Positions 1 to 64,000 of a stretch of DNA of 64,000 nt are shown piece by piece. The stretch is from Candidatus Neomarinimicrobiota bacterium. Lineage in GTDB: Bacteria; Fidelibacterota; UBA2242; B5-G15. The stretch spans positions 1 to 64,000 of the forward strand of contig JACDNV010000005.1 of assembly GCA_017656425.1 (NCBI GenBank), given 5' to 3'. The notes below the pieces were generated by a model. It saw only the letters and a program-made list of their open reading frames with translations, did no database searches and was not told the DNA's origin. The first letter of the stretch is position 1. Each line of letters begins with the position of its first letter. Both the position numbers and the translations under genes were made by a program.

Positions 1-2
1 AG

Positions 3-2927
3 ATGAGTGGGTTTAAGTATCCAAGAGGATCTGAGTGGAGAAAATGGGATTTACATGTGCATACTAAATCTGATTCAAGTTATACATTTTCTTCTGATCA
101 TACAATTTCTATAAGAGAACAAAACGACGATGAGTATCCAAAAGTTTTTATAGAACATATTTATTCTATAGATAATATGGGTGCAATTGCAATAACTGAT
201 CATAATAAGGCAGATTGGATTGATAAAATTATTGAAGCTAATGAATATTTTTCAAAACAAAATAACCTTAAAGAAGAAAACGTGATAACAATTTTTCCCG
301 GGGTTGAAATAGAAAGTAGTGATGGTATACACCTTTTAGTGATTTTTAATCCAGAAACTCAATCTGATGTGGTTAATAGAAATTTTAGGCGTGCTACCTG
401 GAGAGAGACAATAGAGCATTTTTTAACAGCAATACGAATTACGAGTACAAACAATTCTTCTAAGACTACGGAAGAGATAATGGAAGAGGCTGAAAAATGG
501 GATGCGATTTGCATTTTTGCCCATGTTATAGGTAACAGAAAAGGATTTTTTGGGATTTCAAGTGGAAATACAAAAAAAAGAATTTATAGCCACAGATTGA
601 CTCAAATTTTTCAGATACCTATTAATGGTATCTTGGATATCGGAAAGAAAAATATTATTGAAGGACGTAATACACAATATTGCGATGATAAAGGCATCCC
701 TAAGTCAATCTGCTGTATAACCTCAAGCGATGCTAAAAGTTTGGCTGATATTGGAAGAAACAATTTATGGATTAAAGCCGACCCTACATTTGAAGGTTTA
801 AAACAGATAATTTATGAGCCTGACGAGAGGGTTTACATAGGTGAAGAGCCTCCGCGTAAGATTGAAAGAAATAAAGTAATCAGATCAATTACAATCTCTA
901 ATTCAAATAACTGGTTTGAAGACAAGCCAATTCTATTGAATGAAGGATTAGTAAGCATTATAGGAGGGAAGGGAACAGGTAAGACCGCTATCTTAGACTT
1001 AATTGCTTATGCTACAGAAAGCTACAAATGTTATGAGAAAGATGGGAATAAATCTAAGTCATTCTTAAAGAAGGCATTTAAAGAGTTAAAAGGAGCAAAG
1101 ATAAAGGTTGAATGGGAAGATGGTAATTCTGATGAGAAAGAGATCAAAGATAAATTAGAAGAATTCGTTAAAGAGGGTAAAGTGAGATACTTGCCTCAAG
1201 ATTATGTTGACCAGTTATGTTCTGAAATAGGGAAAAATGAACTTGAAAGGCAAATTGAAGATGTAATTTTTCAAAAAATTCCTCTAGAACTTAAGGCTAC
1301 ATATACAGATTTTAAAAGTTATAAGGATGCTCAATTAAAAGTGATAAATAATAATAAAAAGAGAGTTGCACAACAGATACGAGATATAAATTCTCAAATA
1401 TATCAGCATAAGTTATTAATCAAATCTAAGCCCACTAAAAAAGAAGATATTAAAAAGATTGGAGAAGAGATAAAAAGGTTTGAGAGAGAAATTGAAAGAA
1501 TATCAGAGGCTGTAAAAGACTCTGAAGAACAAAAAGAAATTTTAACTAAACTCCAAGCTCTTACCGAGAAAAAATCCAATCTTGAGAAGACAATTTCACG
1601 GTTAAAAACTAAATTGTTAAAGATAGAAGAGATAAAAAGTGAAGTTGCCATATTTTTAGAAAATTTAAGAGAGTTTTTAGATGAATTAAAAAAAGATCTT
1701 GAGGATATAGGTGTTAAAAAGGAAGTCATAGAAAAAGTAAGAGTAGTTTTATACCCAGAAGATCTTGAGCAGGTACTTGATGAAAGGAATAAAATAATTG
1801 AGACTAAAATTAAAAAGAGGCAAACGAAATTAAATGATATTCTTAAGGATATTCACAAAGAAAACGGCAAGATAAATCTTGAAAAGTCAAAACAGGATAA
1901 AATTAAAGAGATAAATAAATCGTTATCAGAATTAAGAAAGAAAAAAGATTCTTTGAATGCTGACATTAAAAAAATTGAGGATGCAGAGAAAGAATTACCT
2001 CAATTGTTAGAGAATAGAGAAAGTCTTTTCCTAAATTATTTTGAATTAATTTTTGAGGAAAAAAAGAGACTAGAAGAGATTTATTCTCCATTAGAAAATA
2101 TCCTAAAATCCAGTGGAGAAGAAAATGAAAAATTATTTGATTTTGCGGTTAAGTTTAATTTTGATGTAGACTCAATGGCAGACGAAGGACATGAGCTTAT
2201 AGATTTAAGAGCAGAGGGAGAGTTTCGTCAGTCAAGACCAGAGAAACTTAAAGAAAAATTAGAAGAATTGAAGTTTAGCTTAAATTTAGATAATAAAGAA
2301 ATGTCAGAAGCTGATAAGGAATCCATAAGGAAATTTTTAAAAAGGGTTGAAGAATTATTTACTAAAGAGGGGAAAAGTCTTACTTCTCAGTTAAAGGAAA
2401 AAAGATATACTGAACAAGATTTTTACAGTTGGCTTTATTCTACGAGGTATTACGATATAAGTTATTCCATTAAATTTAATGGCATAGAACTTAATAACTT
2501 ATCACCGGGATTAAAAGGAGTAGCACTTCTTATCTTATTCTTAGAACTGGATAAAGAAGACAAAAGACCGTTTTTAATTGATCAGCCAGAAGAAAACCTT
2601 GATAACCGATCAATTTATCATACACTTGTGAGATATTTCAGAGATGCCAAGAAAAGAAGACAGGTAATTATTGTTACTCATAATCCTAATCTTGTTGTGA
2701 ATACAGATTCCGAACAAGTAATCGTTGCCGATTTTGACAGAAGTTTAGAGAGACAAAATTCAAGAATATTTTATGTTAGTGGCTCTCTTGAAAATACATC
2801 TAAAGACGATTCAGCAGAAATTCTTTTAGAAAAACAAGGTATCAGAGAACATGTCTGCTTAATTTTAGAAGGCGGAAAGGATGCATTTGAAAAAAGAGAA
2901 AAGAAGTATGGCTTTAGAACAACCTGA
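3..2927 (+). CDS. PHP-domain / SMC-like AAA ATPase (TrlF-like)
   Basis: A 974-aa protein joining an N-terminal PHP phosphoesterase-type metal site to an SMC/RecN-like ABC ATPase. The PHP motif is DLHVHT at residues 16-21 (H18, H20). The Walker A is GGKGTGKT near 321. A long Lys/Glu-rich coiled coil spans about 440-690. The ABC signature and Walker B region (SPGLKG, then LIDQPEENLD near 860) and a switch His in VTHNPN follow. The order matches the family often named TrlF-like AAA ATPase, common in defence islands. Its biochemical role is not established here; nucleic-acid sensing or cleavage is inference. The ATG lies at the very start of the window, and the residues after it look like a natural N-terminus, but upstream partners (for example a methylase) cannot be seen. 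The end overlaps the next gene by 20 bases, so the two are probably translated together. Confidence 0.85.
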   Translation: MSGFKYPRGSEWRKWDLHVHTKSDSSYTFSSDHTISIREQNDDEYPKVFIEHIYSIDNMGAIAITDHNKADWIDKIIEANEYFSKQNNLKEENVITIFPGVEIESSDGIHLLVIFNPETQSDVVNRNFRRATWRETIEHFLTAIRITSTNNSSKTTEEIMEEAEKWDAICIFAHVIGNRKGFFGISSGNTKKRIYSHRLTQIFQIPINGILDIGKKNIIEGRNTQYCDDKGIPKSICCITSSDAKSLADIGRNNLWIKADPTFEGLKQIIYEPDERVYIGEEPPRKIERNKVIRSITISNSNNWFEDKPILLNEGLVSIIGGKGTGKTAILDLIAYATESYKCYEKDGNKSKSFLKKAFKELKGAKIKVEWEDGNSDEKEIKDKLEEFVKEGKVRYLPQDYVDQLCSEIGKNELERQIEDVIFQKIPLELKATYTDFKSYKDAQLKVINNNKKRVAQQIRDINSQIYQHKLLIKSKPTKKEDIKKIGEEIKRFEREIERISEAVKDSEEQKEILTKLQALTEKKSNLEKTISRLKTKLLKIEEIKSEVAIFLENLREFLDELKKDLEDIGVKKEVIEKVRVVLYPEDLEQVLDERNKIIETKIKKRQTKLNDILKDIHKENGKINLEKSKQDKIKEINKSLSELRKKKDSLNADIKKIEDAEKELPQLLENRESLFLNYFELIFEEKKRLEEIYSPLENILKSSGEENEKLFDFAVKFNFDVDSMADEGHELIDLRAEGEFRQSRPEKLKEKLEELKFSLNLDNKEMSEADKESIRKFLKRVEELFTKEGKSLTSQLKEKRYTEQDFYSWLYSTRYYDISYSIKFNGIELNNLSPGLKGVALLILFLELDKEDKRPFLIDQPEENLDNRSIYHTLVRYFRDAKKRRQVIIVTHNPNLVVNTDSEQVIVADFDRSLERQNSRIFYVSGSLENTSKDDSAEILLEKQGIREHVCLILEGGKDAFEKREKKYGFRTT

Positions 2928-4305
2928 ATCACACGCCACCGAATTCAAATCCTCCTGGTGGGATGAGTATCTTAAGATAATCTGTGCTTTTGCCAATACA
3001 GATGGAGGAGAGTTGATAATTGGGGTGAATGATAAAGGTAAGGTTATAGGAATTAAGAATGCCAGAAAATTATTAGAGGATTTACCAAATAAGATAAGAA
3101 ATAAACTTGGAATAACTCCTTTAGTTACTGTAGAAAGAAAAAATAGGGAAGAAATTATCTATATTAAAATCTTCCCTTCTACTGTTCCTGTCTCATACAA
3201 TGGCAGATATTATGTTAGAAGTGGTAGCACCAGCCAGGAAGTAAAAGGTAACGAATTAATACATTTCCTGCTAAAGAAGACGGGTAGGACATGGGATAGT
3301 CTCACTTGTGAAGCAAGTTTTTCTGATATAGAAACTTCTGCTGTGGAAGAATTCAAAAGCCTTGCTAAAGACAGGACACCAAGTATCTCTAAACTGGATT
3401 CCACGAAGAAAATTTTTGTCAATCTGGATCTTATTGCTGATAAAAAAGAGATGACAAATGCAGCTATTTTACTCTTTGGAGAAAACCCTCAGAAATTTTT
3501 TATCTCAGCAAAAACAAGAGTTGGGAGATTTAAGACATCTACCGATATTATTGATACAGTAATAGCAGAAGGCAATCTTTTTAAACAATTAGAAACGGTT
3601 TTAGAGGCAATGAAGAAACATCTGAACCTAAGATTTGAGATAAAGGGCATTCAAAGACAAGATATATGGGACTATCCAATAGAGGCAATAAGAGAAGCAG
3701 TAATTAATGCCCTTATTCACAAAGACTATTCAAGCACAGCAGAAATTCAAATCAAGATATATGATGACAAAATATGGATATGGAATCCGGGAAAACTTCC
3801 TCCCCAGCTTACTGTGGATGACTTAAAAAAGGAACATTCCTCATATCCAAGAAACCCTTTAATAGCAAACGCTTTTTATCTTGCTGGTTTTATTGAGAGA
3901 TGGGGATCAGGCACAAGAAGAATTGTAGATTTATGTAAAGCACAGGGATTGCCTGAACCTGAATACAAAGAAGAACAGGGAGGATTTAGTGTCTGGTTTT
4001 ATAAGGATATTTATACAGAAGAAAATTTGAGAAAGATGAGGTTAAATGAAAGACAGATTAAGGCAGTAATGTATGTTAAACAAACAGGGAAGATAACGAA
4101 TAGAGAATATCAGCAGGTTTGTAATACTTCAGAAAGAACCGCAACAAGAGATTTATCTGCATTAGTTTCCATAGGACTTTTTGAACAAAAGGGTATTACC
4201 GGAAGAGGAACTGAATATGTTTTAAGAAGCCATAAAAACGCCAAAGACGCCAGAAAGACGCCAGAAAGACGCCAAAAAAAGAAAGACAGAGAGAAAAAGG
4301 AATAA
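2908..4305 (+). CDS. Schlafen/AlbA_2-domain ATP-binding protein with C-terminal winged helix
   Basis: About 465 aa. The N-terminal AlbA_2 (Schlafen-type) domain is marked by ATEFKSSWWDEYLK, AFANTDGGELIIGV and FPSTVPVSYN. A central GHKL-like ATP-binding fold follows (IREAVINALIHKDYSS, then IWNPGKLPPQ and ERWGSGTRRIVDLC). A C-terminal winged helix (NTSERTATRDLSALVSIGLF) ends the recognisable part. This is the classical RecG-related or transcriptional-regulator-like family, frequent in defence loci. I prefer the ATG at 2908 because conserved sequence begins right after it; an upstream in-frame ATG at 2881 adds nine residues. It overlaps the PHP-ATPase gene and ends two bases before the helicase gene, so the three form one transcription unit. 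The last 25 codons are encoded by an 11-bp tandem repeat and are low-complexity Lys/Arg. A regulatory or effector role is inference. Confidence 0.8.
   Translation: MALEQPESHATEFKSSWWDEYLKIICAFANTDGGELIIGVNDKGKVIGIKNARKLLEDLPNKIRNKLGITPLVTVERKNREEIIYIKIFPSTVPVSYNGRYYVRSGSTSQEVKGNELIHFLLKKTGRTWDSLTCEASFSDIETSAVEEFKSLAKDRTPSISKLDSTKKIFVNLDLIADKKEMTNAAILLFGENPQKFFISAKTRVGRFKTSTDIIDTVIAEGNLFKQLETVLEAMKKHLNLRFEIKGIQRQDIWDYPIEAIREAVINALIHKDYSSTAEIQIKIYDDKIWIWNPGKLPPQLTVDDLKKEHSSYPRNPLIANAFYLAGFIERWGSGTRRIVDLCKAQGLPEPEYKEEQGGFSVWFYKDIYTEENLRKMRLNERQIKAVMYVKQTGKITNREYQQVCNTSERTATRDLSALVSIGLFEQKGITGRGTEYVLRSHKNAKDARKTPERRQKKKDREKKE
4236..4278 (+). repeat. 11-bp tandem repeat at gene 3' end
   Basis: Two perfect copies of GACGCCAGAAA (4246-4256 and 4257-4267), with an imperfect copy on each side. 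The unit is not a multiple of three, so a copy-number change shifts the frame at the end of the AlbA_2 gene. The frame of the next gene is open back through this repeat. Confidence 0.8.
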
Positions 4306-4307
4306 TT

Positions 4308-7247
4308 ATGAATAACACCTTTTTACAAAATATTATAGAAGATATCAGCATATCTACCTTACCATATAACTGGAACTATTTTAACTTAGAGGGCTTTTCA
4401 AAAGATAAAAGGTTGTGGGATTTTCAACAGAAGGCGGTTGAGAATGCTATCAAGGTACTATGGAAATACTACGAAGATTTGAAAGATTTTGTAAATGGAG
4501 AAAAGCTTGAGGTAAATCAGGAAAGAAAAAAGAAATTATTTGAATGGTATAAAAATAATAGTTTAGAAGAAGATTTAGATATAAGATTAGATAAACTGAA
4601 CAGAAAAATATATAATTTACTTACTGAATATTACACTCCTAAAGATGGAAAGATACCTTATTGGAATTATATTAACCGCATGTCATTCTGGATGGCAACA
4701 GGGAGCGGTAAGACTCTTATCATCATCAAACTTATCAAAATCTTGAAACAGCTTATGGCAAGAGGGGAAATCCCTGAATACGATATTTTATTTCTAACCC
4801 ATAGGAATGATCTGATTGAACAATTTAAAAGGATGGTAGATGAGGTAAATTATGCGGACGCAGAAAAAATTGAACTTCGGGAATTAAAAGAATACCCTGA
4901 AGTAAAAAGGCAAATGTCTCTATTTGGAACACAGGTATTTTACTACAGGTCTGATAACATTGGTGATGAGCAGAAGGAAAAAATTATTGATTTCAGAAAT
5001 TATGACAATGACGGGAAATGGTATATATTCTTAGATGAAGCACACAAAGGGGATAAAGAAGATTCTAAAAGACAGCATATTTATTCCATCCTTTCAAGAA
5101 ATGGATTTTTATTTAATTTTTCTGCTACCTTTACTGATCCAAGGGACGTTATAACCGCCGCATTTGAGTTTAACCTCTCATCATTTATTGAAAAGGGTTA
5201 CGGAAAACATATCAGCGTATTAAGACAAGAAATACGGGCATTTAGAGAGGATGAAGACTACAGTGGAGATGAAAAGCAGAAAATAGTTTTGAAGTCTTTA
5301 ATTCTACTAACATATTCAAAAAAATTTTATGAAAAAATAAGTAAGATTGAGACAAAACTCTATCACAAGCCATTACTTTTAACCCTTGTCAATTCTATCA
5401 ATACAGAGGATGCAGATTTAAAGCTCTTCTTTAGAGAAATTGAGAGGATTGGGAAAGGGGATATTGAAGAAATGGTCTTTAAAGAGTCTATAGATGAACT
5501 ATGGGAAGAATTTTTTAAAGAAGAGACTGAGTTTGTCTTTGAGGATGGAAAAAGGATAAAGATAGATGAAAATATATTCAAAGGCATTACATTGAAAGAT
5601 ATATGGAAGTATGTTTATAACTCTGATAGCCCTGGTGAGATCGAGATTTCCTTTAGACCATCAGATAAGAAGCAGGTTGCCTTTAAACTTACTACATCTG
5701 ATAAACACTTTGCTTTAAGTAAAACTGGAGACATACCATCCTGGTTGAAAGAAGAATTAGGAAGATTCAATGTAAACCATCGGTTTGAGGAGGAAGGATT
5801 CTTTGAAAGAATAAATCAGGATGACTCACCAATTAATATTTTAATGGGGTCCCGTGCCTTTTATGAAGGATGGGATTCTAATAGGCCAAACATTATAAAT
5901 TTTATCAATATTGGTACAGGGACAGACGCTAAGAAATTCATTCTGCAGTCTATTGGAAGAGGTATAAGAATTGAACCGATTGCAAATAAAAGACGAAGGT
6001 TAGTAGAACTTTATAATAACAAAGAAATAGATGATAATCTGTTTGGAAAAATAAAGGATTTATGTCGTCCTTTAGAGACATTGTTTGTTTTTGGGACAAA
6101 TAGAAGTGCTTTGCTTACAGTTATCAAGGAGCTTAAACGTGAGAGCAAAGAAAAAGGCCAACAAATCTCTCTTTTTGTAAATAAATGTGCTGAAAAACAA
6201 ACACTTTTAATACCCGTTTATAAATTGGCAGATTATCCCCTAATGAAGAAACGAGGATTGGCTAAGTTTGAGATTTCAAGGGCAGATTTTGAAATCTTGA
6301 AGAAATATTCTGAATATATAAATGATGATAGAATTTTTATTATGAACTATGATACTACGCCAGAAAAAGTTAGGGTTTTGAGAAAAACTTTATATAATTC
6401 TGATCAGTATTATAAATATGCAGAGCGAAGTTTCAAGAATATCCATATATTTGTACAGAGACTATTTGATTACTTTAGTGTAACTCCGGAAGAACTGAAA
6501 GAGTTTAAAGAGTTGGATGAAGAGATAAGACATTTTAGAAATATCAAGGTCTATCTTAAAAGCATAGATAAAATACTTAAGAGTATTGAAATGGTAAGAG
6601 ATTATCCAATAAGGATAAAAGAACTACAAAGCCAATATGGGAAAATTCCACCAGATGAATATGACAGAAGGAGAGGAAAAATAAAAAAAGAGACAATTTT
6701 TGAGAGTGATCATAAAAAAATTACAATTAAATATGTTGCCAATCACTATTACCTCCCACTTATTTTATCTGATGAGGAAAAGATAGATTACATCAAGCAT
6801 ATAATTAAAACCCAAAGTGAAGTAAACTTTGTAAATGACTTAGAACAATATTTAAATGAAAATAGAAGTAAGTTCAATGATTTTGATTGGTGGCTTTTCA
6901 GTAAATTAGATGAATCCCTTGATGAAGTTTATATCCCTTATTATAACCCTGAAACAAATAGAATCAGCAAGTTTAAGCCGGATTTTATTTTCTGGTTCAA
7001 GAAAGGGGATAACTACTTTATTGTTTTTGTTGATCCAAAGGGAACAGAACATACAGGTGCTTACAGGAAAATTGATGGGTATAAGGTATTGTTCGAGGAA
7101 AACGGAAAAGAGAAGGTTTTTAATTACAACGGATTCAAAGTCAGAATAAAGTTGCTACTAAGACCGAAGGATATTTCAAAAGCCCTCGATGAGTATAAAC
7201 AATATTGGTTTTATAACATAGAAAAGATGTTAAAAGTAATGGCTTGA
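4308..7247 (+). CDS. Type III restriction-like DEAD/DEAH helicase with C-terminal nuclease
   Basis: 979 aa, related to type III restriction Res subunits. The Walker A is ATGSGKT at 130-136. The DEAH box is LDEAHKGD near 242. A SAT-like motif (FNFSATF) and helicase motif VI (QSIGRGIRIEP near 547) follow. The C-terminus carries KPDFIFWF followed by FVDPKG near 889-911, the pattern of the PD-(D/E)XK nuclease fold found in type III Res proteins. It therefore looks like an ATP-dependent DNA translocase and nuclease. No Mod methyltransferase lies inside the window: the next gene downstream is housekeeping, and the upstream side is cut off. It starts two bases after the AlbA_2 gene. The reading frame is full length with no visible lesion, in contrast to the decayed defence operon at 22.7-32.2 kb. 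Confidence 0.85.
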   Translation: MNNTFLQNIIEDISISTLPYNWNYFNLEGFSKDKRLWDFQQKAVENAIKVLWKYYEDLKDFVNGEKLEVNQERKKKLFEWYKNNSLEEDLDIRLDKLNRKIYNLLTEYYTPKDGKIPYWNYINRMSFWMATGSGKTLIIIKLIKILKQLMARGEIPEYDILFLTHRNDLIEQFKRMVDEVNYADAEKIELRELKEYPEVKRQMSLFGTQVFYYRSDNIGDEQKEKIIDFRNYDNDGKWYIFLDEAHKGDKEDSKRQHIYSILSRNGFLFNFSATFTDPRDVITAAFEFNLSSFIEKGYGKHISVLRQEIRAFREDEDYSGDEKQKIVLKSLILLTYSKKFYEKISKIETKLYHKPLLLTLVNSINTEDADLKLFFREIERIGKGDIEEMVFKESIDELWEEFFKEETEFVFEDGKRIKIDENIFKGITLKDIWKYVYNSDSPGEIEISFRPSDKKQVAFKLTTSDKHFALSKTGDIPSWLKEELGRFNVNHRFEEEGFFERINQDDSPINILMGSRAFYEGWDSNRPNIINFINIGTGTDAKKFILQSIGRGIRIEPIANKRRRLVELYNNKEIDDNLFGKIKDLCRPLETLFVFGTNRSALLTVIKELKRESKEKGQQISLFVNKCAEKQTLLIPVYKLADYPLMKKRGLAKFEISRADFEILKKYSEYINDDRIFIMNYDTTPEKVRVLRKTLYNSDQYYKYAERSFKNIHIFVQRLFDYFSVTPEELKEFKELDEEIRHFRNIKVYLKSIDKILKSIEMVRDYPIRIKELQSQYGKIPPDEYDRRRGKIKKETIFESDHKKITIKYVANHYYLPLILSDEEKIDYIKHIIKTQSEVNFVNDLEQYLNENRSKFNDFDWWLFSKLDESLDEVYIPYYNPETNRISKFKPDFIFWFKKGDNYFIVFVDPKGTEHTGAYRKIDGYKVLFEENGKEKVFNYNGFKVRIKLLLRPKDISKALDEYKQYWFYNIEKMLKVMA

Positions 7248-7255
7248 TTAACGAA

Positions 7256-7342
7256 ATGTTTGATGGCTTTGGGCACTCTGCGGTTGCTCCAAAACTTAAT
7301 CAGGAATTACATAAGAAAGAAATAAAGTTGCGAATGAAATAA
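7256..7342 (+). other. Short open frame after helicase, 28 codons
   Basis: An ATG at 7256 opens 28 codons (MFDGFGHSAVAP at the N-terminus). The frame is open upstream into the end of the helicase gene. There is no clear ribosome binding site and I do not recognise the product. It could be the stub of a deleted downstream gene or chance. Confidence 0.15.
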
Positions 7343-7654
7343 ACAAGAGATTCTTATTAATGGTTGTAATATGTTTTATTATTTATAGATTAACCATTTG
7401 TCCCATTATCGGCATTTTGTAAGTGGTATGTCTAAATCGTCTTGAATTCACGAAGTCACCGAAGGCGATTTCACAAAGGGCAAAATAGCCTTACGGCAAT
7501 TGCAAAATGAAGATTGCAAAGTGCAAAAGTCAAATTTATTTCTGTATACATTTTGAGTACAAAAGCCAAATCTGACAAAAGGCGATTTTGCATTTTTCAA
7601 TTTGCATTCTGCGTTCTGCATTGAGCCATTGCGCTTAACAAATATATATGCTCG
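7343..7654. repeat. Gene-free stretch with TGCAAAATG-type inverted and direct repeats
   Basis: No gene is visible. The segment 7495-7531 is built of TTGCAAAATGAAG-like units. The segment 7581-7622 carries approximately inverted versions (TTTTGCATTTTTCAATTTGC, then GCATTCTGCGTTCTGCATT). AAGGCGATTT occurs twice (near 7463 and 7579). A shorter relative (GAATGCAGAATTGAGAATT) lies at 17028-17046 after guaB. The composition looks like a dispersed non-coding repeat family that separates the defence module from the housekeeping genes. Confidence 0.45.
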
Positions 7655-8668
7655 CTAAAAGCTGTAAGGATATCTAAATATCCCTTTATCTGTAATAATT
7701 GCTGATATTAACTCTGATGGGGTAACATCAAAAGCTGGTGATATTGCATTGCATCTATTATGTGTTATTTTAATACCGTTAAAATTAGTAACTTCAGCTG
7801 GGTCTCTATACTCGATTGGTATTTTTGAGCCATCATCTATAGTAGTATCAATTGTTGAAAAAGGAGCTGCTACATAAAAAGGAATATTATGATAATTTGC
7901 AAGTATTGCTAGTGAATATGTTCCTATTTTATTGGCTGTATCGCCGTTTTTAGCTATTCTATCAGCGCCAACCAATATAAGATCTATTTTCTTTCGCGAC
8001 ATTAGAAACCCAGCTATATTGTCTGTTATAAGAGTGTGTGGAATGTTTTCCTGCTCGAGTTCCCAGGTTGTCAATCGTGCTCCCTGCAGTAAAGGTCGAG
8101 TTTCATCGACAAAAACGTGTATTTCTTTGCCATTTTTATGTGCCTGTATTATTGAACCGAGTGCGGTTCCTATACCGCCAGTTGCAAGAGGCCCTGTATT
8201 GCAATGTGTCAGAATATTGGCTCTCTGTGGTATCAGCTTTGCTCCATTTTTAGATATTTTTCTACATCTATCTATTTCTTCATTGTGAATTTTTTTTGCC
8301 TCTTTAAGCATAAGTTCCCAGATTTCCTTTATAGGCTTATCTTTATTCTTTCTTGCAATTGATTTCACCCGATCAAGTGCCCATTTTAAATTAATTGCAG
8401 TTGGACGAGTATTAACAAGTGTTTTGTAATTTTCTTCAAGCTTCTGGAAAAATGTTTCCGTATCGGAGTTTATATAATTCTTTTGTCCAATCACAATTCC
8501 GTATGCACCTGTGATACCGATTGCCGGTGCACCACGCACCATCATTTCTTTTATGGCTTTTTCTATTTCAGTAATATTGTTGAGTTGGACAATCTTTAAT
8601 TGACCCGGCAGTAGTCGTTGGTCAATTAGAAGCAGGCTATCTCTTTCATAGTAAATGGATTTTATCAT
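7655..8668 (-). CDS. mtnA: S-methyl-5-thioribose-1-phosphate isomerase
   Basis: 337 aa, converting 5-methylthioribose-1-phosphate to methylthioribulose-1-phosphate in the methionine salvage pathway; cytoplasmic. The family RGAPAIG motif is at about 45-51. The catalytic cysteine lies in THCNTGPLATGG (C156) and the catalytic aspartate in VGADRIAKNGDTANKIGTY (D236), both at the positions expected for the isomerase rather than for eIF2B subunits. The ATG overlaps the stop of the kinase gene by one base (TAATG), so the two are translationally coupled. The kinase partner suggests a nucleoside or thio-sugar salvage pair. The canonical MtnK-type kinase is not seen. A related ribose-1,5-bisphosphate isomerase function is a less likely alternative. 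Confidence 0.9.
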   Translation of the reverse strand: MIKSIYYERDSLLLIDQRLLPGQLKIVQLNNITEIEKAIKEMMVRGAPAIGITGAYGIVIGQKNYINSDTETFFQKLEENYKTLVNTRPTAINLKWALDRVKSIARKNKDKPIKEIWELMLKEAKKIHNEEIDRCRKISKNGAKLIPQRANILTHCNTGPLATGGIGTALGSIIQAHKNGKEIHVFVDETRPLLQGARLTTWELEQENIPHTLITDNIAGFLMSRKKIDLILVGADRIAKNGDTANKIGTYSLAILANYHNIPFYVAAPFSTIDTTIDDGSKIPIEYRDPAEVTNFNGIKITHNRCNAISPAFDVTPSELISAIITDKGIFRYPYSF

Positions 8669-9576
8669 TATATTTTTAACATATTTCTTATAGAATTGTA
8701 CCGATCTTCGATGGTTTTTTTATCAGCTCTTAGAAGGGCTTGAATATTAAAATCTTCAACGCAGATAGACCCCATTACATTTCCATAAATAACAGCCTTT
8801 TTTAAAGTTTTAAAATCTATGGTATTCTGCGTTGACAAATAGCCGAAAAAGCCTCCTGCAAAACTATCGCCTGCACCGGTAGGATCAATAGGTTGTTTTA
8901 CAGGATAGGTTGGAGTAAAGAAAAGTTCAAGGTTGTGACTTAAATATGCTCCATTTTCTCCCTTTTTTACGATAACATATTCTGGACCCATATTATGGAC
9001 TTTTTCCAATCCCTTAATAATGTTGATTTCTCCTGTTAAATCATGTAATTCGCTGTCATTGATAATAATCATGTTAACTTTTTTTAATAATTTCAAAAGT
9101 TCGTTTTTTGCTGTTTCAATCCATAGATTCATGGTATCGCATGCTACAAATTTGTAATTTTTCATCTGATTCATAACCTGTAGCTGCAAGGATGGCTGGA
9201 TATTGCCGAGAAAAACTAAAGGCGTGTTTTTGTATTCATCTGGCAGTTCAGGATTAAATTTTTCAAAGAGTCCAAGCTTTGTATATAAGGTATCTCGGGA
9301 GTTCATATCCTGATGGTATCTGCCGCCCCATCTGAAAGTATCCCCATCTTCTATAGTGAGTCCTGTAGTATCCACACCTCTTGCATGTAGTCTTTCTATA
9401 ACTTCTTTTGGGAAGTCCCTGCCAGCAATGCCGACAATCCTTACTTTTGTAAAAAAAGAACAGGCGGTGGAAAAATATATTGCAGAACCACCGATGGAAT
9501 TTTCCATTTTACCAAATGGTGTTTCAACATCATCAATAGCAACTGACCCGACAACAAGAACAGGTAAACTGTTCAT
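8668..9576 (-). CDS. PfkB-family sugar/nucleoside kinase
   Basis: 302 aa of the ribokinase/PfkB fold. The N-terminal Gly-Gly motif is NSIGGSAIYFS near 27-37. The C-terminal signature DPTGAGDSFAGG begins at D231, with the catalytic base at D237. It phosphorylates a sugar, nucleoside or related alcohol; the substrate cannot be read from sequence. Coupling to mtnA suggests a role in methylthioadenosine, adenosine or ribose salvage. The start has a good ribosome binding site (TGAGG upstream of the ATG). The gene is divergent from the Nudix gene across an 80-bp region. Confidence 0.8.
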   Translation of the reverse strand: MNSLPVLVVGSVAIDDVETPFGKMENSIGGSAIYFSTACSFFTKVRIVGIAGRDFPKEVIERLHARGVDTTGLTIEDGDTFRWGGRYHQDMNSRDTLYTKLGLFEKFNPELPDEYKNTPLVFLGNIQPSLQLQVMNQMKNYKFVACDTMNLWIETAKNELLKLLKKVNMIIINDSELHDLTGEINIIKGLEKVHNMGPEYVIVKKGENGAYLSHNLELFFTPTYPVKQPIDPTGAGDSFAGGFFGYLSTQNTIDFKTLKKAVIYGNVMGSICVEDFNIQALLRADKKTIEDRYNSIRNMLKI

Positions 9577-9621
9577 CTTTTACCTCAATTAACTAAAGGA
9601 AAATACAAAAAGTTATATTTG

Positions 9622-9651
9622 TTTACAATAATCTTAATATTTGTCTAAATT
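9622..9651 (+). promoter_or_regulatory. Predicted promoter, possibly giving a leaderless Nudix mRNA
   Basis: TTTACA at 9622-9627 and TAAATT at 9646-9651 are separated by 18 bases. A start point about seven bases downstream would fall on or next to the ATG at 9658, and no Shine-Dalgarno precedes that ATG. Confidence 0.4.
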
Positions 9652-9657
9652 ATCATT

Positions 9658-10161
9658 ATGAAGTATCTGTATTGTTTCCGATGTGGAGCAAAAGTTGATT
9701 ATTTAGAGATTGAATCTAAGATGAGAGCATTTTGCAGAGAATGCAATTTAATTCTTTATGAAAATCCGATACCTACCGTTGTTGCTCTTGTATCCAGTGG
9801 TGATAAAATTCTTCTTGTAAAAAGGGGGATTGAGCCCGGAAAAGGCGGTTGGTCACTTCCTGGTGGGTTCATTGAAATGGAAGAGACACCGATTGATGCA
9901 GTCCTGAGAGAGTTATGCGAAGAAACGAATCTAAAAGGTAAAAGTGCAAAATTAATTGATGTAATATATCACAAAAGCAAAACGTATAGCAGCATTTTAT
10001 TAATTTGTTATGAGGTTGAAGTTGTAGATTTTTATGATATGAAACCGGGAGATGACTCGATTGATGTTGGGTTATTTGAATATAAAACCAGACCTGAACT
10101 TGTTTTTGAACCTCATGAGGAAATTTTAAATAGATGGTGGGGTGAGAAAAAGAAACAATAG
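9658..10161 (+). CDS. Zinc-ribbon Nudix hydrolase
   Basis: 167 aa. The N-terminal zinc ribbon has C6-x2-C9 and C26-x2-C29. The Nudix domain has a full Nudix box from G70: GFIEMEE, then REL at 84-86, then E88-E89. The family hydrolyses nucleoside diphosphates linked to another moiety; zinc-ribbon members include NudC-like and ADP-ribose pyrophosphatase-like enzymes. This one is shorter than NADH pyrophosphatase NudC, so an ADP-ribose or NAD-related substrate is only inference. It stands alone downstream of a divergent promoter region and 73 bases before panB. Confidence 0.85.
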   Translation: MKYLYCFRCGAKVDYLEIESKMRAFCRECNLILYENPIPTVVALVSSGDKILLVKRGIEPGKGGWSLPGGFIEMEETPIDAVLRELCEETNLKGKSAKLIDVIYHKSKTYSSILLICYEVEVVDFYDMKPGDDSIDVGLFEYKTRPELVFEPHEEILNRWWGEKKKQ

Positions 10162-10234
10162 CTGTAACCTGTAAATTGAGTGTATATGAGATATGAATTG
10201 TTATATTTTTAAAAATTTTTGAAAGGAAAAATAA

Positions 10235-11029
10235 ATGGATAAGGTAACTACTAAAACTATAAGGAGTATGAAGAAGAGCGGAGAAAAGATAGTGGCTTTG
10301 ACTGCTTATGATTATACCTTTGCTTATTTAATTGATGAGGCAGGTGTCGATCTTGTACTGGTTGGAGATTCTGCAGCTATGGTATGTGCAGGATATGAGA
10401 ATACATTGCCAATCACACTTGAGCAAATGCTTTATCATGTTAGCTCTGTTAAAAGAGGTTTAAAAAGGGCGCTACTGATAGCTGATATGCCCTTTTTATC
10501 ATATCAGGTAAATGAAGATGAAGCTATAAAGAATGCAGGTCTTTTTTTAAAAGCCGGTGCAGAGGCAGTGAAAATTGAAGGAGGGAAGCCGGTTTGTAAT
10601 CTGATAAGAAGAATGGTTGATATAGGAATACCGGTTTTAGGTCATCTCGGGCTTACACCTCAGAGTATTCATGAATTTGGTGGTTACAGATTGAGAGGTA
10701 AGGATGAAGATGAAGCAGTGAGAATAAAAGAGGATGCTAAAGCAGTTGAAGAGGCGGGTGCCTTTGCCCTAGTGCTTGAAAAGGTTCCGGCAAATCTTGC
10801 AAAAGAGATAACCAGATCAATAAAAATACCAACAATTGGAATAGGAGCAGGTCCCTATTGTGATGGGCAAATATTGGTTCTTTACGATATGCTGGGACTT
10901 TATGATAAGGTTAAGTTTAAGTTTGTACGAAGATATGCTAATCTTGGTGATGAGATCAGAAAAGCAGTAAAAAATTATGCAAAGGATATAAAAGAAGGTA
11001 AATTTCCCTCTAATGAGGAAAGTTACTAG
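10235..11029 (+). CDS. panB: 3-methyl-2-oxobutanoate hydroxymethyltransferase
   Basis: 264 aa, the usual PanB length. It transfers a hydroxymethyl group from 5,10-methylenetetrahydrofolate to ketoisovalerate, the first committed step to pantothenate. Recognisable segments are VALTAYDYTFA, LVGDSAAMV (Mg-binding), ADMPFLSYQV, GGYRLRGKDE and IGIGAGPYCDGQILV. A GAAAGGA ribosome binding site precedes the ATG. panC follows after 11 bases, so the two form a pantothenate operon. panD and panE are not in the window. Confidence 0.95.
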   Translation: MDKVTTKTIRSMKKSGEKIVALTAYDYTFAYLIDEAGVDLVLVGDSAAMVCAGYENTLPITLEQMLYHVSSVKRGLKRALLIADMPFLSYQVNEDEAIKNAGLFLKAGAEAVKIEGGKPVCNLIRRMVDIGIPVLGHLGLTPQSIHEFGGYRLRGKDEDEAVRIKEDAKAVEEAGAFALVLEKVPANLAKEITRSIKIPTIGIGAGPYCDGQILVLYDMLGLYDKVKFKFVRRYANLGDEIRKAVKNYAKDIKEGKFPSNEESY

Positions 11030-11040
11030 GAAATGTCTCG

Positions 11041-11892
11041 ATGAAATTAATAGAAAAAATAGATAAGTTAAGAAAGGAGATAAATAGGTTAAAGAAAAGT
11101 GGTAAGGTAATAGGTTTTGTGCCTACAATGGGTTACTTCCACGAGGGACACCTAAGACTTATGGATATTGCAAAGGAAAAGTCCGATGTAGTGGTTGTGT
11201 CGATTTTTGTAAATCCGATACAGTTCGGTCCAAACGAGGATTATGATAGATACCCCCGTGACCTTGAACGAGATATGAAGTTGGCTGAAGAAAGGAGCGT
11301 TGATATAATTTTTCATCCCTCAGTCAATGAAATGTATCCTGAGCAAATTCTTACCTATGTCATTACAGAGAAACTTCCGGATGTGCTCTGCGGGAAATTC
11401 AGACCGGTGCATTTTCGTGGGGTGACAACAGTTGTTGCCAAGCTGTTTAATATTGTCCAGCCAGATATAGCTGTCTTTGGACAAAAAGATTACCAGCAGG
11501 CAATTATTATTAAAAGGATGGTTGAAGACCTTAACTTTCCGGTAAAAATAATAATTGGACCAATTGTAAGAGAACCAGATGGTCTAGCTATGAGTTCAAG
11601 AAACACCTATCTCAGTCAGGAGGAAAGAAAACAGGCACCCATTATTTATAAAGCACTCAAAAAAGCTAAAGAAATGGTAGAGAAGGGAGAAAGAAACACA
11701 GAAGTTTTGAAAAAGGCAATAGCTGAGACAATTAGTAGTGCCCCACTTGCAAGGATTGAATATATTGAGGTTGTCGAAGATAAGAATCTTGAGAGTGTTA
11801 ATGAGGTGGTTCCGGGTTCTTTTGCTGCAGTAGCTGTTTGGTTTGGTAAAACCAGGCTTATTGATAACATTATCTTGATGGAGGATAATTAA
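11041..11892 (+). CDS. panC: Pantothenate synthetase
   Basis: 283 aa. It ligates pantoate and beta-alanine with ATP via a pantoyl-adenylate. The class I nucleotidyltransferase HxGH motif is HEGH in PTMGYFHEGHLRL. The pantoate/ATP loop FVNPIQFGPNEDY, the FGQKDYQQ segment and the KMSKS-equivalent AMSSRNTYLS are all present. The length and motifs are typical. It is the second gene of the panBC pair, ending 165 bases before the envelope gene at 12057, which has its own promoter. Confidence 0.95.
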   Translation: MKLIEKIDKLRKEINRLKKSGKVIGFVPTMGYFHEGHLRLMDIAKEKSDVVVVSIFVNPIQFGPNEDYDRYPRDLERDMKLAEERSVDIIFHPSVNEMYPEQILTYVITEKLPDVLCGKFRPVHFRGVTTVVAKLFNIVQPDIAVFGQKDYQQAIIIKRMVEDLNFPVKIIIGPIVREPDGLAMSSRNTYLSQEERKQAPIIYKALKKAKEMVEKGERNTEVLKKAIAETISSAPLARIEYIEVVEDKNLESVNEVVPGSFAAVAVWFGKTRLIDNIILMEDN

Positions 11893-11997
11893 ATTTGATA
11901 TTCAATATTTTTGTCGGATATGAACTAAAAATAGAAGAGTGACTTGATACCTTTATGATTTTAACCAAAACTAAAAATATTTGTCAAAACTATTGCC

Positions 11998-12026
11998 TTG
12001 ACAATTAACAGGAAATGATATAATAT
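11998..12026 (+). promoter_or_regulatory. Strong sigma-70-type promoter
   Basis: TTGACA at 11998-12003 and TAATAT at 12021-12026 are 17 bases apart; an overlapping TATAAT starts at 12019. It lies 31 bases upstream of the ATG at 12057 and probably drives the 12057-13442 genes, possibly on into argS. Confidence 0.7.
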
Positions 12027-12056
12027 CTACTTAGAAATTAGTCAGTGGGTTGAAAA

Positions 12057-12518
12057 ATGAGAGCATTAAAGTTGGTAATTTTATTAATTGTTGTATTTGT
12101 TTTGGCTTACAATTTGGATGCACAGCTAAAGAATCAGGTACAAAAGAAAATGTCGGTTGAAGAGAGGATTCAGATGCCCTCCATAATGAATGGTTCTTAT
12201 AGTATATTCAGTCCTGAAAGATTCCACATGAGCCAGAGCTATTCATTATCATATTTTTCAATGGGTGGTTTGACCGGTTCTATTGGAATGTACGAAAATA
12301 GAATGTCCTTTTTACTTTCGGATAAACTGTTATTAAATACGAAAATAGGATTTATATACAGTCCTTTTAATCAAATTGGGATACAGAATAATCTCTGGAA
12401 TAATCTAATTTATGGTGCAGAGTTGATTTATAGACCGACAAGGAATACTATTTTGAACCTACGTTTTGACAAAGAACCTTACTATTATTATCCACGCTAT
12501 TATTATTTGCATCGTTAA
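12057..12518 (+). CDS. Small exported protein of unknown function
   Basis: 153 aa. The N-terminus is a signal peptide (MRALKLVILLIVVFVLAYN, then a likely cleavage near LDAQ). The mature part is rich in Ser, Tyr and Asn, with short alternating stretches (YSLSYFSMGG, then GSIGMYEN) suggestive of outer-membrane beta strands, and a Tyr-rich C-terminus (YYYYPRYYYLHR). I do not recognise a family. It is the first gene after a strong promoter and lies 12 bases before a LytR_C-domain gene, so a cell-envelope role is plausible but unproven. Confidence 0.65.
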   Translation: MRALKLVILLIVVFVLAYNLDAQLKNQVQKKMSVEERIQMPSIMNGSYSIFSPERFHMSQSYSLSYFSMGGLTGSIGMYENRMSFLLSDKLLLNTKIGFIYSPFNQIGIQNNLWNNLIYGAELIYRPTRNTILNLRFDKEPYYYYPRYYYLHR

Positions 12519-12530
12519 TGAAAGGCTGGA

Positions 12531-13061
12531 ATGAAAAAGAGGAAAAAGGATTCATTATCAGGTAGTGAAGTACAGAAATGGCTTTTGAATCTTGTAATAT
12601 TCTGTTTAACGGTAGTGGTTGTTGGATTTATATTTTCAATGATATCGAAATATACATCAAATAAAGACAAAATTAATCTATCAACAATCGATGAGATTTA
12701 TGGAAGCCCTGAAGATTTAATAGGTTATAAGCGATTTCTGGATACAAAAGTCGAGGTATTGAACGGATGTGGAGTGAATGGTCTTGCCCATAAGTTTTCT
12801 AATTTTCTAAGAAAAGAGGGTTTTGATGTTCTTTATATCGGAAATGCGGACAGAATGAATTACAGCAGGACATTGGTAATAGATAGAGGAGGCGATAGTA
12901 AGAAGCTTGCTGAATTTTTAAAAGTTATGAAGCTTGATAGATCACGTGTTGTTCCCAGGAAGTCATCGGATTATAATATAGATATTTCAATAATACTTGG
13001 TAGGGACTATAAGGATTTACCTGTTTATAATGATGTACTATCAATCAGTGAGGAATTTTAA
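12531..13061 (+). CDS. LytR C-terminal-domain membrane protein
   Basis: 176 aa. One transmembrane helix (about residues 15-42) follows a Lys-rich cytoplasmic start. A LytR_C domain occupies about 68-160: KVEVLNGCGVNGLAHKFSNF, then EGFDVLYIGNADR. The domain occurs at the end of LytR-CpsA-Psr proteins and in stand-alone envelope proteins in Gram-negative candidate phyla, where its ligand is not known. It is followed after 9 bases by rsfS. This LytR_C-rsfS neighbourhood recurs in several phyla (from memory). Confidence 0.75.
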   Translation: MKKRKKDSLSGSEVQKWLLNLVIFCLTVVVVGFIFSMISKYTSNKDKINLSTIDEIYGSPEDLIGYKRFLDTKVEVLNGCGVNGLAHKFSNFLRKEGFDVLYIGNADRMNYSRTLVIDRGGDSKKLAEFLKVMKLDRSRVVPRKSSDYNIDISIILGRDYKDLPVYNDVLSISEEF

Positions 13062-13070
13062 TCTAAATTA

Positions 13071-13442
13071 ATGGGGAAAGGTAAAAAGAAGCCTGATTAT
13101 ACAAGTTACGATTTAGCAAAGAAAGCGGCCGAGATAGCATTAGATAAAAAAGCCAATAATGTTATAATTCTGGATTTGAAAAACCTTACCTCCATTACCG
13201 ATTATTTTGTTATTTGCTCTGGTGAAATAGACCTGCACGTAAAGGCAATTGTTGATGAGATAGAAAAAAAACTTTCTCCGTATGCCAATCCCTGGCATAT
13301 TGAAGGGTACAGTAATCTAAGCTGGGTGCTGATGGATTATGTTGATTTTGTAGTTCACGTGTTTACAGAAGAGAAAAGAAACTATTATAATCTAGAGAGA
13401 CTATGGGCAGATGCCCCGATGGAAATTGTAGAGAGCGACTAG
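13071..13442 (+). CDS. rsfS: Ribosome silencing factor
   Basis: 123 aa. It binds ribosomal protein uL14 and blocks 30S-50S joining under starvation. Family marks are ITDYFVICSG near 44-53, a WHIEGY segment, WVLMDYVDFVVHVF and the terminal YYNLERLWADAP. The length is typical. It lies in the LytR_C operon with a GAGGAA site upstream. A short GC-containing hairpin with a T-rich tail directly follows the stop codon. Confidence 0.93.
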   Translation: MGKGKKKPDYTSYDLAKKAAEIALDKKANNVIILDLKNLTSITDYFVICSGEIDLHVKAIVDEIEKKLSPYANPWHIEGYSNLSWVLMDYVDFVVHVFTEEKRNYYNLERLWADAPMEIVESD

Positions 13443-13470
13443 GGATATTATCCCTTCTTTTATTTTTTCC
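13441..13470 (+). terminator. Possible weak intrinsic terminator
   Basis: AGGGAT-ATT-ATCCCT (13441-13455) forms a 6-bp stem, followed by a T-rich run (TCTTTTATTTTTT). The stem is short, and argS begins 50 bases later with no obvious new promoter, so it may only attenuate. Confidence 0.45.
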
Positions 13471-13517
13471 TTCTAATTAAATAGTTAAATTTCGCCTGTA
13501 AAAAGCTGGTTGAGGAT

Positions 13518-15152
13518 ATGGATAAGATAAGAAATTTATTACAGGATATTGTTAATTCATTTGGAATAAAAGATGAGATAGAAATAAAAGTGGAGAGACC
13601 AAGAGCTGATGAACACGGACATTATTCTACAAACCTACCTTTTAATCTTTCAAAATATTTAAAAAAGTCTCCGATAGATGTGGCAAAGGATATTGCTTCG
13701 AAACTTGATAGGTTGCCACCATTTCTTGAAAGGGTAGAGATAAAAAAACCAGGATTTATAAATTTTTTCCTCTCTCGGGAAGAGCTGTCCAAGAATGTTA
13801 TAGAAGCAGTTGAAAAAGGTGAGGATTATGGTAAAACTAAAATTGGTGCGTGTAAAAGAGCACAGGTTGAATTTGTTAGTGCTAATCCAACGGGACCACT
13901 GACTGTGGGACATGGAAGACAGGCAGTGCTTGGTGATACCATCGCCAGAATTCTTGAGTTTCATGGATATAAGGTTGATAGAGAGTATTATTATAACGAT
14001 GCTGGAAGACAGATGAGGATTCTGGGGTATTCGACATACATGAGATACAGACAGATTCTGGGTATAGAAGAAGAATTCCACAAAGACTACTATCAGGGGG
14101 AGTATATCGTGGATATTGCCAAGCGAATTTATGAAGAGTACGGTGACTTTTTAAAAGATGACAAGGATAATCCCATTTTCATACAGATGGCTGAGAAATG
14201 GGTTTTCGAGGACATAAAGAATACTTTAAAAAGGTTGGATATTGAGTTTGACAGTTTTTATAATGAGAAGTCATTATATGAGAAAGGTCTGGTTGATAGC
14301 GTAATAAATAGATTAAAGGGAATTGGAGCGGTCTATGAAAAAGATGGTGCGTTATGGTTTAAGGCGGGCGAGTATGGTGGTACAGGTGATAAAGTTTTGT
14401 GGAAAAGTGTGGTAGATGAGGCAACATATAGGCTTCCCGACATAGCATATCATGAAACAAAGATCAAAAGGGGCTATGATTTAATAATAGATATATTTGG
14501 AGCTGATCATCATGCAACTTATCCTGATGTATTGGCAGGCTTAAAGGCATTGGGGTATTCCACTGACAATATTGTAGTGCTGTTGCATCAATTTGTAACA
14601 CTTGTTGAAGGTGACAAAAAGATCAAGATGTCCACACGGAAAGCAACTTATGTAACATTATCTGAATTACTAGATGAGCTTGGTAAGGACGTTGTGCGTT
14701 ACTTCTTTTTAATGAGAAGTATGAATGCCCATTTGAATTTCGATCTAAAGCTGGCTCGAACAGAGGGTGAAGAAAACCCGGTTTATTATCTGCAATATGC
14801 TCATGCCAGGATAGCAAGCATTTTAAGAAACGCTAAATTGCGTGGCTTTGACATTGATAAGATAGATGTAGACCTCTCTTTGTTAAGTGAAGAAGAAACA
14901 CTAAGACTAATGAATATGATAGGTGAATATAAAGATATAATGCAGGTCTGTATGAGGACCTATGAACCACATCATCTTACAGTTTACCTCCAAAAGCTCG
15001 CTACAGAATTTCATAGGTATTATACTATTTACCGTGTTCTGTCAGACGACAAGGAACTAAGTCAGACGAGGCTTTTGCTGGTAAAAGCAGTAAAGAATGT
15101 TTTAAAATCTGGTTTAGGTGTTTTAGGAATTTCAGCACCAGAGAAAATGTAG
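13518..15152 (+). CDS. argS: Arginyl-tRNA synthetase
   Basis: 544 aa class I synthetase. The N-terminal additional domain (to about 100) is followed by the signature VSANPTGPLTVGHGRQAV with the HIGH-equivalent VGHGR. An ADHHATYPDVLAGL segment, the KMSKS-equivalent KMSTRK, and a C-terminal anticodon-binding helical domain (HARIASILRN, ending SGLGVLGISAPEKM) follow. Length and ending are typical. It charges tRNA-Arg. It follows rsfS after 75 bases. Confidence 0.96.
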   Translation: MDKIRNLLQDIVNSFGIKDEIEIKVERPRADEHGHYSTNLPFNLSKYLKKSPIDVAKDIASKLDRLPPFLERVEIKKPGFINFFLSREELSKNVIEAVEKGEDYGKTKIGACKRAQVEFVSANPTGPLTVGHGRQAVLGDTIARILEFHGYKVDREYYYNDAGRQMRILGYSTYMRYRQILGIEEEFHKDYYQGEYIVDIAKRIYEEYGDFLKDDKDNPIFIQMAEKWVFEDIKNTLKRLDIEFDSFYNEKSLYEKGLVDSVINRLKGIGAVYEKDGALWFKAGEYGGTGDKVLWKSVVDEATYRLPDIAYHETKIKRGYDLIIDIFGADHHATYPDVLAGLKALGYSTDNIVVLLHQFVTLVEGDKKIKMSTRKATYVTLSELLDELGKDVVRYFFLMRSMNAHLNFDLKLARTEGEENPVYYLQYAHARIASILRNAKLRGFDIDKIDVDLSLLSEEETLRLMNMIGEYKDIMQVCMRTYEPHHLTVYLQKLATEFHRYYTIYRVLSDDKELSQTRLLLVKAVKNVLKSGLGVLGISAPEKM

Positions 15153-15257
15153 CGGAATTATAAACAAATATTATTTTTAAGAATATTTATCTTTAATATT
15201 TTAAGTAATCTCGGTAAGTTAGAATATGTTAATTGAGTTATATAGGAAATTTCTAAT

Positions 15258-15560
15258 ATGGATCAACTGGTTATCGATGGAAATAGTTTAGTCCTGAATG
15301 ATTTAAGAAGATTCTATTATAAAAAATTAATAGTAATGATTTCTGAAGATTCGATAAATAGGGTTGAAAAACTAAGAGAAATAATATTAAAGCAGATAAA
15401 AAGCGGTAAGGCAATCTATGGAGTCAATACCGGTTTTGATAAGTTAAGTAATGTGAGTATGAAAGATGAAGATTTTACTTCATATGATAAGACTTTTTGA
15501 AATAAAGAGTTTATGGAAAACATAAAATCAATAGTAGAAAAGGGAGAGGGAAATGAGTAA
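15258..15560 (+). pseudogene. Collapsed histidine ammonia-lyase (hutH) remnant
   Basis: The first 80 codons match the N-terminus of histidine/aromatic ammonia-lyases: LVIDGNSLVLNDL, then GKAIYGVNTGFDKLSNV. They end in an in-frame TGA at 15498. The same frame then runs on as [19 protein letters not shown] and stops at 15558, which looks like the extreme C-terminal helix of the family. The roughly 400 residues between, including the Ala-Ser-Gly of the MIO cofactor and the whole active site, are gone. This fits one large internal deletion in an ancestral gene of about 500 codons. The conserved GVNTGFG is already changed to GVNTGFD. The remnant overlaps the guaB start by 8 bases. It may survive only as a leader for guaB. 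Confidence 0.7.
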
Positions 15561-17016
15561 TAAAATTATCGGTGAAGGTTTGACTTTTGATGATGTATTA
15601 CTCGTGCCACAAAAGTCAAGTGTTTTGCCAAAAGATACCGATGTCAGAACTCGTTTAACAAGAAAACTGAGAATGAATATTCCTATACTCAGTGCTGCAA
15701 TGGATACTGTTACGGGAAGTGATATGGCTATAGCTATTGCAAGGGAGGGTGGAATTGGTATTCTCCATAGAAATATGTCAATTGAAAATCAGGTTGAGGA
15801 AATATTAAAAGTAAAAAGAGCAGAAAGCTCTATGATAATTAAACCGATAACTTTAAGTTCTGATAAAACAATCAGTGAAGCTTTGTCTGTTATGAGAAAA
15901 TATTCGATATCTGGGATCCCGATTGTAGATAATGACCAGCTTGTTGGTATTCTAACTATCAGAGATATAAGATTTGAGACAGACCTATCTGTTCCCATAA
16001 GAGAAAGAATGACGAAGGAAAATCTTATAACAGCACCTGAGGGTACAACTCTTGAGGAAGCTGAGAAGATTCTTCAAAAACATAAAATAGAAAAATTGCT
16101 AATAGTGGATAATAAGGGTAGATTGAAAGGACTTATTACTGTTAAAGATATTATGAAGAAAAAGGAATTCCCTCATGCTTTGAAGGATGAAATAGGAAGG
16201 CTGATGGTGGGTGCAGCAATTGGAGTATCAAAGGATTCAATTTTGCGAGCGGAGAGATTGATTGAAGCTGGAATCGATGTAATCGTTATAGATACAGCAC
16301 ATGGACATTCAAAAGGTGTATTAAACCTTGCCTCAGAAATAAAGAAAAGATTACCTGATGTTCAACTAATAGCTGGAAATGTAGCAACAAGAGAAGGTAC
16401 CAGAGCGTTGATTGATGCAGGGGTTGATGCTGTGAAGGTTGGCATAGGGCCTGGTGCAAGCTGTACCACAAGAGTAGTATCTGGAGTTGGTATTCCACAA
16501 TTGACAGCTATTATGGAATGTTATGAAGAAGCTTCGAGAGAGAGTGTTCCGATAATAGCTGATGGAGGGATTAGATACTCTGGTGATATTGCGAAAGCCA
16601 TAGCTGCTGGTGCTGAGTCAGTGATGCTTGGTAGTCTATTGGCAGGAACAGATGAGAGTCCTGGGGAGACAATTCTTTATGAGGGCAGGGTTTACAAATC
16701 TTACCGTGGTATGGGCTCGATATCTGCAATGAATGAAGGTAGTAAAGATAGATATTTTCAGGAGGGGCAGGAAGCATCGAAACTTGTTCCTGAAGGGATA
16801 GAGGGAATGGTCCCTTATCGAGGTCCTGTTAAAGATTTAATACACCAGCTGGTTGGCGGATTGCGGTCCGCTATGGGATATTGTGGTGCCAGAAATATTA
16901 AAGAATTTCAAGGAAAATCAAAGTTTATAAGGGTTACTCAGGCATCCGTTGAGGAAAGTCACCCGCACAATATAAAGATTACAAAAGAAGCTCCAAATTA
17001 TCGGAAAGATAGATAG
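15553..17016 (+). CDS. guaB: IMP dehydrogenase
   Basis: 487 aa. It oxidises IMP to XMP with NAD, the committed step to GMP. The TIM-barrel N-terminus ([16 protein letters not shown]) is interrupted by a Bateman module of two CBS domains (about 95-205). The active-site loop [17 protein letters not shown] supplies the catalytic cysteine. The IMP-binding segment [10 protein letters not shown] and the flap EGMVPYRG follow. The length matches bacterial GuaB. A GGGAGAGGG site precedes the ATG, lying inside the tail of the hutH remnant. Confidence 0.96.
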
Positions 17017-17021
17017 TTCTT

Positions 17022-17060
17022 CAATGTAGAATGCAGAATTGAGAATTAAGAATTCAGGAA
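17022..17060. repeat. Short relative of the 7.5-kb intergenic repeat
   Basis: GTAGAATGCAGAATTGAGA and the following AATTAAGAATTC, directly after guaB, resemble the inverse of the 7581-7622 repeat arm. This is an eye-based match only. Confidence 0.3.
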
Positions 17061-17075
17061 TTTAAATATAAAAGG

Positions 17076-17333
17076 TTATTGGAGTTTTGCTAGGTATTTG
17101 GCAAGTCTTGATTTTTTGCGAGCGGCGTTATTTTTATGGATAATACCTTTTGAAGCGACTTTATCAATAACTGAAACAGCTTTTTTATAAAGCTCCTCTG
17201 CTTCTTCTTTTGTTTGAGCAGATTTTACCTTTTTTATCATTGTTTTAATCAATGATTTATAATGTTTATTTCTTAACCTTCTCTTTTCTGCTTGCCTTAC
17301 TCTTTTTAAAACTGATTTACTCTTCTTAGCCAT
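17076..17333 (-). CDS. rpsT: 30S ribosomal protein S20
   Basis: 85 aa, Lys/Arg-rich and helical, starting [17 protein letters not shown] and containing [15 protein letters not shown], both diagnostic for bS20. It binds 16S rRNA in the body of the small subunit. I choose the ATG at 17333 because GGTGGAG lies at the right distance; a TTG seven codons upstream is unlikely. The gene stands alone, convergent with guaB. Confidence 0.95.
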
Positions 17334-17675
17334 ATTCTCCACCCTAAATATCAAAAAGGTCTGGAAATTTATTTAATTATAAACTGATATTCAAATTAAA
17401 AATTTGGATATATTGTAAATTTTCCCTTACACTCATTCTATTATGATATTAATAAAAATACGAAAACTTAAATATTGCAATTTTGGCATATGTTATCCTG
17501 ATAATTATTCTTGAAAATTATTAATTATATATTTATAATCTATCACCTTATAAATGAGATTTTTCGAATATACTAAAATTTTTGTTGGTGGTGGATTATA
17601 TCATTAAAGAATTTTTTGTCATACTGACAATAGATATGGAAATTAGAATAGTTAATAATTAGGGGGATTTGCAAT
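17334..17675. promoter_or_regulatory. Divergent intergenic region with palindrome TTGTCA-TAC-TGACAA
   Basis: AT-rich region without a gene. At 17616-17630 there is a perfect inverted repeat with 6-bp arms and a 3-bp spacer, 46 bases before the symporter ATG. Its position fits an operator or a -35-overlapping regulator site for the glycoside operon. I see no convincing -10. No LacI- or GntR-type regulator gene is adjacent to the operon. Confidence 0.45.
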
Positions 17676-19073
17676 ATGAGTGAATTGAATGGAAAGATTT
17701 CATTAAAGGAGAAGATTAGCTATGCCTTTGGTGATCTTGCATCCGTCCTGTACTGGCAGACATTTATGTTGTATATAACCTACTATTATACCGATGTTTT
17801 CGTAATTCCTGCCACTATTGCCTCATACCTGTTTCTTTTTAGCAGAGTCTGGGACGGTATTAATGACCCTATTATGGGTATGATTGCTGATAGAACAAAT
17901 ACTCGATGGGGGAAGTTTAGACCGTTTCTGCTATGGTTATGCGCTCCATTTGCGGTAGTTGGAGTATTGACCTTTACAGTTCCTGGGTTTGGGATGACGG
18001 GCAAGATTATATATGCATTTATTACTTTCAACCTATTAATGATGTTATATACTGCAATTAACATTCCATATACTGCCCTGCTTGGAGTTATTTCTCCGAA
18101 TTCTCTTGAGAGGACTTCTGTTTCATCAATAAAATTTATCTTTGCATTTTTAGCTGGGACAATTGTTTCTTTTACTTTACTTCCGATGGTGAGAGCATTG
18201 GGTAAGGGAAATGATGCAAAGGGATGGCAATTATCCTTTGTTATATATGGGATTGCTGCTGTCGTATTTTTTCTTATAGCTTTTTTTAATACCAGGGAAA
18301 GGGTTAAGCCACCAAAATCACAAAAATCATCTGTAAAAAAGGATTTACATGAACTTATCACTAATGTACCGTGGTTAATCTTACTTGTAACCACAATAAC
18401 ATTTATTCTTTTCGTTGCTGTTCGCAGCAGTGTGACAGTGTATTATTTTAAATATGTGGTTGGTTCGAGAGAGTTCTCTCTGCCTTTTGTAGGGAAGAAA
18501 TTTTATAGGTTTGATGACGTCGTCTCAGTCTTTAATGGTATAGGACAGATTTCTTCACTTGTCGGTGCTTTGTTGATAAACTATGTGGCTAAGTGGTTAG
18601 GTAAAAAAAGGGCGTTTGTTACGCTTTTTGTTATTGCGATTATTAGTACAGCCTTCTTCTATGTGTTAAAACCTGAACAAATAATCATAATCTTTTTACT
18701 TCAGATAATTGGCTCACTAACAGGTGGTCCTTTAAGCGTGCTCTTATGGGCTATGTACGCGGATACGGCTGATTATTCAGAGTGGAAACATGGAAGAAGA
18801 GCAACAGGACTTGTTTTCTCTGCTTCGACTATGTCGCAAAAGATGGGATGGGCACTTGGAGCATTTATAGCATTACAACTTATGGCATCAGTGGGATTTC
18901 AACCAAATGTTGAGCAAACAGCTCAGAGCATAAGGGGAATAAAATTGTTATTTAGTCTGATACCTGCTGGACTTGGAATTATAGCTATCGCAATCTCTCT
19001 TATGTATCCACTGGATGAAAAGAAGGTTGATCGTATTGTAAAAGATCTTGCTGGAAGAAGGGAGAAAGAATAA
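17676..19073 (+). CDS. GPH-family glycoside:cation symporter
   Basis: 465 aa with about 12 membrane helices, of the glycoside-pentoside-hexuronide:cation symporter family (MelB/YicJ type). The N-terminal signature is KISYAFGDLASVLYWQ, followed by RVWDGINDPIMGMIADRT with the conserved cation-site Asp and the RWGKFRP loop. The C-terminal half has the ADTADYSEWKHGRRATG signature. It imports a glycoside with Na+ or H+ across the inner membrane. GH130 and GH94 phosphorylase genes follow after 38 and 23 bases, each behind a near-identical AGGGGGA ribosome site. The imported substrate is therefore probably a beta-linked disaccharide or short oligosaccharide. Confidence 0.9.
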   Translation: MSELNGKISLKEKISYAFGDLASVLYWQTFMLYITYYYTDVFVIPATIASYLFLFSRVWDGINDPIMGMIADRTNTRWGKFRPFLLWLCAPFAVVGVLTFTVPGFGMTGKIIYAFITFNLLMMLYTAINIPYTALLGVISPNSLERTSVSSIKFIFAFLAGTIVSFTLLPMVRALGKGNDAKGWQLSFVIYGIAAVVFFLIAFFNTRERVKPPKSQKSSVKKDLHELITNVPWLILLVTTITFILFVAVRSSVTVYYFKYVVGSREFSLPFVGKKFYRFDDVVSVFNGIGQISSLVGALLINYVAKWLGKKRAFVTLFVIAIISTAFFYVLKPEQIIIIFLLQIIGSLTGGPLSVLLWAMYADTADYSEWKHGRRATGLVFSASTMSQKMGWALGAFIALQLMASVGFQPNVEQTAQSIRGIKLLFSLIPAGLGIIAIAISLMYPLDEKKVDRIVKDLAGRREKE

Positions 19074-19111
19074 AAGGGTAAATAAAATTTAATTGTAAAG
19101 GGGGAGTTAGT

Positions 19112-20116
19112 ATGGGAATAAAAATTATTGGTAAGGCTTTACCAAATATTCCATGGGAAGATAAACCATCTGACTGTTTTGATATAATGTGGAGATACAG
19201 TAAGAATCCTATAATCGGGAGAAATTTTATAAAAACGGCTGATAGAATTTTTAATAGTGCTGTGATTCATTATAATGGAGAGTTTATAGGTGTTTTTAGA
19301 GCTGAGCATAAAAACGGATATCCTAAGCTACATCTGGGAAGAAGTAAGGATGGTTTGAATTGGGAAATAGAGGGAAAGGAGATTGAGTTTGTAAAAGAAG
19401 ATGGGTCCCCCGCGAGTCCAATCCTTTATGCTTATGATCCACGATTGGTAGAGATAGATGGTGAGTATTTTATTACATGGTGCAACTACTATTATGGTCC
19501 AACGATTGGGGTTGCAAAGACAAAGGATTTTAAAACCTTTATTCAGTATGAAAATGCCTTTTTACCATATAATAGAAATGGAGTACTTTTCCCAAAAAAG
19601 TTAAATGGCTATTATGCTATGTTAAATAGACCAAGTGATAGAGGACATACACCGTTTGGAGATATATTTATAAGCTACAGTCCTGATTTAATTCATTGGG
19701 GGCGACATAGATTGGTAATGTCGCCTAGTCATTCGTGGTGGAAAAACGTCAAAATAGGAGCAGGTCCAACTCCAATAGAAACAAGTGAAGGCTGGCTCTT
19801 AATATATCATGGTGTTTGCCAGTCATGTAGCGGTTTTATTTATAGCATTGGTGCCGCTTTATTAGATCTGGATGATCCGTCGAAGGTGATAGTTGATTGT
19901 GAAGATTATTTATTGACGCCCAAAGAAATTTATGAGACGGTTGGATTTGTGCCTAACGTTACTTTCCCATGTGCTGCTGTTTGTGACTCAGAAACGGGAA
20001 GGATAGCTATTTATTATGGAGCAGCTGATACATATGTGGCTGTTGCTTTTGCCTATGTAGAGGAAATAATTGAATATATTAAAGCTCATCCGTTAAAACC
20101 AATACCAGAATTATAG
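19112..20116 (+). CDS. GH130 beta-mannoside phosphorylase
   Basis: 334 aa five-bladed propeller enzyme of GH130. Segments include NPIIGRNFIKTADRIFNSAV, VFRAEHKNGYPKLHLGRS and YDPRLVEIDGEYFITW; D109 is the likely general acid. FISYSPDLIHWG, GAGPTPIETSEGWLLIYHG and the end IYYGAADTYVAVAFA are also typical. Family members phosphorolyse beta-mannosides such as mannosyl-glucose, beta-1,4-mannobiose or beta-1,2-mannobiose to mannose-1-phosphate. The subfamily cannot be fixed by eye. No signal peptide, so it acts in the cytoplasm on sugar brought in by the symporter. Confidence 0.88.
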   Translation: MGIKIIGKALPNIPWEDKPSDCFDIMWRYSKNPIIGRNFIKTADRIFNSAVIHYNGEFIGVFRAEHKNGYPKLHLGRSKDGLNWEIEGKEIEFVKEDGSPASPILYAYDPRLVEIDGEYFITWCNYYYGPTIGVAKTKDFKTFIQYENAFLPYNRNGVLFPKKLNGYYAMLNRPSDRGHTPFGDIFISYSPDLIHWGRHRLVMSPSHSWWKNVKIGAGPTPIETSEGWLLIYHGVCQSCSGFIYSIGAALLDLDDPSKVIVDCEDYLLTPKEIYETVGFVPNVTFPCAAVCDSETGRIAIYYGAADTYVAVAFAYVEEIIEYIKAHPLKPIPEL

Positions 20117-20139
20117 ATTGTTATCTAAGGGGGATGGAT

Positions 20140-22533
20140 ATGCAATATGGATATTTTGATGATAAGAGTAAAGAGTATGTTATAACCAGACCCGATACTC
20201 CAAGATCCTGGTGTAATTATCTTGGGACGACTGAATATGGTGCTATAATAACTAATAATGCTGGTGGATACAGTTTTTATAAATCATCTGCCAGAGGAAG
20301 GTTTATTCGTTTTAGAGCTAATACAGTTCCAATGGATCAACCAGGGAGATATTTTTATATTCGAGATGTTGAGACGGATGATTACTGGTCAGCTTCCTGG
20401 CAGCCTGTTGGAAAGCCACTTGAAAAGTATAGATCAGCCTGTAGACACGGTACTGCTTATACAATTATTGAATCAGAATACGATGGGATAAAAACCGTGT
20501 CGACCTATTTTGTGCCACTGGATAAAATATTTGAAGTCTGGATGTTAAAGATAAGAAATAATGATAGAAAAAGGAGAAAGCTTAGAATTTTCACTTTTGT
20601 GGAATATTCTAATAACTGGTACATATTGCAGGATTGGATAAATTTACAGTATACACAACATATTGTTTGCATGAAGTACGTAGACGGTATGATTGACCAT
20701 GGAATTAATGTATTCCTTCCTGATAGTACTGGAGATTTTGATAGTCATGATGGGAATAGACATACATGGCTTGGTCTAGTCGGTGAGAAAGTTACCGGAT
20801 ATGATACTGATAGAGAGGTATTCGTTGGTCCTTATCGAAGCTATAATAATCCTTCTGTTGTTGAGAAAGGTGAATGTGAGAATTCGATAGCAGTTGGTGA
20901 TAATAGCTGTGGTGTCTTACAGGTGGACATTGAATTTGAACCTGGAGAAGAAAGAGAATTTGCAGTATTAATGGGTATAGGTAAAGCGGAAACCGAAGGG
21001 AAGAGAACGATATTCAATTATAATTCTGTTAATAAATTGCATGATGAATTTAATAAATTGAAAGAGTACTGGCATAACAGAATTGAAAACCTTAAAGTTG
21101 AGACTCCCGATAAAGAGTTTAACAGTATGGTCAATGTATGGAATCCTTATAATTGTATGATAACTTATGCGTGGAGTAGGTCCGCCAGTATTGTTTACAG
21201 TGGTGAAAGAGATGGTTTGGGTTATAGGGATACAGTACAGGATGTGCTTGGAGTACTTCATCTGATTCCCGATGAGGCAGGGCAAAGACTTGAATTAATG
21301 ATAACAGGTCAAGTTTCCACCGGTGGTGCTATTCCAGTGGTTAATCAATTTACACATAAACCTGGCCAAGAGAAGCCTCCCCGGGAAGAAGAATATCGTT
21401 CCGATGATTGTATATGGCTTTTTGTTACAATTCCAGCATATGTAAAAGAGACAGGAGATATAAAATTTTATGAGAAAGTGCTACCCTATGCGGATAAAGG
21501 TCATGATACAGTGCTTGGTCATATGAGGAAGGCTATTGAATTTAATTTACAAAGAAGGGGTGCACACGGCTTACCCTGTGGTCTTTTTGCCGATTGGAAT
21601 GACTGTCTGGAACTGGGACATGATGGGGAAACCGTATTTGTTGCAATGCAGCTCCGATATGCATTAAAAACTTATATAGAAATATGTGAACTTTTAAAAA
21701 AGAATGAGGAAGTCAATTGGGCAAGGAAGCATCTAAAGGAATTGGATGAATGCATTGAAAAATATGCCTGGGATGGAGATTGGTATATAAGAGCTTATAG
21801 ATATGATGGAATGAAATTTGGCTCAAAAGAAAATGACGAGGGTAAAATATGGTTAAATCCTCAGACATGGGCGATTTTAAGTGGTCATGCAACAGGGAAA
21901 AGAGCTGAAAAATTATTAAATATTATAAGGAAAGAACTTTTTACTGAATATGGATTTTTGATACTTGATCCGCCTTATGTAAAGACAGATCATAAAATTA
22001 TTAAGGCTGTTCTGTTTAATAAAGGTATGAAGGAGAATGCCTCAATTTTTAATCATACCCAGGGTTGGGCTGTAATATCGGCAGCAATTCTTGGAAATGG
22101 TAACGAGGCATATGAATACCTTAGAGCCTTTTTACCTGCTTATTTTAATTCAAAAGCAGAAGTTAGAGAGGTTGAACCATATGTTCATTGTCAGTTTACA
22201 CATAGCAAATATAGCCCGAGATTTGGCGCAGGAAGGATTCCATGGTTAACAGGATCGGCAAGCTGGACATATTACGCAATTTCTCAATATATCTTGGGTA
22301 TCAGACCTGACTACTATGGTCTGATTATTGATCCATGTATACCATCCCACTGGAAGGAGATAAAAATAAAAAGAAACTTTAGAGGTAAAAAATTCGAGAT
22401 TACTATAGATAATCATAAAGGTATTGAGAGAGGGATAAAAAGGTTGGTGGTTAATGGAGAAAAGCTATCTTCGAATATGATACCTATAGAAATAATGAAG
22501 GAAGAAAATGTTGTGCTGGCTGAGATGGGGTGA
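20140..22533 (+). CDS. GH94 beta-glycoside phosphorylase (cellobiose/chitobiose type)
   Basis: About 797 aa. Domain order is N-terminal beta-sandwich (MQYGYFDDKSKEYVITRPDT, NNAGGYSFYKSS), linker, (alpha/alpha)6 barrel and a small C-terminal sheet. The general acid lies in LFADWNDCLEL (D485), with SGERDGLGYRDTVQDVLG and NHTQGWAVI as further family marks. The family cleaves cellobiose, cellobionate, chitobiose or laminaribiose with phosphate to a hexose-1-phosphate. The ATG at 20140 is preferred over 20134 because the AAGGGGG site then has six bases of spacing. With GH130 and the GPH symporter it suggests energy-saving use of mixed beta-mannoside and beta-glucoside dimers, as from glucomannan. 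That substrate is inference. Confidence 0.85.
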   Translation: MQYGYFDDKSKEYVITRPDTPRSWCNYLGTTEYGAIITNNAGGYSFYKSSARGRFIRFRANTVPMDQPGRYFYIRDVETDDYWSASWQPVGKPLEKYRSACRHGTAYTIIESEYDGIKTVSTYFVPLDKIFEVWMLKIRNNDRKRRKLRIFTFVEYSNNWYILQDWINLQYTQHIVCMKYVDGMIDHGINVFLPDSTGDFDSHDGNRHTWLGLVGEKVTGYDTDREVFVGPYRSYNNPSVVEKGECENSIAVGDNSCGVLQVDIEFEPGEEREFAVLMGIGKAETEGKRTIFNYNSVNKLHDEFNKLKEYWHNRIENLKVETPDKEFNSMVNVWNPYNCMITYAWSRSASIVYSGERDGLGYRDTVQDVLGVLHLIPDEAGQRLELMITGQVSTGGAIPVVNQFTHKPGQEKPPREEEYRSDDCIWLFVTIPAYVKETGDIKFYEKVLPYADKGHDTVLGHMRKAIEFNLQRRGAHGLPCGLFADWNDCLELGHDGETVFVAMQLRYALKTYIEICELLKKNEEVNWARKHLKELDECIEKYAWDGDWYIRAYRYDGMKFGSKENDEGKIWLNPQTWAILSGHATGKRAEKLLNIIRKELFTEYGFLILDPPYVKTDHKIIKAVLFNKGMKENASIFNHTQGWAVISAAILGNGNEAYEYLRAFLPAYFNSKAEVREVEPYVHCQFTHSKYSPRFGAGRIPWLTGSASWTYYAISQYILGIRPDYYGLIIDPCIPSHWKEIKIKRNFRGKKFEITIDNHKGIERGIKRLVVNGEKLSSNMIPIEIMKEENVVLAEMG

Positions 22534-22618
22534 TTAGTTTTAAATCGAAATTTGAATTCAGTAAAGTGTCCAGAATTAAATTATAATCAAACCTTTCAAG
22601 TAATTTTACCCAACAACG
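22534..22618. other. Gene-free spacer after glycoside operon
   Basis: 85 AT-rich bases with no visible gene or strong terminator. It separates the glycoside operon from degenerate mobile and defence DNA. Confidence 0.4.
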
Positions 22619-22748
22619 TATATCAAAAAAATTCTAACAGTAAAACAATTTAAAGACTATGTCCAATTGGATATGGTTACCATTTATAGGCTTTCCAAAA
22701 GTTGAAGAATTGCTTTTATTAAATCGAGATGGAGGGAAGATTATTCTT
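22619..22748 (+). pseudogene. Excisionase-type helix-turn-helix remnant
   Basis: The plus-strand frame reads KKILTVKQFKDYVQLDMVTI, then YRLSKS, then TGA (22703), then RIAFIKSRWREDY. This closely follows the excisionase/MerR-like HTH (LTVKEVAEYL.., VTIYRL.KSGKIPAFK.G..WRF), with the stop at the expected Gly. No ATG precedes it in a natural place. It overlaps the end of the minus-strand defence operon tail-to-tail, consistent with a leftover of a mobile element or toxin-antitoxin locus. Confidence 0.55.
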
Positions 22749-22863
22749 TTTCTGACTCTGCATCCAGTTTTGATTTAAACCCAGAAAGTTCACCTCTTCT
22801 CAATACTTCAAAGAAATTATTAAAAACCAAATCACTTGCTTTTATGGTAAATATTTCAGGCAT
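22741..22863 (-). CDS. Small protein, 40 aa, last gene of defence operon
   Basis: The ATG overlaps the stop of the SLATT gene by eight bases (ATGCCTGA), so it appears coupled. The product is 40 aa and acidic-basic mixed (MPEIFTIKASDLVFNN at the N-terminus, ending SEKE). I do not recognise it. It may be the N-terminal stub of a longer gene cut by the excisionase-type remnant it overlaps at the 3' end, or an intact small partner of the CD-NTase/SLATT pair. Confidence 0.4.
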   Translation of the reverse strand: MPEIFTIKASDLVFNNFFEVLRRGELSGFKSKLDAESEKE

Positions 22864-23377
22864 GGTTATGTGCCTTTTTAAAATCTGGTTTATGAATTTC
22901 TTTTTTTATTCTTTCTCTTGCTTTTTCAAAACTTTTCTCATCAGTAGGAGGAGTAGTTTGAACAAGCCAGTTATATTTTTCTCTTATGCGTTTCACTTCA
23001 TAATAAAAATCTTTTCCATCTATAAAATCTTTGAAACTTTCATATAAAGATCTTGCATCATGTTTCAAAACAGTAAAACTTTTTGCAGCAAATTCATGTT
23101 CTCTTGCTTTACTTTCTGGTTCTAAAATTATGTTTGTAATTGCGATTATAGACGATATTAGAGTAATCCAGCTTACCCAATTGGGACTACCTAAAAGTAA
23201 AGCCAAAGCAGATACTCATGTAATAATGACAGGTATAAACTTAAACCAAAAAGATTTTTTCCATAAACTGGCTGCAAATAAATAATGCGCCTCAGCAGTA
23301 TAAGTTGAGTCTTCTTCTATCCGTCTACATTCATTAACTAAATTTTCTATTTTTTTGTTGCTTTTGAAATTTTCCAT
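22856..23377 (-). pseudogene. SLATT-type two-helix membrane effector, one in-frame TGA
   Basis: The frame from the ATG at 23377 gives ENFKSNKKIENLVNECRRIE, then TAEAHYLFAASLWKKS, a first membrane helix (FWFKFIPVIIT), a TGA at 23216-23218, then without frame change VSALALLLGSPNW, a second helix (WVSWITLISSIIAITNII) and a helical domain ending HKPDFKKAHNHA. Two helices followed by a conserved helical region (EHEFAAKSFTVLKHDARSLY) match the SLATT family of predicted pore-forming effectors that accompany SMODS/CD-NTase enzymes. The stop falls between the two helices, so no full effector can form without readthrough. The next gene upstream is the CD-NTase. Confidence 0.65.
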
Positions 23378-23381
23378 GGTA

Positions 23382-24308
23382 TTATCCATAAGCAGGAAAA
23401 GGTTCTCCAAATAATTCTCTCCATCCTTCAATAGCTTCTCTACCATCAAATTTGATAAGAGAATTGCAATAATTGCATATTTTTCCAAATATTTCTGCCA
23501 AACTGTTTTTGTCAATGGAATAATTATCAGCATTAGAAGACTTACTTCCCGGGATTTTTAAAGATTTCAAAACTTCATCTTTTGCAATACAAAAGAAACC
23601 ACATAATAAAAGCGGAGAGGGAATCGGGTATATCTTATTCTTCAAATAAGATACAATGGTAGGAATAACATTTACAGCCAAAACCTCAAGGTGGTAGGAT
23701 TTCATCTCAGGAAACAAATTTCTTTTAGCAGCTTTTAACATTTTTATTGTAGGAATTAAATATCTATCTGTTTCTTCGTTCTTTTTTGAAATATATTCAG
23801 CATCATAGTCGTAATCGGCAAGGATCCATCTATTCCTTTTAGGTATCCAATAACCTCTACCTTTAGGAAAAGCTGGAGTTCCATCAGCATATTCTCCTAT
23901 ATTATCAATATAAGCAGGTACAAGCTCGACTTTGGTATTATTGGCATAGTTGATAATAATGGTAGGACTATCTGTTTCTGGTCCCATCTTATCATAAGTT
24001 TCGTGTTCTGAAATTATATCTTCAACTTTGTCTAAACCATCTTTTGGTGTTATACCGCCAACATCTACCCATCGTGCAAAACTCCCAAGGATGACTAAAA
24101 TATCAATGTCAAATGTATCATTTGAACGAGGTTGAATTCTTGTCTTTCTCTGCAAAGAACCGATTAACTTTGTTTTTATCGAAGGATCATGATTTTCAAT
24201 TCATGATCTAATAGCATTGTGATGGGTTGTGATTTTTTTCTGAAAACTTTCGCTCAACTCTAATCTGCTTTTAAATTCGCTAAATGCTTGTGATATAGTA
24301 GTAGCCAT
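23382..24308 (-). pseudogene. CD-NTase (SMODS nucleotidyltransferase), one in-frame TGA
   Basis: The complete frame opens at an ATG at 24308 (ATTISQAFSEFKSRLE) and meets a TGA at codon 36 (24201-24203). It continues in the same frame for 272 codons. After the stop comes the nucleotidyltransferase core: LIGSLQRKTRIQPRS (G50-S51), then FDIDILVILG (D67, D69). It then has VELVPAY and the helical C-terminal half (IPTIKMLKAAKRN) of SMODS-type CD-NTases. These enzymes make cyclic oligonucleotide alarms in CBASS-type phage defence. With the SLATT gene next to it, this is a minimal CBASS-like pair. An internal TTG restart after the stop would lose the first helix and the Gly-Ser motif. Earlier stretches are uninterrupted, so the lesion looks recent. 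Confidence 0.65.
24185..24208. repeat. Perfect 8-bp inverted repeat around the CD-NTase stop codon
   Basis: GATCATGA (24185-24192) and TCATGATC (24201-24208) are separated by 8 bases. In the mRNA the premature UGA lies in the 5' arm of this stem. Chance is possible in such AT-rich DNA. Confidence 0.5.
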
Positions 24309-24310
24309 AT

Positions 24311-24709
24311 TTATGCCCTTTTGCTTTTAAAATCCTTCCTTCCCTTTATCTCCTTCCTCTCATTCCCAAAAACATCCATATAAATTATCATCATTCTATC
24401 CGTTAGTTTCTCTACAGGAAATCCGATCTCATAATTATTTTTCTCTAAATCAGAAGCAAACCATTTATCGTCCATATCAAAATATTCGCCGTTATAATCA
24501 TAATCGATCATTACTATTGAAAGAGATTCTAATCCTAATTCTTCTTCCGGGATTGGTTTTTTGGAGATGATGTTGCTTCTAAATTCTTTAATTTTGATCA
24601 TTGCTTCATCAAATAAAACATTTTTTTGTTTTTCAATATAATATTCTACCCGAGGACCGTCTTCAGGTATTCTATTAGTTATTTCCCATAAATCTTCACT
24701 TTTTGACAT
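24311..24709 (-). CDS. Unknown 132-aa protein between methylase and CD-NTase
   Basis: The product runs from MSKSEDLWEITNRIPEDG to a basic C-terminus. The central part has SLSIVMIDYDYNGEYF, then DMDDKWFASDLE and DRMMIIYMDVFGNE. It is mostly beta-strand-like and acidic in the middle. I do not recognise the family with certainty; the IDYDYNG and IYMDVFGNE stretches faintly recall C-terminal regions of some DNA methyltransferases. I choose the ATG at 24709 (purine-rich site upstream, 14-base overlap with the methylase gene); an ATG six codons earlier exists. It ends two bases before the CD-NTase start. It is one of the few genes of this operon with no lesion. Confidence 0.6.
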   Translation of the reverse strand: MSKSEDLWEITNRIPEDGPRVEYYIEKQKNVLFDEAMIKIKEFRSNIISKKPIPEEELGLESLSIVMIDYDYNGEYFDMDDKWFASDLEKNNYEIGFPVEKLTDRMMIIYMDVFGNERKEIKGRKDFKSKRA

Positions 24710-26263
24710 AGACTTCTCTTTCCACAATCTTTATTTCTTCATCTGTCAACTCGTAAAGTTTGTAAACCAACTGATCAATTTGGCGTTGGTATTGTTTTAC
24801 TTTTGCCTGTTTTTGTGGATTTTCAAGATAGTCTTCGGATTGGGTGCGGGAGAGGATTTTGTCGACAAGGGTTTCAATCTGCTTAATGGTATGATGGCTT
24901 TGTGATGATATTGATGGTATTGGGATTTCTTTTAAATAAGGAATATCAAATCTTAAATAACCACTAGCCATATGAACCGTTTCAAATTTTTTACTGTACC
25001 AATAATTAATTAATTTTGAATTAAGAATACCGAGAATATAAAGCATGTTAATTTTACAATCAAAAAGTATTGTAGCTTTCCCGATAAATCTTTGTTCACT
25101 ATCAATTGCACATTGAAGTCTCCGTGTAACACGGGCAATAACTATTTTATCTTTTTGTTCAAAAACCGATATTACACTGTCTGAATATATGTTGTAAGGT
25201 ATATATTCTCCCTGCCAATCTATATAGTACTTTTTGATATCACTAGTTTGCAAAATAGGTTTATATCGTTTTTTCTGCTTATCTTCAAGTTTAAGATATT
25301 GGGACTTGTTAATTTTCTTCTTACCATAACCACTTTGGGAAGTACCCAAGATCATATTACAGACAGATCCCAACTTAATGTTTCCGTTCTCGATTTTCCT
25401 TATTAGTTTATAGTCTTGGTTAATTGGTATTAGTAAAGAGGATTCATTCAAAATCTCGTTTTTAGTTACAGAAAAAGTTGTATCGCCAAGTTTATCTAAA
25501 TGATTGCAAGCGTTGATTTTAATTTCATAATTAGATTCATTATTTTTCACAAACAACCAGATCATTGGATACGTCGCAACTTCTTGAAAAACCTTGATAT
25601 ATGAAACATCTATAATAAATTTAATCGTTGTGTTTTCTAATATAAACTTTCTTAGTCCCAAGCCTGAGTTTATAGATAGGAAATGATTGGGATTAATAAA
25701 TACAAAAATACCTTTATGTTTCAGTAAATAAAATCCTCTTTCTATAAAGTACATGTAAAGGTTAGGCCTTTTCGATTTTATATTCGTTTTATAATGAGAT
25801 ACTGCTTTAATAATATTTTTTGAAATATCCCTATAGTCGACATACGGTGGATTTGCAATCACCAATCAAATCCACCTTTTTCGTGGAATACTTCAGAGAA
25901 ATATACTTCAAAATCAAATTCCTTGCGTCCCTTCGTAATCTTACTTATTAATTCTTCAATCTTACTTTTATATTCCTGCTTCTTTGTTGGATTAGTTTCG
26001 TTGAAATAAAGTGGTTTTAATTTTTCAAGTTGGTTAAATAGTTCGTTATTAAATAAATCCTTTTCTATGCCTAAAAGAGAGTTGCCACATACAATCTTAT
26101 AATCCAGATTAGGCAGGGGTTTAATCTTTTTTATGTCTTCTTCATCCACTATAAGAGAGAGCCAAAGGCGGAGTTTGGCAACCTCGCAAGCTCCCGCGTC
26201 AATATCTACGCCGTAGATAGAGTTTTCTATGCACTCTCGCTTGAAATTGTAAGCGGATCGTAG

Positions 26264-26283
26264 CACAGACATTCTTGTCTGTG
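26264..26283. repeat. REP-like palindrome 3
   Basis: CACAGACA-TTCT-TGTCTGTG, perfect 8-bp arms with a 4-base loop, on the distal side of the RAYT. Confidence 0.8.
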
Positions 26284-26313
26284 TTCCTTTTAGCGTATTA
26301 TCATTTCTACCTT

Positions 26314-26333
26314 CACAGGCAGAAATTCCTGTG
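26314..26333. repeat. REP-like palindrome 2
   Basis: CACAGGCAGAAATTCCTGTG, an imperfect version of the same hairpin, directly after the RAYT C-terminus. Confidence 0.75.
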
Positions 26334-26919
26334 TTACTTTGATATAGCCAAAATTTGTCCGCAGATAAATTTGCCTTAGCTGGATTGGACATTATATATT
26401 TGAGAAAATAAAGATATTGTGCTTCACTCCGTACAATATGGTCATAAGATTCTTCCATCCAGATTTTCTTACCTGTAGTTCCTAAGAGTTTGTTAATCTC
26501 TCGGGCACTTGTTCCTTTTATTCCTTTAAGTAATTCAGAAAGCGAATATCCTGAAATAGGTTCAAGAAGAATATGAACATGGTTTGGCATAATAACAGCA
26601 GAGTGAACTCTCAATCGTTCTCCATCAAATTTCATTATACATTCTTTTAACTTTTCTCTTACGTCATCCCGAGCTAGAATACATGAACCATATCCCGCAT
26701 CAATCCACTTTTCAAAACGTTTCCCAAATTTTTCATTGTATTCTTGCCATTCTTGCTCTGTCCACGGTTTTGGATGAGACTTTTCCCATATTTTGTATTC
26801 CTTTTTCCATGTTTCAATTTTTTCCTGGGGCAAAGAATCTGAAAGTCTAAAAGTAATCCAGTAAATAGCACCAGTTTTGGTCCAGTGAGGTAAATTGCGA
26901 CGGGTAATGTGAATATCAT

Positions 26920-26939
26920 CACAGGCAGGAATGCCTGTG
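26920..26939. repeat. REP-like palindrome 1
   Basis: CACAGGCA-GGAA-TGCCTGTG, perfect 8-bp arms, at the RAYT N-terminal side. It marks the junction where methylase sequence stops. Confidence 0.8.
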
Positions 26940-28289
26940 CTACTCTCTAAATAATAAATCAAACTCTGCTGGCACATATAGTGAACAATTTCTCTCGGAG
27001 TGTAATAAACCCCAAATTTTTTATTGAATCGCTTCTCCAAACTCTTTTTACCGCTTGCCAGAGCTTTTTTATATTCACAAAAATTATCAGGCCTTATGGC
27101 ATTGAATTTTTCATATAATTTACCGAGAAGTTCCGGGTCAATGGCGACTTCTTTTTCAAGGGGTTCGTCTTCTTTAACTGTAAAATTGAAACGGTCAAAT
27201 ACATCAAGAATACCATCTCCAATATCGCCTTCCGGGGTTCTGTGGCTATTGGAAAAAAGTTCATCTGGAAGGAGTATATCTGTATGTACCCAGTCATAAC
27301 CACCAATTGGTTCAAAAAGTCCGCCATTTAAGAAGGGAATCTTACAATTGAAATCTTTAGACCATGTTGGATCGAGTTGATCACTTCTTGGATTATTAAG
27401 GGTATTGTAGAAAAGGAGTTCGAGGTAATTGTTAAAAAAGTTTTTCTTTTCTTTTTTACATTTTTCAAATAAATCTCTTATGAAATTTTTATCGCCTTCT
27501 CCCCATTTTTTATCCTGAGAAACACCAAACCATCCTTTTTTCTGTAAGAAATACAAAAATACAATCTGACCCAAGAGCTTTTTGGCAAACTCAACGGTAT
27601 TAATATTTTTCGATTCAAAATCTTCCCTAACTGCTCGGTTGTGTTTAATTATATTATCCAGGGCATCTACTGTGAGGATAAGAAGATCACGATACTTTTC
27701 AAAAAATTCTTTTGTAACAACCTCAACATTAAAAGCTTCCTCAAGTTCCTCAAGTGTTGGTTTTTCATCTCTCTCAAGAAGGGGGACAAATCTACTTTGT
27801 GCGGTATGGCTTTTTTCGTTTCTGCCTACAAGAAATGACCATCTTTTTGTTGGTGTAAATTCTTCTTTTACTTTTATTTTGCCAGTAGGAGTTTCTTCAA
27901 TCTTATAATCTATTTTGACAAGTGAAAAGCGCCAATCTTCTGAATCAGGAGAAACAAAAGCGACAAGTGCAGCGTCTTTCCATTTCACTCCTCTGCTTCC
28001 TTTAAGATACCAAGCGATAAAATTTCTTTGAGCAGTCCTTGCACGAGTTAAAGATGTCTCTCTTTTAAGTTTTACAATTAATAAATCAATTTCATTCTCT
28101 CCATCTGTGTATTTACCTATTCTTTCAAATGAGTTTATATATTGCTCAAATGCATCCGGAATATAATTGCCTCTATATATAAATGTCTTTTCTTCGTAAT
28201 CTTTAAGGAGATTTTTTAAGAATATAATAAATTTATCCTTATTGAATTCGCTTTCAAATGTTTCAATTACAATTCGTTTTGCTAATTCC

Positions 28290-28640
28290 CTATTCATTTT
28301 TTTTGTAATCTTTTAAAATTTCTTCAACCGTTTCTTTTAATACTGATATTTCTTTTTTAACTGTCTTCCACACAACTTCATAGATAATACCAAAGTATTC
28401 GTGAATTAATTTATCTCTCATCCCTGCTACTTCTCTCCATTTAATTTGAGGATATTTTTCTTTAATAGATTTGGGAATCTTTTTAGATGCCTCTCCAATG
28501 ATTTCAAGGCTTCTTACAAACGCTCTTTTTAGATGTTCATTGTTTATAAAAGACTCATAGTCCAGATTTTCGCTTTCTTTTAGAAGGTAATTACATTCAG
28601 TTTATATGTCTACCAAATAATCAGTAATTTTTCGTTTCAT
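28290..28640 (-). pseudogene. HepT-type HEPN toxin, one in-frame TAA
   Basis: The ATG at 28640 overlaps the MntA stop (ATGA). The frame gives [12 protein letters not shown], a TAA at codon 13 (28602-28604), then TECNYLLKESENLDYESF and a full HEPN/DUF86 domain. The catalytic motif Rx4HxY is R75-DKLI-H80-E-Y82. Homologues have a hydrophobic residue at the stop, so a single TTA to TAA change explains it. Downstream the frame is clean to the TAG at 28290, which overlaps the methylase ATG by eight bases. The toxin (an RNase or tRNA-modification target in HepT/MntA systems) is therefore silenced while its antitoxin is intact. Confidence 0.75.
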
Positions 28641-28930
28641 AAATAGATTACCTCTTTCAGTATTACTTTACCGATATGAGGTTTTAAAGCCCTTTTTATA
28701 ACAAGGTCAACCTTTATTTTAAGTTTGTCTGAAAGAAAATTTTCCATCTCAATGAATTCAATTAAAGACGGAACTTCATCAAATTCTACCAGTATATCAA
28801 GGTCACTTCTTTTTTTCTGTTTATTTTTTACATAAGAACCAAAAATGCCGATTTCTTTGACCTTATATTTTTCTTTCAAGAAAGGTTTAAGTTTTATCAA
28901 TGTCTTTTTTATTTCTTCAATTTTTTTCAT
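28637..28930 (-). CDS. MntA-type minimal nucleotidyltransferase antitoxin
   Basis: 97 aa. The minimal nucleotidyltransferase motif is [20 protein letters not shown] (G31-S32, D43, D45). In characterised HepT/MntA pairs the antitoxin modifies (AMPylates) the HEPN toxin on a tyrosine near the Rx4HxY motif. The gene is intact. Its ATG overlaps the end of the extended helicase frame by ATGA, and its stop overlaps the HepT start by ATGA, showing tight coupling. Confidence 0.85.
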
Positions 28931-31900
28931 CTCTCTCCTTCTGTGAGATACATTGATAATATAACTTCTCTTTTCCCTTCTATATTTCCTGAAAACTCTG
29001 CATAATGACTTTCAAGAAAGCGAAAAGAAATTTCTTTTTATAACACTGCAATTACTTTTAATGGATTTTTTATCTCTTCAACTTTAAGTTTTTGAACTGC
29101 TTTTAGTGCTCTTTGGACTGTCTTTTTTGGTAAAGCACCTTTTTCAAGTTGCTCTATAACTTTTCTGAGGTATTCTTCCTGGTCTTCTGTTAATTTTTTA
29201 CTATTTTTCTGCACCACTTTTAAAATTTTAAATAATTTAGTTGCACTATCAGTTCCACCTTTACGGCGGGTTTCAATAACTTCTTCAACAGTGGCATTGA
29301 AAAATGCTGTTTTATTTTTATTAAGTAACTCATAGTAATCTTCTAATGGGAGTTTTTTCCTCTGTTCATTTATTGAACTTTCAAGAATTTTTGCTGCATT
29401 AAGAAAGTCAAGTTCAATAGGTTCTTTTGTTTTTTTATCTGATAAAAAGAATTTCATCAGTTTCCCTTTTCTAAAGAATGTAAGGAGGGCATTAGGCTGG
29501 GCAAAATCTTTCAAAGATTGATTAAAAACCTTTGCAGAACGTGCTTTTTTAGGAAGTCGTTTTATTTTTTCAAAGAGTTCTGGATTTTTATCACGAATAT
29601 CCTCTATAACTCTTAAGTATTTGAGTTCACTTTCCTCTGTCTCTTCTTGTGTAATTGTTTTTTTAGAAAGTAATCTATCAAAAAGCTCGTGAGAAGAGAC
29701 AGGTTCTCCTTCAGTTAAAATTGATGCATCACCACCAAGCAATGTTAAAAAGGCTTCTATTTTTGAACGAGCAATATTGGTTAATTCTATTTCATTATCT
29801 GCCTGTTTTGTAGGGAAGAAGTTAAATGTATAAATTTTATCAAAAGGAGTATCAATACGGTTAATTCTACCTACTCTTTGCATTAAGCGTGTAGGATTCC
29901 AGGGGATATCATAGTTTATTACAACGTTTGCCCGATGAAGATTTACACCTTCAGATAGAACTTCTGTCGAAATCAGTATTTTATAATCATCTTTTTTATT
30001 TCTTGCTCTTGCATCAAAGTTTTCTATTACCTTGTCACGAACCTCTTCTGGAGAATTGCCGTGGAAAAGCAGAGCTATTTCTCCAACATTTTGGGTGAGA
30101 TACTCTGCAGTTTCTTTTGACTCTGTAAATATAATTAGTTTGTTATTTCTAAGAAGTGGATGTTCTTTTAAGTTTTTTAGTAGTGTTTCCAATTTAGGAT
30201 CCCTTTTTATGTTCTCCCATATTAATATTATTTTTTTAAGAATTTCGAGGTCCTTCTCAAGTGCATCTTTAAATTCTTCTCTAAAATCTTTGCTATCATA
30301 CCTTTCAGCTTTTCCTTCATCGATCAATCTCTGAACGCTTTCATCATCTCCTTGTTCTAAAAGTTCGAAAATTTTATTTATGTACTGTTTGCTTACATAA
30401 ACATTACCTTTTTTGTATTCTTCAATAAATTTCTGGTAAGAATAAGTAAATCTATCAATGGTCTTTTTAAAGGCATAAAAGCTACTCTCTAATCGTTTTA
30501 CAAGTAGAACTTTCATAAATCCGCCCATATTTTTCTGAGACTGTTCCTCAAGTTGTGAAATTCTTTTCTTCAGATAGAGTAAAGGAGTATAACGGGCATA
30601 ATTAAAATCCTGGGTTATTAATTGGATTGTTTCCATAAAGATTTTATCTTCTTCATCATTCAACTGATAATAAAATGGTTTTGGGTCTTCTATCTCGGGA
30701 AATTTAACATTATTTCTCTTTAAATCCCCTGTAAAGTATTTTTCAATTTCTGTCCTCGTCCTTCTGACCATTAAATATTTTAAAACTCTTTCTCGTATTT
30801 CTTTTGAATTTGCTTTGGTTATTTCAAGAAACTTATCATAATCTTTCTGACGGTTAACTTTTTTTAACCTTCTCTCAAGCCTTGCAAAAAACTGTTCAAG
30901 ATTAGTGGCTCCTGGAATAGTACTTCTCTTTGGATTCTGGAAGAGCTTTATCTGAGTAAGAATGTCTTTTGGGGAATTATTATAAGGAGTGGCAGAAACT
31001 AAAATAACTCTTTTGCCACGACATATTTCAGCGATATCTTCGTAACTAACCGTAGTTTCTGTCCTGAAGCGGTGTGCTTCATCTATTATGATATTCCTAT
31101 ATTCTCTATACTTTATCAATTTTTTTGCTTTATCGAGTTTACCAGTTGAAACAAAATCTGCAGGAATACGAAAATCAGAGAAAACATTTCGCCATGAACC
31201 AGGGTTGTTTGGGTTGAGAAGGGATGGAGGTGCAACAACAAGTGTTCTTCCATCGAGTTGCCCTGTCAGCATAGCAGAGACGTAAGTTTTTCCAAGTCCT
31301 ACAACATCAGAAATAAAAACTCCTCCATACTCTTCCAGTATCTTTTTGGCATTTAAAACTGCTTGTTCCTGATACTCAAATCTTTTAAAATCAGAGGGTA
31401 AATATTTCATGAAAATTTCATCTGTTCTGCTTAGTTCATCTTTAAAATATTCATACAGAAACTTGAGATAAAGTTCATAGGAAGAAATATTGGGATTAAG
31501 CCAGGTCTTTTCTGTTACTGTTTGGATGTATCTATCTGTAACATCAACAGCGTTTTTCCACAACTCTTCAAATCTTTTTTTAGCAAATTCATAATCGGAA
31601 CGATTTTTTAGCTCTACATTGAACTCGAGATTATCCTCTAAACCTGATTGAGTAAAATTGCTTGATCCTGTAACAACTCTTCCAACATCTCTGTCTCCTT
31701 CTCTAAAGGTTATAATATATAATTTTGCATGAATATTTTGAGAAGGGTAGGCTCTTATTTGTAGTTTACCTGTTTTTATCCATTCAATAAATTTTTTAAC
31801 TCCTTCTTCGATATATTGGCTGTCTTCTGAATCTTCCATTTCTTCTATTATCGTATTCTCTATTTTTTGCTTTGTCTCAGTATAAGATAATTGAAATGAT

Positions 31901-32178
31901 TGCTGAGACTTACCTTGAGCAGTTTTTATCAAATTGTAAGTTTTTCTTGTTGTTCCAATCCCAATAAGAATCCTTATTCTTTCTGTTTTTTCCAATGCCC
32001 TATACAAATTATAAAATCCACTTACATAGAAATAAGCAACTAAACAATCAAAAAATCTGGCATATTTTATTAATTGTTCAAACCTATCTTTTAAGGTTTT
32101 ATTCGGTTCGTTTACAATGAAAGTTAAATCTAAAGTATTTATTGCATTTATTTGCTCTTCAGTAAGTATCTTTTCCAT
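28927..32178 (-). CDS. PLD-domain SNF2-like helicase; likely C-terminal truncation
   Basis: The main product is 1046 aa (32178 to the TAA at 29038). The N-terminal phospholipase-D-like domain has IHAKLYI followed by [10 protein letters not shown] near 165-190. A helicase core follows: Walker [15 protein letters not shown]-like [17 protein letters not shown], and motif [15 protein letters not shown]. Such proteins accompany type IIG-like methylases in defence loci and may act as translocating nucleases. After the TAA the same frame stays open for 36 codons ([11 protein letters not shown], then [11 protein letters not shown]) and its TGA overlaps the MntA ATG by ATGA. The tail reads like a natural C-terminus, so the TAA at 29038-29040 is probably a nonsense mutation removing only the tail. 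The helicase core is intact. Confidence 0.7.
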
Positions 32179-32238
32179 TTCGATTCCTTTTTAATATTAT
32201 GTTGTTTTTTCTCGGTCCATTTATCAATTAGGTCTTTC

Positions 32239-32383
32239 TTAAATCTCAACTACGTCCCAGTTTTCATAGCAGAATTTTCCTACTTTTGGTAATTCAATAA
32301 ATAGTATGATCATTCATCTGTAGATAGGGATCCTGCTGTTTTACTATTAAGATTTCTGAAGCTTGGGATTCCCCCCTTTTCAT
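32239..32383 (-). pseudogene. Possible decayed small ORF in operon leader
   Basis: The frame from the ATG at 32383 gives SEILIVKQQDPYLQMNDHTIY and a TGA. Shifting by one base continues as IELPKVGKFCYENWDVVEI to a TAA at 32239. The second half looks protein-like. I do not recognise it. It lies between the operon promoter and the helicase gene and may be the wreck of a first gene. Confidence 0.25.
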
Positions 32384-32438
32384 AAATAATTAGCTTTTCT
32401 TATAGAAATTTTCATCTTAAAATTAATCATTGTTAATT

Positions 32439-32467
32439 ATTATACATAATTACCAAATAAAAATCAA
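32439..32467 (-). promoter_or_regulatory. Predicted promoter of the defence operon
   Basis: On the minus strand TTGATT (32467-32462) and TATAAT (32444-32439) are spaced by exactly 17 bases. It lies about 260 bases upstream of the helicase ATG, leaving a long leader that holds the possible decayed ORF. Confidence 0.55.
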
Positions 32468-32534
32468 ACATTTTTAAATTTTGACTGGTGGGTATCAGCC
32501 TGAATAAGATTCCTATTTTGTTTTTATAATTCCG

Positions 32535-33263
32535 TCAGGTCTTTTTTAACCTGTTTGATCCGTCAATTATATAAACCAATCCTAATGAAACTAATTTATG
32601 TTCTTTTATATTTCCATAATATGTTATGATAGAGGAGCCGTCTACATGTCCTCTGAGAACTCCACCTGCCATGTTAATTTCGACTCGATTTTTGCCATTT
32701 AGATTCAAGACAGCATTAACGATATGGCAATTTTTAAAATCTATATTTCCTGCTATTTTTGAGGTTATTTTCAGGTTTTTAATGTAATTATTGGTTCCTT
32801 TTATTTTACCTGCTTCGCCGATGAGAATTTCAAGGCTTTTTAGTGAAAAGTTTTTGATATTGATGCACGATGGACAAGATACTTCTATTTTTTCAATATG
32901 TGATAAAGATAGTTTTATGAACAATTTTTCCTTGAAATCTAAAATATTCTTTTTTGAACTTATGACAAGATTATTATCTGAAATATTTATTTTTAAGTTA
33001 TTTAGTTCAGTTTCTGAACCTGAAATATCAATGCTGTTGTTTTTAGAATTTATTACGCTTACAGAGGAAGGGATCAATATCCTAATACTTTTAAAATTTG
33101 CTAAATGCAATTCTTTGTTACTCAAGATTATATGTGATATTCCATTGCCGTCAATGATAGAAAACTCATCTTTTATTTGAATTCTGATAATTATTAATAG
33201 AATAAATATTGCTATTAAAATCAATCCAAAAGTTGCAAGTAATATTTTATTTGTTAACTTCAT
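32535..33263 (-). CDS. Membrane-anchored GIN-domain (DUF2807-like) protein
   Basis: 242 aa. One N-terminal transmembrane helix (about 7-27) is followed by a repetitive beta-strand region rich in Ile, Asn and Ser (NNLKINISDNNLVISSKKN, FSLKSLEILIGEAGKIKG, NLNGKNRVEINMAGG). This is the pattern of the head-GIN/DUF2807 beta-helix family. The function is unknown; it is often encoded beside GntR/ABC exporter operons in Bacteroidetes-like genomes. The ATG overlaps the GntR stop by ATGA. It faces the periplasm if the N-in topology holds. Confidence 0.65.
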   Translation of the reverse strand: MKLTNKILLATFGLILIAIFILLIIIRIQIKDEFSIIDGNGISHIILSNKELHLANFKSIRILIPSSVSVINSKNNSIDISGSETELNNLKINISDNNLVISSKKNILDFKEKLFIKLSLSHIEKIEVSCPSCINIKNFSLKSLEILIGEAGKIKGTNNYIKNLKITSKIAGNIDFKNCHIVNAVLNLNGKNRVEINMAGGVLRGHVDGSSIITYYGNIKEHKLVSLGLVYIIDGSNRLKKT

Positions 33264-33640
33264 CCTAACTCCTCTTCAGTTTTGTTTTTATAACTATCGT
33301 ACAATTTTTCTAAATCTTTAAAAGTTATATTCAGCATCTCCATGTTTTTGAATAAAACAGGAAGCTGTAGTTTTATAAAATCTTCTTTTTTTAACTTTAT
33401 AGAAAGTTCATAGGCATCTTCGCTTACAAAATATCCTATTCCTCTTTTATTGAATATGACACCTTTATCCTGCAGATAATTATATGTTCTCATAACAGTA
33501 TTTGGATTAACTTCGATATTTACCGCCATTTCTCGAACGGATGGTATTTTGTCTCCCGGTTTCCAGTTTTTTAGGATAATATTATCGAGAATATAATCAG
33601 CAATTTGTAAATATATTGCTCTATCTTCTCTAAATTCCAC
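33260..33640 (-). CDS. GntR-family regulator, YtrA subfamily
   Basis: 126 aa. The N-terminal winged helix reads AIYLQIADYILDNII, then PGDKIPSVREMA and NPNTVMRTYNYLQDKGVI. It is followed by only a short helical dimerisation tail, which is the YtrA subfamily. Members repress their own ABC-exporter operon. Here the regulator is the third gene of the operon it probably controls; a 20-bp inverted repeat over the operon promoter is its likely operator. Confidence 0.88.
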   Translation of the reverse strand: MEFREDRAIYLQIADYILDNIILKNWKPGDKIPSVREMAVNIEVNPNTVMRTYNYLQDKGVIFNKRGIGYFVSEDAYELSIKLKKEDFIKLQLPVLFKNMEMLNITFKDLEKLYDSYKNKTEEELG

Positions 33641-34405
33641 CTATACCTCCGTCTCTTTCAGTCTCAGATATGTTAAAACCCAGAAAAAAGGTGCCAGTAA
33701 GAAGTGAAAAATAAAGCTGAATATTTGTGCCAGCTGGTTTCCAAGAGATTCAAAAGTATGAATATCAAATTCGATAGGTGGGAAAATTATGTTATTTTCA
33801 TAAGTCCATATGAATAAAATTCGAGTGAGCAAAACGGAATAAAAAGATAATACAATTGATATTAGAAATAGTGCTAAAAGTGTCTTTAATAAATTATGAC
33901 TTTTAAAATAGACAGAACCGAAAAGAAAAACGGACTGGGTAATTAAATATACTTTTATTGATGTTATGATATTATTTTGAAAGGGATTGAAAATTGGGAA
34001 ATTTGATCCAAAGATTAGTCTGGTTACAATAGAGGCTATTATGGAAAATAAAAAGTATGTTATGACAGATACTATTATGAATCCTATGGAAGAGGTTAGA
34101 AATTTTGTCAGAAATTTTTCGAAGATTGATGCTGGTAAAGTAAGAAAGGCGTAGTTTTTTGGATACTGGTGCAGTTCTTTAAAAACAGAGGCTGTGTAGG
34201 TATATCCGCCGAAGAAAAGTACAATAAGGTAGAAGGTTTTGTGAAAATCCCATGTCCTGCTTGCGTTAATAGTGATAATATTCAAAAAAAGCAGCACTCC
34301 AAATATTGCTCCTGTGGCGATGAGTAAAGTTCTATATTGCGTTATCAACTCGTTTCTTATAAGGTGATATAGACGATTAAAATTAAAGTAACTATTGGTT
34401 CTCAT
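33641..34405 (-). CDS. ABC-2-type exporter permease
   Basis: About 254 aa from the ATG at 34405 (MRTNSYFNFNRLYHLIRNEL), which overlaps the ATPase stop by 14 bases; a longer upstream frame is only antisense-like sequence inside the ATPase gene. About six hydrophobic segments (LLIATGAIFGVLLFLN, TFYLIVLFFGGYTYTASVF, IGFIIVSVITYFLFSIIASI and others) make up the whole protein. It pairs with the ATPase upstream. The cargo is unknown; related YtrA-type systems respond to cell-envelope stress. Confidence 0.75.
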   Translation of the reverse strand: MRTNSYFNFNRLYHLIRNELITQYRTLLIATGAIFGVLLFLNIITINASRTWDFHKTFYLIVLFFGGYTYTASVFKELHQYPKNYAFLTLPASIFEKFLTKFLTSSIGFIIVSVITYFLFSIIASIVTRLIFGSNFPIFNPFQNNIITSIKVYLITQSVFLFGSVYFKSHNLLKTLLALFLISIVLSFYSVLLTRILFIWTYENNIIFPPIEFDIHTFESLGNQLAQIFSFIFHFLLAPFFWVLTYLRLKETEV

Positions 34406-35252
34406 ATATTGTTGCCTCCTCGTGAAAAAGTTGATGGAATTTTTCTTTATTGTTAATAATAGCGTTAAAAAGGATTTCCAGATCGATTTTTGCATCCTGA
34501 TCACCTTTATTCGGGAGAAGGATAGCAAATCCGCCGATTGTCTTTTCATAGTGAATTATATCTTTATCGGATTTCAAATCGGAGGTTAGCTTTACTGTTA
34601 ATTTTTTGAGAATTGTATCCATATCCTGTTTAAAAATTATTTTGCCGTCATCAAGTATTATAATTGAGTCTATCAGATTTTCTGTATCTCTAACCTGATG
34701 TGTTGAAATAATAATTATTTTATCATCAGTTATTGCAGAAGCTATAGTTTTTCTGAATTGAGATTTTGAAGGTATATCGAGACCGTTAGTTGGTTCATCA
34801 AGAAGTAGTATTTTGCAATTTGTTGCAAGCCCAAAGGAAAGGATAAATTTTTTCTTCTGACCGTAAGAGATGGATGTAAGCTTTGAGTTGGCTGGTATAT
34901 CGAAATTACTGATGTATTCGTAGAGTTGGTTTTTATTGAATTTATCGTAGAATGGAGAATAGGCGTTTACGAATTCCCTTGGTGTTATAGGTGGCAGATA
35001 AAATTCCTCAGGTAAGAAAAATATTTCTTTTAGCATTTCAGGCAGTCTTTTGTCCGATTGATACTTGAATATTTTACATTCCCCGTTCTGTGGAAAAAGT
35101 AATCCACACATAATTTTCAGCAATGTAGTTTTTCCAGCACCATTTTTACCAAGTAATCCATATATTCTGCCAGGTGTGAGATTTAATGATAACTCATGGA
35201 ACAGTTTTTCTTTTTTCCTATATCCAAATGAAAGTTTATTAATTTCGATCAT
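34392..35252 (-). CDS. ABC exporter ATP-binding protein
   Basis: 286 aa. The Walker A is GLLGKNGAGKTTLLK, the Q-loop region EIFFLPEEFYLP, the signature SISYGQKKKFILS (degenerate LSGGQ), the Walker B KILLLDEPTNGLD and the switch His ISTHQVRD. It is a CcmA-like export ATPase of the YtrB type. It is the first gene of the ATPase-permease-GntR-GIN operon, with GGAGG eight bases before its ATG. Confidence 0.92.
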   Translation of the reverse strand: MIEINKLSFGYRKKEKLFHELSLNLTPGRIYGLLGKNGAGKTTLLKIMCGLLFPQNGECKIFKYQSDKRLPEMLKEIFFLPEEFYLPPITPREFVNAYSPFYDKFNKNQLYEYISNFDIPANSKLTSISYGQKKKFILSFGLATNCKILLLDEPTNGLDIPSKSQFRKTIASAITDDKIIIISTHQVRDTENLIDSIIILDDGKIIFKQDMDTILKKLTVKLTSDLKSDKDIIHYEKTIGGFAILLPNKGDQDAKIDLEILFNAIINNKEKFHQLFHEEATIYENQ

Positions 35253-35272
35253 TTTTCCTCCATATTACTGTA

Positions 35273-35322
35273 TTAGTGTAATATAACACTAAGAATGTAT
35301 GCAGGATTTTTATGTTTGTCAA
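35273..35322 (-). promoter_or_regulatory. Promoter with overlapping GntR-type operator
   Basis: On the minus strand TTGACA (35322-35317), 17 bases, then TACATT (35299-35294). Directly downstream is TTAGTGT-TATATT-ACACTAA (35292-35273), a perfect inverted repeat with 7-bp arms covering the expected start point. This placement is classic for repression by the GntR protein encoded in the same operon. Confidence 0.7.
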
Positions 35323-35329
35323 GTATTTT

Positions 35330-35520
35330 TTACAATTTTTTTATATCTAATTCAATCTCTCTTTTTCCATATATGATTGATTTGCCTTTTCCAGTAACAA
35401 CCTGTAAAAGAAATGATCCCTCTCGATATTCTTACCTTTTCCCCCTTGTTACAGCGGACTGCTTATCTATTACTCGCAGTTATCTGGTATCACCATTTTG
35501 CGGGATTTTTATTCAATTCG
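35330..35520 (-). pseudogene. Degenerate coding-like frame downstream of dapD
   Basis: One minus-strand frame reads NGDTR, TAA, LRVIDKQSAVTRGKR, TAA, EYREGSFLLQVVTGKGKSII and ends ELDIKKL. It looks like the C-terminus of a lost gene that followed dapD. I do not recognise the product. The rest of the 326-base gap holds the exporter promoter. Confidence 0.3.
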
Positions 35521-35618
35521 GTTTAATAATTTTAAATCTTTTTTTTATTCTTTAACTGATTAGGGTGACTATAAATGGAGAGTTTAATAAAAATTATAGA
35601 GCATTTTTAATTGTTAAA

Positions 35619-36449
35619 TCAATCCCTTAATAAATCTTCCAGTTTTATTTTTGTATCATTTGGCTCTCTATACTTGATGATAACGGGTGTATATAGACTT
35701 ATATTTGTCCCTTTTACCGTTTTATCTAATGACCTTGAGCCAGGGACTACGACAGCCATTTCCGGAACAACTATTCTGCTCTTCTCATCAGGCTCAATTA
35801 TCTGATTATTGACAAGATCGTAGATTTTGGTTGATGCGGTTATAGTTGTGCCTGACCCAAGGATTGCCCCTTTTTTTATTAATGTTCCTTCGTAAACTCC
35901 GCAATTTCCGCCAATGAAGACATTATCTTCTACAATCACAGGATATGAACCGATCGGCTCAAGTACACCACCTATTATAACCCCTGCACTTATATGACAA
36001 TTTTTGCCAATTTGTGCACAGCTGCCTATTAATACCTGAGAATCAACCATAGTACCATCATCAACGTAAGCGCCAATATTTATATATGAAGGAGGCATTA
36101 TTATTACATTATTCCCTATATATGCTCCTTTTCTTACTGTTGTGCCCCCAGGAACAACTCTTATGTTTTTTGAAGAATCGATTTCCTTTATTGGTAATGT
36201 ATTTTTGTCATAAAATATCCATTCACCAATCTTAATTTTTTCTATCTTACCAATTTTAAACCCAAGAAGTATCCCCTTTTTTACCCATGGATAAATTATC
36301 CATTCATCTTCTTTTTTTTCTGCTATTCTAATTTTTCCTTCATCCAGTAGTTCGATAAATTCGTTGTAGACAGATACTGCCTCTTTTCGTTCTTCCTCAG
36401 TTTCTAATTTCTTTTCCGATAATTCCTCTATTTTATTCCTTAAATCCAT
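35619..36449 (-). CDS. dapD: Tetrahydrodipicolinate N-succinyltransferase
   Basis: 276 aa. It succinylates tetrahydrodipicolinate with succinyl-CoA in the lysine/diaminopimelate pathway. A helical N-terminal domain is followed by a left-handed beta-helix of hexapeptide repeats (GAYIGNNVIIMPPSYINIGA, VDDGTMVDSQVLIGSCAQIG, GGVLEPIGSYPVIVEDNVFI) and a C-terminal strand. The motifs around GTMVDS and EPIG are DapD-specific. Its ATG overlaps the dapA stop by one base. DAP feeds both lysine and peptidoglycan. Confidence 0.94.
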   Translation of the reverse strand: MDLRNKIEELSEKKLETEEERKEAVSVYNEFIELLDEGKIRIAEKKEDEWIIYPWVKKGILLGFKIGKIEKIKIGEWIFYDKNTLPIKEIDSSKNIRVVPGGTTVRKGAYIGNNVIIMPPSYINIGAYVDDGTMVDSQVLIGSCAQIGKNCHISAGVIIGGVLEPIGSYPVIVEDNVFIGGNCGVYEGTLIKKGAILGSGTTITASTKIYDLVNNQIIEPDEKSRIVVPEMAVVVPGSRSLDKTVKGTNISLYTPVIIKYREPNDTKIKLEDLLRD

Positions 36450-37339
36450 TATGCCTCCTTAAGTATTCCGGTGGAGATAAGAATATTTTTGAGCTTTTCT
36501 TTGTTTTCGGGTTTTAATGGGACAAGCGGTAGTCTCACTTCTCCAGCAGGCAGATTACACATATTCATTGCCTCTTTGATGGGTGCTGGATTGGTTTCAA
36601 TAAATATACCTTTGAAGAAGGGTAATAGCTCATAGTGAATTTTTCTTGCCTCTTTTAATTTATTTTCAAGCATTGCATTTACCATTTTACATACTCGATC
36701 GGGGATGAGGTTGCTTGCAACAGATATAACGCCCACACCTCCAAGAGCCATTATCGGAAATGTTAAATTATCATCGCCACTCATTATGGAGAAATCTTTC
36801 TTGGCAGAAATATCAGCGTAAGTTCTCATTATCTGATCTATGTTACCGGATGCTTCCTTTACACCGATTATATTTGGTAGTTCGGAGAGTCTTGCCATCG
36901 TATCAACTTCGATATTTCGGCCGGTGCGACCGGGAATATTATAAACCACAACTTGTATATCGACTTCTTCTACAACTGCCTTGAAGTGATGGTAGATGCC
37001 TTCCTGTGTCGGTTTATTATAATATGGTGTAACAATAAGAACAAGGTCTGCACCTTTTTCCTTTGCCATTTTGGTATTTTCTATAGTTACCTTTGTTGAG
37101 TAACTTCCAGTACCTACCATTACAGGAACTCGTTTATTTACTGTTTCTATTCCTATTTCAATGATTTTTTCCTTTTCGTATGATGATAGAGTGGGTGTTT
37201 CAGCTGTGGTACCAAGCAGTAGTATCCCATCAACTCCTCCATTGATAATGTAGTTTATTAATTTTTTTAGTCCTTCATAATCAACTTCACCATTTTTAAA
37301 TGGTGTTATCAGTGCAGTATATGTGCCCTTTAAATTCAT
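36449..37339 (-). CDS. dapA: 4-hydroxy-tetrahydrodipicolinate synthase
   Basis: 296 aa TIM-barrel aldolase condensing pyruvate and aspartate semialdehyde. Marks are LLGTTAETPTLS, VVYNIPGRTGRNI (catalytic Tyr) and IIGVKEASGNIDQ with the Schiff-base lysine, then SGDDNLTFPIMALGG. The length is typical. It sits between dapB (13 bases upstream) and dapD. Confidence 0.95.
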   Translation of the reverse strand: MNLKGTYTALITPFKNGEVDYEGLKKLINYIINGGVDGILLLGTTAETPTLSSYEKEKIIEIGIETVNKRVPVMVGTGSYSTKVTIENTKMAKEKGADLVLIVTPYYNKPTQEGIYHHFKAVVEEVDIQVVVYNIPGRTGRNIEVDTMARLSELPNIIGVKEASGNIDQIMRTYADISAKKDFSIMSGDDNLTFPIMALGGVGVISVASNLIPDRVCKMVNAMLENKLKEARKIHYELLPFFKGIFIETNPAPIKEAMNMCNLPAGEVRLPLVPLKPENKEKLKNILISTGILKEA

Positions 37340-37352
37340 TTTTATCCCCCTT

Positions 37353-38102
37353 TTATTCCTTAATAATCTCCTTTTTGATTAAATCATAGAAAGAGACCAT
37401 CCCTTCTATTTTATCCATTTTTTCAATAGCAAAGAAGACGCCTCCGGCGAATATTTCCCTGGATTTTGCTCTGTGGTTTAGAATTATAGTGTCATATGGA
37501 GAGTCAAATATCACACTATGTTCGCCAAAAATATGACCGCATCTTACACCAGCGATATGGAGTTCATTTTCTGAAATTTTACTGGTAAGATTTGAGTTTA
37601 TAGCCTTTTTTCTATCCAGTTCATTGATAATAATTTCTCCCATTTTGATAGCAGTCCCTGATGGGATATCCTTCTTTTGGTTGTGGTGAAATTCTACTAT
37701 TGATGCGTCATAGGAAGGGAAGTTGTTCATTATCCGTGCAAGATAGCGAGTAACAAAAAAGAAAATATTTACACCAATAGCAAAATTAGGAGCGTATATC
37801 ATTTTTATGCCACTCTCTTCAACCATTTTTTTTACTTCGTCAATTTTATCATACCAGCCTGTTGTACCGACAATTATATTTTTCTTTAGTTTTGTAAGTT
37901 TTTGAATATTATCAAGAACAACAGATGGTGTGGTAAATTCTATACATATATCGGCATTGCTCACTGTTTTTTCGTTTATCTCGTTGAAATCAGCTTCATT
38001 AGAAATAGGGTCTATAGTAGCGACAACATTATGGTTAAATTTTGGAGCAATAGATTTTATTGTTCTTCCCATTTTGCCAAAGCCAATGATAGCGATGTTC
38101 AT
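37353..38102 (-). CDS. dapB: 4-hydroxy-tetrahydrodipicolinate reductase
   Basis: 249 aa. The N-terminal Rossmann motif is IIGFGKMGRTI, then FTTPSVVLDNI and GTTGWYD. The catalytic segment is EFHHNQKKDIPSGTA with the His and Lys, and SGTA binds substrate. It reduces hydroxy-tetrahydrodipicolinate with NAD(P)H. First recognised gene of dapB-dapA-dapD. Its ATG overlaps by ATGA a short open frame upstream. Confidence 0.93.
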   Translation of the reverse strand: MNIAIIGFGKMGRTIKSIAPKFNHNVVATIDPISNEADFNEINEKTVSNADICIEFTTPSVVLDNIQKLTKLKKNIIVGTTGWYDKIDEVKKMVEESGIKMIYAPNFAIGVNIFFFVTRYLARIMNNFPSYDASIVEFHHNQKKDIPSGTAIKMGEIIINELDRKKAINSNLTSKISENELHIAGVRCGHIFGEHSVIFDSPYDTIILNHRAKSREIFAGGVFFAIEKMDKIEGMVSFYDLIKKEIIKE

Positions 38103-38215
38103 AATTTTATCTCCTGATTATTTATTGTTTTAATTATTTTATTAGAAAAAGAGGAAACATTACTAAAAAGCTGATAATACATGTATGGTTGTGAATTTTC
38201 ACTTGAACTTTTCAT
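38099..38215 (-). other. Short open frame coupled to dapB by ATGA
   Basis: From an ATG at 38215 there are 38 codons (MKSSSENSQPYMYYQ, ending TINNQEIKL), and the TGA overlaps the dapB ATG. The frame is open further upstream (SITAYFSGAKNVAI) to a TAA near 38309. It looks like the end of a lost gene; I do not recognise it. The rest of the gap to 38462 shows nothing clear. Confidence 0.3.
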
Positions 38216-38462
38216 AATAGCAACGTTTTTTGCCCCTGAAAAATATGCTGTTATGCTATTTTTATCAAGTATTTTCTTTCTATAAAATTTACACCACAGA
38301 GTTTAACCAGTCTCAAGAAATTCTCAAGTGGTATCGTTGAGGGGTATATAAATTATTCCTGTTGGACTATTTACATAGTCCTTATCTTCTACCATAGATG
38401 TATTGGCATGAAAACTATGCACGGGAAAAATGAATATCTGATTTAGTTATTTATGTAAAGTG
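38216..38462. other. Intergenic region, nothing clear
   Basis: AT-rich DNA between the dap operon and the lipoprotein gene. Apart from the open-frame extension noted for 38099-38215, I see no gene, strong hairpin or promoter that I would defend. Confidence 0.3.
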
Positions 38463-39257
38463 CTATTTTACTTTGTAAACACCGACGGATAATGAAAAGA
38501 AACAGCCGTAGGCACCTTCGATTGTGGTAGCGATAGGATTGTAAACGTGATTCAGGAGATTTCTTGATGTTTTTTGGTACCTGAGGTATTTTTCATCAAA
38601 AGAATAGATCAATACTGTAAGACTATCTATTGTATTAAGAGGATATGTGGATGCTATATTGATTTTCAAACTATCGATGCCGTTGTGTGTAACTGATAGA
38701 AATTCTGTATTAAGAATATTTGGTACAAAATAAAATTCAGAATAAGCAGAATTCTCGGGTGGATGGTAGGTCATGTTGATGGAATTGTCTTCGAACTTAA
38801 CATCATTCTGAACTATTACTGGCTTAGATGGAACTATAGTGGTGTCGACAATAGTCACACTATCAGGCAGTTCTATTTTAAGCAAATATTTGCAATTATC
38901 TTGAGGGATAAAATCATTATTTATGTACTTTGCATATTGAATGGTATCGGTAGAAAAAGCTGTGTCTATATAAAATGAAATCTCTTTGCCGTTGCCTAAA
39001 TTTATTAGTTTAACAGTTGCATCATGGACATTGGGTTTTTCTTCAAAATCATTAGTTTCGATATTAATACAGTTTATAAGAAAAATGAATGATGAGCCGG
39101 GTTGTCCATCGTTGCGGATTACTCCAAGGACATTCGTCTTTACATCTTTGCCAATTCTATCGATACCCGCTGGCATTGGACCTGGTTGATTGGGAAGGTA
39201 ACATGATACTAAAAGTATAGCCAATGATAATATTACGGTAATTTTATTAATATTCAT
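38463..39257 (-). CDS. DUF4249-like lipoprotein, partner of TonB receptor
   Basis: 264 aa. The lipoprotein signal is KITVILSLAILLVSC, with Cys near 19. The mature part is beta-rich: DATVKLINLGNGKEISFYID, NCKYLLKIELPDSVTIVDTT and TIVPSKPVIV. The layout is like the DUF4249 lipoproteins encoded next to carboxypeptidase-like TonB receptors in Bacteroidetes; assignment by architecture only. The gene begins 8 bases after the receptor stop, so they are cotranscribed. A surface or periplasmic role with the receptor is inference. Confidence 0.6.
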   Translation of the reverse strand: MNINKITVILSLAILLVSCYLPNQPGPMPAGIDRIGKDVKTNVLGVIRNDGQPGSSFIFLINCINIETNDFEEKPNVHDATVKLINLGNGKEISFYIDTAFSTDTIQYAKYINNDFIPQDNCKYLLKIELPDSVTIVDTTIVPSKPVIVQNDVKFEDNSINMTYHPPENSAYSEFYFVPNILNTEFLSVTHNGIDSLKINIASTYPLNTIDSLTVLIYSFDEKYLRYQKTSRNLLNHVYNPIATTIEGAYGCFFSLSVGVYKVK

Positions 39258-39265
39258 TAATCCCT

Positions 39266-41593
39266 CTAAAATTTTATAATATATCCTGCACTTATAGATG
39301 GAAAATACTCTATCCCTATAGCGTAATATCCATAATCGGGAATATAAATATAATAATATGGATTTCTGTAAAGGAATAAAAGATTTTTAATACTAAAATT
39401 AAGTACAGCGCCCTTTGCCCTCAGGAATTTCGCGAGTTTATATCCAAACCCTTTACGAAGTTTTTTCTTAACACCTACATCGAGTTTAACTCTCGGTGGA
39501 AATCTTATATTATTTTTTTCTGGTGTTAGATATGAAGGAACCAGAGTAAAATCGTTCAGAACGGGATCATAGCTGAAATACCAGTAGAAATGTTTTGTGA
39601 AAGTTTTTGGAAAGCCAGATGAAATCTGCATTGTCAGGCTGTAGGTAATCGACTCTGTAGGCATAAGCATTGCTGCCAGTTTCAGAGAATGAGGTTGGTC
39701 CGCATCGAAAATGTATTCTTTTCCATTGTTGATACTTGGAAATTGGCGAAATGACCTTGAATAGGTATAGGAAATCCAGCTTATTATATTTTTTGAATTG
39801 ATGCTATAAAGAAATTCTATACCGTATGATTTGCCTTTACCATTCTCAAAATATAGATCATTGAAGGGATTGTTTACGTCTTTATAAATTATTCGATATA
39901 GCCTATTCATATTTTTATAATATGCTGAAATGGAAATTTTTGATAGCTTTGAGATTTCGTACTCGAGTTCCAGGACATTTTGATAACTGGCTATGGGTTT
40001 TCTATTCTTAATTGGAACATAATAATCAAGAAACTGGACAAATTCCTCGTTTGTTGTATTTAGTGTTGTGAGAAATTGTTTATACTCTCCCGATGAAAAT
40101 TTTATATTAAAAGGATTTAGATCAAGAATTAAAGAGAATCTTCTCTCGGGGATAAAGTTTTTATTTTCTATAGTGGTTAGTCGATATCCCATGACAAATG
40201 ATAAGAAAGAAGTCGATATTTTATCCTGCAGGTAAATTGAGTTTATGTTATAGGTTTGTTTCTTTGAAAGATAACTTCCCGCAAAATATAAATATTTGTT
40301 AAAGAAGTTGTAAAATTTTGCCTCAAGTCCTGCTTTTATGATCTGATTGAAAACTGTAAAAACTGTTATTGATGGCTTCAGAGTAATGTCAGAAACTTTA
40401 TTATTAAACTTTGACTCCATATTCACAAATACGTTTAAGTCTTCATCCTCTTCCTCTCCTGTTTTTACTGCGAGAAGGCTATAATTTTCTGAAAAGCAGG
40501 AAGAGTAGTAAGTTTTTAAGTTCAGTATCAGCCCAGAAGACAATAAATAAGAATACTGAAATCCTGTTGCAAAGTTAGTAGTGGAAGTTTTAAAACTTTC
40601 GTCGAAATTGTTAAAATTTTCCTCTTCATCGGGAAAATAAACTAACAGATGCTTAATATTCCATTTCATAAAATCTCTTGCATAAAAAGATGAGAATTTA
40701 AATCGACTTTTTTCTCCTTTTCTAAGGATGGAGAGATTGTAGTCAGCAAGTACGTTTGGAGAACCCATAAGGAAACGCGTTATTAAGTCTGAAGTAAATC
40801 TTCCCGAAATCATAGCAGTTGTATTGTGGGAGAGTGGGAATTCAATAGCACCAGATACTCCATTTGTTGAGGGGCTGAACTCTCCCATAAATTTTTCTTT
40901 ATGTCCATCCCTTGTTGTTATCTTTAATATTGATGAATTTCTCCCTCCAAATTCTACATCAAATCCACCAACCATAAATGAGATATCCTTTATTGCATAG
41001 GGATTAAATATAGCCTCATATGATAGAAAATGTTTTGGATTGTATATGGTAATCTCATCGAGTAATACAAGGTTTTCACCAGGGTCGCTTCCTCTTACAT
41101 ATAACTGAGGCGAGATTGGATCAGCAATTGTTACACTTGGTGAAAGTCGAAGCATTTTGAAGATATCTCGATTTACCTGAGGTAATTCCTGTAAAATTGC
41201 TGGGTCAATCTGGTAGGTGGAAATATCTGTTTCCTTTGAAATAAGGGCTTCTTTACGAGCTGTTACAACTATTTCCTCACCCTGAATTACCCTTGGCTTT
41301 AGTTCTATTTTGCCAAGAAAAATGCTGCTGTTAATTATGTTAATATCTATTTCACATTTCTCATACGCAATGTGACTGAATGTGACAATATATTTTCCTT
41401 CCTTTATTCCAGAGATAAGAAAAAATCCATTTAAATCAGAAACAGTCCCCATGTTTGAATTTTTGATAAAAATATTAACACCTTGTATGGTCTCTCCAGA
41501 ATTTTTATCAACAATATATCCTGAAATATTGTAGGAGTATAAAATTTGGGAAAATATTATCGTTATCAGTATAAGTATTTTAAGGATTCTCAT
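39266..41593 (-). CDS. TonB-dependent receptor with CarboxypepD_reg domain
   Basis: 775 aa. Signal peptide (about 1-20), then a carboxypeptidase regulatory-like domain (ISGYIVDKNSGETIQGVNIF, then GTVSDLNGFFLISGI). A plug domain follows (EEIVVTARKEA near 105, LRLSPSVTIADPISPQLYVR, VLLDEITIYNP), then a 22-strand-type barrel to the C-terminal YIIKF. It is an outer-membrane active importer powered by TonB. The substrate cannot be told. Its start overlaps the preceding gene by four bases (ATGA). Confidence 0.9.
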   Translation of the reverse strand: MRILKILILITIIFSQILYSYNISGYIVDKNSGETIQGVNIFIKNSNMGTVSDLNGFFLISGIKEGKYIVTFSHIAYEKCEIDINIINSSIFLGKIELKPRVIQGEEIVVTARKEALISKETDISTYQIDPAILQELPQVNRDIFKMLRLSPSVTIADPISPQLYVRGSDPGENLVLLDEITIYNPKHFLSYEAIFNPYAIKDISFMVGGFDVEFGGRNSSILKITTRDGHKEKFMGEFSPSTNGVSGAIEFPLSHNTTAMISGRFTSDLITRFLMGSPNVLADYNLSILRKGEKSRFKFSSFYARDFMKWNIKHLLVYFPDEEENFNNFDESFKTSTTNFATGFQYSYLLSSGLILNLKTYYSSCFSENYSLLAVKTGEEEDEDLNVFVNMESKFNNKVSDITLKPSITVFTVFNQIIKAGLEAKFYNFFNKYLYFAGSYLSKKQTYNINSIYLQDKISTSFLSFVMGYRLTTIENKNFIPERRFSLILDLNPFNIKFSSGEYKQFLTTLNTTNEEFVQFLDYYVPIKNRKPIASYQNVLELEYEISKLSKISISAYYKNMNRLYRIIYKDVNNPFNDLYFENGKGKSYGIEFLYSINSKNIISWISYTYSRSFRQFPSINNGKEYIFDADQPHSLKLAAMLMPTESITYSLTMQISSGFPKTFTKHFYWYFSYDPVLNDFTLVPSYLTPEKNNIRFPPRVKLDVGVKKKLRKGFGYKLAKFLRAKGAVLNFSIKNLLFLYRNPYYYIYIPDYGYYAIGIEYFPSISAGYIIKF

Positions 41594-42621
41594 GGTATCT
41601 TATATCCTATATAGAAACTTAAGCCAGGTTCTATCTTATCTATTTCAGTTGGTAAGATATTGATTTGAAGGTACAGTCCACAACCTGCAATGAATCCTTT
41701 TCGATGATACCTGTTATATTCAAAAGAGTATCCAGTAAGGATATTGAACATGAGAATATTGAAGTATTCTGTATGTTTGATCTTTTTCGGATTAAAGTTG
41801 TTTATACCGAAGTTTATATTAACGTTACATACTCTTAAGAAATTTTGATCTATTCTTATATAGGAAAAATAATTAAGCCCATTTATGCCAATCGATTCGT
41901 GAATATTTGATTTTTTGTAGTAAATGTATCTTGTTGCTCTGGCAAATTTTTTATTCATTCCTTCTGGATAATAGAGCATCATTCTTGGTATTATGCAGAA
42001 GCTTTTTGGGAATACCAAAAATTCTGTCCAGAGGTATAAGTTTCTTTTGTATAGATAGGGATATGTATTTGGGCTATATTTTTCTTCTGCGATGTATTTT
42101 GCCTGGTTTGTAAAGAATTTGTCAAGTAGTTGAGAATAATATTCTGGTTTTTTTTCTTTTTGTGGAGCTTTTAGCTTTATTTCCCATGTCCAGCTGGAAA
42201 TTAGTTTTCCTTGCTCATCAGTCAGAAGTGTATAAGCATTTAGTAGAAATCCTTTTGATAAGAAGGTTTGATTTTCGTATTCAATATTTAAATCATTTAA
42301 ATAAAGAGTACCCTTTTTATCTGGACAGTAAATAGAAATGTATTTTTCTAAATATTGACTTACAGGTTTATCTAATATGACATACAGGTCAACGGGAATA
42401 AAGAATTTTTTCGTCTCAGATATACATAGTACTCTATCCTTATATGTACGATGGTCAATGACCTTTATATTACTATCATTTGTTTTTTTATCTGAATAAA
42501 TATTTATTGAGACTTCGACTGTATCACTTAGAATATTATCAAAGGAAATTTTTGCTAAAATGCAATTTACAAATATAAGGTAATAGATAATTTTTAGGAT
42601 ATTTTTAATTTTAGTATTCAT
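41590..42621 (-). CDS. Exported protein of unknown function upstream of TonB receptor
   Basis: About 343 aa from the ATG at 42621 (four codons after an earlier ATG). The N-terminus is a signal peptide (KIIYYLIFVNCILA). The middle is strand-rich with many Tyr, Lys and Asn. The C-terminal part (FLRVCNVNINFGIN, then GYSFEYNRYHRKGFIAGCG and EPGLSFYIGYKIP) alternates like an outer-membrane beta barrel. I recognise no family. The TGA overlaps the receptor ATG by four bases, so it is the first gene of a three-gene receptor operon. Confidence 0.6.
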   Translation of the reverse strand: MNTKIKNILKIIYYLIFVNCILAKISFDNILSDTVEVSINIYSDKKTNDSNIKVIDHRTYKDRVLCISETKKFFIPVDLYVILDKPVSQYLEKYISIYCPDKKGTLYLNDLNIEYENQTFLSKGFLLNAYTLLTDEQGKLISSWTWEIKLKAPQKEKKPEYYSQLLDKFFTNQAKYIAEEKYSPNTYPYLYKRNLYLWTEFLVFPKSFCIIPRMMLYYPEGMNKKFARATRYIYYKKSNIHESIGINGLNYFSYIRIDQNFLRVCNVNINFGINNFNPKKIKHTEYFNILMFNILTGYSFEYNRYHRKGFIAGCGLYLQINILPTEIDKIEPGLSFYIGYKIP

Positions 42622-42785
42622 CGAGTAAATCATGGCGAAATTTAACTATTTTCTTTGAATCAAAAAATTTTAATAAAAGATTATCAGCGGAAATGTGAAT
42701 TTTATTGTTTCATAAAATAATATATTTTTTACTTTACATTTTTGATTTTTATAAATATAATTTTGTGACATTTAAAAGGTACGTT

Positions 42786-43466
42786 ATGGATGATTACAAA
42801 ATATTAAGAAAAATCCCAATATTTACGGATTTGAAGGATAGCATCTTAGAGAAAATCTACAGTAGAATGCAAAAAAAGACTTACAAAAAAGGTAATTTGA
42901 TCTTAATGGAAGAGGAATTTGGTGATACACTGTTTATCCTGAGCAAGGGCAGTGTAAAGATTACACGCATGAGCGAAGATGGCAGGGAGGTTATACTCTC
43001 GATATTGGGTGAAGGTGACTTCTTTGGCGAGATGTCAATTCTTGATGGAGAATCAAGGTCCGCAAATGTTGTTGCACTCGAAGATTCAGAAGTATTTACT
43101 TTGAGGCGAGCTGATTTTCTTGATCTGCTTGAGCAGCATCCTCAAATTGCAATTATACTTCTTCAGGAACTTGCGTCACGTTTAAGAAAATCAGACCAGC
43201 AGATTGAGAGCTTATCTCTTGCAGATGCAGAGAATAGAATTGCTATGGCTCTTGTCAGGCTGGCAGAGGAGCTGGGTGTTATAAAAATGGGACAGGTAAT
43301 AATAGAAAACCTCCCATATCAGCAAGATATTGCCAATATGGCTGGTACTTCCAGAGAGACCGTTTCGCGGGTTTTTAAGCATTTTGAAAATCTTGGTTAT
43401 ATAAAAAAAGAAGGTAGAAAACTGCTTATTCTGAATTTTGAAGATTTTGTAAAACGCTTTAGTTAA
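42786..43466 (+). CDS. Crp/Fnr-family transcriptional regulator
   Basis: 226 aa from the ATG at 42786 (AAAAGG upstream); an upstream in-frame extension is hydrophobic junk and unlikely. The cyclic-nucleotide-binding beta-roll has GDTLFILSKGSVKI, then GEMSILDGESRSANVVALED. The C-terminal Crp-type HTH is YQQDIANMAGTSRETVSRVF. No N-terminal cysteine cluster is visible, so it is not an Fnr-type iron-sulphur sensor. Ligand unknown. It stands alone, divergent from the receptor operon. Confidence 0.9.
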   Translation: MDDYKILRKIPIFTDLKDSILEKIYSRMQKKTYKKGNLILMEEEFGDTLFILSKGSVKITRMSEDGREVILSILGEGDFFGEMSILDGESRSANVVALEDSEVFTLRRADFLDLLEQHPQIAIILLQELASRLRKSDQQIESLSLADAENRIAMALVRLAEELGVIKMGQVIIENLPYQQDIANMAGTSRETVSRVFKHFENLGYIKKEGRKLLILNFEDFVKRFS

Positions 43467-43631
43467 CCTTCTCTTTTAATAATTAAAAAGTCAATTTCTA
43501 CAAATAGTTGGTCAGATTCGATGTGCTTTCTTTATTGGATTATAATGCTTAATAGTAAATTTTGCTGGGTTTTTATTTAAATTTTATTCTATAAATTATG
43601 TGTTTGATATTATAAGATTAGTTCATGATTT

Positions 43632-44396
43632 ATGCCAGGAAATGGGAATGAAGTAAAGGAAATGAGTTTCTTAGATCATCTCGAAGAGTTAAGATGGCGT
43701 ATTATAAAATGCATCTTTGGCATTTTAATTTTTGCTGTTGTTTCATTTTTATTCTCTGATTTTGTAATAAAACTTTTAATAGAACCTATTAAGAAAATAA
43801 ATCCTGAAGTAAAGTTTCAGGTACTAAAGGTGCAGGGGTTATTAGTATTGAAATTGTGGATTGCTTTTGCATTGGGGATAGCTTTTTCTATTCCCCTTAT
43901 TGTCTATCAGATATGGGCGTTTGTTTCGCCTGGACTATATCAGCATGAAAAGAGATGGGTACCGTGGTTGATTGCGAGTGTGACTATTTTTTTTATTGGG
44001 GGAGCTGTATTTGCCTATTTTGTGATTATTCCTTTTGCTGTAAGATTTCTTACATCGATGGGTGTAGAAGATGTGGAGAAAAATATCTCAATAAACTACT
44101 ATGCAAAGTTTGTAATGCAGCTTATTATTGCAGCGGGGGTATTGTTTCAACTTCCTGTGTTGTCATTTATACTTACAAAAATTGGATTAATTTCCCCGGA
44201 AACACTTCGCAAGTATTGGAGGCACTCGGTAGTTATTATGCTTGTACTTGCCGCATTTATTACTCCTCCTGATCCTATAAGCATGATTATAATGGGGATT
44301 CCTTTGTTTTTATTATATGAACTGAGTATAATTGTGTCAAAAATTGCATATAAACCAATTAAAGAAAATGAAGACGAAGAATCACCAGCTGGTTAA
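43632..44396 (+). CDS. tatC: Sec-independent (Tat) protein translocase TatC
   Basis: 254 aa with six membrane helices. The N-terminal signature MSFLDHLEELRWRI begins at about residue 11, and FVSPGLYQHEKRW with the conserved Pro and Glu follows. It is the twin-arginine signal receptor. The ATG at 43632 is used, but the internal ATG at 43662 just before SFLDHLEELR is possible. tatA/B is not nearby. A polyprenyl synthase gene follows after 12 bases. Confidence 0.94.
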   Translation: MPGNGNEVKEMSFLDHLEELRWRIIKCIFGILIFAVVSFLFSDFVIKLLIEPIKKINPEVKFQVLKVQGLLVLKLWIAFALGIAFSIPLIVYQIWAFVSPGLYQHEKRWVPWLIASVTIFFIGGAVFAYFVIIPFAVRFLTSMGVEDVEKNISINYYAKFVMQLIIAAGVLFQLPVLSFILTKIGLISPETLRKYWRHSVVIMLVLAAFITPPDPISMIIMGIPLFLLYELSIIVSKIAYKPIKENEDEESPAG

Positions 44397-44408
44397 TAGG
44401 AAAGTATA

Positions 44409-45383
44409 ATGCGCACCCTTGATGATATATGTAGTCCTATTAGTGAGGAGTTAGAAATATTTAATAGGTTATATAAAAAAAGCCTTAAATCTGATATTAC
44501 ATTAATTAGTACAATAGTAGATTATATTTTAAAGCAGAGAAGCAAGAGAATCAGGCCTATCCTGGTTTTGCTAACCTCAAAATTGTGCGGTAAGCCCAAC
44601 GATAATACATATACATCGGCAGTTCTTGTTGAAATGTTACATACCGCAACTCTTATTCACGATGATATTGTTGATGAATCGGACACAAGAAGAGGTATGC
44701 CATCAATAAATGCTATCTGGGAAAATAAAACTTCCGTGCTGATGGGAGATTGGTTATTCAGTAGGGCTTTGTCCTGTATGCTCTCGTTAAATAATTTCGA
44801 TATGTTGAAAATTTTGGCACGGACAGCTGAATATTTAAGTGAGGGTGAGATAAGGCAGATTGAAGCAACAACTGATTATCACGTAAACCAGGGAATATAT
44901 TTTCAAATGATATTTTCGAAAACAGCCTCTTTAATAGCGGCCTCATGTCAACTTGGTGCAATGTCAGTTGGAGCCAGCCAGAGCGAGGCAAATGCTTTGT
45001 ATGAATATGGGAAAAATCTCGGAATAGCATTTCAGCTAAAAGATGATATTCTCGATTTTATAGGCGATGTAAAAGAGATGGGTAAACCGATACATGCCGA
45101 TTTAAAGTTAAATACAATGACTTTACCACTGATTTATACGATAAATAATGCCTATGATATTGAAAGGAAAAGAATAATTGATATGCTAAACTCAGGTGGT
45201 AAAGTTAAGAATTTTAGTGACATAATAGATATTATAAAAGCTAAAGGTGGAATAGAGTACACTGAGAATAAAATTGATGAGTTCTCTAAAAAAGCTACGG
45301 ATTCTCTTTCTATATTTCCCGAATCAGAGATAAAAAGTAAACTAATTGATTTTATCTGGTTCAATAAAGAAAGAAGAAGGTGA
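44409..45383 (+). CDS. Long-chain polyprenyl diphosphate synthase
   Basis: 324 aa trans-prenyltransferase. The first Asp-rich motif is HDDIVDESDTRRG and the second is QLKDDILDFIGD, with KRIRPILVLL near the N-terminus. It makes an all-trans polyprenyl diphosphate, probably for a quinone side chain (IspB/HepT-synthase type). Its stop overlaps the next gene's GTG start (GTGA). Confidence 0.9.
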   Translation: MRTLDDICSPISEELEIFNRLYKKSLKSDITLISTIVDYILKQRSKRIRPILVLLTSKLCGKPNDNTYTSAVLVEMLHTATLIHDDIVDESDTRRGMPSINAIWENKTSVLMGDWLFSRALSCMLSLNNFDMLKILARTAEYLSEGEIRQIEATTDYHVNQGIYFQMIFSKTASLIAASCQLGAMSVGASQSEANALYEYGKNLGIAFQLKDDILDFIGDVKEMGKPIHADLKLNTMTLPLIYTINNAYDIERKRIIDMLNSGGKVKNFSDIIDIIKAKGGIEYTENKIDEFSKKATDSLSIFPESEIKSKLIDFIWFNKERRR

Positions 45384-46399
45384 AAAAAGAGATTAGAAAA
45401 GTACTTATTGTAAGATTAAGCTCTATCGGTGATATCGTGATATTGACACCAATTTTCAGAAGTATAAAGGAGAAATTTCCGTACGCTAGAATTCACTATC
45501 TGATTAAAAAAGAATTTTATCCAATTGTGCAGGATAATCCATATGTTGATAGGTTCTGGTTATATGATGTTAGAGAAGGTTTTAGGGGATGGGTTCGTAT
45601 CTGTCGTGAACTTGCCTCAGAAGATTATGATTTACTAATTGATATGCACAATGTATTAAGGACATGGATACTATCGTTAATTTTATTTAAGGCAATTCAA
45701 TTAAGATATTATAAACCGAGGTTATTTCGATTTTTACTTTTCTATTTTTATATAAACTTATTTCCTCCTGATTATTCCTTATTGAAGGAGTACTATAACG
45801 TATTGAAACCACTGGGGATCAATTACAATGGTCAGAAGCCGGAAATATTTTTAAATGAAAAAATAGTAGATAAAGCAAAAAATGAGTTGAGAAATATAGG
45901 GCTGAATGGACCATTTGCCACGATATTACCCATTGCGAACTGGAAAAACAAACGGTATTCTCTGGAAAAATATGCTATCCTTGCTGAGAGAATAACCAGG
46001 GAATATAATTTATCAGTGCTGTGGCTTGGCGGAAAAAATGATATTTATCTAAAAGAACTGCCCATTCGGGATAAAAATTCCAATTATTTATATTTAAGTC
46101 AGGACATGGCTCTTTCGCTTGGGATTTTGAGTCTATCAAATCTTGTTATCGGTAATGATACAGGCTTAACGTATGCTGCTGAAGCAATTGGAGTTCCAAC
46201 AATTTTAATATTGGGACCCACTTCATGTGAAACCGGAGCAGGATTATACACTGATCATGGCATTACTATTGAAAAGAGATTGTGGTGCAGACCCTGTTCC
46301 CAAAGGGGTAATAGAAAATGTTACCGCAAGAAGCAATATTGCCTGGAAATAGAGCCAGATGAAATTTTTAAATCTGTGAAAAAACTTATAAAAATGTGA
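45380..46399 (+). CDS. GT9 lipopolysaccharide heptosyltransferase-family protein
   Basis: 339 aa. The N-terminus VLIVRLSSIGDIVILTPIF is the GT9 signature. The C-terminal GT-B domain has SNLVIGNDTGLTYAAEAIGV and ILGPTS. It is a heptosyltransferase-type enzyme of LPS core assembly; acceptor unknown. A Cys-rich tail (WCRPCSQRGNRKC) is present, as in many family members. It starts at GTG overlapping the polyprenyl synthase stop and precedes waaA. Confidence 0.88.
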   Translation: MKKEIRKVLIVRLSSIGDIVILTPIFRSIKEKFPYARIHYLIKKEFYPIVQDNPYVDRFWLYDVREGFRGWVRICRELASEDYDLLIDMHNVLRTWILSLILFKAIQLRYYKPRLFRFLLFYFYINLFPPDYSLLKEYYNVLKPLGINYNGQKPEIFLNEKIVDKAKNELRNIGLNGPFATILPIANWKNKRYSLEKYAILAERITREYNLSVLWLGGKNDIYLKELPIRDKNSNYLYLSQDMALSLGILSLSNLVIGNDTGLTYAAEAIGVPTILILGPTSCETGAGLYTDHGITIEKRLWCRPCSQRGNRKCYRKKQYCLEIEPDEIFKSVKKLIKM

Positions 46400-46406
46400 G
46401 GCGGTA

Positions 46407-47699
46407 TTGATATATTTCTGGATACTTGTATATAACTTGATTGTTGTCCCTATTGGTTTTATAGGGTTCAACTTGCTGGCGTTGGTAAATAAAAAAGCCA
46501 GAGCTGGGGTAAGAGGTAGGATAAAATCTAGAGTTGATTTGTTGAATTTTATAAGGAAAAAGAGCAGTAGGAGGGAAACCTTCCTGGTGCATTCTGCTTC
46601 CCTTGGTGAATTTGAACAGGCTAAGCCTGTCATACGGGGATTGAAGGCGTTGAGACCTGATATACTAATAGTAGCTTCCTTTACCTCTCCCAGTGGTTTT
46701 GAGAATGCGGAGAGGATGACGGAAGTTGATCATTATACTTACCTACCTTTGGATACTTACATAGGAATGAGGATATTCCTTCATAAAATAAAACCGTCAA
46801 AAATAATATTTGTCTCGTATGAGCTATGGCCAAATCTTCTTTTCTTGGCTATAAGATATAATATAAAAACATATCTTATTTCGGCAAGATTAAGGAATAT
46901 TGAATTTAAATCCAAGCCGTTATTAAAGAGTATTATGAAAACATTATATGAAATGATAAATAACATATATGCTATATCTGAAAAGGATGAAAGGGCATTT
47001 AAGAATATTCTTGGTATTAATAAGATTCGTGTTCTAACACTTGGTGACACCAGATATGACCAGGTCATAGAAAGGGCGAAAAGGAGAATAAAATTTAACG
47101 TCAAGAAGATTTTCGATGATGGTTTTGTTCTCATTTGTGGTAGTATATGGCCGCAGGATGCCAGATTTTTATTCCCAGCTATAAAAGGTGTCATGGATAA
47201 ATTCGATAATTTTAGAGTTATTATAGCTCCTCATGAACCTACAGAATATGCTATTGAAATGGTCAGAGATTGGTTTAGCCAGTATGATATTAGAGTCCAG
47301 ACTTATACCTCTTTAAATGGCGTATCTGATTCGAAGGTTGTAGTTATTGACACTATTGGTTTACTTGCCGAGCTGTATCATCAGTCGAATGTTGCATTTA
47401 TTGGGGGCAGTTTCCGTGGATCAATTCATAATGTTATGGAACCAGCTGTAGCTGGAAATCCTGTAATATTTGGTCCTTACTACAAGAATTCCAGAGAAGC
47501 TGAGCAACTGTTAGAAGTTGGGGGAGCATTTTGTTGCACGAATGAAAGTGAGATTTACTCACTTATTTTCAAATTCATTGTGGATGAGGATTTCTTTTTA
47601 AAATCCTCTAAGGCAGCCAGTGATTTTATCTTAAACAATCTTGGAGCATCAACTAAAACGGTAAAAGAAATATTAGAATTGAATGAAAATAACAATTAA
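46407..47699 (+). CDS. waaA: Kdo (3-deoxy-D-manno-octulosonate) transferase
   Basis: 430 aa. An N-terminal membrane anchor is followed by the GT30 catalytic motif VHSASLGEFEQAKPVI with the essential Glu, then WPNLLF and a GT-B C-terminus with FIGGSFRGSIHNVMEPAVAG. It adds Kdo to lipid A precursor, which shows that the organism makes LPS. The start is TTG at 46407, seven bases after the GT9 stop. It overlaps the first ECF-type ATPase gene by 17 bases. Confidence 0.92.
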   Translation: MIYFWILVYNLIVVPIGFIGFNLLALVNKKARAGVRGRIKSRVDLLNFIRKKSSRRETFLVHSASLGEFEQAKPVIRGLKALRPDILIVASFTSPSGFENAERMTEVDHYTYLPLDTYIGMRIFLHKIKPSKIIFVSYELWPNLLFLAIRYNIKTYLISARLRNIEFKSKPLLKSIMKTLYEMINNIYAISEKDERAFKNILGINKIRVLTLGDTRYDQVIERAKRRIKFNVKKIFDDGFVLICGSIWPQDARFLFPAIKGVMDKFDNFRVIIAPHEPTEYAIEMVRDWFSQYDIRVQTYTSLNGVSDSKVVVIDTIGLLAELYHQSNVAFIGGSFRGSIHNVMEPAVAGNPVIFGPYYKNSREAEQLLEVGGAFCCTNESEIYSLIFKFIVDEDFFLKSSKAASDFILNNLGASTKTVKEILELNENNN

Positions 47700-48357
47700 G
47701 AATTTGTATTTTAAATACAGAAAGAGTAAATATATCTTCACAGACTTAAATCTAATAATACCATCAGGTAAGTTGACCATTATTATAGGACCTAATGGAA
47801 GTGGTAAGACTACTTTATTAAAATTGATAGCTGGTATACTCAAGCCGCAAGCTGGAGAGATACTATACAATGATTCTTCAATTAATCCGGAACGTATAGG
47901 GTATGTTTTTCAAAATCCAAATGATCAGTTTGTTCATTTAACTGTGGAGCGAGAGCTTGCCTTTGGACTTGAGAATATAGGGCTTGATAGTGATAGCATG
48001 AAAGAAAGAGTAAATCTCAACCTGAAAGAATATAATATGCTTGAAAAAAAATATGACAGTCCAGATAAACTATCAGGAGGAGAACAGCAGAAACTTTCTG
48101 TAGCATGCTTAATGATTTATAATCCAGAGATCATATTAATGGATGAGCCCACCTCTTTTCTTGATGAAAGAGGTAAAGCTATTTTCTACAATAGTTTGAA
48201 TATGGCGAGGAAGAAGGGTAAAACTATTGTCATGGTATCACAGCAGACTAATGAAATTGAGATGGCAGATTATTTAATTGAACTGAGTCAATCTGGTATC
48301 AGAACTTTTTATGAACCTGGGAAGTATTTGAAGAATGATATCGATATCTATTCATAA
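47683..48357 (+). CDS. ECF-type ABC ATPase (EcfA/CbiO-like), first copy
   Basis: 224 aa. The Walker A is IGPNGSGKTTLLK, the Q-loop VFQNPNDQFVHLTVE (the ECF/CbiO-type NPxxQ context), the signature KLSGGEQQKLSVA, the Walker B IILMDEPTSFLD and the switch region MVSQQTNE. ECF ATPases energise vitamin or metal uptake with an EcfT scaffold and an S component. Neither is encoded nearby. It overlaps waaA by 17 bases and the second ATPase by 23. Confidence 0.82.
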   Translation: MKITIKNLYFKYRKSKYIFTDLNLIIPSGKLTIIIGPNGSGKTTLLKLIAGILKPQAGEILYNDSSINPERIGYVFQNPNDQFVHLTVERELAFGLENIGLDSDSMKERVNLNLKEYNMLEKKYDSPDKLSGGEQQKLSVACLMIYNPEIILMDEPTSFLDERGKAIFYNSLNMARKKGKTIVMVSQQTNEIEMADYLIELSQSGIRTFYEPGKYLKNDIDIYS

Positions 48358-48997
48358 TTTAATTTTTTACTACGAAAATAGTTCTGACTTCGAGCTAAGA
48401 ATTGATAATATGAAAATACAGGTAGATGGCATTGTAGGTATTGTGGGTGATTCAGGTTCAGGAAAGACGACTTTTGTAAAGCTTTTGGCAGGTCTGGAAA
48501 AGCCCAGGCAGGGAGTGATTATATTCAATCATTCGGATTGCAATTCCCTTTATATTCCCCAATTTCCTGAGAAAATCCTTATCGGTGGAACAGTAAAAAA
48601 AAGTGTATCACTCATTTTTAAGAATAAAAAGAATTACGATAAGTCTATTGACTTATTTAAAAGTATTTTATCCTTTTTTGATATAAATTATCTGGAAATT
48701 ATGAATAGGTTCGGCTTCGAATTGAGTATGGGTGAGTTAAGGAAATTAGCTATAAGTATGGGTATTGCAGCAAATCCCAATTTACTGATTCTTGATGAGC
48801 CTTCTGTTGGACTTGATTGGCAGAGTAAGAGCAAGCTGGAAAAGCTTTTAAAGGAACAAATTCATGGGAATGTAATTATAGCTTCACATGATAGGAATTT
48901 TATTGATAGAGTTTGTGATGATATTTATCTAATCGATAATGGAACGATACTGTTGCCAATGAAGAAGAAGGAAGACAGAGTTATACAAAGTATATAG
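48335..48997 (+). CDS. ECF-type ABC ATPase, second copy
   Basis: 220 aa. The Walker A is VGDSGSGKTTFVK, the Q-loop YIPQFPEKIL, a weak signature LSMGELRKLAISMG, the Walker B LLILDEPSVGLD and the switch His ASHDRNF. It is more divergent than the first copy, as is common in heterodimeric EcfA1/A2 pairs. It is followed two bases later by pgsA. Confidence 0.78.
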   Translation: MISISIHNLIFYYENSSDFELRIDNMKIQVDGIVGIVGDSGSGKTTFVKLLAGLEKPRQGVIIFNHSDCNSLYIPQFPEKILIGGTVKKSVSLIFKNKKNYDKSIDLFKSILSFFDINYLEIMNRFGFELSMGELRKLAISMGIAANPNLLILDEPSVGLDWQSKSKLEKLLKEQIHGNVIIASHDRNFIDRVCDDIYLIDNGTILLPMKKKEDRVIQSI

Positions 48998-48999
48998 AT

Positions 49000-49578
49000 A
49001 TGAAAGAGAAATTGCAGGCCAGTATACATAGTATAAAACCAAAAAGTTTTGTTACTATTTCAAATATAATTTCGATTTTCAGGGCATTTCTTTCTATACC
49101 GATATTATATTTTTTAAAAAATGATAGACCATGGATTGCTTTGATTGTGATACTTGTCGCTTTTGCCTCGGATGTTTTGGATGGGTGGCTTGCAAGGATA
49201 GCTCATGAAATAACAGAAATTGGTAAGGTGCTTGATCCTCTTGCGGATAAAGTCGTTATCCTGAGTATATTGATGTATATGATAATGGAGGATCTGATAC
49301 CTGTTTATTATTTTCTTTTACTCATTATAAGGGATTTAAGTATTGCTATTCTTGGTATATATTTGATGAATATAAAAGATGTGACACCGCAATCAAACAA
49401 GTTAGGTAAAGTTTCAATTGTTTTCATGGCGGCAGCTATAATGGCATTTTTGTATAATTTTGAATCAATCAAATATTATCTCTTATGGGTATCAATTTTT
49501 TTGATGATAGTTTCCTGGGTTCAATATATGTATACTTTTATAAATTTACTGAGAATTAAGTGCTATACTAAGGAGTGA
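49000..49578 (+). CDS. pgsA: CDP-alcohol phosphatidyltransferase (PgsA-like)
   Basis: 192 aa membrane enzyme. The family motif D-x2-D-G-x2-A-R-x8-G-x3-D-x3-D is complete: DVLDGWLARIAHEITEIGKV followed by LDPLADK. It most likely makes phosphatidylglycerophosphate from CDP-diacylglycerol and glycerol-3-phosphate. Several membrane helices are visible. It lies 10 bases before ftsY. Confidence 0.88.
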   Translation: MKEKLQASIHSIKPKSFVTISNIISIFRAFLSIPILYFLKNDRPWIALIVILVAFASDVLDGWLARIAHEITEIGKVLDPLADKVVILSILMYMIMEDLIPVYYFLLLIIRDLSIAILGIYLMNIKDVTPQSNKLGKVSIVFMAAAIMAFLYNFESIKYYLLWVSIFLMIVSWVQYMYTFINLLRIKCYTKE

Positions 49579-49588
49579 TAAAAGTTTT

Positions 49589-50485
49589 ATGGCAGGGAAT
49601 TTTATAATAGATGGATTAAAGAAAACAAGAAAAGGAGTATTAGAAAAAGTTGGCAACTTATTCAGGATAAGAAAAATATCCGATGAAGACATAGAGGCGA
49701 TTGAAACAGCACTTATTACAAGCGATGTGGGGATTGAAATTACAGAGCAGATTATTGAAAAGCTAAAGAAAGATGGCTTTGAAAAAGAAGTTGTATTATC
49801 AGATAAAATAATAAGAATATTAAAAGAAATGCTACCTGAGATGGACTCTGAGTTTAAAAAAGGTGCGAAACCCCATGTAATTCTTGTAGTTGGTGTCAAT
49901 GGTACAGGGAAGACAACAACTATTGGGAAACTTGCTAATAAATATAGAAAAAACGGGGATAGGGTACTTGTCGTATCTGCCGATACGTTTAGAGCCGCCG
50001 CTGGTGAACAGCTTGAGATATGGGCAAAGAGAGCAGGAGTTGATTTTTTTGCAAATCCAGAATCCAATGATCCGGGGTCGGTGGTTTTTGACTCATTGAG
50101 AAGGGCAAAAAGAAAGGATTATGATATTGTTCTTATTGATACTGCTGGAAGGATGCATACACGGCAGAACTTAATGAATGAACTTGAAAAAATTAAAAGG
50201 GTATGCGGAAAAGTTATGGAAGGAGCGCCCCATGATGTCTGGCTTGTGGTGGATGCTTCCTTTGGCCAAAATGGAGTTGTTCAGACGGAGGAGTTTTTGA
50301 GTAAAATTGGTCTAACTGGGATAATATTAGCAAAAGTTGATGGTACTGCAAAAGGTGGAGTGGCGATTTCTATTGTTAAAAGATATGAGCTTCCAATAAA
50401 ATATGTAGGTTTTGGTGAATCAATTGAGAGTATTGCTGAATTTGATCTCGATGATTATTTAAGAGGGATGTTTAAGCCAGAGTAA
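49589..50485 (+). CDS. ftsY: Signal recognition particle receptor FtsY
   Basis: 298 aa SRP-type GTPase with N and G domains. G1 is [16 protein letters not shown], followed by [18 protein letters not shown], then [20 protein letters not shown], and the closing [14 protein letters not shown]. The acidic A domain of the E. coli protein is absent, as is usual in many phyla. The TAATG overlap couples it to rimO. Confidence 0.95.
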
Positions 50486-51798
50486 TGAGAAATAGAATAA
50501 AAAGCTTTTCTATAGTAACACTTGGATGCCCCAAGAACACAGTAGATTCGGAGGTGCTGAAAGGGGGACTTATAAAAGCTGGACTGAAATATAAAGAGAA
50601 TCCAGAGGGGGTGGACCTGCTGGTTATTAATACCTGTGGTTTTATAGAACCAGCAAGAGAGGAGACTGTCGAGGCAATACTCGAGGCAGTAAATTTAAAA
50701 AAACAAAATAAAATAAAGAGTATTGCGGTTGTGGGTTGCCTTGTGCAGTTATATAAAGATGAACTGAAAGAGGAGATACCTGAGGTTGATTTTTATTCAG
50801 GAGTGGATTTTCAAAAGAGATTATATGAAGAGATTGTTGGAGGGAACTATTATTTCCCCCGTTTTGAGGATCGAGACCTATTAACTCCAGGCCATTATGC
50901 ATATATAAAAATTTCTGATGGATGTGATAATAAATGCTCATTTTGCTCTATTCCTCTTATTAAAGGGAAACAAAAATCCAGAACAGTAGAGGATATAATA
51001 AATGAAGTGAAATATCTCAATACGCTTGGCGTAAAAGAACTAATACTGGTTTCTCAGGATACAACTCGATATGGAACTGACCTGCCTTCAAAGGATACCC
51101 TACCTGAGCTCCTGGAGAAAATACTTAGATTTACCAATGCAAGCTGGATAAGACTATTGTATTGTAATCCCGATTTTTGGCCAGATGATTTGATTGATCT
51201 GGTAAGGGATCATGATAAAATATGTAAATACTTAGATATTCCTATTCAGCATTTTTCAGATAAAATATTGAGAAGCATGAAAAGGGTTAAGTCAGCAAGT
51301 ATGATAAAAAACCTACTGTATGAAATTAGATCAAAAATACCTGATGTTGCAATAAGAACAAGTGTTATAGTAGGTTATCCAGGTGAAACTGAGAAGGAAT
51401 TTTTAGAATTGGTAGATTTTATTGAGGAGTTTAGATTTGATAGGCTTGGAGTTTTTACTTATTCACCTGAAGAAAACACAGAAGCTTATCTACTTAAAGA
51501 TGACATCCCGCAAAAAGAGAAGGATTCACGAAGAGATTTCATAATGCAGAAGCAATGGGAAATAATGGAAGATAGAGCTGAGTCTATTGTTGGAAAAGAA
51601 ATTGATGTTTTAGTTGATTGCATTGAGGAGAATAATGCAGTGGGAAGAACTCAATGGGATGCGCCAGAGATTGATTGTGTAGTCAAAATAAGAAGAGAAA
51701 GCATTGAAATTGAGACTGGTGAAATTTATCGAGTCAAAATAGTTGACAATGATGGGATAGATCTTGTAGGTGAGATAAAGTGTGTGGAGGATAAATGA
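50485..51798 (+). CDS. rimO: Ribosomal protein S12 methylthiotransferase
   Basis: 437 aa. The UPF0004 N-domain has LGCPKNTVDSEVLKGGL with the first cluster cysteines. The radical-SAM CxxxCxxC is in ISDGCDNKCSFCSIP. The TRAM domain is at the C-terminus. The LGCPKN motif separates RimO from the tRNA enzymes MiaB and MtaB. It methylthiolates S12 Asp88. The end overlaps the next gene by ATGA. Confidence 0.94.
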   Translation: MRNRIKSFSIVTLGCPKNTVDSEVLKGGLIKAGLKYKENPEGVDLLVINTCGFIEPAREETVEAILEAVNLKKQNKIKSIAVVGCLVQLYKDELKEEIPEVDFYSGVDFQKRLYEEIVGGNYYFPRFEDRDLLTPGHYAYIKISDGCDNKCSFCSIPLIKGKQKSRTVEDIINEVKYLNTLGVKELILVSQDTTRYGTDLPSKDTLPELLEKILRFTNASWIRLLYCNPDFWPDDLIDLVRDHDKICKYLDIPIQHFSDKILRSMKRVKSASMIKNLLYEIRSKIPDVAIRTSVIVGYPGETEKEFLELVDFIEEFRFDRLGVFTYSPEENTEAYLLKDDIPQKEKDSRRDFIMQKQWEIMEDRAESIVGKEIDVLVDCIEENNAVGRTQWDAPEIDCVVKIRRESIEIETGEIYRVKIVDNDGIDLVGEIKCVEDK

Positions 51799-52859
51799 AG
51801 GGATTAATAACTGCAGGAGGACGAGGTACTCGTCTTAGACCAATAACTCATACTCAGAATAAGCACCTTATTCCGATCGCCAATAAACCTATGCTCAGTT
51901 ATGCACTGGAATATATGAGAGATGCCGGGATAAGGGATGTTGGAATCATAACAAACAAGGATAGTAAAGAGGTTGAAGAAGTTTATGGTGATGGTTCTGA
52001 TCTGGGATTGAACATTAGTTATATTCCCCAGGAGGCTCCACTGGGGCTTGCTCACTGCGTGAAGATTGCGCAGGATTTCATCGGTGATGAATCATTTGTA
52101 TTTTATCTCGGTGATAATATTATTGTTGGTGGTATTAAGGGATTTATTGATGAGTTTTACAAAAATGATGCAAACTGTCATCTTGTGCTTGCGAAAGTGA
52201 AAGATCCTGAAAGGTTTGGTGTCCCTGATTTGAAGGGTAACAGAATCGTAAGAATTGAAGAAAAACCGAAAAAGCCCAGGAGTCCTTATGCTGTTACGGG
52301 AATTTATATTTACGATAAACATATTTTCGAGGCGGTAAACAATATCGAGCCGAGTGCTCGAGGTGAGCTTGAAATATCCGATGCACATCAATATCTAATT
52401 GATAAGGGTTATAAAGTAACCTATTCTGAGATTACTGGCTGGTGGAAGGATACAGGTAAACCTGAGGATTTACTTGAAGCAAATAGGCTGATGCTGGATA
52501 ATTTAAAAGGCAGTATTGAGGGTAAAATAAAGGGTAATAGCCAGATTACTGGAAGAGTAGTTATAGAAAAAGGGGCTGAGATAATCAACAGCAACATTCG
52601 TGGACCTGCAATAATAGGAGCTGGTAGTAGTATTGTGGAGTCATATATCGGCCCGTATACATCGGTTTATTATGACTGTTGTATAGAACATTCGGAGATA
52701 GAGTATAGTATTATACTTGAAAGATGTGTTGTTAAAAATCAAAATGTTCGAATTGAGGCGAGTTTACTTGGTAAAGATGTTAAGATAATTAAAGCAAATA
52801 CGAAGCCATATACAAATAGATTCCTCATTGGTGATCAGAGCATTGTTGAAATAAGATGA
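51795..52859 (+). CDS. Sugar-1-phosphate nucleotidylyltransferase (RmlA-like, long form)
   Basis: 354 aa. The nucleotide-binding signature is GLITAGGRGTRLRPITHTQN with KHLIPIANKPML, then FYLGDNII and VTGIYIYDKHIF. A C-terminal left-handed beta-helix segment (ITGRVVIEKGAEI, then GPAIIGAGSSIVESYIGP) makes it longer than classical RmlA. The family makes dTDP-glucose or related UDP/dTDP-sugars for surface polysaccharide; the exact donor is open. Coupled to rimO by ATGA. Confidence 0.85.
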   Translation: MKGLITAGGRGTRLRPITHTQNKHLIPIANKPMLSYALEYMRDAGIRDVGIITNKDSKEVEEVYGDGSDLGLNISYIPQEAPLGLAHCVKIAQDFIGDESFVFYLGDNIIVGGIKGFIDEFYKNDANCHLVLAKVKDPERFGVPDLKGNRIVRIEEKPKKPRSPYAVTGIYIYDKHIFEAVNNIEPSARGELEISDAHQYLIDKGYKVTYSEITGWWKDTGKPEDLLEANRLMLDNLKGSIEGKIKGNSQITGRVVIEKGAEIINSNIRGPAIIGAGSSIVESYIGPYTSVYYDCCIEHSEIEYSIILERCVVKNQNVRIEASLLGKDVKIIKANTKPYTNRFLIGDQSIVEIR

Positions 52860-52882
52860 AGTATTATTAATTCATTCTAAAT

Positions 52883-52901
52883 ATAGTAACAATATTACTA
52901 T
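52883..52901. promoter_or_regulatory. Inverted repeat upstream of mtaB
   Basis: ATAGTAA-CAATA-TTACTAT, perfect 7-bp arms. A TATAAT-like element (TTATAAT) follows closely. Could be an operator or the end-hairpin of the preceding gene. Weak. Confidence 0.3.
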
Positions 52902-52996
52902 TCTTATAATCCATGTTGTATTCAATCGGTTAATTTTTTATTTTTAATTTGTTTATTGTTGATTGGTAGGGATATTAATAGGTTTTTTAAAGTAAA

Positions 52997-54292
52997 ATGC
53001 AAGATAAGGTGAAAGTATCTGTTATAACTGTGGGCTGTAAGGTAAATCAAGCGGAGTCTGATTCGATTATTGATCAGTTGATTGAGAGAGGTTACAGTGT
53101 AGTAGATAAAAGAGATCGTGCTGATATTGTAATAATTAATAGTTGTGCGGTTACAGCTCATGCTGAGGCAAAATCGCGTGGTGCGATTGCTTTTGCAAGG
53201 CGAGTATCGCCAAATAGTAAAATTTTTGTGACAGGGTGTTATTCACAGAAGGATCCGATTGCAGTAAAAAATATTAAGGGTGTTGATTATGTTATTGATA
53301 ATGTAAAGAAATCGAAATTGATTGATATTATAGATAATATTAACGTAGTTCAAAGCAAAGTTCATATAGCAGATGAATTTAACGAAAGTTGCTTTATAAA
53401 GTCTGGATTGGTGCACAGAAAGTTCAGAACAAGAGCTTTTTTGAAGATCCAGGATGGCTGTAACTTTAGCTGTTCCTATTGCATAGTCCCAAAACTAAGG
53501 GGTAGGTCAAGAGCCAGGCCTGTTGAGGACTGCGTGGAAGAAGCAAAAAAGATGGTAGAAGCTGGCTATAAAGAGATAGTTTTGACGGGAGTAAATATCG
53601 GTTCATATAAATATGGGAAAAACAAACTTGTAGATTTGGTAAAAAGGCTTATTGAAATTGAAGGCATTGGGAGGATTAGGTTAAGCTCCATAGAACCGAA
53701 TCTTATCAATGATGAGTTAATAGATCTTGTGAGAGCAGATAACAGAATTTGCCCACATTTTCACATCCCGTTACAGCATGCCAGTGATAAAATTTTAACT
53801 CTTATGAACAGGAAATATGGTATTGAAGATTATGATAAAATTTTTAATAAAATATATGATTCGGTAGAGAATGTCTGTATCGGGACTGATGTAATTGTTG
53901 GATTTCCGGGTGAGGCAGTTTCTGACTTTGAATACTTGTACGACTATCTGAAAGGAAAACCTTTTAGTTATATTCATGTTTTTAGTTATTCAAATAGGGA
54001 AGGGACACCTGCAGCCAGTTTCGATAATCAGGTTGAACCACGTGAGATAAAAGTCCGATCCCAGAAAATTCAAAAATTATCAAGGGATAAGAGAAGCGAA
54101 TTTATGAAGAAGCAAATAGGTAAAGCCCTTAACGTTCTTTTTGAAAAATCAGAGGATGGTAAATATTATGGTTATTCAGAAAATTACGTAAGAGTATTGG
54201 TAAAAAGTGAGATTAATATTAAAGATAAATTGTTATCCGTTCGAGCCACATTTATGAAGGATGAGATTTTACAGGGAGAGCTAATTGATTAA
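52997..54292 (+). CDS. mtaB: tRNA t6A37 methylthiotransferase
   Basis: 431 aa methylthiotransferase of the MtaB branch. The N-terminal GCKVNQAESD (rather than LGCPKN or MiaB's GCQMN) is diagnostic. The radical-SAM CxxxCxxC is in IQDGCNFSCSYCIVPKLRGR. A TRAM region ends the protein. It converts t6A to ms2t6A in tRNAs reading ANN codons. It ends 7 bases before the kinase stub. Confidence 0.92.
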   Translation: MQDKVKVSVITVGCKVNQAESDSIIDQLIERGYSVVDKRDRADIVIINSCAVTAHAEAKSRGAIAFARRVSPNSKIFVTGCYSQKDPIAVKNIKGVDYVIDNVKKSKLIDIIDNINVVQSKVHIADEFNESCFIKSGLVHRKFRTRAFLKIQDGCNFSCSYCIVPKLRGRSRARPVEDCVEEAKKMVEAGYKEIVLTGVNIGSYKYGKNKLVDLVKRLIEIEGIGRIRLSSIEPNLINDELIDLVRADNRICPHFHIPLQHASDKILTLMNRKYGIEDYDKIFNKIYDSVENVCIGTDVIVGFPGEAVSDFEYLYDYLKGKPFSYIHVFSYSNREGTPAASFDNQVEPREIKVRSQKIQKLSRDKRSEFMKKQIGKALNVLFEKSEDGKYYGYSENYVRVLVKSEINIKDKLLSVRATFMKDEILQGELID

Positions 54293-54299
54293 AGGGTAA

Positions 54300-54461
54300 G
54301 TGTTTTTTTTGTCTGGAAATATTTATGTTGGTAAGAATATTATGACAGAGATGCTTGCTAAGAGATTTGGATGGAAACCATTATGTGAGTTATTGATAGA
54401 TAACCCCTATTTTGAGGATTTCAATCTAGATATGAAAAAATGGAGTTTTGACTTCCAATAA
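54300..54461 (+). pseudogene. Deoxynucleoside kinase N-terminal stub
   Basis: A GTG at 54300 behind AAAGGG opens 53 codons: FFLSGNIYVGKNIMTEMLAK, then RFGWKPLCELLIDNPYFEDF, then NLDMKKWSFDFQ. It follows deoxyadenosine/deoxyguanosine kinases almost residue for residue (IEGNIGAGKTTL, then E...NPYL..FY.DM..WAF.LQ) and then stops. The P-loop is broken: Gly to Tyr and Thr to Asn in GNIYVGKN. About three quarters of the usual 210 residues are missing, with no continuation in the 55 bases before purN. Confidence 0.65.
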
Positions 54462-54516
54462 ATAGGTTGTGTTTTTAATTGGTAAAAGTGTATTTATAAA
54501 GTAAATTTAATAGACT

Positions 54517-55158
54517 ATGAAAGAAAGGAATAAAAATCTTAAAAATATTGCCGTTTTTGCTTCTGGAAGAGGATCGAATTTCAAGGCTATCTTAGAGGAA
54601 ATAAAGAAGGGGAATATACCGGGAAAAGTATGCTGTGTTATAAGCGACAGGCAGAATCCTCCGGTTTTTGAAATTGCAAGGAGTGAGGGAATACCGACAT
54701 TTCATTTGAATAGAAAAAATTTCAAAAGCGGGGATGAGTACGTAGAAAATATATTGAATCTTCTTGATAGTTTTAATATTGATTTAGTTGTGCTTGCTGG
54801 TTATTTAAAATTAATCCCGTCGAAAGTGGTGGAGAAGTATAGAAACAAAATTGTCAATATACATCCTGCATTACTTCCAAATTTTGGTGGGAAAGGATAT
54901 TATGGAATGAAAGTACATGAGGCTGTAATAGAGTCGGGAGTGAAAATAACTGGTGTAACGGTGCATTTTGTTGATGAACGCTATGATAATGGACCGATTA
55001 TTTTACAGGAACCGGTGAGAGTTTTACCTGAAGATACCCCGGAAACCCTTGCTCATAGGGTTCTTGAGGTTGAACATAAAGTTTTTCCAAAAGTTGTGAA
55101 GGCTTTTTGTGAGGATAAGCTTGAGGTTAAGGGAAGGAAAGTGATATGGAAAGAATAG
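54517..55158 (+). CDS. purN: Phosphoribosylglycinamide formyltransferase
   Basis: 213 aa. It transfers formyl from 10-formyl-THF to GAR in purine synthesis. Marks are VFASGRGSNFKAIL, LAGYLKLIP, NIHPALLPNF with the catalytic Asn and His, and GVTVHFVDERYDNGPII with the catalytic Asp. The end overlaps purH by 13 bases. Confidence 0.95.
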   Translation: MKERNKNLKNIAVFASGRGSNFKAILEEIKKGNIPGKVCCVISDRQNPPVFEIARSEGIPTFHLNRKNFKSGDEYVENILNLLDSFNIDLVVLAGYLKLIPSKVVEKYRNKIVNIHPALLPNFGGKGYYGMKVHEAVIESGVKITGVTVHFVDERYDNGPIILQEPVRVLPEDTPETLAHRVLEVEHKVFPKVVKAFCEDKLEVKGRKVIWKE

Positions 55159-56672
55159 AGCGGGCGATTATCAGTGTATGGGATAAGGCCGGGCTTGATA
55201 AGCTTGCAAAAGGAATTAGTAAAAATGGGATAGAGATATATTCAACAGGGGGAACCTATAGGTATCTAAAAAATATCGGAGTAGATGCCACAAAGATTGA
55301 AGATTTTACAGGTTTCCCGGAGGTAATGAATGGTAGAGTAAAGACTTTGAATCCCATGATATTTGCGGGCATCCTGGCAGACGTAGAGAAGAAAGCTCAT
55401 ATTGATGATTTAAAAAAAATAAATACTGTTCCGTTTCAACTTGTGGTTGTCAATCTTTATCCTTTTGAGGAGGCTCTTAGAAAGGGAGCTAATCATGAAG
55501 AGATGATAGAGATGATTGATATTGGAGGGACTTCTTTATTGCGAGCGGCAGCAAAAAATCATAAGCATGTTGTAGTGCTAAGTGATACAAGTCAATATGA
55601 TGAGTTTCTGGAAAGATTGGAAACTGGTTCTATAGACCTTGATTACCGTAAACGTTTGTCTGCATCGGTTTTCTGGAAGACAGCTAATTATGATTCTATC
55701 ATTTATGATTATTTGGAAGGAGAAGAGAGCCTCCTGCCTGAGAAAAAAATATTTGCAATAGTGATAGATAAAAAGCTTAGATATGGCGAAAATCCTGATC
55801 AGAATGCTGCATTTTATAAAAGAGTTGATAACCGGAATGGTGACCCATTTCAGGTATTGCATGGAAAAGAACTCTCTTATAATAATTATATAGATTGCCT
55901 GGCAGCATTTGATATAGTTAAAGGATTTAATCATACCTGCTGCGTTATTATTAAGCATACGAATCCCTGCGGATTTGGGACAGGTGATTTTCAAGTAGAA
56001 TCATATAAAAGGGCTGTTAAAACCGATCCAGTTAGCTGTTTTGGTGGAATTGTTGGTTTCAATACGATTGTGGAAAAGGAGACCGCAGAAGAGCTGGTGA
56101 AAAGTTTTCTGGAATGTATAGTAGCACCGGGATTTATGGATGATGCACTTGAGATATTGAAACAGAAAAAGAACCTTAGGTTGGTCATCCCTAACAAGAA
56201 GTTTTTTGATAGTGATATTGAGATAAAAAGCTATGGAGCAGGTTTTCTTTTACAAGAGGGTCAATCTGACGATCCGGGAGGTTGGAATGTTGTTACTGAG
56301 ATTGAGCCAGATGATGATTTTATGAGGGCTTTACATATAGGATGGCATCTAGTCAGGTTTGTAAAGTCCAATGCTGTCGTTATCGCAGATAATGATGGAT
56401 CGGTGGGGATTGGTGCTGGCCAAATGTCGAGAATTGATGCGTTGAAAATAGCAATAAGAAAAGCACAGGAAGCTAATTTAAAAATAGAAGGATCGATCTT
56501 AGCATCTGATGCTTTTTTCCCGTTCAGAGACTCTATTGATTTAGCTTCCCAATATGGCATTAAGGGAGTTATTCAACCAGGAGGAAGTGTGAGGGATAAT
56601 GAGGTAATAAATGCCTGTAATGAACATAAAATGTTCATGATATTTACGGGTAAGAGGGTATTTAAACATTAG
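55146..56672 (+). CDS. purH: AICAR transformylase / IMP cyclohydrolase
   Basis: 508 aa bifunctional enzyme. The N-terminal IMP cyclohydrolase domain has AIISVWDKAGLDKLAKG, STGGTYRYL and GRVKTLNPMI. The C-terminal AICAR transformylase domain has RYGENPDQNAAFY, IKHTNPCGFGTG, KSNAVVIA and DAFFPFRDSID. It completes the last two steps to IMP, feeding guaB. It is followed 14 bases later by mreB, so purine synthesis and cell-shape genes share a transcription unit. Confidence 0.95.
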   Translation: MERIERAIISVWDKAGLDKLAKGISKNGIEIYSTGGTYRYLKNIGVDATKIEDFTGFPEVMNGRVKTLNPMIFAGILADVEKKAHIDDLKKINTVPFQLVVVNLYPFEEALRKGANHEEMIEMIDIGGTSLLRAAAKNHKHVVVLSDTSQYDEFLERLETGSIDLDYRKRLSASVFWKTANYDSIIYDYLEGEESLLPEKKIFAIVIDKKLRYGENPDQNAAFYKRVDNRNGDPFQVLHGKELSYNNYIDCLAAFDIVKGFNHTCCVIIKHTNPCGFGTGDFQVESYKRAVKTDPVSCFGGIVGFNTIVEKETAEELVKSFLECIVAPGFMDDALEILKQKKNLRLVIPNKKFFDSDIEIKSYGAGFLLQEGQSDDPGGWNVVTEIEPDDDFMRALHIGWHLVRFVKSNAVVIADNDGSVGIGAGQMSRIDALKIAIRKAQEANLKIEGSILASDAFFPFRDSIDLASQYGIKGVIQPGGSVRDNEVINACNEHKMFMIFTGKRVFKH

Positions 56673-56686
56673 GCTATGAGGAGAGT

Positions 56687-57700
56687 ATGGGTTTTTCATT
56701 ATTTAATGCATTCACAGGTGATTTAGCTATTGATCTTGGCACAGCCAATACATTGATTTATGTAAAAGGTAAGGGGATTGTATTAAATGAACCATCAATA
56801 GTTGCCCAGAGTGCTCATACTGGAGAAGTTGTTGCTGTAGGAAATGATGCAAAGGAAATGCTCGGAAAGACACATAAAGATATAGTAACAGTTAGACCTC
56901 TAAAGGATGGGGTTATTGCAGATTTTGAAATGACGGATGCTATGATTCGTGGATTCATTAGAAAAATTAATTTGAGCCGTATTGCTCGCCCAAGGATGGT
57001 GATCTGTATCCCTTCTGGTATAACAGAGGTAGAGAAAAGAGCTGTAAGAGATTCTGCTGATAGGGCAAATGCAAGGGAAGTATTTCTTGTGGAAGAACCG
57101 ATAGCTGCAGCTATAGGGATTGGTATAGATATATCAGAACCTGTTGGAAATATTATTGTTGATATAGGTGGTGGTACGACTGAAATAGCAGTCATTGCTC
57201 TTAATGGAATAGTGACTAAGCAGACAATTCGAGTTGGAGGAGATGAAATGGATGAAGCTATAATACAATATTTTAAACGTGAGCATAATCTTTTGATAGG
57301 TGAAAAGACATCTGAATTGATAAAATGTACCGTTGGTTCCGCCATGCCAATAAATGATACAACAATAACAGTTAAAGGGCGTTCTTTAGTGGCAGGAATA
57401 CCAAAGACAATCGAGGTTTCCAGTGTCGAAATAAGAGAGTGTTTAAAAGAAGTTGTTGATTTAATAATTGATGCTATAAAGCAGGCACTTGAGCAGACAC
57501 CTCCTGAATTATCCAGTGATATCCTAGACCGCGGGATAATTTTAAGTGGTGGAGGTGCATTGTTAAAAGGTCTTGACCAGAGGATAAAGGTGGAGACTGG
57601 CTTGCCTGTCCATGTGGCGGAGGAACCCCTTTTATCAGTTGTTAAAGGTACTGGAAAAATTCTTGAAAATATTGACAAATATAGGGATATCCTCCTTTAA
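56687..57700 (+). CDS. mreB: Rod-shape actin homologue MreB
   Basis: 337 aa actin-fold ATPase. Phosphate-1 is LAIDLGTANTLIYVKGKGIV, with PLKDGVIADFEMTDAMI, phosphate-2 IIVDIGGGTTEIAVIAL and the adenosine motif LSGGGALLKGLDQRI. It forms membrane filaments that direct the elongasome encoded by the next four genes. Confidence 0.97.
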   Translation: MGFSLFNAFTGDLAIDLGTANTLIYVKGKGIVLNEPSIVAQSAHTGEVVAVGNDAKEMLGKTHKDIVTVRPLKDGVIADFEMTDAMIRGFIRKINLSRIARPRMVICIPSGITEVEKRAVRDSADRANAREVFLVEEPIAAAIGIGIDISEPVGNIIVDIGGGTTEIAVIALNGIVTKQTIRVGGDEMDEAIIQYFKREHNLLIGEKTSELIKCTVGSAMPINDTTITVKGRSLVAGIPKTIEVSSVEIRECLKEVVDLIIDAIKQALEQTPPELSSDILDRGIILSGGGALLKGLDQRIKVETGLPVHVAEEPLLSVVKGTGKILENIDKYRDILL

Positions 57701-57707
57701 TCAATAA

Positions 57708-58496
57708 ATGTTTGAAAAGATTATAAATTTTATATATAAAAATTATGAATACCTGATATTGGCGATACTTGTACTCGTTTCTATATTTATATTATTATCG
57801 AATGAATCTATACCCATACGATATATGCAAGGTAGAGTAGCGGACTTCTTTTATTTTTTACATTATCCGAGATTGTGGCTTGATGAATTGTCGAATATAA
57901 TTGACGAAAATAAACAGTTGAAAGAGGAAAATCTGAAGTTGAAATTACTGAATTATCAATTGTTGGAGGCATATGAAGAGAATAAGAGGTTAAAAGATCT
58001 GATTGGTTTTATCAAGCAAACCAGCTACGAATTGATCCCAGCGAAGGTATTAAATAGAGGAGTTACACCTGTCTTGAGCTCTATTCTAATAAATGTTGGT
58101 AGAAAGCATGGTGTAGCAACCAATATGGCTGTGCTTACTACTTCTGGAGTTATTGGTAAAGTGGTTACTACTGGTGATAATACATCAATTGTACAGGTTT
58201 TGGATGATGTTAATTTCAGGCTCAGTGTCCGATTCCAGAATTCGAGATTATTAGGAATAATGAAATGGAGAGAAGGAGGGTTGGCAGAAGTTAGAAATAT
58301 TCCATCGACACTTAAGATAAGCCAGGGAGAGAAAGTAGTAACTTCAGGTTTCAGTGACATATTTCCGCAGGGATTACCAGTTGGTGAAGTGGTAGAAGTA
58401 GTTCCATCGGAAGATAAAATTAATCAGATTGCGATTATTAGACCCTTTGCCAATTTAAATACTGTTGAAGAAGTTTTTGTAATAAAGAGATTCTAA
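57708..58496 (+). CDS. mreC: Rod shape-determining protein MreC
   Basis: 262 aa. One N-terminal membrane helix (about 14-32), a coiled coil (KQLKEENLKLKLLNYQLLEA) and the periplasmic beta domains (PAKVLNRG, INVGRKHGV, GVIGKVV, PQGLPVGEVVEV). It bridges MreB to PBP2. It lies 7 bases after mreB and 2 before mreD. Confidence 0.92.
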   Translation: MFEKIINFIYKNYEYLILAILVLVSIFILLSNESIPIRYMQGRVADFFYFLHYPRLWLDELSNIIDENKQLKEENLKLKLLNYQLLEAYEENKRLKDLIGFIKQTSYELIPAKVLNRGVTPVLSSILINVGRKHGVATNMAVLTTSGVIGKVVTTGDNTSIVQVLDDVNFRLSVRFQNSRLLGIMKWREGGLAEVRNIPSTLKISQGEKVVTSGFSDIFPQGLPVGEVVEVVPSEDKINQIAIIRPFANLNTVEEVFVIKRF

Positions 58497-58498
58497 GA

Positions 58499-58975
58499 AT
58501 GATTACAAAATTCATATTGTATATCGGTATTTGTATAGTTGTGTTATTTGCACAAATAATTTTTGTACAATGGTTAACGATAGAAGATATAAGACCTGAT
58601 TTTATATTGATTCTTGTTATTTTGACTGGAAGGTTGCAAGGGAAAGTCGCAGGGTCGGTTTCCGGTTTTTTGTTTGGTTTAATAATAGATTCAATTGGAG
58701 TGGGTTCTTATCTAGGACTTTCGGCACTCGTAAAAACCATTACAGGTTTTATCTCTGGATATTTAAAGGGTAGCAAGTTAAAAATGAATTCATATCTTTT
58801 CTATTTTTTCAATTTTTTGATAGTTACTTTTCACTTTCTCATTTTTTACATGATCAATTTTCTTGGTTCAGATCTTTCGCCACTCTATGTAATTTCGAGG
58901 TATGTATTTCCGTCTACTCTTTACACTTATATGCTTTTTGTAATTATAGATAAGCTATTGTCTTTGGAAAAATGA
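58499..58975 (+). CDS. mreD: Rod shape-determining protein MreD
   Basis: 158 aa with about five membrane helices. The segments EDIRPDFILILVILTGRLQG and GFLFGLIIDSIGVGSYLGLS are typical MreD. It is placed between mreC and the PBP2 gene, one base before the latter. Confidence 0.85.
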   Translation: MITKFILYIGICIVVLFAQIIFVQWLTIEDIRPDFILILVILTGRLQGKVAGSVSGFLFGLIIDSIGVGSYLGLSALVKTITGFISGYLKGSKLKMNSYLFYFFNFLIVTFHFLIFYMINFLGSDLSPLYVISRYVFPSTLYTYMLFVIIDKLLSLEK

Positions 58976-58976
58976 G

Positions 58977-60791
58977 ATGGTATATTCACAAAATAATGCT
59001 ACCCCAGTAAAGAAATATGTAACTCTCATACTGCTTTTTGTATCCTTTTTGATACTTATAATACGTTTTTATATTTTGCAAATTGTTGAATATAATAGAT
59101 TTGTTGAAATTGCAGAAGCAAATCGTGTTCGAATTATCCCGATAAAAGCTCCAAGAGGTAATATTTATGATAGAAAGGGCAGAATAATTGTTTATAATGA
59201 GTCGCAATACAATTTGAATGTCATACCTTATGAAATCAGAGGTTCTTTAGCAGATACAGTTTTTAGAAGAATAAGTAGTGTTATAGATGTATCTATCAAT
59301 GAGATTAGAAAACGAGTGATCAAAAACTGGAAAGGCGATTTTTTCCCAGCTACTATAAGTGAAGATGTTAATTTTAATGTATTGACATATATTGAGGAGC
59401 ATAAATTGGAATTCCCAGGGGTGCTTTTTACTTATGTGCCAACCAGGGCATATATTGATGAAGTAAGAGCATCTCATATAATCGGATATATTAGGGAGAT
59501 AGATCGAGAGAATTTGATAAAGTTTAAGAAATATGGATATAGGAAAGGAGATTTGATTGGCTGGAGAGGTGTGGAAAGAATCTATGAAACTATTCTGCGA
59601 GGTAAAGATGGCTATGAATATCTACAGGTGGACGCACATGGGAGAGTTCTCGGTAATTTACAAGAGAGAAAAAATATTCCTCCTACACCGGGCAATGATT
59701 TGTATTTAACAATAGATTTGGAAATGCAGAAATACTGCGAACGCGTGATAAGTGATACTCATGGCGTGGTAATTGTTATGAATGCTGACAATGGAGAAAT
59801 ATTAAGTCTTGTTAGCAAACCTGATTACAGTTTAAAATTATTCTCTGGTATTGTTGAGCCAGAACAATGGAATATTTTAACGAATGATCCTGAACAACCC
59901 CTCTTTAATAGAGCGACTCAGGGTCTTTATCCACCGGGTTCAACTTTTAAACTCATTGCTCTTATTACAGCACTTAATGAAGGTATTATTGATAGTAATT
60001 GGACGGTCAATTGTACAGGCTATTATAAATTAGGTAGAAGATGGTTTAAATGCTGGAATCTTGGGGGACATGGAATCATAGATCCAGTTGATGCCATAGG
60101 ATTGAGTTGTAATGTGTTTTTCTATACTCTTATAAGAAAGATTGATATAAACCTGTGGGCGAAGTATGCAAGGTTATTTGGTTTTGGTAAAAAGACGGGA
60201 ATTGATTTGCCAATAGAGGAGGAGGGGCTTGTGCCAGATGAAAAGTTCCTGGATACTAAATTTGGAGTGAATGGATGGACGGAAGGGATGAAATTAAATC
60301 TAGCTATTGGACAGGGGGATTTACTTGTTACTCCGATTCAAATGGCAAAATTTACGTCCATTATAGCAACAGACGGTAAAGTAGTTCAGCCACATCTAGC
60401 AAAAATGTATTATGATAGATCGAGAGATCAATATGTAACTTTTACTCCGAAGGTTGATTCAATATCTGTGATCAGAAAAGATGTATGGGAACTTGTTAAG
60501 AGGGGGATGTATAAAGTTGTAAATTGGAAAAAAGGAACGGGTATCCGTGCTAAGCTGGATTTTAAAGACATTAAGTTTTATGGGAAAACAGGAACTTCAC
60601 AAAATCCTCTTGGAGAACCCCATTCGTGGTTTATAGGGTTTACCGATGGTTCCGAAAGACTGGTGATAGTAGTTTTAATTGAACATGGGGGTACTGGCGG
60701 ATCAAATGCTGCGGCAGTAGCTGGAGATGTGATGAATTATTATTATAAAAATAAATTTTACGAGGTGAAAAAATTAGCAGAAAAAAAGTAA
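58977..60791 (+). CDS. mrdA: Penicillin-binding protein 2 (elongation transpeptidase)
   Basis: 604 aa class B PBP. One N-terminal membrane helix is followed by the dimerisation domain (APRGNIYDRKGRIIVYNES). The transpeptidase has SxxK in PPGSTFKLIALI, SxN in LSCN and KTG in FYGKTGTSQNP. It crosslinks peptidoglycan for elongation with RodA. The last codons are GAA AAA AAG TAA. The A AAA AAG heptamer there lies so that a -1 slip would enter the rodA frame. The C-terminal tail VKKLAEKK is low complexity. Confidence 0.94.
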   Translation: MVYSQNNATPVKKYVTLILLFVSFLILIIRFYILQIVEYNRFVEIAEANRVRIIPIKAPRGNIYDRKGRIIVYNESQYNLNVIPYEIRGSLADTVFRRISSVIDVSINEIRKRVIKNWKGDFFPATISEDVNFNVLTYIEEHKLEFPGVLFTYVPTRAYIDEVRASHIIGYIREIDRENLIKFKKYGYRKGDLIGWRGVERIYETILRGKDGYEYLQVDAHGRVLGNLQERKNIPPTPGNDLYLTIDLEMQKYCERVISDTHGVVIVMNADNGEILSLVSKPDYSLKLFSGIVEPEQWNILTNDPEQPLFNRATQGLYPPGSTFKLIALITALNEGIIDSNWTVNCTGYYKLGRRWFKCWNLGGHGIIDPVDAIGLSCNVFFYTLIRKIDINLWAKYARLFGFGKKTGIDLPIEEEGLVPDEKFLDTKFGVNGWTEGMKLNLAIGQGDLLVTPIQMAKFTSIIATDGKVVQPHLAKMYYDRSRDQYVTFTPKVDSISVIRKDVWELVKRGMYKVVNWKKGTGIRAKLDFKDIKFYGKTGTSQNPLGEPHSWFIGFTDGSERLVIVVLIEHGGTGGSNAAAVAGDVMNYYYKNKFYEVKKLAEKK

Positions 60792-60816
60792 ATATAATTA
60801 CGAGTCAGAATTATAT
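60762..60816 (+). promoter_or_regulatory. rodA start signal: SD GAGGTG, ATT, and a dnaX-like slip site
   Basis: GAGGTG (60762-60767) lies 5 bases before an ATT (60773-60775) that opens the rodA frame. The same region also has A AAA AAG at 60782-60788 in the PBP2 frame, then the PBP2 stop TAA. An AT-only stem follows, with perfect 8-bp arms ATATAATT (60792-60799) and AATTATAT (60809-60816) and a 9-base loop. Either ATT initiation or -1 frameshifting would bring ribosomes into rodA. Confidence 0.5.
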
Positions 60817-61996
60817 AATAATAGGGATATCTTTTTTATTAACTCTTTTTGGATTATTAGTACTGTACAGCATATCAAAGCCGTTACAAATAGCTTTTTT
60901 TTCAAAGACAGTGGGTAAACAGCTTATATGGTTTTTCATAAGTATAATAGCTTTTGTGGTGATGTTTTTTACTAAGAAGAAGTTTATATATGATAACGCC
61001 TACATTTTTTATCTGATAGGTGTAGCCCTTTTGGCTTTACCTTTTTTAATTGGAATAAAGGTGAGTGAAACCTATAGGTGGGTAAGACTTGGTCCTTTAA
61101 GCTTCCAACCATCAGAGTTTATGAAAATATTCTTTGTGATAACAGTAGCTAAATATTTATCTGGAGAAAAATTGGATGTTAACAGTCCCAATGCAATATT
61201 TATCCCATTGATTTTTACTATAATACCTTTTATTGTAATTTTAAACCAACCAGATTTGAGTACAGCTGTGCTTTTTCTGATTACTTTATTACCCATGTTA
61301 TACTGGGCTGGAGTCAATATATACAATATTTTTTTGTTGATCTCACCTATTATCAGTATTATAGCGGCTTTTAACTTTTATTCATTTTTTGTGTGGGTTA
61401 TAATTTTGTTAATTGTTTTGTATTTGAATAGTCAAAGGATTTGGGTGTCGTTCTTAGTCGGTATTTCCAATTTATCTCTTGGATTTTTTACTCCTTTCAT
61501 TTGGGATCATTTGAAGCCTTATCAGCAGAAACGTATAATTACAATGTTTAATGTCTGGGAGGATCCACAGGGTGTGGGTTACCAGGTTATACAATCTCAG
61601 ACAGCTATTGGTTCGGGCGGTTTGTTTGGTAAAGGATTTGGGCAGGGGACACAGACACATTTGAAATTTTTACCTCAGCAACATAGTGATTTTGTTTTTT
61701 CAGTAGTTGGTGAAGAATATGGCTTTGTTGGCGTTGTATCTGTGTTAATACTCTTTTTTGTATTGTTGGTTTTGTTACTGAATTCTGCCTATAAAGCAAA
61801 GGATAGATTTAGTTCGCTTGTGATAATTGGATTTCAATCATTTTTATTTCTTCATATATTTATTAATGTTGGAGTATCAGCGGGGCTTTTACCAGTAACA
61901 GGTCTTTCTTTACCATTTATTAGTTATGGTGGTTCATTTCTTTTATGTTGCTATGTAATGCTCGGTATTGTGATAAATTTGAGTAGAAAAGTTTAA
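60773..61996 (+). CDS. rodA: Elongasome SEDS glycosyltransferase RodA (non-canonical start)
   Basis: About 407 aa if started at ATT 60773. RodA polymerises lipid II glycan strands. Marks are QPSEFMKIFFVIT, LNQPDLSTAVLFLITLLPML, WDHLKPYQQKRIITMFNVW, GSGGLFGKGFGQGTQT, FLPQQHSDFVFSVVGEEYGF and the C-terminal GLSLPFISYGGS. The first usual start codon in frame is a GTG at 60911, but that would remove the first membrane helix (NYIIIGISFLLTLFGLLVLY) encoded at about 60812-60871. No ATG, GTG or TTG exists between the PBP2 overlap and 60911. The ATT at 60773 has a strong Shine-Dalgarno at ideal distance and restores a normal length. The gene overlaps the PBP2 gene by 19 bases. Confidence 0.85.
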   Translation: MSRKKVNIITSQNYIIIGISFLLTLFGLLVLYSISKPLQIAFFSKTVGKQLIWFFISIIAFVVMFFTKKKFIYDNAYIFYLIGVALLALPFLIGIKVSETYRWVRLGPLSFQPSEFMKIFFVITVAKYLSGEKLDVNSPNAIFIPLIFTIIPFIVILNQPDLSTAVLFLITLLPMLYWAGVNIYNIFLLISPIISIIAAFNFYSFFVWVIILLIVLYLNSQRIWVSFLVGISNLSLGFFTPFIWDHLKPYQQKRIITMFNVWEDPQGVGYQVIQSQTAIGSGGLFGKGFGQGTQTHLKFLPQQHSDFVFSVVGEEYGFVGVVSVLILFFVLLVLLLNSAYKAKDRFSSLVIIGFQSFLFLHIFINVGVSAGLLPVTGLSLPFISYGGSFLLCCYVMLGIVINLSRKV

Positions 61997-62175
61997 CTTT
62001 TTAGCATAAAAGTATTTAATTGGTTTTTAAGTCGAAAATTTTTAATTTTAACAAGATAATTTGGATTTTTGAATGTTGTTAAAATAATTTTTTATCGCAT
62101 ATTTTCTTAATAAAATCTTTTATACTCGTGAAGGATTTGTTAATTAAAATTAAAAAATAATAAAGAGCTAAAATC

Positions 62176-63009
62176 ATGGTTGTAAGATTTTATTTTTTAA
62201 CCTCTGAAATTGTGCCTTTCGCTGAAACGTATGAATTAGCGACCTTTTCAAAAGAATTCCCGAATGTTTTTATAGAAAGGAAGAACGATTTTCGTGTAAT
62301 GATGCCAAAATATGAGTTTATTAGTGAAAGGCGTTATATTTTGCGAGAAGTTATAAGATTGAGGAGCATGAATGTTCAATTTATGGGGACAGAGTTGAAA
62401 GCGGCTGTCAAGTCTGCTTTTATTCCAAATACCAAGGTGCAGGTATATTTCCTTGAAAACAAGGATTACTTTTCTCCAGAAGATCCCGAGAAGCTTTATG
62501 AGGAAGGGGAGGGAGAGAATAATAAGAATTATAATAAATTCGGTTATTTTGCAGTGTCGTCCCTTACCACATTAGAATATCTAAGATGGAAGCCTGAGGT
62601 AATTATCTGTAATGACTGGCAGATGGGACTTATACCTGTCTATTTAAGGATGGGGCTTATTGATAATAATTTTGCTAAAGATGCTAAAATAGTGCTTTTT
62701 GTACATTCAAAAAGTGAGAAATCCTTATATCCTATCAGTTTTTTTGAAAGATTAGGTGTGAAGGATATTGATGAGAAGTGTATAGTTGAAGGATTTGTCG
62801 ATGTTTCATTGTTGGCTATGAAATTAGTTGATGAGATAATATTTGTGGATATTGATGGAACAAATCCCTATGGTTTATATAATAAAGAATCGTCTTTTAA
62901 AAAGGTGGTAAAAGGAAAGTGTGTCCATAAGTTTTCAATTAAAGATATGGAAGATCCTGATGAATGGCAGGAAATCGCAGATAACTTCATTAAAATTTTT
63001 GAAAAATAG
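62176..63009 (+). CDS. Stand-alone starch/glycogen synthase N-domain protein (GT5-like)
   Basis: 277 aa. It resembles only the N-terminal Rossmann domain of glycogen synthase: FLTSEIVPFAETYELATFSK, then DFRVMMPKYEFI, VYFLENKDYFS, KFGYFAVSSLTTLEYLRWKP and VIICNDWQMGLIPVYLR. The ADP-glucose-binding KTGGLADV is replaced by ETYELATF, and the C-terminal nucleotide-sugar domain is absent, so it is probably not a full synthase. Role unknown. It has an ATG 14 bases after a TAATAAAGAG stretch and precedes a lipoprotein gene that starts within its last codons. Confidence 0.7.
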   Translation: MVVRFYFLTSEIVPFAETYELATFSKEFPNVFIERKNDFRVMMPKYEFISERRYILREVIRLRSMNVQFMGTELKAAVKSAFIPNTKVQVYFLENKDYFSPEDPEKLYEEGEGENNKNYNKFGYFAVSSLTTLEYLRWKPEVIICNDWQMGLIPVYLRMGLIDNNFAKDAKIVLFVHSKSEKSLYPISFFERLGVKDIDEKCIVEGFVDVSLLAMKLVDEIIFVDIDGTNPYGLYNKESSFKKVVKGKCVHKFSIKDMEDPDEWQEIADNFIKIFEK

Positions 63010-64000
63010 ATTTTATATCTCAGTTATTCTCTCAGTTTTTTTTATCTTTAGCTGTGAAGAAAGAGTTCCTTTTTATAATTTGGATATATCTCCTGTAGAA
63101 TTTCATGACATAGATAGCAGCTCTATTTCGATAATAGATACATCAATTCAATATACTTCAAATTTTTCAGACAGTCCTTTACTCTTTGTTGGTGATAATG
63201 ATAAATTTTCAAGTTTTATACTATTAAAATTTGGTGGGTATTTGAAGAATATTGAAAGGGACTCAATAATTTCAATGAAAATAACATTGATTTCTTCTGT
63301 ATTAACCTCCGATACACTTAATAAAGATTCAGTTGGTATAAAGTTATTTTTAATTACTGATAAAACTGAAGACCTATGGCGCGAAGATAGTTCAAATATT
63401 ACAAATTTTGATTTGGAAAAGGTTGAAAGAAAATTTTTAGGTTCATATTATGTCAATTTTGATGATACTTTAGTTATAGATATACCAGATACTTTGTATA
63501 CATATTGGAGAGATGAAAATAATAATGGGCTTGCAATAATATGGGATAATGCAAATAGCCATGATTTTATTGCCTTCCACTCTCACGAATATGGAGATGA
63601 TACGCCGATCCTTTACATTAGTTATATTGATAATGGCGATACATTAGAATATTCGCATAAATGTTATGCTGATCTGTCGATTATTAATTTTAAGAATACT
63701 GAATTCCCGGCTGATAATATTTTGGTGTCCTGTGGATATGGCTACAAGTCATTTTTTAATGTTGTAATCCCAAAGGACAGTTTTAAGACGACTGATGTTG
63801 TAGCAAAGGCAGAATTGGTATTACATGTTGATAAAAACTACAGTTATTTCTACAATAACCCAATTGTACTATATTACTCATATATTGACACATCTGCCTG
63901 GCTTGATATTTCATATTCCCCAAGCTCAATCAACAGATATTCTGTTGCAATATATCCAACAGACAAGGTTGTAACATTGGATATTTCAAAAAGTTTACAA
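62999..64000 (+). CDS. Lipoprotein with beta-rich exported domain, runs off the window
   Basis: An open frame of 334 codons from a TTG at 62999 to the last base, with no stop. It begins with a lipoprotein signal: KNRFYISVILSVFFIFSC, with Cys near 19. The mature part is Ser/Asp/Tyr-rich and strand-like (SSFILLKFGGYLKNIE, KMTLISS-like MKITLISSVL, then TPILYISYIDNGD). It resembles DNRLRE-type cell-surface modules in style, but I cannot assign a family. The start overlaps the GT5-like gene by 11 bases, suggesting coupling. The 3' end is outside the window. Confidence 0.65.
   Translation, partial: MKNRFYISVILSVFFIFSCEERVPFYNLDISPVEFHDIDSSSISIIDTSIQYTSNFSDSPLLFVGDNDKFSSFILLKFGGYLKNIERDSIISMKITLISSVLTSDTLNKDSVGIKLFLITDKTEDLWREDSSNITNFDLEKVERKFLGSYYVNFDDTLVIDIPDTLYTYWRDENNNGLAIIWDNANSHDFIAFHSHEYGDDTPILYISYIDNGDTLEYSHKCYADLSIINFKNTEFPADNILVSCGYGYKSFFNVVIPKDSFKTTDVVAKAELVLHVDKNYSYFYNNPIVLYYSYIDTSAWLDISYSPSSINRYSVAIYPTDKVVTLDISKSLQ

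Follow-up and report, generated by a model that had tools for sequence, protein, structure and literature searches.

RAYT transposase cassettes carried in frame within type IIG methylase genes and other host genes

A RAYT transposase enclosed by REP palindromes is read in frame within a type IIG restriction-methylase gene of a Candidatus Neomarinimicrobiota bacterium, and this arrangement is probably one case of a wider habit, in which REP-RAYT-REP cassettes ('REPtrons') sit in frame in loops of host genes. As anatomy, the carriage of RAYT cassettes in frame by host genes is well supported. The prevailing view regards RAYTs as immobile genes, present once per genome next to the REPs that they generate; their repeated in-frame occurrence in other genes, even in the sole alaS of a genome, indicates that RAYTs do move, and that enzymes needed by the cell can carry a whole transposase domain. 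The spread of RAYTs and of in-frame REP pairs (REPINs) becomes directly testable, because the host gene supplies a clean empty site for comparison.

The window RAYT and its methylase gene

The window, namely the whole stretch of 64,000 nucleotides that was analysed, holds on its minus strand (28297..25859) a single open frame of 812 codons composed of methylase, three REP palindromes, RAYT and methylase again (Table 1). As an earlier sequence-only reading had described, the frame runs without a stop from methylase through a palindrome, a HUH transposase and two more palindromes. Past the inverted palindrome the methylase picks up again at YNFKRECIENSIYGVDID. Against the PADLOC profile REase_MTase_IIG (PDLC03596) the ORF scores 799 bits, profile positions 1-451 being aligned to residues 1-451, and a phmmer search with the whole 812-codon ORF against the PDB gave no match.

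Table 1. Features of the RAYT-bearing methylase gene in the window
Feature	Position	Strand	Remarks
Type IIG restriction-methylase, N-terminal part	26945..28297	-	up to YTPREIVHYMCQQSLIYYLE; homologues across many phyla; REase_MTase_IIG positions 1-451
Nuclease-like EIDLLIVK region	28070-28093	-	inside methylase N-terminal part, which also has a helical part
5' REP palindrome, GTAG-tagged	26920-26943	-	encodes SSTGIPAC; putative deletion joint
RAYT (HUH tyrosine transposase) domain	26333..26911	-	Pfam, NCBIfam, motifs; own start and stop both absent
HUH motif NHVH	26573-26584	-	within RAYT
Tyr motif YIMSNP	26381-26398	-	within RAYT
Middle REP palindrome, degenerate tag GTAA	26315-26338	-	encodes SNTGISAC; sequence, folding
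Inverted 3' REP palindrome, GTAG-tagged	26260-26283	+	encodes TQTRMSVL in methylase frame; sequence, folding
Methylase resumption	25862..26251	-	YNFKRECIENSIYGVDIDAG...GGFDW, then frame end; Eco57I profile 1-76
Remaining methylase	24696-25865	-	different frame; NPPY, Eco57I profile 78-171, TaqI-like specificity domain

The transposase, which occupies about 190 residues between the palindromes, had been called almost complete, but its HUH domain is in fact complete, with both the HUH motif (NHVH) and the catalytic Tyr (Y..NP) in place. Its match to Pfam PF01797 (Y1_Tnp) exceeds the cut-off of that family, and its top NCBIfam match is NF047646 REP_Tyr_transpos (E 2e-16, 60 bits, below the cut-off of 80). 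Identity as an IS200/IS605 transposon was rejected on the single genomic copy and on a score of 30 bits against the TnpA model NF033573, whose cut-off is 55. No ATG, GTG or TTG lies between the 5' REP and the RAYT, in agreement with the earlier remark that the transposase has no start of its own; the nearest upstream starts, a TTG 23 and an ATG 28 codons ahead of LPHW, both fall within the methylase, and no stop precedes the resumption of the host. Having neither start nor stop of its own, the element is thus a RAYT domain rather than an autonomous gene.

The outer two palindromes are mutually inverted in the manner of a REPtron, with GTAG at 26943 (-) and 26260 (+). When folding was compared with that of shuffled DNA, z values of -5.1 and -5.6 were obtained for the GTAG-tagged palindromes and -2.8 for the degenerate middle one. 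Throughout the 2.8-Mb genome no further RAYT copy was found, in frame or otherwise, and the genome-wide count of REPs yielded one additional palindrome only, with 3 mismatches.

No SAM motif I could be found in any of the six frames of 24401-28600, as had been noticed earlier, and alignment with an uninserted homologue (L025) indicates that about 100 methylase residues, motif I included, are gone. The return of the frame into the methylase holds at YNFKRECIENSIYGVDIDAG and extends only to GGFDW, NPPY being absent from this frame and present in a separate ORF. The fusion that had been predicted therefore stands as an in-frame RAYT read together with its host; a functional methylase-RAYT-methylase is precluded by the break of the frame ahead of NPPY. 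To judge from its sequence, the window copy appears to be a dead, degraded methylase, with motif I lost and the frame lost just ahead of NPPY.

The surroundings of the gene were also recorded. A PLD/SNF2 helicase gene (29038-32178, -; PADLOC HKD+Snf2 / DrmD-like) adjoins the methylase, and its homologues L231 and L237 have an in-frame RAYT of their own; between methylase and helicase lies a nucleotidyltransferase gene (28301-28930, -; PADLOC PDC-S09), with a possible HEPN/DUF86-like partner adjoining. A CBASS-type cyclase gene (23216-24155, -; PADLOC oligonucleotide cyclase), overlapped by an other-frame ORF (23216-23533) and possibly frame-broken, is part of a defence-gene cluster, and the start of the window (3-7247, +) holds further defence genes, namely a Ppl-like PHP-ATPase, an AlbA-like gene matching pAgo-associated models and a type III restriction-like helicase.

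Relatives at the same site and the loss of motif I

With the methylase N-terminus as query, 80 homologues of 44-72% identity were recovered, three of which carry a RAYT, namely L014, L017 (Acidobacteria) and L068 (Smithella). Their RAYTs are 59-63% identical to that of the window over the whole cassette and 64-69% over the core, and are located in frame at the window's site, 3' of an intact DPA(V/I)GSGAFP(V/I)GM. Genome searches added two further same-site relatives, L236 from the Nitrospirota sample and L238 from the Planctomycetota sample, so that five relatives combine the same RAYT lineage and the same site with a retained motif I and an open frame. The sequence-only reading had treated homologues at this site in other genomes as a point against itself; they exist in five genomes, and they make the case broader rather than trivial.

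At the Smithella locus the gene is complete, its 1314 codons staying open up to a stop. In the predicted structure of its core, the methylase on either side is mostly confident (blocks mostly 70-97 pLDDT), the REP linkers fall below pLDDT 50 and the intervening domain is moderately confident, and in Foldseek this core falls among adenine methylases (CamA and PglX, for example).

These relatives bear on the earlier claim that the RAYT had replaced motif I. A direct replacement, in which a single event put the RAYT in the place of motif I, is what the window suggests when taken alone, but it is hardly credible given that the RAYT-bearing relatives retain motif I, which places a deletion beside the insertion, and that the window REP looks like a chimera of two loops. 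The homologues have two loops that accept inserts, loop A from SLINYL to motif I and loop B from motif I to YNFKREC, and many RAYT-free homologues have in-frame palindrome-like peptides in them. GC-rich perfect hairpins are about 14-20 fold denser in loops A and B together than in the rest of the gene, the counts being small, and with loose settings of the hairpin count the loops were not enriched. In L017 as in L068, one forward REP lies in loop A and a second one immediately 5' of the loop-B RAYT. The left flank of the window 5' REP equals that of loop A in L017 (two codons past SLIYYL, with a full GTAGC tag), and its right flank is of the loop B type, running directly into the RAYT. This combination suggests that two direct in-frame REPs recombined, with the loss of about 100 codons including motif I. 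The loss of motif I is thus most likely a secondary REP-REP deletion beside the insertion, as read from this one sequence, although both the deletion and the frame loss of the window could be assembly or sequencing errors.

A wider artefact of assembly, in which the RAYT cassette was mis-stitched into the methylase at REP repeats, would suit metagenome-quality data, the repetitive nature of REPs and a motif I that is missing precisely between them. It is nevertheless very improbable, since the REPs and RAYT occur nowhere else in the genome, bar the 3-mismatch palindrome, and equivalent junctions are present in five other assemblies from other phyla.

Within the same methylase family, RAYTs are also found in frame in loop A (L174, L242 and L144), those of L242 and L144 belonging, like their REPs, to other families. 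In Chloroflexi, a free-standing RAYT-like match (L015:9773-10357) lies a short way 3' of a type IIG methylase of this family.

In-frame RAYTs in other host genes

RAYT relatives were sought in about 1,820 genomes from five phylum samples, together with a phylum represented by two genomes, and the frames around them were then read. Counting the window and the three loci from the N-terminus search, about 39 loci, mostly from metagenome-assembled genomes, have an in-frame RAYT within a host gene, and what had been described as an unusual in-frame event is therefore real but no one-off. The hosts comprise the type IIG family of the window (nine loci, six in loop B with the window included and three in loop A), DUF1156 methylases (nine), other methylases (six), helicases or restriction subunits (five, PriA and two of the PLD/SNF2 kind among them), AMP ligases (five), alanyl-tRNA synthetase, alaS (three), PurH (one) and an FAD/FMN oxidoreductase (one). 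Pfam searches on a representative subset identified host domains around the RAYT, on both sides in most cases, for PriA, PurH, alaS, AMP ligase, EcoEI-R, helicases and other methylases; for the remaining loci, the host was identified from its homology with members of the family. The genomes G330 and G1821 have three RAYTs each within methylase genes.

Not all candidates were accepted. The long frames of the GC-rich L190-L193, L234, L235, L249, L250, L252, L254 and L255 were rejected as chance or unproven, and L185 and L248, with a host domain on one side only, were excluded as ambiguous. A plasmid search returned distant RAYTs only, and a search of viral contigs no RAYT. One frame (L175:4060-9492) is a methylase of 1811 codons with a RAYT and tandem REP-like peptides, VEQTFLSVSSPEQTQAEMPAPHSQHQ and VEQAFLPVTQQQTQTEMSLSRS, in about 6-8 repeats.

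The sole alaS of G1486 and that of G1507 bear a RAYT. In G1559 (L253 / L258 / L259) the sole alaS has a RAYT and two overlapping frames upstream of it, a break that is possibly a sequence error or a programmed frameshift. The RAYT of alaS is positioned between the aminoacylation and editing parts, and a truncated enzyme might be enough in the genes that bear it. The fusions are presumably made and working, for which the sole-copy alaS genes are the strongest case, and supposedly immobile RAYTs can probably reside in proteins that the cell needs, translated as part of them.

Frame bias, exchange with REPINs and evolution

All 17 non-self loci at which a RAYT lies between two halves of a gene have it on the same strand and in the same frame, and none is out of frame. 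These loci were fetched regardless of frame, the gene being recognised by a different family member and self-matches being left uncounted; the chance expectation for same strand and frame is about 1/6, and the 17 loci are not all independent. In several fusions (L017, L236, L176, L180, L183 and others) there is no ATG, GTG or TTG up to 40 codons ahead of the RAYT, so that the RAYT there is hardly producible except as a fusion.

A given host loop may hold a RAYT in one gene and a bare REP pair in another. In AMP ligases, in-frame REP pairs occupy three host loops, and in the alignment of this family loop 2 carries a RAYT in L183, L184, L187 and L188, and a bare REP pair in L180, which has its RAYT in loop 1. 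In loop A of the methylases, L016 has a bare pair encoding QASSL...KQDACVT, and in its close relative L242 peptides of this kind flank a RAYT.

Several observations concern descent. The RAYT-bearing methylases come out as non-monophyletic in the methylase tree (lnL difference 137, p-AU 0.027, which is moderate), and the RAYTs of L068 and L238 are 75% identical, their hosts only about 48%. Fused RAYTs and free-standing ones are interleaved in their tree, with 22 label changes. Most fused RAYTs retain HUH and Y..NP, and their dN/dS is about 0.07-0.2, with dS largely saturated; this purifying selection may have been exerted while the element lived elsewhere. Two DUF1156 methylases, L178 and L179, share about 850 bp of near-identical DNA spanning the RAYT and its flanks, with dS of 0.33 in the rest of the gene. 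Two fresh insertions were rejected here because the identity continues into host DNA on both sides, and the pattern reads as a recent allele exchange, that is, recombination between alleles.

It could be supposed that the methylase family has domesticated the RAYT as a functional domain, which is passed on vertically and serves the restriction system, as all eight RAYTs of the window clade lie within type IIG-like methylases and catalytic motifs are retained. This is improbable in view of the patchy distribution (3/80 N-terminus homologues, in separate parts of the tree), the presence of window-clade members in loop A as well as in another methylase (L174, L175) and the residence of other RAYTs in unrelated enzymes.

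A stronger contender, plausible though somewhat short of an even chance, is that RAYTs and REPs insert at random and that only in-frame sense copies in tolerant loops survive, the element favouring neither frame nor site and the fused RAYT being a decaying passenger. Such a selection filter is compatible with the anatomy described here and differs on the route. In-frame REPs in loops are known and have been explained in that way (PMC3733652), they are common in methylase loops without a RAYT, and dispensable hosts, such as R-M genes, predominate. What it accounts for less readily is that no out-of-frame or antisense copy was encountered, even in dispensable methylase genes, that members of one RAYT clade occupy an identical site in methylase lineages lying apart from each other, and that the RAYTs remain conserved.

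Entry and persistence of RAYT cassettes

In the reading preferred here, a REPtron would have lodged in frame in a surface loop of the type IIG gene, just 3' of motif I, where the RAYT would be read as an additional domain on REP-encoded linkers. RAYT cassettes would enter host genes at loops that already bear, or tolerate, in-frame REPINs, either by transposition or by recombination via REPs, and persistence would be limited to copies with host, REP and RAYT in one open frame. For the window, two direct in-frame REPs may later have recombined and removed motif I in frame, and a separate frame loss ahead of NPPY would have left a dead methylase with an intact-looking RAYT. It is further conceivable, if rather doubtful, that RAYT cassettes act as in-frame 'homing' elements, that is, HUH transposases spreading between in-frame REPIN sites of conserved or essential genes, borrowing promoter, start and stop from the host, and sheltered since any frame-breaking decay kills the host gene too.

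Comparison with known systems

The intact relatives resemble Eco57I-like type IIG enzymes in their nuclease-like N-terminus, motif I, NPPY and TaqI-like specificity domain, and differ from them in that a RAYT is present as a further domain in the loop that follows (or precedes) motif I. The copy in the window has, in addition, neither motif I nor an intact frame. Inteins and homing endonucleases are in-frame elements of conserved, sometimes essential genes, and fused RAYTs share with them the in-frame position in conserved genes, as a functional analogy only. Identity as inteins was rejected since Pfam scans of the fused proteins revealed no splicing (Hint) domain and, unlike an intein, the RAYT is expected to remain in the protein.

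According to Nunvar 2010 (PMC2817692), inverted REPs invariably border RAYTs, and no IS-like mobility is apparent; the largest RAYT survey reported RAYT genes that had taken up REPs and kept their frame open (Quentin 2018, PMC6006769). RAYT proteins exceeding the expected length were left out of that survey as gene fusions or misannotations (PMC6006769), and the loci described here indicate that surveys with such a filter have missed a class; a search of the open literature found no earlier description of RAYT genes in frame inside host genes. Like REPtrons (PMC2817692, PMC6006769), the window element has a HUH-Tyr protein with Y..NP and inverted GTAG-tagged palindromes on either side, but unlike known REPtrons, which are separate genes, its RAYT is read inside a host gene with no start or stop of its own. 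In-frame intragenic REPs are known, and together with Rickettsia palindromic elements they often reside in DNA repair or RNA-binding proteins (PMC3733652). The fused cassettes resemble these elements in that the palindromes are read in frame within host-protein loops and the sites recur (PMC3733652), and in contrast to their inserts of about 20-82 residues without a transposase, a whole transposase of about 190 residues lies between the palindromes here.
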